From contig SCRA01000061.1 in assembly GCA_004297985.1 (NCBI GenBank), positions 1 to 34,506 of the forward strand: 34,506 bases of DNA, in the 5' to 3' direction. The translations under genes were made by a program, and so were the position numbers. The DNA is from a bacterium (GTDB lineage Bacteria; Vulcanimicrobiota; Vulcanimicrobiia; Vulcanimicrobiales; SCRA01). This document shows, in pieces, positions 1 to 34,506 of the stretch (its first letter is position 1; each line of letters starts with the position of its first letter). Under the pieces are notes generated by a model. The model was not told where the DNA came from and searched no databases. It saw only the letters and a list, made by a program, of their open reading frames with translations.

Positions 1-66
1 GCTTCCACTCGTAGCAGCCTCCAGCCGGGTACGGGCAACGGCGCAAACGCCGTCGAAGACCGGCAC

Positions 67-456
67 ATGGAGTACGTCGAGCCCACGCCCGAGGAGCGCC
101 AGCGAGCAGCCAACGCCTATGTCTTCTGGGTTCTCGCTCTTCCGGAACTCGTCGCCACCGCGCGCCCGAGCTCCGCGTGGTTCCGCGCCCATATCCGCCA
201 GGCGACGATGCTCGGGCTCGTGGGGACGGCGGTGCTGATCGCCGTCTTGGCGCTCCCGGCGATGCTGATCGGCATCCTCATCGCGCTGCACCTGCCCATC
301 GGCACGACGGCAACGATCTGGATCTACGCGATCGGCTTTCTGCTCGACATCGCAACCTTCGTATTCGAGCTTGGCTTGGGCTTTGCGCTGGCCGCCCGGG
401 CGGCACGCGGCGAGCGTTTCACGATTGCCTTTCTGCCGCGCGCGTGGGGGCGCTGA
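67..456 (+). CDS. Small Tic20/DUF4870-like membrane protein
   Basis: This 129-residue protein has a charged N-terminus, a stretch WFRAHIRQATMLGLV (about residues 38-52) and two long hydrophobic segments (about 50-75 and 80-110), ending in [11 protein letters not shown] 'FRxHxRQ' motif before a membrane hairpin and a final 'GE-[RF]..PF' tail are the usual look of small Tic20/DUF4870-type proteins, whose role is unknown. The reading frame stays open back to base 1, so the true start may lie left of the window; the ATG at 67 is the first in-frame ATG. Its last 15 or so codons overlap, on the opposite strand, the end of an AraC-gene remnant. The family assignment rests on pattern alone. Confidence 0.6.
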   Translation: MEYVEPTPEERQRAANAYVFWVLALPELVATARPSSAWFRAHIRQATMLGLVGTAVLIAVLALPAMLIGILIALHLPIGTTATIWIYAIGFLLDIATFVFELGLGFALAARAARGERFTIAFLPRAWGR

Positions 457-542
457 GAAGGCGGAGTGGTGATCTCGAAGATCGCGCTGACGTTGCGCTC
501 GAGCCGCGCTGGAGAGATCCCGGCGAGCGCGAGATCTTCCAG
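402..542 (-). pseudogene. Remnant of an AraC-family regulator
   Basis: Read on the minus strand from 542, this piece gives [17 protein letters not shown] and then SAIFEIT. That is nearly the same as residues 162-187 of the intact AraC protein encoded at 1997-2764. It then jumps to bases matching the DHSAFS region, and jumps again to bases matching the last codons and stop of that gene. Two internal deletions relative to the intact gene leave no start and no complete helix-turn-helix. It is a dead paralogue fragment whose 3' end now lies under the 3' end of the Tic20-like gene. Confidence 0.75.
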
Positions 543-575
543 CGAAGCAGAGTATGGACGTGCGTCGGGGCTACC

Positions 576-1559
576 TCACCGCTCGAGTTCCTTGACTGCG
601 TCGCGCTCCTTGCGCAATTCCTCAAGCGTGTCCTGAAGCTTCTTCCGGCCGAAATCGTCGTGCGCGATTCCCTCGACGATCCGCGAGATGCCGTTCTCGG
701 TCCGCGACGGAAACGAGAAGATCAGACCCGGATCGATCCCGTACTCCCCGTTCGAGCAACGCGCCACGGAGTAATATTCGCCATCCGGTGTATCGTGCGT
801 CAGGTTGTAGACGCCGGCGATCGCGCCGTTGGCCGCTGACGCGGCCGAGGATGCTCCCCGAGCCTTGATGACCTCGGTGCCGCGGTTCTGTACCGTCGCG
901 ATGAACTCGCCCTCTAGCCACTTCGTGTCGTGGATGACTTCGGTTGCCGGTCTGCCGCCGATCTTCGCATGCTTGAAATCGGGATATTGCGTCGCCGAGT
1001 GATTTCCCCAGATGTTCATCTGCGAAATCGCCGTGACGTCGACGCCGGCCTTCTTCGCCAGTTGCGTCCGGGCGCGCAGCTCATCGAGCATCGTCATCGC
1101 GAAGAAACGATCCTTGCTAATCCTTGGCGCGTTGTTCATCGCGATCAGGCAGTTGGTGTTGCAGGGATTGCCGACCACGAAGACCCGAACGTCTTCGGCG
1201 GCATGAGCGTTGATGGCACGGCCTTGCACGGTGAAGATCTGGCCGTTCATGCGCAGGAGATCGGAACGCTGCATGTCGGCTTTGCGCGGGACCGCACCCA
1301 CCAGGATAGCCCAGTCGACGTCTCGCATCGCCTCGTTGACATCAGAGGTGCACAGCACGCTCTTGAGCAGCGGGAACGCACAGTCGTCGAGTTCCATCGT
1401 GATCCCGCGCAGCGACCCAAGCGCCTGCTCGAGTTCGAGCAGCTGGAGATCCAGTTCGGTCTCGGGGCCGAACATTTGGCCGGACGCGATTCGGAATAAG
1501 AGTGCGTAGCCGATTTGCCCGGCCGCGCCCGTTACCGCCACCTTGATGCGCTTTTTCAT
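576..1559 (-). CDS. mdh: Malate dehydrogenase (NAD-dependent, type 2)
   Basis: Malate dehydrogenase interconverts malate and oxaloacetate with NAD(H) in the TCA cycle. The 327-residue protein has the full family length. It shows the nucleotide-binding GAAGQIG (11-17), the active-site loop with Arg92 and Arg98, NPCNTN (131-136), the substrate-binding LDELR stretch (158-162) and the catalytic His187 in WGNHSATQ. This is the cytosolic-type (type 2) MDH pattern. The ATG at 1559 is preceded on its strand by GGAGGAAGC, a good ribosome-binding site. A fragment resembling the C-terminus of malic enzyme lies just upstream on the same strand, so mdh may once have followed a malic-enzyme gene. No other TCA gene is adjacent. 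Confidence 0.95.
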
Positions 1560-1577
1560 GCTTCCTCCGGTTCTCCC

Positions 1578-1673
1578 TTATGCTGTTCGAGTAACGCCGT
1601 CTCTGATAGCGGCGCCGGCGACCACGATCGAGATCGCATCGATGACGCGCGTGTCGAAGGTGCTGGGCTGAAA
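1578..1673 (-). pseudogene. Fragment resembling a malic enzyme C-terminus
   Basis: An open stretch of 31 codons ending in TAA reads FQPSTFDTRVIDAI and continues VVAGAAIRDGVTR. This follows the C-terminal signature of NADP/NAD malic enzymes (P-x-x-F-D-x-R-[LV]-[IL], then A-V-A-x-A-A-x-x-x-G-V-x-R). No start codon belongs to it, and the upstream part appears to continue in another frame (LGEAF), consistent with a frameshift. It ends 18 bases before the mdh start. The identification rests on about 25 residues and is tentative. Confidence 0.42.
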
Positions 1674-1889
1674 GCCTCGCCCAGCGAGCCGCGGTGGTTC
1701 TCGGCATTGGTGTTCTGCGACGGCCATTTTCCAATAATCGGGTCCGACTGCGACTCGATATCGTGCCCCGTCGGGACGGAAGGCGTCATCGGGGCTTCAA
1801 CAACTCTGGACATTCCATCCTATGATGTTCGCCATCTCACACGATGGCCGCCAACTTCAATGATAGGCTGAAACTCCCTTCCTCCCACC
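1674..1889. other. Gap without recognisable gene
   Basis: These roughly 215 bases lie between the malic-enzyme-like and NlpC/P60-like fragments. Both strands have short open frames, but none carries a motif I recognise, and base composition is less G+C-rich around 1730-1870. It is probably eroded coding sequence. Confidence 0.5.
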
Positions 1890-1985
1890 GCCATCGGCTC
1901 TGTCGGCATCTTCGACTGCTCCGGCTACGTCCAGCACGCCTTCGCGATGATCGGCGTGCATCTGCCGCGCACGGCCGATGCGCAG
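1890..1985 (+). pseudogene. Fragment of an NlpC/P60 peptidase
   Basis: The frame reads FDCSGYVQHAFAMIGVHLPR followed by TADAQ. This is the hallmark segment around the catalytic Cys of NlpC/P60 cell-wall peptidases (F-D-C-S-G-[LFY]-[VT]-x, then L-P-R-T-[AS]-x-x-Q). A TGA stop precedes it by about seven codons, there is no start, and the later His and polar active-site residues are absent. The frame runs straight into sequence homologous to the end of the Tic20-like gene, so it is a truncated remnant joined to another remnant. Confidence 0.65.
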
Positions 1986-2034
1986 CGGCGAGCGCTTCAC
2001 GATTGCTTTTCAACCGCATGCGTGCGGGCGCTGA
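1984..2034 (+). pseudogene. Second copy of the Tic20-like gene tail
   Basis: This frame encodes [16 protein letters not shown] and a TGA. It is nearly the same as the last 16 codons and stop of the small membrane protein at 67-456 ([16 protein letters not shown]). It overlaps the 3' end of the AraC gene in a convergent arrangement. The rest of the gene is missing and an NlpC/P60 fragment abuts it. Confidence 0.7.
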
Positions 2035-2764
2035 GCGCGCGATACTCGCTCGGCGTCACGCCCACCGCGGCCTTGAACTGGCGCGAGAAGGCGGAGTGGT
2101 CGTAGAAGCCGCAGGCATGGGCCACCTCGGCTACCGTCGTCTCGCTGCTGCGCAAGAGGCCCGCGGCATGATCGATCCGCGTCTTACCGATGAGCTGGCC
2201 CACGGTGATCTGGAAGATTGCGCGGATGTTGCGCTCGAGCCGCGCGGGGGAAAGCCCGGCGAGCGCCGCCAGGTCCTCGACGCGCAGAGGCTCAGCGAAG
2301 TGAGCCTGCACGTGTTCGACAGCTCGAGCGATCTCGGGGTAGACGCTGGCACGCGCGTTGGGCTCGTGCAGATCCTTGGAGATGCCCGCCATGCCGACCA
2401 CGCTGCCGTCGTTGCCGCGCAGCGGGAACTTGCTGGTGAGGCACCAGCCCGGCGTGCGGTCGCGATAGAGGTGCAGCTCCAGCGTGTCGGTGATCTCGGA
2501 GCCCGTCTCTAGCACCAAGCGATCCTGGTCGGCATAACGATCGGCTAACTGCGGCGGAAAGACGTCGCGGGTAGTCTTCCCGATCAGCGCCTCTTTGTGC
2601 GCGAAGCCGCAACGTTCTGCCAGCGTGCGGTTGACCACGACGTATTGCCCGCGTGCGTTCTTCATGAAGAAGACGATGTCCGGCGTGCGGTCGAAGATCG
2701 CCTCGGCTACAAGCGGGGAGGCCACGCGGCGCAGAAGTTCCTCGCGCAGACGTTCGACAGCCAT
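1997..2764 (-). CDS. PAS-AraC regulator of the hydroxyproline operon
   Basis: This 255-residue transcription factor has an N-terminal PAS-type sensor domain (about residues 22-132: [13 protein letters not shown], then [14 protein letters not shown] and [12 protein letters not shown]) and a C-terminal AraC helix-turn-helix domain (about 143-245, with [15 protein letters not shown] and [14 protein letters not shown]). The PAS domain probably binds the inducing metabolite. The ATG at 2764 was chosen because the PAS domain begins soon after it; the frame stays open upstream but has no PAS-like content. The gene is divergent from the hydroxyproline operon, with 94 bp between. AraC-type regulators control such operons in Pseudomonas (LhpR), so a local activator role is inferred. 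Its 3' end overlaps the Tic20-like tail remnant. Confidence 0.88.
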
Positions 2765-2858
2765 GCTGCACCCCACACTACTGTGCCAAAAGCAGCACGT
2801 CAAGCCGGGGAATTCGCCAAGACATGCACGAGGCGACGGCGCTACGCTAAGGCCTATC
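2765..2858. promoter_or_regulatory. Divergent control region with two AraC-type direct repeats
   Basis: The intergenic region holds two direct repeats of GCCAAnAnnnGCACG, at 2785-2799 and 2816-2830. They begin 31 bp apart, about three helical turns, and so lie on the same face of DNA. AraC regulators commonly bind such tandem direct repeats. A possible -10 (TACGCT, 2843-2848) for the epimerase would place the second repeat over the -35 region, as in class II activation. AAGG at 2849-2852 is a modest ribosome-binding site for the ATG at 2859. The function is inferred. Confidence 0.55.
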
Positions 2859-3806
2859 ATGAACCAGCGAGCGTCGCGTATCTCGGTGGTCGACTCCCAT
2901 TCCGGCGGCGAGCCCACGCGGGTGATCGTCGAAGGCGGCCCAGATCTCGGGAGCGGCTCGATGGCGGAGCGCCTGGCGCGCTTTCGCGAGGCTTTCGACG
3001 ACGTGCGCTCGGCTACGGTGAACGAGCCCCGCGGCGCCGACCCCGTGGTCGGTGCCCTGCTCTGTGCGCCGAGCGACCCGAGCTGCACTGCGGGCGTCAT
3101 CTTTTTCAACAACGTCGGCTACCTCGGCATGTGCGGCCACGGCACCATCGGTATGGTGACGACGCTTGCCTATCTCGGGCGTATCGGCCCCGGTCTTCAT
3201 CGCATCGAGACCCCTGTGGGTGTGGTCGGCGCGCGCCTGCACGAAGACGGGCGCGTAGCCGTTGCCAACGTGGCTAGTTACCGCGCGGCCCGGCATGTGC
3301 GCGTCGACGTCCCCGGCCATGGCGCCGTCCATGGCGATGTGGCCTACGGCGGCAACTGGTTCTTCCTGGTCGAGGATCACGAGCAGGAACTGCGCTTCGA
3401 GCGTGTGGAGGCGCTCACCGCGTACGCCTGGAGCGTGCGCCAGGGCCTCGAGGCCGCGGGCATCGCGGGTCCCGACGGCGAGGTGATCGACCATATCGAG
3501 CTCTTCACCTCGCCGGGTGTGCACGCCGACAGCCGCAACTTCGTGCTCTGTCCAGGCAAGGCGTACGATCGCTCACCCTGCGGCACGGGCACCAGCGCCA
3601 AGCTGGCGTGTCTCCATGCCGAGGGAATGCTGGCGCCCAGCGAGGTGTGGCGTCAGGAGTCGATCGTCGGCAGCATCTTCGAAGCCAGCTACGAACTGCG
3701 CGAGGGCGTCGTGTATCCCACGATCACCGGCTCCGCCTACGTCACCGCCGAGGCAACCCTCGTGCTGGATGAGCGCGATCCGTTCCGCTGGGGCATTCGC
3801 CCGTGA
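2859..3806 (+). CDS. 4-hydroxyproline 2-epimerase (proline racemase family)
   Basis: The enzyme epimerises trans-4-hydroxy-L-proline to cis-4-hydroxy-D-proline, the first step of hydroxyproline breakdown. The 315-residue protein has the proline racemase fold signature with both catalytic cysteines, Cys92 in MCGHGTIG and Cys241 in [12 protein letters not shown] Ser or Thr at the first site would instead suggest the dehydratase. Family length is normal. It is the first gene of an operon whose next five genes complete the same pathway, which favours hydroxyproline over proline as substrate. The homologue is called LhpA in Pseudomonas. The ATG at 2859 has AAGG seven to ten bases upstream, and the conserved SHSGGEPTR follows soon after. 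Confidence 0.92.
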
Positions 3807-4933
3807 GCGCTTCCGGCAGCGTCGTGGTGATCGGCGGCGGGATCGTCGGGACGGCGTGCGCCCTGGAGTGCGCGCGAGGCGGGCTCGAGGTGACGCTCCT
3901 CGAGCGCGACGTGGTCTGCGGCAGCGGTGCCACGGCGGCGGGCATGGGGCAGATCGTCGTAATGGACGACAATGCGGCGGAGCTCGCGCTGACGCGCTAC
4001 GCCTCGCTGTTGTGGGACACCGTGGCGCCGGATCTCCCATCCGACTGCGAGTACGAGCGCTGCGGCACGATCTGGGTAGCCGCCGATGATGAGGAGCGCG
4101 CGGCCGTCGAGCGCAAGGCGCATCTCTACTGTGAGAGCGGCGTCCAGTCCCAGGTCCTCGATGCAGCGGCCCTCTACGCTTACGAGCCGAACCTGCGCGC
4201 GGGCCTAACGGGAGGTTTGCGCGTTCCCGGCGACGCCATCCTGTACGCCCCGCGCGCCGCCGCTGCGCTGCTCGCTCAGGCGCAGGCGATGGGGGCGCGC
4301 GCGCTCTACGGTTGCCGCGTGCAGGCGTTGACGGACGAGGGCGTGCTCCTCGACGATGGTACGTGCTTGGAATCTTCAGCGGTCGTGGTGGCGAGCGGCG
4401 CGCATGCCGTAGAGTTGCTGCCGGAGCTCCCCGTACGGCCGCGCAAGGGGCACCTGGTCATCACCGAGCGCTATCCGAACATCGTACACCATCAAGTGGT
4501 GGAGCTGGGCTACCTGAAGAGTGCGCACGGCAGCGAGCGCGACTCCGTGGCCTTCAACGTCCAGCCGCGCCCCACGGGACAACTGCTGATCGGCTCCTCG
4601 CGCCAGTTCGACGTCGCAGACGCGCGGATCGACCAGGTGATCGTGCGGCGGATGCTCGACCGCGCCTTGGCGTACCTTCCGGTGCTCGGCGCGTTGGACG
4701 CGGTGCGCATTTGGACGGGCCACCGCGCCGCAACGCCCGACGGCTTGCCGTATATCGGGCCTCTGCCGGGGCACGAGCGCGTGCTGTTGGCGACGGGCCA
4801 CGAGGGATTGGGCATCACGACCTCGCTGGCCACGGGGCGGTTGATCGCCGACCATCTGCTGAAGCGCAAGCCGGATATCGACCCCACGCCCTATCTGCCG
4901 GCACGCATGCATCGTGAGGCTACCCATGCCTGA
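3803..4933 (+). CDS. D-hydroxyproline dehydrogenase, DadA-like FAD subunit
   Basis: This 376-residue flavoprotein of the D-amino-acid oxidase/DadA family oxidises cis-4-hydroxy-D-proline to 1-pyrroline-4-hydroxy-2-carboxylate. The Rossmann motif GGGIVG is at residues 11-16 with an acidic residue ending strand 2 (LLERD), and the C-terminal FAD-contact segment reads [16 protein letters not shown], followed by [14 protein letters not shown]. The GTG start overlaps the epimerase stop (GTGA), implying translational coupling. With the next two genes it makes the heteromeric dehydrogenase known from Pseudomonas aeruginosa-type hydroxyproline clusters, as distinct from the single-chain form found elsewhere. 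Electrons probably pass to the partner subunits. Confidence 0.9.
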
Positions 4934-5174
4934 TACCATCGCTTTGCGCGTCGACGGCCGCGCCGTGGATATCTCCGCGGGCAGCACCGTCTTGGCGGCT
5001 GTGGCGATCGCCGGCCAGCAGTCCTGCCGGCGCTCGGTGAGCGGAGAATCGAGGGGCCCGCTCTGCGGGATGGGCATCTGTTTCGAGTGCCGCGTCACCA
5101 TCGACGGCGTCCAGCATCGGCGTGCATGTCAGATGCTCTGCGCTCCCGGCATGGAGGTGCGCACCGATGGCTGA
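4926..5174 (+). CDS. D-hydroxyproline dehydrogenase, small [2Fe-2S] subunit
   Basis: This 82-residue ferredoxin-like subunit has the motif GPLCGMGICFECRV followed by RACQM. Cys47, Cys52, Cys55 and Cys68 are spaced C-x4-C-x2-C-x12-C, the plant-type [2Fe-2S] ligand pattern; Cys34 and Cys72 are extra. Such small subunits link the two flavoprotein subunits of heteromeric amino-acid dehydrogenases. I chose the ATG at 4926 because GTGAGG lies just upstream as a ribosome-binding site; a GTG at 4914 is possible but would add only four residues. It overlaps the preceding gene by 8 bases and the following one by 8. Confidence 0.9.
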   Translation: MPDTIALRVDGRAVDISAGSTVLAAVAIAGQQSCRRSVSGESRGPLCGMGICFECRVTIDGVQHRRACQMLCAPGMEVRTDG

Positions 5175-6399
5175 GCACCGTGGTGAAGTCGTCGTGATCG
5201 GTGCCGGCCCCGCGGGTATCGCCGCCGCCGAGCGAGCCGCGGCGTACGGACGCAGCGTGATCGTGCTCGATGACAACCCTGAAGTCGGCGGTCAGATCTG
5301 GCGCGGCGAGCGCGAGCGCCTCACGCGCGGCGATGTCAGGTGGATCCTCGGCGCGCGCGTGGTAGATGTGGTAGGCGAACGCGCACTGCTCGTCGAGGGG
5401 ACCGGCGGCGGCGCCGAGCGCGTGGTCTTCGAGCACCTGGTATTGGCCACCGGCGCGCGCGAGCGCTTTCTGCCCTTTCCCGGCTGGACGCTGCCCGGCG
5501 TCACCGGCGCCGGCGGCCTCCAAGCGATGGTCAAAGGCGGCCTGCCGATCGAGGGCAAGCGCGTTGTCATCGCGGGGAGTGGTCCGCTGCTGCTCGCCGT
5601 TGCGGCCTACCTCCGCGGGCGCGGAGCGCGCATCGCGTATATCGCGGAGCAGGCGCCGTGGCGGCGTCTAGCCGGCTTCTCCCTGCACCTTCTGTGCAGC
5701 GTTGAGAAACTGCGCCAGGCGCTGGCGTTGCGCGTGGCGCTCGCGGGCGTTCCCTACGCCGCGAGCACGTGGCCGCTAGCTGCCGAGGGTGAGGGGAATC
5801 TCGAGCGGGCGGTGCTGCGCACGTCGCGCGGCACGGTGCGCATCGGCTGCGACTACCTAGCCTGCGGCTTCGGCCTCGTACCCAACCTCGAATTGGCGCG
5901 TCTGCTGAACTGCGACGTGCGCGATGGCTTCGTCGCCGTCGACGAGCACCAACGCACCAGTTGCGCCGGCATCTTCGCCGCGGGTGAGGTGACGGGGATC
6001 GGCGGCCTCGATCTCTCGCTGCTGGAAGGCGAGATCGCGGGCTGCGCCGCCGCCGGGCACGAAAGCGATGCGCACCGCCTCGTCGCGCAACGACCTGCGG
6101 CACGCCGCTTCGCCTCCGCGCTTGCGGAGGCGTTCGCGCTGCGCGGTGAGCTCAAAGCACTCCCCGATGCGCAGACCATCGTCTGCCGCTGCGAGGACGT
6201 GACCTACGAGCGCCTCGCGGAACATACCACGTCGCGGTCCGCCAAACTGCACACGCGCTGCGGCATGGGCCCCTGTCAAGGGCGCGTCTGCGGCGCCGCC
6301 GCCGAGTTTCTGTTCGGCTGGACGAGCGATTACGCGCGTCCGCCGGTCTTTCCAACGCGTATCGCGACACTCACCGCCTATCACGAGGTTACGACATGA
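5167..6399 (+). CDS. D-hydroxyproline dehydrogenase, large FAD/NAD-type subunit with C-terminal Fe-S domain
   Basis: This 410-residue pyridine-nucleotide-disulfide-type oxidoreductase starts with GAGPAG (12-17) and has a second dinucleotide motif, GSGPLLLAVA (137-146). The FAD-closing segment is TSCAGIFAAGEVTGIGG (265-280 region). The C-terminus carries a BFD-like [2Fe-2S] site: Cys340 and Cys342 (CRC), then Cys365 and Cys370 (CGMGPC). This is the layout of the alpha subunit of heteromeric D-hydroxyproline dehydrogenase and of hydrogen cyanide synthase HcnB-like proteins. The ATG at 5167 lies inside the end of the preceding gene. It is likely to take electrons from the DadA-like subunit and pass them to the respiratory chain; the final acceptor is not visible in the sequence. 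Confidence 0.9.
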   Translation: MAEHRGEVVVIGAGPAGIAAAERAAAYGRSVIVLDDNPEVGGQIWRGERERLTRGDVRWILGARVVDVVGERALLVEGTGGGAERVVFEHLVLATGARERFLPFPGWTLPGVTGAGGLQAMVKGGLPIEGKRVVIAGSGPLLLAVAAYLRGRGARIAYIAEQAPWRRLAGFSLHLLCSVEKLRQALALRVALAGVPYAASTWPLAAEGEGNLERAVLRTSRGTVRIGCDYLACGFGLVPNLELARLLNCDVRDGFVAVDEHQRTSCAGIFAAGEVTGIGGLDLSLLEGEIAGCAAAGHESDAHRLVAQRPAARRFASALAEAFALRGELKALPDAQTIVCRCEDVTYERLAEHTTSRSAKLHTRCGMGPCQGRVCGAAAEFLFGWTSDYARPPVFPTRIATLTAYHEVTT

Positions 6400-7319
6400 A
6401 GGTCAACTGGCGCGGGGTGCTCCCCGCTATCACCACTCCGTTCACCGCCGAGCTCGCCGTCGATCACGAGTTCCTCGCCAAGCACTGCGCGTGGCTGGTC
6501 GACAGCGGCTGCGGTGCCATCGTGCCGCTGGGATCGCTGGGTGAGAGCGCGACGCTGAGCTTCGAGGAGAAGATCGCCATCGTCCAGACCTGCCGGCGTG
6601 GCGTGAGCGATCGTGTCCCGGTGGTCGCGGGAATCGCCGCGCTGAGCACAGCGGAGGCCGTGCGCCTCGCACGACGCGCGGCGGAGGCGGGAGTTGGCGG
6701 CCTGATGGTGCTCCCGCCGTACGTCTACAGCACGGATTGGCGCGAGATGAAGGCCCATGTCGGTGCAGTGATCGCGGCAACCGGCCTCCCCTGCATGCTC
6801 TACAACAACCCGGTAGCCTATAAGACGGATTTCCTGCCCGAGCAGATCGCGGAGCTCGCCGCCGAACACGTGAACCTCCAGGCCGTCAAAGAGTCGTCGA
6901 CCGACGTGCGCCGCGTGACGGCGATTCGCGCGCTGATCGGCGAGCGCTTGGATATTCTAGTAGGCGTCGACGATGCGATCGTCGAGGCGATCGCCGCCGG
7001 TGCAGTCGGCTGGATCGCGGGGTTGGTCAGCGCCTTCCCCGCTGAGTCGGTCGCACTCTACCGCTACGCGATAGAGGGGCGTACGCAGGAGGCCTTCGAG
7101 CTCTACCGCTGGTTCCTGCCCTTGCTGCGCCTGGACACGGTGCCGAAGTTCGTTCAGCTCATCAAGTTGGCGCAGGAAGCTGTGGGGATGGGCAACGCGC
7201 GCGTGCGCCCTCCGCGGCTCGAGATCGTCGGAAGCGAGTTGGCCGAGGCGCGTGCGGTGATCGACACGGCGTTGGCAACGCGTCCCAAGGTGCAGGTATC
7301 GTATGCCGGGCAGCGCTAG
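6396..7319 (+). CDS. 1-pyrroline-4-hydroxy-2-carboxylate deaminase (DHDPS family)
   Basis: This 307-residue TIM-barrel enzyme of the dihydrodipicolinate synthase/N-acetylneuraminate lyase family has the Schiff-base lysine at Lys165 (QAVKESSTD), the conserved Tyr136 (LYNNPVAY) and the substrate loop GSLGESATLS (47-56). In hydroxyproline clusters this family member deaminates and dehydrates the dehydrogenase product to 2,5-dioxovalerate (alpha-ketoglutarate semialdehyde), releasing ammonia. Its place between the dehydrogenase and the semialdehyde dehydrogenase supports that role over lysine biosynthesis. The ATG overlaps the preceding TGA (ATGA). Confidence 0.9.
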   Translation: MKVNWRGVLPAITTPFTAELAVDHEFLAKHCAWLVDSGCGAIVPLGSLGESATLSFEEKIAIVQTCRRGVSDRVPVVAGIAALSTAEAVRLARRAAEAGVGGLMVLPPYVYSTDWREMKAHVGAVIAATGLPCMLYNNPVAYKTDFLPEQIAELAAEHVNLQAVKESSTDVRRVTAIRALIGERLDILVGVDDAIVEAIAAGAVGWIAGLVSAFPAESVALYRYAIEGRTQEAFELYRWFLPLLRLDTVPKFVQLIKLAQEAVGMGNARVRPPRLEIVGSELAEARAVIDTALATRPKVQVSYAGQR

Positions 7320-8823
7320 CCTAGGCCCGGAGCACCCCGTCTCGACGCCGGCGCAGGTCGACGCGGCGCTTGCGCGCGCCGCGGAGGCGGCGATTTCCTT
7401 CGCGCGGCAGGGTGGTCGCGTGCGCGGGGCCCTCCTGCGCCGTATCGCCGCGAACATCGAGTCCGGCGCAGAGGCGATCGTGGAGCGCGCAGGTTTGGAG
7501 ACGGCATTGCCCGAGGCACGCCTGCGCGGTGAGCTCGCGCGCACCTGCGGACAGCTGCGCCTCTTTGCGGAAATGGCAGAAGAAGGCTCGTGGGTCGATG
7601 CGCGCATCGACCTCCCCGATCCTCATCGCGCGCCGATGCCCAAGCCCGACCTGCGCTCGATGCGCCGCCCGCTTGGGCCGATCGCCATCTTCGGCGCAAG
7701 CAACTTCCCGTTGGCGTTCTCGGTGGCCGGCGGCGATACCGCGAGTGCGCTGGCCGCGGGAAATCCGGTCGTCGTGAAGGCGCACCCCGCACACCCGGGG
7801 ACATCGGCGCTGGTGGGCGCGGCAGTCGGAAAGGCCGTTGACGACGCCGGTCTCGGCGCCGGCACCTTTGCCGTGCTCTTCGACGAGGGCATTGAGCTCG
7901 GCCTCGCGCTGGTGCGCGATCCGCGCATCAAAGGCGTCGGCTTCACGGGTTCGCGGCGAGCCGGACGCGCGCTCATGGATGAAGCGGCGGCGCGGCGCGA
8001 GCCGGTCCCCGTCTTCGCCGAGATGAGCAGCGTCAACCCGGTCTTCGTGCTCGCGGCGGCGCTGGCCGCGCGCGGGCCGCAGATCGCCGCGGGCCTCCAC
8101 GCCTCGTTTACGGCGGGCGTCGGCCAGTTTTGCACCTCCCCCGGGATCGTCTTCGTCGAGTCCGGCGCCGCCGGAGACGCGTTCGTCTCACGCTTAGCGG
8201 CGCTGGCCGCCGCGACTCCTGCGGCTCCCATGCTCACGCCGGGCATCGCCTCCGCCTACCGAGCGGGCGCGGAGCATCTGCGTGCAGCGGGGGCGCGCGA
8301 GGTGGCGCACGGCGCCTCGGGAGATGGCGAGCTGGGCGTGGCCGCCGTCTTCGAAGTCGACGCCGAGGAGTTGCTGGCGTCTCCCAGTCTTGCTGAGGAG
8401 GTCTTCGGGCCCAGCACGCTCGTGGCACGCTACGCCGCCGCCGCCGTGCCGCTTGCCTTCGCTCGCACGATGGAGGGCAACCTGACGGCCACGCTTCATG
8501 CCGAGGAGAGCGATCTCGCGGCGGCCGGCGAGCTGATCGCCGCACTCGAGGGGCGCGTGGGCCGGCTCATCCTCAACGGCTTCCCGACGGGTGTCGAGGT
8601 CTGCCATGCCATGGTACACGGCGGACCTTACCCCGCGACTTCGGACGGCGCGAGCACATCGGTCGGCACGCACGCGATCGAACGCTTCACGCGCTTGCTC
8701 TGCTACCAAGACTTCCCCGACACCGCGCTTCCGAAGGAGCTGCAGGATGCCAATCCGTTGGCCATCCTGCGCATGGTCGACGGCCGGTGGGTCCGGGAGG
8801 CGATAGCCACCACCACGCACTGA
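7303..8823 (+). CDS. Alpha-ketoglutarate semialdehyde (2,5-dioxovalerate) dehydrogenase
   Basis: This 506-residue aldehyde dehydrogenase has all the family catalytic residues: Asn134 in IFGASNFPLAF, Lys159 in VVVKAHPAHPG, the general base Glu240 in VFAEMSSVNP and the nucleophile Cys277 in GQFCTSPG. The FGASNFP and FAEMSSVNP variants mark the subfamily that oxidises 2,5-dioxovalerate to 2-oxoglutarate, usually with NADP+. It completes the route from hydroxyproline to the TCA cycle. The ATG at 7303 lies 17 bases inside the deaminase gene. Its stop is followed after 16 bases by the binding-protein gene. Confidence 0.92.
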   Translation: MPGSASLGPEHPVSTPAQVDAALARAAEAAISFARQGGRVRGALLRRIAANIESGAEAIVERAGLETALPEARLRGELARTCGQLRLFAEMAEEGSWVDARIDLPDPHRAPMPKPDLRSMRRPLGPIAIFGASNFPLAFSVAGGDTASALAAGNPVVVKAHPAHPGTSALVGAAVGKAVDDAGLGAGTFAVLFDEGIELGLALVRDPRIKGVGFTGSRRAGRALMDEAAARREPVPVFAEMSSVNPVFVLAAALAARGPQIAAGLHASFTAGVGQFCTSPGIVFVESGAAGDAFVSRLAALAAATPAAPMLTPGIASAYRAGAEHLRAAGAREVAHGASGDGELGVAAVFEVDAEELLASPSLAEEVFGPSTLVARYAAAAVPLAFARTMEGNLTATLHAEESDLAAAGELIAALEGRVGRLILNGFPTGVEVCHAMVHGGPYPATSDGASTSVGTHAIERFTRLLCYQDFPDTALPKELQDANPLAILRMVDGRWVREAIATTTH

Positions 8824-8839
8824 GAAAGGAACTGGCTTC

Positions 8840-10063
8840 GTGATCATGACTACCGCAGCATCGTGTAAACGTTATCTCGCTCTTGTCTCGCTGGTCGGAA
8901 TGCTGGCAGCGGCGCTGCCTGCTGCCGCCGACCAGGTCATCAAGATTGGTTCCGACTTTCCCGTTTCCGGCGCCGACAGCGCCGACGGCATCCCTGTGCA
9001 GAACGCCATCCAACTGGCGATCGACGATGCCAACAAGAGGGCTCCCAAGGGCTACCGCTTCGAGCTCCTCTCCATGGACGACGCCGTGGGCGGCGTGCAC
9101 AACCCCCAGCAGGGTGCCTCGAACATACGTTCATTCGCCGCCGACCCCAACGTGCTCGGCGTGATCGGCCCCTTCAACTCCAATGTCGCCGCGGCGCAGA
9201 TACCGGTCAGCAACGAGGCGCAGCTTGCACAGATCTCTCCGGCCACCACCAATCCCACGTTGACCAAGACGACGAAGTATCGTACAGCGCATCCGGGCGA
9301 CATCAACTTTTTCCAGGTTCCGGCGACCGACGACGTGCAGGGAAGAGTCCTCGCGCAGCTCGCGATGCAGATGAGCCTCAAGCGCGTCTACGTGCTCGAC
9401 GACAACGAGACATATGGAAAGGGGCTGGCGGACGAGTTCGATTCCAATCTTCGAAAGCTCGGCGGCACGGTACTCGGCCATGATCATGTCACGTCGGGCC
9501 AACAAGACTTCAAGGGATTGCTCACCAAGGTTGCGGCAACGCACCCGAGCGCCGTATTCTTCGGCGGGTGCACGTCGACCGGCGGCGGCTTGATCCGCAC
9601 GCAGATGACGGGGGCAGGGCTCGATCCGCAAAAGATCCCGCTGTTGGGCGGCGACTGCACCACCGACGATGCGTTCTTGAAGATCGCCGGCTCGGCGGCG
9701 AACAACACGTACTACACGGCCGCGGCGCCGAACCCTGAGAAGATGCAGGGAGCGCATGTCTTCGTCAAGGAGTACGCAAGTCGCTTCCACTCCGATCTCG
9801 GAGCGTATTCCGCCAGCGGATACGCCGCGGGCCAGATCATGATCGCCGCCATCGAGCAGGCGCTCAAGAGCAACGACAACAAGCTGCCCACGCGTGCCGA
9901 GGTGCTCAGCAATCTTCGTCATGCGAAGGACGTGGCGACGATTCTCGGACCGTTCGGCTTCGACAAGAACGGCCTCACGACGACGCAGATCTTCTCGATC
10001 TGGAAGATCGAAGGCGGGAAGCGCGCCTTTGTGAAGCAAGTGACGTTTCGCGGCGACAGGTAG
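8840..10063 (+). CDS. Periplasmic branched-chain-amino-acid-type ABC binding protein
   Basis: This 407-residue protein starts with a signal peptide (basic start, hydrophobic ALVSLVGMLAAALPAAA, probable cut before DQVIK) without a lipobox Cys. The mature part follows the LivJ/type I periplasmic binding fold: KIGSDFPVSGADSADG, then a long NAIQLAIDDANKR helix and a second domain near GGDCTTDDAF. It should capture an amino acid or small amide in the periplasm; hydroxyproline or a relative is likely from context. The GTG at 8840 has AAAGGA at 8825-8830 at good spacing; the ATG at 8846 is an alternative. No permease or ATPase genes are next to it, so it must use transporter parts encoded elsewhere. 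Confidence 0.88.
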   Translation: MIMTTAASCKRYLALVSLVGMLAAALPAAADQVIKIGSDFPVSGADSADGIPVQNAIQLAIDDANKRAPKGYRFELLSMDDAVGGVHNPQQGASNIRSFAADPNVLGVIGPFNSNVAAAQIPVSNEAQLAQISPATTNPTLTKTTKYRTAHPGDINFFQVPATDDVQGRVLAQLAMQMSLKRVYVLDDNETYGKGLADEFDSNLRKLGGTVLGHDHVTSGQQDFKGLLTKVAATHPSAVFFGGCTSTGGGLIRTQMTGAGLDPQKIPLLGGDCTTDDAFLKIAGSAANNTYYTAAAPNPEKMQGAHVFVKEYASRFHSDLGAYSASGYAAGQIMIAAIEQALKSNDNKLPTRAEVLSNLRHAKDVATILGPFGFDKNGLTTTQIFSIWKIEGGKRAFVKQVTFRGDR

Positions 10064-10074
10064 CCGGCCGCGCA

Positions 10075-10091
10075 CCCGGCGAAGCGCCGGG
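10075..10091 (+). promoter_or_regulatory. Hairpin directly before a start codon
   Basis: CCCGGC (10075-10080) pairs perfectly with GCCGGG (10086-10091) around a five-base loop. The stem ends two bases before the ATG at 10094 and fills the space where a ribosome-binding site would sit; no purine-rich site is visible. It may reduce translation of the oxidase or trim the message. This is a structural observation only. Confidence 0.4.
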
Positions 10092-10093
10092 CG

Positions 10094-11230
10094 ATGAGAT
10101 CGTACGATGCGGTAGTCGTCGGGCTCGGCGGCATGGGGAGCGCGGTTCTCGCGCATCTCGCGTCTCGCGGCAAGCGCGTGGTGGGGCTGGAGCAGTTCGG
10201 CCCCGCCCACGCCTTGGGCTCGTCGCACGGCGGTTCGCGGATCATCCGCCAGGCCTACTTCGAGCATCCTTCATACGTGCGCTTGCTGTTGCGTGCCTAC
10301 GAGCTGTGGGGAGATCTGGAGCAACGCGCAGGCGAGCGCCTGATGTTGCGCACGGGCGGCTTGATGGCGGGAGATCCTGACTGTCAGGTAGTCAGCGGAG
10401 CGCTACGCAGCGCACGCGAGCACAACCTAGCCCATAAGCTCCTCGAGGCCTCCGATATTCGCCGCCGATTCCCCGTTCTGAGGCCGCTGCAGCACGAGGT
10501 GGCGCTCTACGAGGAGCCCGCGGGCGTGCTCTTCCCCGAAGCATGCGTCCTAGCCCATCTGCGTTGGGCCGTGGAGGCCGGCGCGGAAGCGCGCTTCGGT
10601 ACCCACGTGCGCTCATGGTGGGAGACAGGGCGCGGCGTCGAGGTGGAATTGACGGGCGGCGAGCGCATCGAGAGCGAGCACCTGGTGATCGCCGCGGGCG
10701 CGTGGCTGGGCAAGGCAGCCGGAGATCTCGGCCTGCCCCTGCGCATCGAGCGCAACGTGCTCCATTGGTTCGAGCCGCTCGCGCATCGCGAGGACTTCGC
10801 CACCGACCGTTTCCCCGTCTACATCCTGCAGCGCGAAGGCGTGCCGATGTTTTACGGCTTCCCCGATCTCCCCGGCCAAGGAATCAAGGCGGCCTTCCAC
10901 CATAGCCAGGAGTATACCGACGCCGAGCACCTCGTGCGCACGGTGGCGGCGGAGGAAGTGGCGGCGCTCAAGCGTGCGCTCGCGGGTTGGGCGCCGGATG
11001 CGGCAGGGAGGCATCTGCACTCGAAGGTCTGCATGTATACCATGACGCCCGACGAGCATTTCGTCATCGGACGCCACCCCAAGCACGCCCACGTGGTGTT
11101 GGCGGGCGGCTTCTCGGGCCACGGCTTCAAGTTCTGCGCGGTCGTGGGCGAGATCGTGGCAGATTTCGTGATCGACGGCGCGAGCCGCCACCCCATCGAT
11201 CTCTTCGCCGCCGATCGCTTCGTCAGTTGA
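10094..11230 (+). CDS. Sarcosine oxidase/N-methyltryptophan oxidase-like flavoenzyme
   Basis: This 378-residue protein follows monomeric sarcosine oxidase along its whole length. It has GLGGMG near the N-terminus, SSHGGSRIIRQAYFEHP (43-60), active-site Lys265 and His269 (IKAAFHH), Cys313 in KVCMYTMTPDEHF at the place where FAD is covalently bound in the family, and SGHGFKF with Lys346. Such enzymes oxidise secondary amino acids (sarcosine, N-methyltryptophan, pipecolate, L-proline) with O2. It is the last gene of the hydroxyproline operon, so it may widen the range to proline-like or N-methylated imino acids; the substrate is not known. Its stop overlaps by 8 bases the stop of the convergent acyl-CoA ligase gene. 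Confidence 0.85.
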   Translation: MRSYDAVVVGLGGMGSAVLAHLASRGKRVVGLEQFGPAHALGSSHGGSRIIRQAYFEHPSYVRLLLRAYELWGDLEQRAGERLMLRTGGLMAGDPDCQVVSGALRSAREHNLAHKLLEASDIRRRFPVLRPLQHEVALYEEPAGVLFPEACVLAHLRWAVEAGAEARFGTHVRSWWETGRGVEVELTGGERIESEHLVIAAGAWLGKAAGDLGLPLRIERNVLHWFEPLAHREDFATDRFPVYILQREGVPMFYGFPDLPGQGIKAAFHHSQEYTDAEHLVRTVAAEEVAALKRALAGWAPDAAGRHLHSKVCMYTMTPDEHFVIGRHPKHAHVVLAGGFSGHGFKFCAVVGEIVADFVIDGASRHPIDLFAADRFVS

Positions 11231-12842
11231 CGCGTCGCGTGCGTCCCTGCCATTCGCGCTCGCGCAGGACGAACTTCTGAATCTTACCCGTCGAGGTCTT
11301 GGGCAGCTCGCAGAACTCGAAGGCCTTGGGAACTTTGAAGCTCGGCAGACGCTCGCGGCAGAAGGCTTGCAGATCCTCGGCGCTTACCGCGCTGCCGGCT
11401 TTGAGCGTCACGAAGGCTTTGGGAACCTCGCCCCAGCGCTCGTCGGGAATGGCGATCACGGCTACCTCGAGCACCGCGGGGTGCTCGACCACCACTTTCT
11501 CCACCTGCTGCGTGGAGATGTTCTCGCCGCCGGAGATGATGATATCCTTGCCGCGATCGCGGATCTCGACGTAGCCGTCGGGATGCCAGACGGCAAGGTC
11601 CCCGGAGTGGAACCAGCCGCCGCCGAAGGCGCGCGCGGTGGCCTCGGGGTCGTTGTAGTAGCCCTTCATCACGTTGTTGCCGCGCATGACGATCTCACCC
11701 AGCGTCTCGCCGTCGCACGGGACGTCGCGCAGCACGCCATCGTCGCTAGGCTCGACCACGCGGATCACGTTTCCTGCGCTGACGTAGCCCACGCCCTGGC
11801 GGCTCTTGAGCTGGGCACGCTCACTTTCGCTGAGCCGGTCCCAGTGGGGTTGCCAGGAGCAGACGGTGATCGGCCCATAGGTCTCCGTCAAGCCGTAGAC
11901 GTGGACGATCTTGGCGCCCAGCTCCTCCATCTGCCGAATGATGCGCGGCGAGGGCGGTGCGCCGGCGGTGGCCACGGTCAGCGGGCGCACGACGCGCGCG
12001 GCATTGGGGTCGTTGACCAGCGCCGTCAGCACGGTGGGCGCGCCGTTGAAGTGCGTGACGCCTTCTTCGGCGATCAGCCGCCAGATCAATGGCGGGTCGA
12101 CCTTGCGCAGCATGACGTGCGTCGCGCCCATCGCGGTGACGCCCCAAGGAAAACACCAGCCGTTGCAGTGGAACATCGGCAGCGTCCACAGGTAGACGCT
12201 CTCCGCGTTCAGACCCGTCTCGAGAGCTTCGCCCAACGCGTTCAGAAAGCCGCCGCGGTAGGTATACATCACGCCCTTGGGGCGCCCGGTGGTGCCGCTG
12301 GTGTAGTTGACGGAGATCGTCTCGTTCTCGTCGACGCCGTCGAACGCGATGGCACGCTCCTGGGCATCGTTCAGGAACGCTTCGTAGGAGACGTCGCCAT
12401 GCGTTGCGCCGGCCTCGTCGTAGACCACGCAGCGCAGCTCGGGAAGCTCGGCGCGCAGTTGCTCGACGGTTGGCGCGAACTCGGCGTCGTAGATCAACAG
12501 CTTGCTGCCGGAGTGGCGGAGGATGTAGGCAACCTCGTCGGCCAGCAGGCGGATGTTGATCGCCACCAGCACGGCGCGCGCCAGCGGAGCACCGAAGTGG
12601 GCCTCGAGCATCGGTGGAACGTTTGGGAGCAGAACGGCCACGCGATCGCCGGGCGCGATGCCGGCGCGCTGGAGCGCGTCGGCCAGGCGGCGGACGCGCG
12701 CGTAGAGCTGCGGGTAGGTATACGTGAGGTTCCCGTATCGTACGGCAGCTTTCTCGCGATAGACGAAGGCCGCGCGGTCGAGGAGCGCAAGCGGAGTCAG
12801 GGGGTCGAGATAGACGGGCCGCGAGGGACTGGCGTCGGTCAT
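11223..12842 (-). CDS. AMP-forming acyl-CoA ligase
   Basis: This 539-residue enzyme activates a carboxylic acid to its CoA ester via an acyl-AMP. It shows the phosphate-binding loop YTSGTTGRPKGV (180-191), VYGLTETYGP, the hinge/dimer region RGKDIIISGGENIS and the C-terminal catalytic lysine Lys520 in PKTSTGKI. It resembles the medium/long-chain fatty-acid and methylmercaptopropionate CoA ligases; the exact acid cannot be read from sequence. The ATG at 12842 has AGGAGG about nine bases upstream on its strand. It is divergent from the maleylacetate-reductase-like gene, with 88 bp between that must carry the promoters of both. I see no clear operator there. Confidence 0.9.
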   Translation of the reverse strand: MTDASPSRPVYLDPLTPLALLDRAAFVYREKAAVRYGNLTYTYPQLYARVRRLADALQRAGIAPGDRVAVLLPNVPPMLEAHFGAPLARAVLVAINIRLLADEVAYILRHSGSKLLIYDAEFAPTVEQLRAELPELRCVVYDEAGATHGDVSYEAFLNDAQERAIAFDGVDENETISVNYTSGTTGRPKGVMYTYRGGFLNALGEALETGLNAESVYLWTLPMFHCNGWCFPWGVTAMGATHVMLRKVDPPLIWRLIAEEGVTHFNGAPTVLTALVNDPNAARVVRPLTVATAGAPPSPRIIRQMEELGAKIVHVYGLTETYGPITVCSWQPHWDRLSESERAQLKSRQGVGYVSAGNVIRVVEPSDDGVLRDVPCDGETLGEIVMRGNNVMKGYYNDPEATARAFGGGWFHSGDLAVWHPDGYVEIRDRGKDIIISGGENISTQQVEKVVVEHPAVLEVAVIAIPDERWGEVPKAFVTLKAGSAVSAEDLQAFCRERLPSFKVPKAFEFCELPKTSTGKIQKFVLREREWQGRTRRVN

Positions 12843-12930
12843 CGTGCGTATCCTCCTGATCGGCCGTTCGACGCGTTCGATGGGAAGTCGTTTTCGAGGT
12901 GCGCACGACCGGCGCGCGAAAGTGGCGGGC

Positions 12931-13962
12931 ATGTCGAGCACGGAGATGCGAACGCCGGCGCAGCGCGTCCACGTCGGGGCGATCGCCGAGGTGCTGCGCA
13001 CGTTGGAGATCGAGGGCCCGGTCCTGGTACTGGGCTCGAAGCGCAGCGTCGCTGCCGTCGACTGGGGAGGGCTCGAATCACGCCTGGCCCTCACCTACTT
13101 CGACCGCTCGGAGCCGCACAATCCCCAGCGCGTGGTCGACGAGGCGATCCGGCTCGCGCGCGACGTAGCGCCGCGCACGATCATCGCCGTGGGGAGCGCA
13201 AGTGCGATCGATCTCGGCAAGACCGTGCGCAAGGAGATCGACGCCTTGGCCGTGGCTATTCCAAGCACGTTGGGAGGCGCCGAGATGTCGCGTGGCTACG
13301 GCGTGCTCCAGGCCACGCACGAGAAGGCCGTCGGCGCCACGCGTCACGTCTACGCCGAGGTCTGCTACGACCCGGAGTTACTCGCCACGCTGCCGACCGC
13401 AACGTTGGGGGCCAGCGGGCTCAACGCTTGGGCCCACACGATCGAGGCGCGTTATGCGGGGCGCGAGCATTGGCTGGGCAGGGCGGCCGCCGAAGCCGCC
13501 GGGCGCCGCCTCCCCGCGCTCTTGCTGGAGGCGGCCGCCTCCCGCCACGTGGCGCTCCACCGGCAGCTCTTCGAGGCGGCGCATCTGGCCGGCTTCGCGC
13601 TGAACGCGTGCGGTATGGCGATCCACCACGCCACCTGCCACGCGCTTGGCGGGTTGACGCGCATCCCGCACGGCGTGCTCAATGCGATGGTCCTTCCGCA
13701 TGCGCTTCGCCTCAACGGGCGCCTGGCCCCGGCGGCGCTCGCCGAGGTGGCCGCGTCGTTTGCCATCGTCGATCTCGTGTGGGAGGCCGAGCGCGTGCGC
13801 GATGCCTACAAGCTCCCGCGCACGCTAGCGGAGTTAGGCGTGCCGCGTGAGACGACCGAGCTCGCCATCGAGCCGATCTTCGCCTCGCCCCTGCTGAGGA
13901 ACAACCCGGCTCCGGTGGAGCGGGGTGATCTGGTCGATCTACTGTGCGCCGTCTACGGCTAA
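12931..13962 (+). CDS. Maleylacetate reductase-like iron-type dehydrogenase
   Basis: This 343-residue member of the iron-containing alcohol dehydrogenase superfamily has VGSASAIDLGK (87-97) for NAD(P), PSTLGGAEMS, SGLNAWAHTIEA (162-173) and IHHATCHALGG (231-241) followed by IPHG. His169, His233 and His247 sit at metal-ligand positions, while the usual first ligand Asp is Asn165, as in maleylacetate reductases. Those enzymes reduce maleylacetate to 3-oxoadipate at the end of hydroxyquinol and chlorocatechol breakdown. No ring-cleavage dioxygenase is nearby, so the substrate is uncertain. The ATG at 12931 gives the normal family start; the frame is open further upstream but lacks homologous content. 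Confidence 0.82.
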   Translation: MSSTEMRTPAQRVHVGAIAEVLRTLEIEGPVLVLGSKRSVAAVDWGGLESRLALTYFDRSEPHNPQRVVDEAIRLARDVAPRTIIAVGSASAIDLGKTVRKEIDALAVAIPSTLGGAEMSRGYGVLQATHEKAVGATRHVYAEVCYDPELLATLPTATLGASGLNAWAHTIEARYAGREHWLGRAAAEAAGRRLPALLLEAAASRHVALHRQLFEAAHLAGFALNACGMAIHHATCHALGGLTRIPHGVLNAMVLPHALRLNGRLAPAALAEVAASFAIVDLVWEAERVRDAYKLPRTLAELGVPRETTELAIEPIFASPLLRNNPAPVERGDLVDLLCAVYG

Positions 13963-13991
13963 GTTGGCGATCCGCTCAGCGGAGAAGCGCG

Positions 13992-14041
13992 TGGGGCGGA
14001 GCAACGGCGCACTCCCCCAAGTTTGCCGTCGCCCCGCCCCA
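13992..14041. terminator. Long inverted repeat after the reductase gene
   Basis: Arms 13992-14006 and 14027-14041 can form TGGGGCGG/CCGCCCCA, then GC/GC and ACGGC/GCCGT, with two A-C mismatches and a loop of about 20 bases. It starts 30 bases after the reductase stop and lies between that gene and tRNA-Gln. No T-run follows, so it would be a Rho-assisted or processing structure, or part of an unrecognised RNA. Confidence 0.35.
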
Positions 14042-14194
14042 GCAGAACGACCGTTTCGTGCGGCCGTCGGCTTCGCGTGTCCCTATGATACCCAGTCGAT
14101 ACGAACGCATCACGAAGAAATGGAGCATGCACGGCTTCCCAGTGGCGTAGCAGGTAATCACCCGCGTGAGGTAGCACAAGCCACCGCCGAGGAG

Positions 14195-14269
14195 TGGGGC
14201 GTAGCCAAGCGGTACGGCAGCGGTCTTTGGAACCGCCATGCGATGGTTCGAATCCATCCGCCCCAGCCA
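14195..14269 (+). tRNA. tRNA-Gln (anticodon TTG)
   Basis: A 75-base cloverleaf with 3' CCA encoded. The acceptor stem TGGGGCG (14195-14201) pairs with CGCCCCA (14259-14265), discriminator G14266, then CCA. The anticodon stem GCGGT/ACCGC encloses loop CTTTGGA, giving anticodon TTG for glutamine CAA. The T-loop is GTTCGAATC. No other tRNA is adjacent. Confidence 0.95.
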
Positions 14270-14288
14270 GACATGTAGGCCCTGCAGA

Positions 14289-14852
14289 GTGTTAGAGATC
14301 GAGGCGATCGCGTCGCGCCTAGCGGCGCTCAACCCTTCTCCGGCGATACGGGGGCGGCGCGCGGCCGTCATCGCCCTACTCGTTCGAGACGAACAGGGGG
14401 AGCTGCGTGTCCCTTTCACGCGCCGCAGCTACGCGCTGAAGCTCCATCCCGGCGAGATCAGCCTGCCGGGCGGTAAGTGGGAGCCCGGCGACGGAGGCGC
14501 CCTCGACCAGACGGCGCTGCGTGAGCTGGAGGAGGAGTTGGGGGTCGCCCCCACGCGCGTGCGCATCCTGGGCCGTCTCCCCGACGTCTCGACCGTCGTT
14601 ACCGACTTCGCCATCGCTCCATTCATCGGGTATCTCGAGCATCGCCAGCCGTGGCTCTGCAGTGACGGCGAGATCGAGGCCGTCATCGAGGTGCCGCTGG
14701 CCGATATCCTGCGCCCGGGAGCGGTGCGTCAGGCCACGGTGGTGGTGCGCGGACGAGAGCGCAACGTGATCGCCCTCGACTACGGGGCCCACCACATTTG
14801 GGGCGCAACGGGGCGCATCTTGAAGGAGTTTGTCGAGGCGCTCGAAGCGTGA
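14289..14852 (+). CDS. NUDIX hydrolase, CoA pyrophosphatase (NudL) type
   Basis: This 187-residue protein carries FTRRSYALKLHPGEISLPGG just before the NUDIX box, and a box ending TALRELEEELGV. The 'TxRS...HxGeisLPGGK' stretch with D instead of E as the first box residue is the NudL/CoAse variant, which splits CoA and its thioesters into phosphopantetheine and 3',5'-ADP. The GTG at 14289 is taken as start because the earlier ATG at 14238 lies inside the tRNA. The start has little ribosome-binding sequence, so it may be read from a short leader. It overlaps the next gene by GTGA. Confidence 0.85.
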   Translation: MLEIEAIASRLAALNPSPAIRGRRAAVIALLVRDEQGELRVPFTRRSYALKLHPGEISLPGGKWEPGDGGALDQTALRELEEELGVAPTRVRILGRLPDVSTVVTDFAIAPFIGYLEHRQPWLCSDGEIEAVIEVPLADILRPGAVRQATVVVRGRERNVIALDYGAHHIWGATGRILKEFVEALEA

Positions 14853-15193
14853 GCTTCTACGATCTGCTGCAGCGCCTCGTCGACGCGTGGCACGCCGGCG
14901 ATGCCGGCGGCGCAGCCGCGCTCTTCGCGCAAGACGCCGTCTATCGCGAACCAGGACGCGAGCCATTGCGCGGGCGGGCGGCGATCCGCGACTTCATGCG
15001 CGAATTCTTCGCGAACGGCAGCGCCGTGCGCGTCGTGGTAGGCGACGTGCTGGTCGACGGTGAGACGGCCTTCGTCGCCTTTACCTTCGCGATGCGCGGA
15101 GAAGGCGGCGCCCCCCGGCAGACGATGGAGATGGGCGCCCTGGTACGTTTCGGCGAGGGCTATATCACGGAGTGGCGGGAGTACCGCGGCTAG
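14849..15193 (+). CDS. SnoaL/NTF2-like protein
   Basis: This 114-residue protein has the SnoaL-like alpha/beta-barrel pattern: an N-terminal helix LLQRLVDAWHAGDAGGAAALF, then AQDAVYREPGREPLRGRAAIRDFM, and C-terminal strands ending in GEGYITEWREYRG. The family includes small ketosteroid-isomerase-like enzymes and proteins without catalytic activity, so no reaction is assigned. Its GTG start overlaps the NUDIX stop, so the two are coupled. It converges with glcF, the two 3' ends overlapping by 29 bases. Confidence 0.75.
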   Translation: MSFYDLLQRLVDAWHAGDAGGAAALFAQDAVYREPGREPLRGRAAIRDFMREFFANGSAVRVVVGDVLVDGETAFVAFTFAMRGEGGAPRQTMEMGALVRFGEGYITEWREYRG

Positions 15194-16613
15194 CGTCGCC
15201 GACTCGGTAGGACTCGTCGAGGAGTTCGATGATGTGGCGCACGCTCATCTCGCTGCCCTCGCGGCGCAGGCCGGCCTGCACCTGAAGCTGACAGCCGGGG
15301 TTGGCTGTGGCGCAGCAGGAGGCCCCGGTCGCCGCCGCGTTCTTCGCCTTGCGCTCCATCAAGCGCTGCGACATCTCCGGTTGGGTGAGATTGTAGATGC
15401 CGGCGCTGCCGCAGCACAGCGAGCTCTCGTCCATCTCCACCAGGGTGAGGCCGGGTATCTTGCGCAAGAGATTACGCGGCGCCTGGGTAATGCGCTGCGC
15501 GTGCACGAGGTGGCAAGGCTCCTGATACGTGACCGTCGCCTCGATGCGCCCTAAGTTCTCGTCGATGCCGATCTCGTCGAGGAACTCGGTGATATCGCGC
15601 ACCTTGGCTGCGAAGCGCACGGCGCGCGCATGCCACTGCGGGTCCTCGTGAAAGAGGTGCCCGTACTCTTTGAGCGTGGAGCCGCAACCAGCGGCATTGA
15701 TGATGTAGTAGTCCGCACCCGACTGTTCGAAGGCCTCGATGTTACGCTTGGCCAGCTCGCGCCCGGCGTCCATGTCGCCGGCGTGAACGGTGATGGCGCC
15801 GCAGCAGCCTTGTGCTGCGGGGGCGAGCACTTCGCAGCCGGCGCGCTGCAGGACGCGTACGGTGGCGAAGTCGATCTCGGCGAAGGCGGTTGCCATGATG
15901 CAGCCGCCGTGCAGGAAGACGGTGGCCTTTTTCGCGCCTGTGGCCTCCCAACGCTGGTCGCGCGCAACGAAGAAGGTGTCGCTCATGCGCGGCGCGAGAT
16001 CGATCATCTTCTCCATGCCGAAGAGGCGCGCGAGGCCGCTCTTCTGGGCGAATGCCTGGAGCCCCAGGCGCTGGACGAGCCAGAGCACGCGCGAGACCAA
16101 GCGCATGATGGCGAGGTTGCCGAAGAGCACGTGCAGCAGAAGGTGGCGCACGAAGTTCTTGATCGGGCCGCGCTCTTGCTCCAGCGCGCGGTTGACCTGC
16201 GTGCGCGCGGGCTCCAGCAGTTTGCCGTACTCCACGCCCGAAGGGCAGACCGCTTCGCAGGCACGGCAGTCCAGACACTCCGACATCTGGTGCATAAAGC
16301 CCGGGGAGAGCAGATCGAGCTGCCCTTCGGCAACCGACTTGATCAGCGCGATACGCCCGCGCGGGCTCGATGTCTCCACCATCGTCTCCACATACGTGGG
16401 GCAGGTGGGGAGGCAGAGTCCGCAGCGCACACAGCGGTTGAAGACATCGTCGGGCGGGATGTCGCGCCCGGTAAAGCCGTTGGCGGCGGGAGCGAAGTCG
16501 GCCAGCGTGGCGGCCGCCTCTTCGTGCGCGGCGACGGTGGCGTCGCTCATCCGCCCTGCTCCGCCGTAACGTGCCTCGGGGTGACTCTCGAAGGCGTCCG
16601 CCTGCTCGTCCAT
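15165..16613 (-). CDS. glcF: Glycolate oxidase iron-sulfur subunit GlcF
   Basis: This 482-residue protein has two N-terminal 4Fe-4S motifs, CVRCGLCLPTCP and CLDCRACEAVCP, and two C-terminal CCG-domain motifs, GCCGAITVHAGD and LCCGSAGIYNL, the order found in GlcF and related (S)-2-hydroxy-acid oxidases. It would carry electrons from GlcD to the membrane quinone pool. The ATG at 16613 has GGAGG with six-base spacing; an ATG at 16550 with GGAG upstream is a real alternative, since the first 21 residues are not conserved-looking. A hairpin repeat fills the gap to glcD. No glcE gene is present. Confidence 0.87.
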   Translation of the reverse strand: MDEQADAFESHPEARYGGAGRMSDATVAAHEEAAATLADFAPAANGFTGRDIPPDDVFNRCVRCGLCLPTCPTYVETMVETSSPRGRIALIKSVAEGQLDLLSPGFMHQMSECLDCRACEAVCPSGVEYGKLLEPARTQVNRALEQERGPIKNFVRHLLLHVLFGNLAIMRLVSRVLWLVQRLGLQAFAQKSGLARLFGMEKMIDLAPRMSDTFFVARDQRWEATGAKKATVFLHGGCIMATAFAEIDFATVRVLQRAGCEVLAPAAQGCCGAITVHAGDMDAGRELAKRNIEAFEQSGADYYIINAAGCGSTLKEYGHLFHEDPQWHARAVRFAAKVRDITEFLDEIGIDENLGRIEATVTYQEPCHLVHAQRITQAPRNLLRKIPGLTLVEMDESSLCCGSAGIYNLTQPEMSQRLMERKAKNAAATGASCCATANPGCQLQVQAGLRREGSEMSVRHIIELLDESYRVGDASRGTPATP

Positions 16614-16622
16614 TCTCTCTCC

Positions 16623-16695
16623 CTCCCCACTCACTACGCTGTGCTTCGCTCGTGGGGACCCTTCACTCGAAAGGCTCCGGCGCACCCGCGCCGGA
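16623..16695 (-). repeat. Single diverged copy of the 79-bp hairpin repeat
   Basis: This segment between glcD and glcF matches the tandem repeat at 34306-34506: CTCCCCACTCACT, then CGCT-GTGCTTCGCTCG, GGGGACCC and a GC hairpin. Here the hairpin is CCGGCGC (16677-16683) with GCGCCGG (16688-16694), whereas the other copies have CCGGGGC/GCCCCGG. Both arms changed together, so pairing is kept. The outer TCCCCAC/GTGGGGA arms are also fully paired in this copy. On the minus strand its end runs into the strong ribosome-binding site of glcF. Confidence 0.75.
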
Positions 16696-16701
16696 CTGCA
16701 G

Positions 16702-18129
16702 TTATAACTTGAAGGCGTCGATCCCGCCCGGCTCGGGGAATATCTTACCAGGATTCATGATACCGTTGGGGTCGAGTGCCGTCTTGATGCGGCGCATTGC
16801 CTCCACCTGCGCCGAGCCCAGATCGAGCTCGATGAACTGCTTCTTGAGCAGGCCGATGCCGTGCTCCCCCGAGAGCGTGCCGCCGCAGGCCACGGCGGCC
16901 TCGAAGATCTCGCGTGCCGCTGCGCCAACGCGCTCGAGCTCTTGGGGATCGTGGCGGTCGCAGAGGATGTTGGGATGGAGATTGCCGTCACCGACATGCC
17001 CGAAAAGCGGTATGGTCAGCGCATACTTCGCGGCGATTGCACGCACGGCGCGTACCATGCGCGGGATCTCGGAGCGCGGAATCGAGACGTCTTCGCCCAA
17101 CTTGTTCGGCCGTTTGCGTGCGAGCGCCGGGCTGATGCCGCGGCGCGCCTGCCAGAGCGCGTTGGACTCTGCCTCGTCGGCCGCCACGCGGACTTCGAGC
17201 GCACCGGCCTTACGTGCCAGCTCGGAGAGCGCCTCCATCTCGCCGTCCACGATGGCGCGGTGGTTGCCGTCGACGGCGAAGAGCAGGATCGCCTCGCGCT
17301 CGACGGGCAAGCCCAGATGAAACATCTCCTCGACGCAGGACATCGTGACGTCGTCCATCATCTCGATGGCGCATGGCGTGAGTCCCGCGCTCATGACCTC
17401 CGTGACGCACTGCGCGGCGTCGACGATCGAGGCGAAGACCGCCATCGCGGTCAGCGTGAACGGCGGTTTCTTGAGCAGCCGCAGCGTCGCCTCGGTGATC
17501 ACCCCTAGCGTCCCCTCGGCGCCCGTGAAGAGGGCGCGCAGGTTGTAGCCGGTGACGTTCTTGACCATCTTGCCGCCGGTGCGGATGATCTCGCCGGTGG
17601 GCAGCACCACCTGCAGCCCCATGACGTAGTCGGCCGTGACGCCGTACTTCAGACAACGTGAGCCGCCCGCATTCTCCGCCACGTTGCCGCCGATCGCCGA
17701 CTGGCGCATCGAGCTGGGATCGGGCGGGTAGAAGAGTCCGCGGCTCTCGACGGCCTTCTGTAAATCCGCGTTGATCACGCCGGGCTGGACGACGGCGACG
17801 AAGTTTACCTCGTCGATCTCCAGGATGCGATTCATGCGCTTGGTATCGATGACGATCCCGCCGCGCAACGGCACGGGGCCGCCGGAGAGGCTGGAGCCCA
17901 TCGCCCGCGGCGTGACGGCAAGGCGCTCGCGATTGGCCAACCGCACGATCTCCGCCACCTGCTCGGCGCTCTCGGGGATGGCCACGACCTGTGGGAAGCC
18001 TTCGTACCACGTGCCGTCGTAGCCGTAGACCAGGAGATCTTCGCGTGCGTCGAGCACGGCGCGGGGCCGCGGCAGGATGCGCCGAAGTTCGTCGAGCACG
18101 TGAGCGGGTAACGGAGCCGTATCGAGCAT
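16702..18129 (-). CDS. glcD: Glycolate/D-lactate oxidase FAD subunit GlcD
   Basis: This 475-residue flavoprotein of the vanillyl-alcohol-oxidase/PCMH family has the FAD-binding stretch PPDPSSMRQSAIGGNVAENA, then GVTADYVMGLQVVLPTGEI and GYNLRALFTGAEGTLGVIT. The C-terminal FAD-oxidase domain has HVGDGNLHPNI and SGEHGIGLLKK. It would oxidise glycolate to glyoxylate (or D-lactate to pyruvate) and pass electrons to GlcF, encoded 88 bases downstream. The ATG at 18129 was chosen; a GTG at 18147 would add six residues. The gene is divergent from the threonine operon leader. Confidence 0.9.
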   Translation of the reverse strand: MLDTAPLPAHVLDELRRILPRPRAVLDAREDLLVYGYDGTWYEGFPQVVAIPESAEQVAEIVRLANRERLAVTPRAMGSSLSGGPVPLRGGIVIDTKRMNRILEIDEVNFVAVVQPGVINADLQKAVESRGLFYPPDPSSMRQSAIGGNVAENAGGSRCLKYGVTADYVMGLQVVLPTGEIIRTGGKMVKNVTGYNLRALFTGAEGTLGVITEATLRLLKKPPFTLTAMAVFASIVDAAQCVTEVMSAGLTPCAIEMMDDVTMSCVEEMFHLGLPVEREAILLFAVDGNHRAIVDGEMEALSELARKAGALEVRVAADEAESNALWQARRGISPALARKRPNKLGEDVSIPRSEIPRMVRAVRAIAAKYALTIPLFGHVGDGNLHPNILCDRHDPQELERVGAAAREIFEAAVACGGTLSGEHGIGLLKKQFIELDLGSAQVEAMRRIKTALDPNGIMNPGKIFPEPGGIDAFKL

Positions 18130-18228
18130 CGAAGGGATGTTCCGCACCTCGGCGGTTCCGCCTTCGCGCAGAGTTCACCCGAGAGGGTGAAGGATTTCTC
18201 GCGAAGTACCGATATACTGGTCAGAGCA

Positions 18229-18309
18229 ATGTACTGCACGATCATTACGACTACCACCACGACGATTACTCGCAGCCAGGGGCTGTGGGCTGGAGCGGCG
18301 TTGCGGTAA
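18229..18309 (+). CDS. thrL: Threonine attenuator leader peptide
   Basis: This 26-codon frame (ATG to TAA) has threonine at positions 4, 7-12 and 14 and isoleucine at 5, 6 and 13, so 11 of residues 4-14 are Thr or Ile. Its tail is Arg-Ser-Gln-Gly-Leu-Trp and then small residues. This is the layout of the E. coli thr leader, in which Thr and Ile codons sense the charged tRNAs. It is not meant as a functional protein but as a ribosome-stalling sensor. No good ribosome-binding site precedes it, in line with a very short 5' leader. It lies directly before the attenuator terminator and thrC. Confidence 0.85.
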   Translation: MYCTIITTTTTTITRSQGLWAGAALR

Positions 18310-18334
18310 CGGTCGGCACGATCAGCGGACCAAC

Positions 18335-18371
18335 GAGACGCCCCCGGCCTGCAGGCCGGGGGCGTCTCTTT
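18335..18371 (+). terminator. Attenuator terminator before thrC
   Basis: GAGACGCCCCCGGCCT (18335-18350) is followed after two bases by its perfect complement (18353-18368), giving about 15 GC-rich base pairs. The short pyrimidine run CTCTTTC at the end of the stem acts as the release tract. It lies 24 bases before the thrC start and 25 bases after the leader peptide stop, as expected of an attenuator. Confidence 0.88.
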
Positions 18372-18394
18372 CATATCACGAGGAGTAGGGCACG

Positions 18395-19714
18395 ATGGAC
18401 AAGACGTTGGCGCGCCTGCGGTGCGCCGAGCTCGACGGCGCGGCGCCGGCCGAACACGGCTGGCACGGCGTCGGCGGGCCGGAGCCGCTGCGGTGTGCCG
18501 AGGCCGGCTGCGGCGGAGAGGCGATCGAAGGCAACACCTGTCCGCGCTGTGGCGGGCTGCTCGAGTTCGCCGAGCCGCACGGCATCGGGCGCGATGCGCT
18601 CGTTCAGATCCTGCGAGATCGTAGCGTGGCAACCAGCGCGATCGATCGCAGCGGCGTCTGGCGCTTTCGCGAGCTGCTCCCGCACATCGACGAAGCGCGG
18701 ATCGTCTCGCTGGACGAGAACGAGATCCCGCTGCAGGAGGCTCCGCGCAGCGCCGCTTGGAGCGGCGTGGAGCGCGTGGCCGTCTACCACTGCGGGCGCA
18801 ACCCGAGCGGCTCGTTCAAGGATGCGGGGATGACGGTAGCCGTCTCTTTCGCGGCCGCGCGCGGCTCGCGTGTTGCCCTCTGTGCGAGCACGGGGAATAC
18901 GTCGGCGGCGATGGCCGCCTACGCCGCGCGCGCCGGGATGGGGGCCTTCGTGTTGGCTCCCGCGGGCGGTGTCTCGCAGGCGAAGGTGGCGCAGACGTTG
19001 GCGTACGGCGCGCACGTGCTGACCATCGAAGGCGACTTCGACGACGCGCTTCGCCTGGCGCGTGCGGTAGGCGCGGCCTCGCGCGAGGTGGCTCTAGTGA
19101 ACTCCGTGGATCCGTACCGCATCGAGGGGCAGAAGTGCGTCGCGTTCGCCATGCTCGAGCAGCGTCGTTGGCGCGCCCCCGATTGGGTGGTGCTTCCAGG
19201 CGGAAATTTGGGCAACGTGAGCGCGCTTGGTAAGGGCTTCCGCGAAGCGCTGGCGCTCGGGTTGTCGGACCGGCTCCCGCGGCTGTGCGTCGTGCAGGCT
19301 TCGGGCGCCGCGCCGTTCGCCCGGGCGTGGGAGAGCGGTGCGGAGCTGGAGCCCGTGAAGGCGCAGACCGTCGCCAGCGCCATCCGCATCGGCAATCCCG
19401 TCTCATGGCGCAAGGCGCGCCGCGAGCTTCGCGCCTGCGACGGTCTGGCGTTGGCCCTCTCTGACGAGGATATCCTCGAAGCGCGGCGCGCTATCGGCGG
19501 CGACGGCCTGGGCTGCGAGCCCGCATCCGCGGCCTCGTTGGCCGGCGTGCGCGAGCTGCGCCGGCGCGGCGTGATGCGCGCCGACGAAGACGTCGTCTGT
19601 ATCTTGACCGGCCACGTCTTGAAGGATTCGTCCGTGGTCGAACCCATCGCACCCGAGCCGGTAGCCAATTCGGTAGACGCCGTGCTCTCCGCCATGCTGA
19701 AGGAGAAGAAGTAG
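18395..19714 (+). CDS. thrC: Threonine synthase
   Basis: This PLP enzyme converts O-phosphohomoserine to threonine and phosphate. The 439-residue protein starts with a zinc-ribbon-like part (Cys34, Cys39, Cys49, Cys52) typical of the threonine synthases found outside enterobacteria. The PLP lysine is Lys142 in NPSGSFKDAGM, followed by CASTGNTSAAMAAYAARAG for phosphate binding, and VVLPGGNLGNVSALGKGF later. The ATG at 18395 has GAGGAG upstream. It stands behind a threonine attenuator and is followed after three bases by homoserine kinase, so the assignment within the fold-type II family (as opposed to threonine dehydratase) is secure. Confidence 0.94.
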   Translation: MDKTLARLRCAELDGAAPAEHGWHGVGGPEPLRCAEAGCGGEAIEGNTCPRCGGLLEFAEPHGIGRDALVQILRDRSVATSAIDRSGVWRFRELLPHIDEARIVSLDENEIPLQEAPRSAAWSGVERVAVYHCGRNPSGSFKDAGMTVAVSFAAARGSRVALCASTGNTSAAMAAYAARAGMGAFVLAPAGGVSQAKVAQTLAYGAHVLTIEGDFDDALRLARAVGAASREVALVNSVDPYRIEGQKCVAFAMLEQRRWRAPDWVVLPGGNLGNVSALGKGFREALALGLSDRLPRLCVVQASGAAPFARAWESGAELEPVKAQTVASAIRIGNPVSWRKARRELRACDGLALALSDEDILEARRAIGGDGLGCEPASAASLAGVRELRRRGVMRADEDVVCILTGHVLKDSSVVEPIAPEPVANSVDAVLSAMLKEKK

Positions 19715-19717
19715 CCG

Positions 19718-20647
19718 ATGCGCATCGATTTTGAGGTCCCCGCGACGAGCGCCAACCTCGGTTCCGGCTTCGACGCCGTCGGCATCGCTCTCGAGCTCCG
19801 CCTGCGCGCTAGCCTGCGCTGTGACGATGGCTCGTTCCGGACGCGTTTTCTTCCCGGTCCCCAGATGCCCACCCACGACGGCTTCGAACAGGAGATCGTG
19901 CGCGGCATGCGCGCCTTGCTAGGCGAGGACGCCGAGTTGCCGCGCGGCGAGCTCGCGGTGGAGAACCCACTTCCCCTGGGCAAGGGCCTGGGCTCGAGCG
20001 CCGCGGCGCTGGTGCTGGGCTTGCTGGTGGCAGACGCCGCCGACGGTCTGGAGACGCCCGCCGAGCGGCTCGTGGAGTTAGCCTGCGGCCTCGAGGGACA
20101 CCCTGACAACTCCACCCCCGCGCTGCTCGGGGGCATCGTGGTAGCGGCACAGCAGGGCGAGACGATGCCGAGCTACCTGCGCTTCGACCCGCCGTCCGGC
20201 GTCCGAGCGATCATCGCCGTGCCGCAGCTGGAGCTGGCGACGGCGCAGGCGCGCGCCGTGCTGCCGCAGGCGTATGCGAAGGAGGACAGCGTCTTCAACG
20301 TGCAGCGCGCCGCGCTCTTAGGAGCGGCGTTGGCCAGCGGCAACGTTCGTCATCTGCGCGTAGCGATGCAGGACCGGCTCCACCAGCCGTACCGCGCCGC
20401 GTTCGTACCAGGCCTCGACGAGGCGTTGCGCTTGGAGCATCAGGGCCTGCTGGGAATCGCTCTCTCAGGCGCGGGGCCAAGCGTCCTGGCCCTGGTCGAC
20501 GGCAACGCGATGGAGATCGCGGCTTCGATGAGGGCGTGCTTTGCGCGCCACCGCGTGGCCTGCGAGACGTGGGTCTTGGGCCTGGCCCGCGAGGGGGCGC
20601 TCGTCCATGATCGCATCAGGAACGAGCGCCGCGTTGTCGGGGCCTAG
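19718..20647 (+). CDS. thrB: Homoserine kinase
   Basis: This GHMP-family kinase phosphorylates homoserine to make the substrate of the threonine synthase encoded just upstream. The 309-residue protein has the N-terminal VPATSANLGSGFDAVG, the ATP-binding loop PLPLGKGLGSSAAA (84-97), EGHPDNSTPALLGG (126-139) and the C-terminal GIALSGAGPSVLAL. All fit homoserine kinase. It shares the thrC transcript, with three bases between the genes, and so the leader attenuator. Its stop is near a small dyad (CTAGCG/CGCTAG, 20652-20668) at the convergent junction with pncA. Confidence 0.94.
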   Translation: MRIDFEVPATSANLGSGFDAVGIALELRLRASLRCDDGSFRTRFLPGPQMPTHDGFEQEIVRGMRALLGEDAELPRGELAVENPLPLGKGLGSSAAALVLGLLVADAADGLETPAERLVELACGLEGHPDNSTPALLGGIVVAAQQGETMPSYLRFDPPSGVRAIIAVPQLELATAQARAVLPQAYAKEDSVFNVQRAALLGAALASGNVRHLRVAMQDRLHQPYRAAFVPGLDEALRLEHQGLLGIALSGAGPSVLALVDGNAMEIAASMRACFARHRVACETWVLGLAREGALVHDRIRNERRVVGA

Positions 20648-20664
20648 TCTCCTAGCGGCCTGCG

Positions 20665-21255
20665 CTAGCGCAGATCCGCGCTACCGATCAAGTGCGCACC
20701 GCCGCGGCGCATCGCTTCAAGCGCCGCCTGCTCGTCGCCCGGCGCCACGTTGACGGCGGCGATCGCGTCCGTGATCACGTAGACATCGAAGCCGTGCGCG
20801 ACCCCCTCGAGTGCCGTCGCCTTGACGCAGTAGTCCGTCGCTAAGCCGCAGATGAAGAGCCGATGCACGCCATCCTCGTGCAGGCGTGCTGCGAGATCGG
20901 TGCCCGCGAAACCGCTGTAGCCGTCCGTGGCGGGATCGGTCCCCTTGCTGATCACCACGTCGATCGCCGAGTGGTCGAGCAGCGGTGAGAACTCCGCTCC
21001 CGGCGTGTCTTGGAGGCAATGGTAGGGCCAGGGCCCGCCGTGGTCCTGAAAGTAGGCGTGGGTACGCGGATGCCAATCGCGCGTGGCGTAGACGCGTGCG
21101 AATCGCGGCGAGAGTGCGTTGATGGGCGCGAAGATGCGATTGCCCTCGGCCACGGCTAGCGTGCCGCCGGGAAGGAAGTCGTTCTGCGGGTCGACGATGA
21201 TCAAGGCATCGCCGGCCGCGATGGTGGGAGTGCTCACCCGACGCGAGTTCGCCAT
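20665..21255 (-). CDS. pncA: Nicotinamidase (pyrazinamidase)
   Basis: This 196-residue isochorismatase-fold amidase hydrolyses nicotinamide to nicotinate for NAD salvage. The catalytic triad is visible: Asp22 in IIVDPQNDFLPGG, Lys104 in VISKGTD and Cys143 in GLATDYCVKAT. Metal ligands are Asp60, His62 and His66 in RDWHPRTHAYF. The protein has normal family length. The ATG at 21255 has GGGAG about 11 bases upstream. It is divergent from an unknown 150-residue protein across 56 bp. No other NAD-salvage gene lies nearby. Confidence 0.92.
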   Translation of the reverse strand: MANSRRVSTPTIAAGDALIIVDPQNDFLPGGTLAVAEGNRIFAPINALSPRFARVYATRDWHPRTHAYFQDHGGPWPYHCLQDTPGAEFSPLLDHSAIDVVISKGTDPATDGYSGFAGTDLAARLHEDGVHRLFICGLATDYCVKATALEGVAHGFDVYVITDAIAAVNVAPGDEQAALEAMRRGGAHLIGSADLR

Positions 21256-21311
21256 CCGCGTCGCCGGCTCCCAAGGGCCTGCGCCGCACCGCGTCCAACA
21301 CTTGAGACCAG

Positions 21312-21764
21312 ATGGGATACGACGCCCGAGAATTCATGCGAGGGCACGCCTCCGTGGCCGTCGGCTCGCAAGCCGGTGGATACATCGTAGAGCACGCGGC
21401 CTTCGTCGATTTCGTCCTCCACTTGAGTGACTCCGAGCTACCGCTGGCTGCCGCCGAGCGCCGCTCGTTGGCCATGCTCGCAGCCGTGCCGCACGCCCTC
21501 CTGGATGACGAGGAGGCCTCCGGCGAAGGCTGGCGCGTCGTTGCTCCCGTGGCTCAGAGCGACTGGCCCGTTCTCGAGACGACCCCGCGGCGACTGCGCG
21601 AGGCGCTGGAGACGGCGCGCACGGTGCTCTGGCGCCACGCCGTCCCCGTAGGCATCAGCGCCGGCGATCTGATCGCCGTCGAGAGCGAGATCGATGCCGT
21701 CCTCGTCTGCCTGCAGAAGGCGGAGGCCGCGGGCGTCCCCGTTAGCGTCTCGTACGTAGCCTGA
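21312..21764 (+). CDS. Uncharacterised 150-residue protein
   Basis: I do not recognise this protein. It is acidic, soluble-looking, with no signal peptide or membrane segment. It has two helical parts (about 30-65, HAAFVDFVLHLSDSELPLAA; about 95-130, RLREALETARTVLWRHAVPVG) and ends in a short beta-like GVPVSVSYVA. No metal or catalytic motif stands out. Codon use matches its neighbours and a clear terminator follows 46 bases after the stop, so the gene looks real. It is divergent from nicotinamidase. Confidence 0.65.
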   Translation: MGYDAREFMRGHASVAVGSQAGGYIVEHAAFVDFVLHLSDSELPLAAAERRSLAMLAAVPHALLDDEEASGEGWRVVAPVAQSDWPVLETTPRRLREALETARTVLWRHAVPVGISAGDLIAVESEIDAVLVCLQKAEAAGVPVSVSYVA

Positions 21765-21809
21765 ACCCTTCGCTCTAGGTCCTCCGCCCCACCCAACGAT
21801 CCCGAGTCA

Positions 21810-21843
21810 ACGGCCGCCTATGGATAGGCGGCCGTTTTGTGTT
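21810..21843 (+). terminator. Rho-independent terminator
   Basis: ACGGCCGCCTA (21810-21820), loop TGGA, and TAGGCGGCCGT (21825-21835) make a perfect 11-bp stem, followed by TTTTGTGTT. It ends the transcript of the uncharacterised gene and separates it from the MarR promoter. Confidence 0.9.
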
Positions 21844-21873
21844 CGAGCGCCCCGTGCTAGCGCCGGCGGGATC

Positions 21874-21969
21874 TTGCTACCCAGGTACTGAAGAATTATC
21901 ATACTACCTGGGTAATGTTCGATCTGGCGGCAAACTCAACCACGGTATCGATCGACCGATACCTGGGTT
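21874..21969 (+). promoter_or_regulatory. MarR-gene promoter with three TACCnnGGTA operators
   Basis: A promoter is readable: -35 TTGCTA (21874-21879), a 17-bp spacer and -10 TATCAT (21897-21902). Three copies of a short dyad surround it: TACCCAGGTA (21878-21887) overlapping the -35, TACCTGGGTA (21905-21914) at the start of transcription, and TACCTGGGTT (21960-21969) in the leader. The first two are inverted copies of one another. This placement suits repression by the MarR protein encoded just downstream. Confidence 0.7.
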
Positions 21970-22017
21970 CGTGTGGATTTCTTGTGGATAGCCGAGAGAG
22001 GCTGCGGAGGCCTGACT

Positions 22018-22464
22018 GTGGAGAGATCGGTGGAGAGCCTTGGGAGCGACGTGGCGCGCTTGCTGGCCCTGGCGGAGCGGCGCCTAGGCAAAGTCGTCGA
22101 TCGCGCGTTGGGGGTGCTGAGCACCTCGTCGGCCCAACGCCCCGTCCTGGAGGCTCTCTGGGAGCGGGGCGAACGCACGCCGGCGGAGCTGGCCAAGGAA
22201 GCGCAGGTAGAGGGGCCCCCGATGAGCCGCATGCTGCGGCGCATGGAGGCGGCGGGCCTGATCAAGCGCCGCGACGATCCGAACGACAAGCGCCGCCGGC
22301 TGATCAGCGTAACGACCAAGGGCGAGCGTCTGCGAGACGTGCTCCCCGGAGTGGCCGACGGTGTGGTAGCTCGGGCCTTAGAGCGGCTGGAGCCCGATCG
22401 CCGGACCCGCCTGCGGGAGGATCTGCAGGCCCTGATGGCCGTGCTCGAGGACGCCCGTCGATAG
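22018..22464 (+). CDS. MarR-family transcriptional regulator
   Basis: This 148-residue winged-helix regulator has the MarR core RTPAELAKEAQVEGPPMSRM, then LRRMEAAGLIKRRDDPNDKRRRLISVT (the wing, with the D-x-R-x-x-R-like DPNDKRRRL) and helical dimerisation ends. MarR proteins are dimeric repressors released by small phenolic or other ligands, or by oxidation; the ligand is unknown here. The GTG at 22018 has GGAGG with seven-base spacing, so it is preferred over a longer form from 21973. Repeated dyads around its own promoter suggest autoregulation. A Xer recombinase gene follows by 72 bp and may be co-transcribed. Confidence 0.9.
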   Translation: MERSVESLGSDVARLLALAERRLGKVVDRALGVLSTSSAQRPVLEALWERGERTPAELAKEAQVEGPPMSRMLRRMEAAGLIKRRDDPNDKRRRLISVTTKGERLRDVLPGVADGVVARALERLEPDRRTRLREDLQALMAVLEDARR

Positions 22465-22536
22465 GAGCAGGACGCCTCGTCATACTCGTCAAACAAGCAT
22501 TATGCGAGATAGTAGGGAAACGAGGAGGAGACGGCG

Positions 22537-23439
22537 GTGAGCATCTACCGGTCGCCGGTCGGCGAAGTGGCCGACTTCCAAGCCTCGATCCGGCTCGAGC
22601 GCGGGCAGAGCGAGCGGACCGCCAGCGAGTACGGCCGCGACGTCGACGCCTTTCGAAGCTGGTTGGCTGGAACGCCACTGTGGCAAGCGACGGTCTCGGA
22701 GATCCGCCGCTACGTCATGCACCTGATGGGCGAGCGGCATTATACGGCAACTTCGGTGCGTCGCAAGATCGCCGCGTTGCGGGCGTTTTTCGCCTGGCAG
22801 CGCCGCGAGGGTAAGCGGTCGGACAACCCCAGCGCCGATATCCGCCCGCCCAAGTCCGAGAAGCGTCTGCCCAAGGTGCTCAACGAAGACGAAGTCGCCA
22901 GACTGCTCGAGACGCGGGTTGCCGGCAGGACGGAGTTCACCCGTCTGCGGGACCGGGCGATCCTGGAGCTGCTTTACGCCAGCGGCATCAGGCGCGCCGA
23001 GCTCGTGGGGCTGAACCTAGAAGACATCGATTTGGAGAAGCGGCGCATGCGGGTGATCGGCAAAGGGAACAAGCAGCGGATCGTCTTCTTCAACCACGCC
23101 GCCGCCGACGCGATGGTGCTCTACCTGGGCATGCGCCCTCGCACGGGCGATCAGGCGTTCTTCGTGGGGCGCACGGGCAAACGCCTCAACGCCGACTACG
23201 CCGGCGAGATCTTCCGGCTCTTTGCCCGGCTCTCCGGCCTTTCGAAGCATGCCACCCCGCACGTCCTGCGCCACTCCTTTGCAACGCATCTGCTGGAGAA
23301 CGGCGCCGACTTGATGACCATCAAGGAACTGCTCGGCCACGAGAGCTTAGCCACCACGCAGATCTACACCAACGTCTCGCTCGAGCACATGCGTAAGACC
23401 TACGAAGATGCGCATCCTCGTGATCGCCAGGATCACTAA
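22537..23439 (+). CDS. Tyrosine recombinase, XerC/XerD type
   Basis: This 300-residue recombinase has the N-terminal SAM-like core-binding domain (about 10-95) and a C-terminal catalytic domain. All active-site residues are present: Arg152 (SGIRRAEL), Lys176 (IGKGNKQR), His242 and Arg245 ([13 protein letters not shown]), His268 ([10 protein letters not shown]) and the nucleophile Tyr277 (QIYTNV). Length and motifs match chromosome-dimer-resolving Xer proteins and not the longer phage integrases. The GTG start has GAGGAGGAG upstream. No phage genes or att repeats are nearby. Whether it is XerC, XerD or a single XerH-like enzyme cannot be told. Confidence 0.9.
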
Positions 23440-23450
23440 CTGCTTGATAG

Positions 23451-23468
23451 CCGAACGGAGCGGTTCGG
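23451..23468. terminator. Weak hairpin between convergent genes
   Basis: CCGAAC (23451-23456) pairs with GTTCGG (23463-23468) around a six-base loop, in the 37-bp gap between the convergent Xer and Lrp-domain genes. No T-run follows on either strand, so a terminator role is only a guess. Confidence 0.25.
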
Positions 23469-23476
23469 ACGGGCTC

Positions 23477-23704
23477 TCAGCCCACGACAATACAGGTGGA
23501 GGTCTTGTCGATGCCCTCCACTCGGTGGAGGCCGTCAAGGATCAAGTCGCCCAGCGCCTTGACATCGGCCACCTCGCAAACGGCTATGATGTCGTAGTCG
23601 CCGGTTACCGCGTCCGCTGCGGTGATGCCGCGGATCTTCCGGATCTGTTCGGCGAGACCGGATGCCTTCCCGGGTCGTGCATGGACCAGGATAAACGCTC
23701 TCAT
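23477..23704 (-). CDS. Stand-alone Lrp/AsnC ligand-binding (RAM) domain protein
   Basis: This 75-residue protein is just the effector-binding domain of Lrp/AsnC regulators: AFILVHARPGKASGLAEQI, then VTGDYDIIAVCEVADVKALGDLILDGLHRVEGI and the final strand STCIVVG. It has no DNA-binding helix-turn-helix. Such free domains form ring-like oligomers that bind amino acids and may modulate full-length Lrp proteins. The ATG at 23704 opens the first strand of the fold, and the longer open frame upstream has no domain content. It is divergent from the VOC gene. Confidence 0.85.
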   Translation of the reverse strand: MRAFILVHARPGKASGLAEQIRKIRGITAADAVTGDYDIIAVCEVADVKALGDLILDGLHRVEGIDKTSTCIVVG

Positions 23705-23836
23705 ACGGCTATCGTTCCCAGACTGCATGTGCGCTCGCACGATGGCAGGGGCCTGCTCGTTGGGGAGTTTGGGAACCGGGCGGGTACGATGGCGCAATAC
23801 CGCACCGACACCAGAGACACGAGGTTCATCGTACCG

Positions 23837-24205
23837 ATGACGACATCGACTACCACGTCCATCACCGGCATCGCCGCCAACTACTACCTGGTCCAAGACC
23901 TCGCGCGCGCCACGGCGTTCTGGCGCGACGTCATGAACCTTCCTCTGACCATGCAGTTCGATCAAGGCGCGGAGTTCGAGCTCCCCGACGGTTCGGCGTT
24001 TGGGCTCTGGAAGCCGTCGGACAACGTGTTCAACCCCAGCGGCGGGATCATGTTTACCGTGCCCGACGCTCACGCCGCCGTGGCATACTTCCGCGGGCGC
24101 GGCGTACACATCGAGGAGGATGTCTTCGAAGGCCCAGGCTGCTTCCTGGCCTTCTGTCAGGACAGCGAAGGAAACGATTTCATGCTCCACCAGAGCAAGA
24201 GTTAG
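23837..24205 (+). CDS. Glyoxalase/VOC-superfamily protein
   Basis: This 122-residue single VOC unit has the two beta-alpha-beta-beta-beta halves: GIAANYYLVQDLARATAFWRD, then MNLPLTMQFDQGAEFELPDG, and GGIMFTVPDAHAAVAYFRGR followed by GCFLAFCQDSEGNDFMLHQ. The 'D.EGN.F.L.Q' ending is typical of the superfamily, which includes glyoxalases, antibiotic-resistance proteins and dioxygenases. The catalytic or binding role cannot be read. The ATG at 23837 was chosen because the preceding 140 codons overlap the opposite-strand Lrp-domain gene and have no VOC content. Confidence 0.8.
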   Translation: MTTSTTTSITGIAANYYLVQDLARATAFWRDVMNLPLTMQFDQGAEFELPDGSAFGLWKPSDNVFNPSGGIMFTVPDAHAAVAYFRGRGVHIEEDVFEGPGCFLAFCQDSEGNDFMLHQSKS

Positions 24206-24265
24206 TGTCCTCCCTCCGTACCCGAGAGAACGAGAAGCCGGCCCACAGGATGGCGGCCCCGCGCC

Positions 24266-24847
24266 ATGAACCAGGCAAGCATGTTGGCTCGGCAATCATG
24301 GCGCGCGGGGCGCTGGCAACGCGGCAGTTATACGCTGGTCGCCGGTTTCGTCGCGATCTTCGCGCTTGGGCTGATCGCCCATCTCACGAATCGGCCGTAC
24401 ATGTTCCCCTCCCTCGGCCCCACCGCGATCGGCCTCTTCTTCCTTCCGCTGGCCAAGGACGCGTGCCCGCGCAACGTCATCGTCGGTCATGGCATCGGGG
24501 CGCTCTGCGGCTACGGCGCGCTCTGGGTGACGGGGTTAGCCTATGCGCCCGCGACGTTTGAAGTCGGCGTCAGCCAGTCGCGCGTCGTAGCGGCGGCGCT
24601 CGCGTTAGCGCTGACGGGCGCCGTGATGATCTGGCTGCAGCGCGAGCACCTGCCGGCCGGAGCCACCACGCTCATCGTTGCGCTGGGCATCATGCCCAGC
24701 GCAACGGACGTCGCGATTCTGATGGCCGGGGTCGTCGTGATAACCTACCTTGCCCTCGCGATCAACCGGCTCGTCGGCATCCCCTACCCGTTCTGGGGGC
24801 CGCTGCCCCCGAAGATGCGGGATACGCCAGCGGGGCCCCGCCGCTGA
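24266..24847 (+). CDS. HPP-family integral membrane protein
   Basis: This 193-residue membrane protein has four to five hydrophobic segments and two family marks: FPSLGPTAIGLFF (residues 48-60 region) and HLPAGATTLIVALGIMP (128-144 region), a variant of the 'HPPAGATALI' stretch that names the HPP family. Plant and cyanobacterial relatives are linked with nitrite transport; most bacterial ones have no known function. The N-terminus is basic and cytoplasmic-looking. It starts 60 bases after the VOC gene and could share its transcript. Its stop is 21 bp from the stop of the convergent quinone oxidoreductase gene. Confidence 0.82.
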   Translation: MNQASMLARQSWRAGRWQRGSYTLVAGFVAIFALGLIAHLTNRPYMFPSLGPTAIGLFFLPLAKDACPRNVIVGHGIGALCGYGALWVTGLAYAPATFEVGVSQSRVVAAALALALTGAVMIWLQREHLPAGATTLIVALGIMPSATDVAILMAGVVVITYLALAINRLVGIPYPFWGPLPPKMRDTPAGPRR

Positions 24848-24868
24848 GCATCCTCCCATACGCGGTCA

Positions 24869-25840
24869 TCAGGCAGGCAGTAGCAGCAACTTCCCCGTCG
24901 TTCTGCGCGCCTCGAGGTCGCGCTGAGCATCGGCCGCCTTGGCCAGCGGATAGGTGCCGCCGATGTGAACTTTCAGTTCGCCTCTCGCGATCCAGGCGAG
25001 CACGTCGCCCGCGCGCTCGAGCAGCTCTGCGCGCGTCGCCGTGTAGTCGCCCAGCTTCGGCCGCGTCACGAAGAGCGAGCCGCGCGCAGCCAATTGCAGC
25101 GGCTGGAAGGGATCGACGGGGCCACTGGAGTTTCCGTAGGTCACCATCATGCCGCGGCGCCGCAGCGAGGAGAGACTGGCTTCCCACGTGGACTTGCCGA
25201 CAGAGTCGTAGGCGACGTGCACGCCTTCTCCGCCGGTCAGCCGGCGCACCGCGGGGGCAACCTCCTCGCGGGTGTAGATGATGACGTCGTCGGCGCCGGC
25301 GTCGCGCGCCAGCTTCGCCTTCTCATCGGTTCCAACGGTGGCGATCACGCGCGCACCGCAGCGTTTCGCTATCTGCGTGAGCAGGAGACCCACGCCCCCC
25401 GCGGCAGCATGGACGAGGGCCACCTGACCGGGCTGTAGCGGGAACGTCGAGAGCGCCAGGTAGTGCGCCGTCATGCCTTGGAGCATAGCGGCGGCGGCCG
25501 CGTGATCCCCGACGCCGGCGGGCACGGGGACGACATCGGTTACGTCGACGGTCGTGTACTCGGCGTAGCTGCCGATGCAGGATGCATAGGCGACGCGGTC
25601 GCCAACCTTCACCTCGTCGACACCCGGGCCTACGCGCTCAACGACCGCACATGCCTCTAGGCCTGGGGTGAACGGCAGTGCCATCTTGTAGAGGCCGCCG
25701 CGCTGGTACGTGTCGATGAAGTTGATGCCGGCCGCGAGAACGCGCACGAGCGCCTGTCCAGGCCCCGGCTCCGGAACGGGAATGTCGAGGTACTGAAGGA
25801 CCTCCGGACCACCCTGGCGCTCGATACGAATCGCGTGCAT
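24869..25840 (-). CDS. NAD(P)H:quinone oxidoreductase, zeta-crystallin type
   Basis: This 323-residue member of the zinc-free medium-chain dehydrogenase group has NFIDTYQRGGLYKMALPFTPGLEACAVVE, and the nucleotide-binding HAAAGGVGLLLTQIAK (about 145-160). It lacks the structural zinc cysteine cluster of alcohol dehydrogenases. Relatives (Qor) reduce quinones one electron at a time with NADPH. The ATG at 25840 follows GGAGAAGAG. It is the last gene of the long minus-strand operon, 19 bases after panB. Confidence 0.88.
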   Translation of the reverse strand: MHAIRIERQGGPEVLQYLDIPVPEPGPGQALVRVLAAGINFIDTYQRGGLYKMALPFTPGLEACAVVERVGPGVDEVKVGDRVAYASCIGSYAEYTTVDVTDVVPVPAGVGDHAAAAAMLQGMTAHYLALSTFPLQPGQVALVHAAAGGVGLLLTQIAKRCGARVIATVGTDEKAKLARDAGADDVIIYTREEVAPAVRRLTGGEGVHVAYDSVGKSTWEASLSSLRRRGMMVTYGNSSGPVDPFQPLQLAARGSLFVTRPKLGDYTATRAELLERAGDVLAWIARGELKVHIGGTYPLAKAADAQRDLEARRTTGKLLLLPA

Positions 25841-25859
25841 CAACTCTTCTCCTTCTACC

Positions 25860-26633
25860 TTACTTCGTTGGAAAGGCGCCGGCGCGCACCTCGGCCGCGT
25901 AAGCGGCGAGCGCTTCGCGTGCGGCCTCCCCGATCCGCGCATAGACCTTGGCGAACGGCGGCGGGTTGGCCACCAGGCCCAGCACGTCGTGCATCACCAG
26001 CACCTGTCCGTCGCAGGCCGCGCCGGCGCCGATGCCGATGGTGGGGATACGCAGCGCTCGCGTAACATCGGCAGCCACCTCCGCGTCCACTTTCTCCAAC
26101 ACCACGGCGTAGGAGCCGGCGGCCTCCACGGCACGCGCGTCGGCGAGCACGCGCTCGCGGTCGCCGCGCGTGCGATAGCCGGGACCAAGCCCCGCCGTCT
26201 GCGGCAGCAGTCCGATGTGCCCCATCACGGGAATCCCCGCGCGCACGATGGCGGCGATGCGCGGCGCCGTCTCGGCGCCGCCTTCCAACTTGACGGAGAG
26301 CGCCCCGCTGTCTTTGATCAGCATCCCCGCGGACCGCACCGCCTCCTCGTCGCTCACTTGGTAGGAGAGGAACGGCAGATCGGCGACCACATGCGCCTGA
26401 TGCGTGCCGCGCACGACCGCCGCCGTGTGGCGCAGCATGTCATGCAGCGTGACGGGGATGGTCGACTCGTAGCCGAGGACGACCATCCCCAGCGAGTCGC
26501 CGACCAACAGGAGATCGATGCCGGCCTCCTCAGCGGCGCGCGCGAAGGGGGCATCGTAGGCAGTGACCATCACGATGGGCGCGCCGCCTTTGCGCGCCGC
26601 CACGGCGCCAGCCGTCAAACGGCGATCAGCCAT
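25860..26633 (-). CDS. panB: 3-methyl-2-oxobutanoate hydroxymethyltransferase
   Basis: PanB makes ketopantoate from 2-oxoisovalerate and methylene-tetrahydrofolate, the first committed step to pantothenate and CoA. The 257-residue protein has [17 protein letters not shown], the metal site [17 protein letters not shown] (with Asp46), [10 protein letters not shown] (Asp84 region), [10 protein letters not shown] and [18 protein letters not shown]. Length is normal for the family. The ATG overlaps the end of panE by 8 bases, so the two consecutive pathway enzymes are coupled. Confidence 0.95.
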
Positions 26634-27549
26634 GGGCTGCGACGCTCATCCGCTCGCGCGCGCGTACCAGATGGACCATTGCTTCATTGCACGGCGCGCC
26701 CAGGCCATAGCGGCGCGCCATCGTGACGATGGCACCGTTGATGGCCTCGATCTCCGTGCGCCGCCCGGCGCGCAGGTCGGCGAGCATCGAGGAGATGTTC
26801 CGCGCGGTCGACGATGCAACGGAGTTGACGTACTCGCAGGGATCGTGGAACGGCAGGCTGATGCGCGCCGCCTCTGCGACGGCCACGGTCTCCAATGCGA
26901 TGGCACGCGCCAGCTCGCGAGCGTCTTCGTCGTCCAAGAGGATGCCGTTGGGGGCGTCGAGGAGGGCGGTAACGGGATTGATCGCGGCGTTCGCGACGAG
27001 CTTTCCCCAGATCTGCGGGCGAATATCGTACACGGCCTGCGTGCTCAGACCCGCGGCCGTCAGCAGGTCGCGCACAGCGGCGACGGTCGATGGCGAGGCG
27101 CCGGCCCCACCCAGCATCGTGATGCCCGACCCAGCGCGGCGCACGAGGCCCGAAGAGAGCTCTGTAGCACCCTCGGTGGTCACTCCCAGCACCAGCGCCA
27201 GACGCCCGCCCAGCGCCGCCTTCAGCGCCTCTTCGTTACCGAGGCCGTTTTGCAGACTGACCACGACGCACGCGGGATCGATCTTTCCAGCGAAGGGGCG
27301 TAAAGCGTTCAGCGTATCCTGAGCTTTGACGAAGATGAAGAGCATCTCGCAGGCGTAGAGATCCTGCGGGCGCAGCGTCGCGCGCACCATACGCGGATCT
27401 CCGTGCTCCTCGCGCACCTCCTGTGCAAGCGCGGCGACTTGCTCAGAGCGCACGTCGAGCACACAGACATCCGCCACGGGCGCCAGAATCCAGGCGAAGA
27501 GCGTCCCCATCGCGCCGCCGCCGACGAGCCCCACGGACGGTTTTCTCAT
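26626..27549 (-). CDS. panE: 2-dehydropantoate 2-reductase
   Basis: PanE reduces ketopantoate, the PanB product, to pantoate with NADPH. The 307-residue protein has the N-terminal [13 protein letters not shown], the [11 protein letters not shown] segment with the substrate/cofactor Lys, [13 protein letters not shown], and the catalytic Lys in [17 protein letters not shown]. The ATG at 27549 follows GGAAGGAAC and starts right at the Rossmann strand; a GTG four codons earlier is possible. It lies 27 bases after the rhomboid gene. Confidence 0.92.
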
Positions 27550-27576
27550 CGTTCCTTCCACGCTTGAACGGTTCGC

Positions 27577-28299
27577 CTAGTAATGATAGCGGAACCTCCG
27601 CGCGCCGCGCGTTCTCCGAACGCGGAAGAGCGCGATGAGCACGAGCCCCGCTACGAATCCGCCGATATGCGCGAAGTATCCCACGCCGCCTTGCTCGCTC
27701 ATCGTGCGGCTGGTCAGCGTGCCGGCATGGATGAACTGCAGCGCCGCCCAAAATCCGATGACGACGACCGCCGGGAGCCGCAGGAAGAGCGGGAAGCAGC
27801 CGATGGGAACAATGGTGCTGATCTGGCGCGTCGGAAACGTGAGGAGATAGGCGCCTAAGATGCCGGCGATCGCGCCGGAGGCGCCCACGGTAGGAATGTG
27901 GCTCCCGGGAGCCGCCAACACTTCGGCTAGACCGCCGATGACCCCCGCGACGACGTAGAAGGCGACGAAGCGCAGCGAGCCCGTCAAGCACTCTATCTCC
28001 GGCCCGAAGACGAAGAGATAGAGCATGTTGCCCAAAATGTGCAGCCAGCCGGCGTGGATGAAGAGCGAGGTGATCAAGGTCAGGAAGAACGGCTGCGGCG
28101 CGCCCACGGCGGCGATACCGTGTGCGATGTCGTAGGGCACGGCACCGTAGCCGGTGATGAAGGCCTCCATGCAGACGGGACCGCAGGCTTGTGCCAGCGA
28201 GAGCTCGTGAAGAAAGACGACGAGGTTCGCCGCGATGAGCGCGTAGACGGCGAAGGGGAAGATCGGGAGGCGTCCGCCGGCGTCCCGAAACGGAATCAC
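27577..28299 (-). CDS. Rhomboid-family intramembrane serine protease
   Basis: This 240-residue membrane protein has six to seven hydrophobic segments. The rhomboid active site is complete: HILGNMLYLFVFGPEIE (His87, Asn91), the nucleophile Ser141 in TVGASGAIAGILGAY and His211 in AHIGGFVAGL. It would cleave membrane proteins within the bilayer; substrates are unknown. The GTG start overlaps the stop of the MCE gene (GTGA), so translation is coupled to the lipid-transport genes. Confidence 0.92.
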   Translation of the reverse strand: MIPFRDAGGRLPIFPFAVYALIAANLVVFLHELSLAQACGPVCMEAFITGYGAVPYDIAHGIAAVGAPQPFFLTLITSLFIHAGWLHILGNMLYLFVFGPEIECLTGSLRFVAFYVVAGVIGGLAEVLAAPGSHIPTVGASGAIAGILGAYLLTFPTRQISTIVPIGCFPLFLRLPAVVVIGFWAALQFIHAGTLTSRTMSEQGGVGYFAHIGGFVAGLVLIALFRVRRTRGARRFRYHY

Positions 28300-29840
28300 C
28301 AGTCGAGTTCCAGCCCGAATACGGGGCGGCGGTCCTGGTTCATGAGGTCACGCTCGCCTGCGAAGCCGCTGATGCCCTTGGTCACCCGAAGGCGCCCGTA
28401 AACGTCGAGCGTGGGATGGCGCAGATCGTAGAGCAGAGCGTCCAGGCCAAGCGCCCTCGCGTCCACGCTTCCCGCCACGCCTAGCCGCGAGTAGAGTACC
28501 CCGCCGCCTAGACGGAGGGTGGGCGAGAGGCGCTTGAATATGGCGGCATTGACGGTGGCGTAGCCGCCGATGTCGTTGGCGCCCAGCTCGGCGCTGGTGG
28601 CGGCATGCGGTCGAATCCAGACGTCGAAGTCCGACTGGGGACCACGGTCGCGCGAGAGGAGCGGCGTCGAGAAGGTCGTTCTCTCGCTCTTCGCGAGCTC
28701 GCTTATGCGGAGCTGCACGGCGAAGAGATCGGTTACGCCGCCGGCGGGCGCCATCGGACGGCCATGCGTCGCACCTTGGCTCGGCTGCGGCGGATTGGAA
28801 AGCGCGGGCGGGGAGCCGCTCCCAGTTGGCGCCGGCGTGGCGCCGGCGTCGACGCCATAGACGCTGGAGTGTCCGCCGAATCGTTCCAGGATCGAATTGA
28901 CGCGCTGCGATGCGGCGTCGATATTGGCCACCGTGTCGTGCAGTTGTGCCTGCGTCTGCGGGTTGCCCGTCAGGTGGTGGAGATCGGCCGCGATGTCGGC
29001 GATCGACGCGGCTGTGTTCTTCAACTGCGTCGTGGTGTCGACGACGTTCTGGTGGATCGCCGGATCGCCGGCGAGCTGCTGCACGTTGTCGGCCGTCTTG
29101 GCCAAGCTCTTGGAGATCGTCTCGAGATTGTCGACGATCTTCGAGACCTGACCGCTCTTGGCATCGACGGTCTGGCGCAGCGAGCCGCTGAGCGCAACGA
29201 GATTGTCGCTGATGATGCTCAGACTCTGCTGCAACTGCGCCGACATCTGATCGGAGCGCGCCGAGAGGCTGCCGACGGTGGCGGTGGTCTGCCTGGTGAG
29301 CGTATCGACGTTGCGCGCACTCTCCTGGAGCGAGGTCATGATCTCGGGCTCGCGGCGCTCGATGTCCGCCAGCATCGCGTCGACACGCGTGGCCTCGTTC
29401 TGCCCCGTCGCCAACAGGTCGGCGATGGTGACCGGGATCTTCCCTTGCGGCTGTTGGGCCAATGGGAGTACCGTGTGCTCCATGGGCGACGGTACCGGTC
29501 CGCCTTCGGCGCGTTTGGGCAGCTTGATGGTGAGGTATGGATCGCCGGTGATCGGGCTCTGGATGAGGAACTCGGCGTTGCTGGGAATGTCGACCGAGCG
29601 CCGAATGTTGAGGACCACCTCGACGGTATAGTCGGGAAGTAGCGTGACGTCGGCGACGGTGCCGATGATGACTCCCTGCTGCATTACGTAGCCGCCCTGC
29701 TTGAGGCCGACGACGTTGGAGAAGTGGACCCCGATCTGGTAGCCTCGACGCGATCCTAGGTCGGAGATCACGTAGAATACGAAAATCAGAGCCAGGAGCC
29801 CGGCCAAGGTGAAGAGTCCGACGCGGGCTTGATTGCTCAC
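28296..29840 (-). CDS. MCE-domain lipid transport protein with C-terminal beta-rich extension
   Basis: This 514-residue protein starts with one membrane anchor (about 8-27), then an MCE/MlaD domain (about 34-108: YQIGVHFSNVVGLKQGGYV, then GVIIGTVADVTLL and PITGDPYLTIKLP). A long coiled-coil-prone region (about 145-320) follows, then a Pro/Ser/Gly-rich linker (about 328-370). The last 140 residues look like amphipathic beta strands (YATVNAAIFKRLSPTLRLGG, LDVYGRLRVTKGIS) and end in Trp, like an outer-membrane protein. E. coli MlaD has only the anchor and MCE domain. It should work with the MlaF/MlaE proteins encoded upstream to move phospholipids between membranes. The start is GTG, 31 bases after mlaF. 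Confidence 0.88.
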   Translation of the reverse strand: MSNQARVGLFTLAGLLALIFVFYVISDLGSRRGYQIGVHFSNVVGLKQGGYVMQQGVIIGTVADVTLLPDYTVEVVLNIRRSVDIPSNAEFLIQSPITGDPYLTIKLPKRAEGGPVPSPMEHTVLPLAQQPQGKIPVTIADLLATGQNEATRVDAMLADIERREPEIMTSLQESARNVDTLTRQTTATVGSLSARSDQMSAQLQQSLSIISDNLVALSGSLRQTVDAKSGQVSKIVDNLETISKSLAKTADNVQQLAGDPAIHQNVVDTTTQLKNTAASIADIAADLHHLTGNPQTQAQLHDTVANIDAASQRVNSILERFGGHSSVYGVDAGATPAPTGSGSPPALSNPPQPSQGATHGRPMAPAGGVTDLFAVQLRISELAKSERTTFSTPLLSRDRGPQSDFDVWIRPHAATSAELGANDIGGYATVNAAIFKRLSPTLRLGGGVLYSRLGVAGSVDARALGLDALLYDLRHPTLDVYGRLRVTKGISGFAGERDLMNQDRRPVFGLELDW

Positions 29841-29871
29841 CAGCGAGTCTTCTCCATGTTTCTACATACCT

Positions 29872-30633
29872 CTAGAGCGGGATGGGTCCCTGGTCGCGCC
29901 CTTGAAGGAACTGTTGGACGATCGGGTTGTCGGATGCGCGAATCTCCTCCACCGGTCCCTCGGCGATGATCGCCCCCTCGAAGAGCAGGGCGATCCGGTC
30001 GGCCATCTGGTAGACGCTCTGCATGTCGTGAGAGACGACGACCACCGTGGCGCCCAGGCGGCGATTGATGTCGAGAATGATCTTGGTCAGCAGGTGCGTC
30101 ACGATCGGGTCGAGTCCGGATGTCGGCTCGTCGAAGAGCACGATCTCGGGTTTGGTCACCACGGCGCGCGCAAAGCCCGCTCGCTTGACCATGCCGCCGG
30201 AGAGCTCTGCCGGAAGGCGATCGATGGCGTCCGCTAGGCCCACCATTTCCAGCGTCTCGCGGACGGTCGAAGCGATCTGGGCGTCGTTCATCCGCATGTT
30301 CTCACGTAACGGGAGCGCGACGTTGTCGCCGACCGTCAACGAGTCGAAGAGAGCGGCGAACTGAAAGGCGAAGCCGATCGACTTGCGAAGCTCGATGAGC
30401 TCGGCATACGCCATGCCGCAGAGGTCTGCGCCTTTGACGATGACGCGCCCGCGTCGTGGGAGCCGTAGCCCATTGATCAGCCGCAGCGTCGTGCTCTTGC
30501 CGGAGCCCGACAGACCGATGATGCAGGTGATCTCGCCCGCGGGAATGCGCAGCGAGAGTCCGGAGAGGACGATCTTCTCGCCGAAGGCCAGCTCGATGTC
30601 GTCGAGCTCGATGATCGACTCACCGCGCTTCAT
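29872..30633 (-). CDS. mlaF: ABC transporter ATPase, MlaF type
   Basis: This 253-residue ATPase has Walker A GLSGSGKST (40-48), signature LSGGMVKRAGFARA (the GMxxR variant of Mla ATPases instead of the usual GQ), Walker B IVLFDEP and the switch His in VVVSHD. It would power lipid transport with the MlaE permease, whose gene overlaps its start by 4 bases (ATGA), and the MCE protein encoded downstream. The direction of lipid flow cannot be told from sequence. Confidence 0.93.
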   Translation of the reverse strand: MKRGESIIELDDIELAFGEKIVLSGLSLRIPAGEITCIIGLSGSGKSTTLRLINGLRLPRRGRVIVKGADLCGMAYAELIELRKSIGFAFQFAALFDSLTVGDNVALPLRENMRMNDAQIASTVRETLEMVGLADAIDRLPAELSGGMVKRAGFARAVVTKPEIVLFDEPTSGLDPIVTHLLTKIILDINRRLGATVVVVSHDMQSVYQMADRIALLFEGAIIAEGPVEEIRASDNPIVQQFLQGRDQGPIPL

Positions 30634-31400
30634 CGGAAGAGCAGGTAACTCATGGTGAAGTTGGCGGTGAAGATCAGGATGATCGCCAGCACCACGCTGC
30701 CCGTGGTAGCCTTACCGACGCCGGCCGCGCCACCGCGCGTGGTCAGCCCCTGGTAACAGCCGACCAACGCGATGATGATGGCGAAGACCACGCTCTTGAG
30801 GAGCCCCTTGCCGACGTCGGTCATGGTGATCGTCTGGCGTACCGAGGTGATGTAGTCCTGCGGCGAGATGTTGGCGACTGCGTGGGCGATCCACATACCG
30901 CCGCCCACGGAGATGATGTCCGCGAACACCGTAAGGACCGGAAGGGTCAGCAGCAAGCCGATCAGCCGCGGCACGACGAGCATGCGCGTAGGCGAGAGCC
31001 CCAGCGCCTCCAGCGCCTCCACCTGCTCGGTCACCACCATCGAGCCGATCTCCGCGGCGATCGCCGAACCCACGCGCCCCGCTACCACGACGGCGGTCAG
31101 CATGGGACCCAGCTCGCGCACCGTTCCGTAGGCGACGGCGCCGCCCACCACATTACCGAAACCGTACTGCACCGCTTGGACGGCGGACTCTAGTGAAATC
31201 ACCATGCCGGTAAAGAGCGAAGTCAACAGCACGATCACCGTGCTCTGCGTACCGAGAACGTAGGCTTGACTGATCGTCTCGACGATGCGCACGCGCAGGC
31301 GCAGGATGAAGCCGGTAGCCTCCGCGCCTAGAGCCGCCACTCCGCCGGCATACTCGAGGAAGCGGATCGTGAGGCGCCCGAGCGACTCCAGGGCGTTCAT
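30630..31400 (-). CDS. mlaE: ABC transporter permease, MlaE type
   Basis: This 256-residue permease has about five hydrophobic segments and the MlaE core: LLTSLFTGMVISLESAVQA, then RELGPMLTAVVVAGRVGSAIAAEIGSMVVTEQVEALEALG, the conserved coupling region of the family, and LVVPRLIGLLLTLPVLTVFAD. It forms the membrane part of the MCE/Mla lipid transporter with the two genes that follow. Its start overlaps the coiled-coil gene by ATGA. Confidence 0.93.
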   Translation of the reverse strand: MNALESLGRLTIRFLEYAGGVAALGAEATGFILRLRVRIVETISQAYVLGTQSTVIVLLTSLFTGMVISLESAVQAVQYGFGNVVGGAVAYGTVRELGPMLTAVVVAGRVGSAIAAEIGSMVVTEQVEALEALGLSPTRMLVVPRLIGLLLTLPVLTVFADIISVGGGMWIAHAVANISPQDYITSVRQTITMTDVGKGLLKSVVFAIIIALVGCYQGLTTRGGAAGVGKATTGSVVLAIILIFTANFTMSYLLFR

Positions 31401-31744
31401 TGCGTGCCGCGTTCCGCCCGGTTCACCAGCCCGAGCGTCTCACCGGCGCCGGCGAGGCGCCGTTGCGCGACGCCGCGCTCAGCCTGGAGATTGTACTGCT
31501 GCTGAAAGAGATCGTCGAGCCTGCGGTCGAGGTCCTTGAGGTGCGCGCGCGCCTCGCGCTCGAGCCCCTCGAAGTAGCGGCGTGCCTCGCGCAGGAAGGC
31601 GGCCAGCTCTCGCTCGGAGGGTATTTCGTTGCGCTCGAGACGCCCCTGGAGACTGTCGAGTTGCGCGCGCAGAGCGCGGTCGTTGATGCGGTAGGCCCCT
31701 ACCTGACGGACGAGAACGGCGAGATCGACGGCGATCGGCATCAT
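31397..31744 (-). CDS. Small charged coiled-coil protein
   Basis: This 115-residue protein is almost all helix, rich in Arg, Glu and Leu, with heptad-like spacing from about residue 18 to 100 ([18 protein letters not shown], then [31 protein letters not shown]). It has no signal peptide, membrane segment or known motif. It lies between rph and mlaE, overlapping both by about 4 bases, so it is likely made together with the Mla permease. It may be a scaffold or accessory part of that system, but this is only inferred from position. Confidence 0.7.
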
Positions 31745-32454
31745 GCGAGTGCGCGCCGCTGCTCCTCGAAGATTCGGCGAATCCCCTGCTCGGCAAGCGC
31801 CAGCATCTTATCGAGGTCGCTGCGTGTGAACGGCGTCCCCTCGGCAGTCCCCTGGATCTCCACGAAAGCCCCGGCATCGGTCATGACGACGTTCATGTCG
31901 GTCTCCGCCCGGCTGTCCTCCTCGTATGCCAAGTCCAGCAGCGGCGAGCCGCCGACGTAGCCCACGCTAACGGCGCCGACCATACCGGAAAGGGGCCACG
32001 TACGGATCACCCCTTGCTCCACCAGCTTGCGCATGGCCTGTGCGAGCGCCACGTAGGCTCCGCTGATCGAGGCGGTGCGCGTGCCGCCATCTGCCTGAAT
32101 CACGTCGCAGTCGAGGATCACGTTGCGCTCGCCAAGCTTGCCCAGGTCCGCGACGGCGCGCAGCGAGCGCCCGACCAGCCGCTGGATCTCGTGAGTGCGT
32201 CCGCCGATGCGCCCCTTGACGGACTCGCGCGGCGTGCGTTCGGCCGTTGCGCGCGGAAGCATCGCATACTCGGCGGTGACCCAGCCCGTGCCGCGTCCGC
32301 GCATCCAACGCGGAACGTCCGCCTCTACCGTCGCGGCACAGAGAACCTTGGTCTTCCCTAGGGTGATGAGCGCGCTTCCCTCCGCATGCGGCAACACGCC
32401 CGTCTCGATCGAGAGGGGGCGGAGCTGGTCGCGCGCACGTCCATCTACTCTCAT
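31741..32454 (-). CDS. rph: Ribonuclease PH
   Basis: RNase PH trims tRNA 3' ends by phosphorolysis. The 237-residue protein has [20 protein letters not shown], the segment [18 protein letters not shown], the Arg-rich [17 protein letters not shown] with the phosphate-binding Arg, [19 protein letters not shown], and [11 protein letters not shown] near the end. All match the family at normal length. The ATG overlaps the stop of glmS (ATGA). Confidence 0.96.
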
Positions 32455-34286
32455 TCCACGGTGACCGTCTTGGCGAGGTTGCGCGGCTGATCGACGTCGC
32501 AGCCTTTGAAGTCGGCGATGTGGTAGGCCAAGAGCTGCAGCGCAATGACGTTGACGATGGGAGCCAAGAGCGGCTCGACGCGCGGTACTGGAATCACCTC
32601 GTCGGCGATCTCCGCCACGTCGGCGTCGTCGGCGTGGCCGATGCAGATGATCGGCGCCTCGCGCGCCTTGGCCTCGGCGATGTTGGAGAGAATCTTCTCC
32701 CTGACATGCCCGGACGTCACGACGGCAACCACCGGAGTACGGCGGTCGAGCAGGGCGATCGGCCCGTGCTTCATCTCACCGGCAGCGTAGCCCTCGGCGT
32801 GTATGTAGGAGATCTCCTTGAGCTTGAGCGCCCCTTCGAGCGCGGTGGGATAGTTGATATAGCGACCCAGGAAGAGTACGCTCTGCGCCTCGCTCAGGGC
32901 GCGCGCGACCCGCTTGATGCGATCGCTTTCGTTGAGCACCACGTCGATGGCCGCTGGGAGGAGGCTGGTGGCCTGGGCGATCTCCCGCAGGCGTTCGACA
33001 GGCTTGGCGGCGCGTACGCGCGCAAGGTGGAGCGCGATGAGAATCATCGCCGTTACCTGCGCCGTGTAGGTCTTGGTAGCGGCCACGCCGATCTCGGGGC
33101 CGCCGCGCGTGAAGAGGGTACCGTCGTCCAGGCGCGTGAGGTGGGAGCCGACGACGTTGCAGATGCCCAGCAGCGAGGCCCCGCGGCTCTTGGCGATCTT
33201 GGCGGCCTCGATGGTGTCGGCCGTCTCGCCCGACTGCGAGATCGCGAGCACCAGCGCCGTGGTATCCAAGACGGGATCACCGTAGCGAAACTCGCTGGCC
33301 AGCTCCATCTCCACGGGCAGGCCCACCAACGAGCGCAGCAGATACATGCCGACCATGCCGGCATGATATGCCGTACCACAGCCCGTGATGCAGATCTTTG
33401 AGATCGCGCGTAGCATCTCGCTGTCGATCGAGCCCAGCTCCGGCTCGAGCCGCACGTCGGAGCCCTCGTCGATGCGCCCAGCCAGCGTCTCTTTGACGAC
33501 GCTGGGCTGCTCGAAGATCTCCTTGAGCATGAAATGCTTGTAGCCGCTCTTCTCCGCTTGGGCGGCGCTCCACGTGACGCGCGTCGCCTTGCGTTCGATG
33601 GGAGCGCCCTCGAAGGACGTGAGCTTGTAGCCGTCGCTCCCGACGACGACGACTTCACCTTCTTGGATCACCACGGTATCACGAGTGTACTGCAAGAGCG
33701 CGGGGATGTCCGAGGCGACGAACATCTCCTGCTGACCCACGCCCACGATCAGCGGCGAGGCGCCGTTGCGCGCGAAGATCAGGCGCGTCGGATCCTTCGA
33801 GGAGATGACCCCTAAGCCGAAGGCTCCGCGAAGCTCCGCAAGCGTCCGGCGCACCGCGTCGACGATATCGCCCTTGTCGTGCGACTCGATGAGATGCGAG
33901 ATCACCTCCGTGTCCGTCTCGGAGACGAATCGGTGGCCCTGCGCCTTCAGCCGCTCGCGCAGCTCGGCGTAGTTCTCGATGATCCCGTTGTGGACGACGG
34001 CGATGCTGCCCGTGCAGTCGAGATGCGGGTGGGCGTTGACGTCGTTGGGGCGGCCGTGTGTCGCCCAGCGCGTGTGTCCGAGGCCGATCGGGCCGTGGAG
34101 CGGCTCGTCGTGGAGCATCGAGACCAGCCGCGCGAGCTTTCCAACGCTCTTGCTCCCCTTGAGCCCGTCCTCGTCGATCACCGCAATGCCCGCGGAGTCG
34201 TAGCCTCGGTACTCCAGCCGAGCCAGGCTATCGAGAATGATGGGTACGCTGTCGCGCTGTCCGATGTATCCGACGATTCCGCACAT
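32451..34286 (-). CDS. glmS: Glucosamine-6-phosphate synthase (isomerizing)
   Basis: GlmS makes glucosamine-6-phosphate from fructose-6-phosphate and glutamine, the entry to peptidoglycan and LPS sugars. The 611-residue protein starts [10 protein letters not shown], so Cys2 becomes the N-terminal glutaminase nucleophile; this fixes the ATG at 34286 and excludes the longer form from 34313. It has [24 protein letters not shown] and HNGIIENY in the glutaminase half, then two SIS sugar-isomerase domains ([18 protein letters not shown]; then [37 protein letters not shown]), and ends [13 protein letters not shown]. It is the first gene of the long minus-strand operon; repeats lie just upstream and no glmS-ribozyme-like sequence is evident. 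Confidence 0.96.
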
Positions 34287-34305
34287 AGATAGTAACCCCC
34301 ATTCT

Positions 34306-34506
34306 CTCCCCACTCACTTCGCTGCGCTTCGTTCGCGGGGACCCCTTTGCTTGAAAGACTCCGGGGCACTCGCCCCGGCTCGCACTCCCCACTCACTTCG
34401 CTGCGCTTCGTTCGCGGGGACCCCTTTGCTTGAAAGTTTCCGGGGCACTCGCCCCGGCTCGCACGCCCCACTCACTTCGCTGCGCTTCGTTCGCGGGGAC
34501 CCCTTT
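34306..34506 (-). repeat. Tandem 79-bp hairpin repeats upstream of glmS
   Basis: Two full copies (34306-34384 and 34385-34463) and the first 43 bases of a third (34464-34506, cut by the window end) repeat almost without change; only about three positions differ. Each unit holds TCCCC...GGGGA outer arms and a perfect hairpin CCGGGGC-ACTC-GCCCCGG. The array ends 20 bases before the glmS start on the minus strand, so it lies in the promoter or 5' untranslated region. A diverged single copy lies at 16623-16695. The layout resembles REP-type intergenic repeats; no transposase is in view. Confidence 0.88.

Follow-up and report, generated by a model that had tools for sequence, protein, structure and literature searches.

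A predicted threonine attenuator with a near-leaderless sensor peptide upstream of thrC-thrB in a member of the Vulcanimicrobiota

The 34,506-nucleotide stretch analysed here (the window, contig G000:C51 of a 3.19-Mb genome that is 96% complete) very probably carries a ribosome-mediated transcription attenuator of the genes thrC and thrB, with charged threonyl-tRNA, and possibly isoleucyl-tRNA as well, as the signal. The sensor would be the peptide MYCTIITTTTTTITRSQGLWAGAALR, encoded on the forward strand at 18229-18309. When we read this ORF directly from the window sequence, we counted the 26 codons, eight of them for threonine and three for isoleucine, that a sequence-only reading of the same DNA had reported, ending in a TAA stop codon at 18307-18309. 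The leader is thus a short, conserved ORF rich in codons for the amino acid whose synthesis lies downstream. That it stands directly before thrC (threonine synthase, 18395-19714, forward strand) and thrB (homoserine kinase, 19718-20647, forward strand) had also been proposed, and both products score above the cut-offs of their NCBIfam equivalog models (TIGR00260, 258 bits against 167, and TIGR00191, 218 bits against 168). Since the neighbour of the leader, a glcD-like gene, is divergent and the gene past thrB lies on the opposite strand, we take the operon to be thrC-thrB. It does not have thrA directly after the leader, as a thrLABC-type operon would, and comprises thrC-thrB only. Aspartokinase/homoserine dehydrogenase had been placed outside the operon, and indeed we located the homoserine dehydrogenase gene (hom) on another contig, G000:C22, where no Thr leader precedes it.

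An intrinsic terminator (18335-18371, forward strand) separates the leader ORF from thrC, the first threonine biosynthetic gene of the operon. Its arms, GAGACGCCCCCGGCC (18335-18349) and GGCCGGGGGCGTCTC (18354-18368), enclose a TGCA loop and are followed by TTTC, so that the U tract of the transcript is short (UUUC). The sequence-only reading had called this a perfect arm pair of 16 bp; the hairpin is perfect, and its length is 15 bp. The predicted folding energy of the region is -37.3 kcal/mol, and the hairpin is conserved in two relatives of the same genus, L020 and L021.

The alternative pairing that had been suggested upstream of the terminator was also found in silico. In the minimum-energy structure, the Thr codons at 18256-18264 (segment 1) can pair with CGUUGCGG at about 18299-18307. 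If the Thr codons are hidden before the 3′ arm of the terminator has been made, the minimum-energy fold becomes an antiterminator in which 18288-18315 (segment 2) pairs with 18328-18349 (segment 3), all on the forward strand, and because segment 3 overlaps the 5′ arm of the terminator, the two structures would exclude each other. The antiterminator duplex has a predicted energy of -33.7 kcal/mol (z = -2.0), against -37.3 kcal/mol for the terminator region, and its advantage over composition shuffles is modest (p = 0.047). The corresponding duplex of L021 was not better than shuffles (p = 0.33), nor were those of several other relatives; the pairing result for L059 rests on a wrongly chosen hairpin. 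The signal is strong in relatives whose leader precedes hom, where the codons for LGEG (CTCGGCGAGGGC) are complementary to the 5′ arm of the terminator and most z-scores of the duplex lie between -4 and -5. In leaders of the thrC type, GGTGTAGGGTTGACGTAGG pairs with CTTACGAAGCCCCGCACC, again overlapping the 5′ arm. Two-sided changes occur in the terminator stems of both leader types of the sister family. Covariation in the antiterminator is thin, and it is slight within the genus because only three sequences were compared.

A lack of conservation of the leader codons in relatives had been named as grounds for refuting this reading, and in both same-genus genomes with an intact upstream region (a third contig of the genus ends inside thrC) the codons are conserved. 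L020 and L021, whose ThrC proteins are 93% and 87% identical to that of the window, retain the peptide, the -10 hexamer, the alternative pairing and the terminator. Within the peptide ORF, L020 differs from the window by synonymous changes. In L021 the peptide is MYAMIITTTTTITRGFGLWAGAALQ: one whole Thr codon has been lost, and synonymous changes affect codons for Ile, Thr, Gly and Ala as well as the stop codon. The -10 hexamer and the hairpin are retained, and so is the 10-nt distance between the hexamer and the ATG. We infer that the order to which this genus belongs lies in the Eremiobacterota/Vulcanimicrobiota, a phylum that has received little study, and includes Vulcanimicrobium alpinum WC8-2, and that the family of the window is sister to the Baltobacteraceae. 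Across this order we found Thr leaders in 25 genomes from eight genera and two families, which gives comparative support to the proposal of a classic threonine attenuator outside the enterobacteria. They precede thrC in six genera, that of the window included, and hom in two. The sister family accounts for five of the thrC genera (for example MISMFVSTTTTTTTTTTVVRCRVDVG and MMLFASSVTTTTTTTTTTTTGGRFGVGLT) and for both hom genera, one of them that of V. alpinum (MFAHGVITTTMTTTLGEGGSGSTSA). The three leaders from g5 are weaker: Thr codons are interspersed with Ser there. Among the loci inspected, Thr leaders stand solely before thrC or hom.

The start of the sensor ORF has an unusual architecture. 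A -10 hexamer, TATACT (18213-18218, forward strand), is separated from the leader ATG at 18229 by exactly 10 nt, GGTCAGAGCA, the spacing that had been predicted. A TAnnnT motif ends 6-10 nt upstream of the ATG in 42 of the 42 leaders compared, against 1.9% expected by chance, and 39 of these leaders were picked by peptide composition alone. As they are related, the 42 are not independent, yet they span two families and several peptide types. Most thrC-type and Met-type leaders of the sister family have TTGACN 17-18 bp upstream of TAnnnT, and most hom-type leaders have TTGCGC as the -35 element. The -10 hexamer is thus near enough to place the start codon at or close to the 5′ end of the message, and no Shine-Dalgarno sequence precedes it; the 5′ untranslated region of these leaders is presumed to be 0-5 nt long. 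Given the consistency of the spacing in all 42 leaders, a near-leaderless start of the Thr sensor peptide, also part of the sequence-only reading, appears well supported. Leaderless initiation was not seen as a genome-wide habit: among 505 genes of the window's genome, taken from crude gene calls, TAnnnT occurs 4-10 times per position at 6-10 nt before the start against a background of 5.8, and a clear Shine-Dalgarno peak is present. It therefore seems that leaderless starts are peculiar to sensor ORFs.

No -35 element can be recognised for TATACT in the window's genus. In its place the window has, between the leader and the glcD-like gene, a palindrome, TTCACCC-GAGA-GGGTGAA (18174-18191, no strand assigned), whose centre lies at about -42 relative to the presumed start; the promoter may therefore depend on another factor. 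One could suppose from this that a DNA-binding regulator acting at the palindrome is the main control of thrC-thrB, the leader being minor. Activator-dependent promoters often lack a -35 element, and the palindrome, of which the genome has no second exact copy, is kept in both same-genus relatives, in one with a single change. However, it was not seen at the leaders of the sister family, its function may lie with the divergent glcD-like gene instead of the thr promoter, and it leaves the Thr codons, the terminator and the antiterminator unexplained, so we regard such a regulator as an improbable main control. The missing -35 element could also mean that the attenuator is real but that a promoter further upstream yields a longer 5′ untranslated region, from which the peptide is translated in the conventional way, starting, for example, at the in-frame GTG at 18187; in each of the three genus sequences the frame indeed stays open upstream until a GTG is reached. 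As a protein, this extension shows little conservation, in contrast to TATACT and its 10-nt spacing, which are fixed, and the leaders of the sister family show clear TTGACN-17/18-TAnnnT promoters 6-10 nt before the ATG. A conventional start is therefore unlikely, if somewhat less so than control through the palindrome.

The least credible explanation, to which we give next to no weight, is coincidence: a short ORF of no significance that happens to adjoin an ordinary terminator. GC-rich DNA can by chance yield frames with many Thr codons, and scattered runs were found in relatives; among the loci examined that have Thr runs elsewhere, none outside the thr leaders formed a short ORF with a near-leaderless promoter. 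When the whole 3.19-Mb genome was scanned, seven consecutive Thr/Ile/Met codons occurred only in the leader and at one unrelated site, while the reversed control pattern gave two matches, and the RNA from 18223 to 18376 folds at -75 kcal/mol (z = -5.4), which none of 200 shuffles equalled. Since such runs are rare in the genome and the fold is far better than that of the shuffles, chance explains the leader poorly, and coincidence is further contradicted by the codon-level conservation, by the repeated presence of such leaders upstream of thrC or hom across eight genera, and by the fixed promoter spacing.

Under the preferred reading, an attenuator with a near-leaderless sensor peptide, transcription would start about 3-5 nt upstream of the leader ATG, and because of this the first ribosome would load at or near the 5′ end of the message without a Shine-Dalgarno sequence. 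With ample threonine, the ribosome would reach the stop codon and cover segment 2, so that the terminator hairpin (18335-18368) could form and transcription would end near 18370. Under threonine shortage, it would stall on the Thr run and block the pairing of segment 1; segment 2 would then pair with the 5′ arm of the terminator, and RNA polymerase would proceed into thrC-thrB. In an untranslated leader, the pairing of segment 1 would free the terminator. Judged from the sequence, the efficiency of termination would in this way respond to threonine.

Leaders for other amino acids were seen in the same order. In the sister family we found fifteen leaders with many Met and Cys codons. Of these, fourteen precede hom (for example MFTAVAMMCPMCCMQMHAAWAVVERTV), and the remaining one precedes metY-metX in V. 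alpinum. Those upstream of hom (L078, L081, L136-L138, L140-L147 and L149; for example MSRPTATMCPMCCMPMMHAPRAVVRSET) have TTGACN-17/18-TAnnnT promoters 7-9 nt before the ATG, and a terminator follows the ORF in six of the six hom loci inspected; five of these leaders were scanned against Rfam and gave no match. The Met/Cys-rich ORFs before hom or metY are apparently methionine (cysteine) attenuators of the same design. At one V. alpinum locus (L174, G004:C1 2670001-2690000, reverse strand, 11768 and 9207), metY-metX with the leader MNRRSLAMMMCCCSPRGTV, which carries MMMCCC and stands on metY, is followed by a Thr leader before hom, so that two amino-acid sensors occupy a single branch-point locus. 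In the window's own genome, for which our inventory of other leaders covers about 1.78 Mb of the 3.19 Mb, L206 (G000:C28) carries two divergent near-leaderless leaders, each with a terminator: MSSQILVVSLILVRLEWGRWG before ilvB (17697, forward strand) and MHLQLLSRLPLMDDVLRRSG before leuA (17585, reverse strand). L210 (G000:C32; 5686, forward strand) contains a near-leaderless short ORF, MNLGDRVRRPSPKLAHLVLGFVGMF, with a promoter and a terminator; it has no obvious amino-acid run and precedes an apparent acetyltransferase gene.

The design had been likened to that of the E. coli thr leader, and the two would work alike: the thr attenuator of E. coli (thrL; Rfam RF00506) shares with the window a Thr/Ile-rich peptide, a terminator, an antiterminator and downstream threonine genes. 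The window differs in lacking thrA in the operon, in its near-leaderless start and in belonging to a different phylum, and the likeness is probably convergent. The Rfam Thr_leader model gave 34.5 bits (E = 1.4e-4 in one genome), below its gathering cut-off of 55, and no known riboswitch or T-box reached the Rfam cut-offs. Among the weak Thr_leader matches in relatives, only L005, L009 and L013 are Thr leaders; most of the matches have no Thr-rich ORF, and those inspected are ordinary terminators.

Leaderless sensor peptides have been described elsewhere. In the ilvBNC leader of Corynebacterium glutamicum, the start codon lies one nucleotide from the transcription start, and regulation is translation-dependent and involves three competing hairpins (PMC11857589). 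That leader and the one in the window are both near-leaderless or leaderless peptide ORFs; the former belongs to branched-chain amino acids and to the Actinobacteria, and the ilvB leader of the window's genome is its nearer functional parallel. Mycobacteria have leaderless short ORFs with polycysteine runs, that is, runs of codons for the regulated amino acid (PMC4633059; Canestrari 2020, as cited in PMC9031893), for which no conserved terminator hairpin was found (PMC1262725). These ORFs concern cysteine, in contrast to threonine in the window, and they belong to bacteria in which leaderless genes abound, a trait that was not detected in the window's genome. A 2005 survey detected neither threonine nor methionine elements in the Actinobacteria (PMC1262725), and according to a 2010 survey, leader-peptide attenuators were known only in Proteobacteria and Actinobacteria before the Firmicutes case that it presents (PMC2965389). 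In the open-access literature, to which our search was confined, we found nothing relevant on attenuators of Eremiobacterota or on methionine-codon attenuation. As leaderless sensor peptides are already on record for Corynebacterium and mycobacteria, this kind of attenuator is known; what is new here is the taxon and the start architecture.

More tentatively, and with a little less than an even chance of being right, the order may have a whole attenuator family in which leaderless starts are largely reserved for sensor peptides (Thr, Met/Cys, Ile/Leu/Val and Leu) and ordinary genes use Shine-Dalgarno sequences; this family would include a Met/Cys attenuator before hom and metY, and its Thr sensor would have moved between thrC and hom. 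The findings would extend leader-peptide attenuation to a phylum in which V. alpinum is the one cultured member considered here. A sensor peptide at the 5′ end needs no ribosome-binding site, and ribosomes could thereby be loaded in step with the polymerase from the earliest nucleotides of the message; the selection of leaderless starts for sensing becomes testable. The shift of target, with thrC in some genera and hom in others, would illustrate how switches of this kind move from one gene of a pathway to another.
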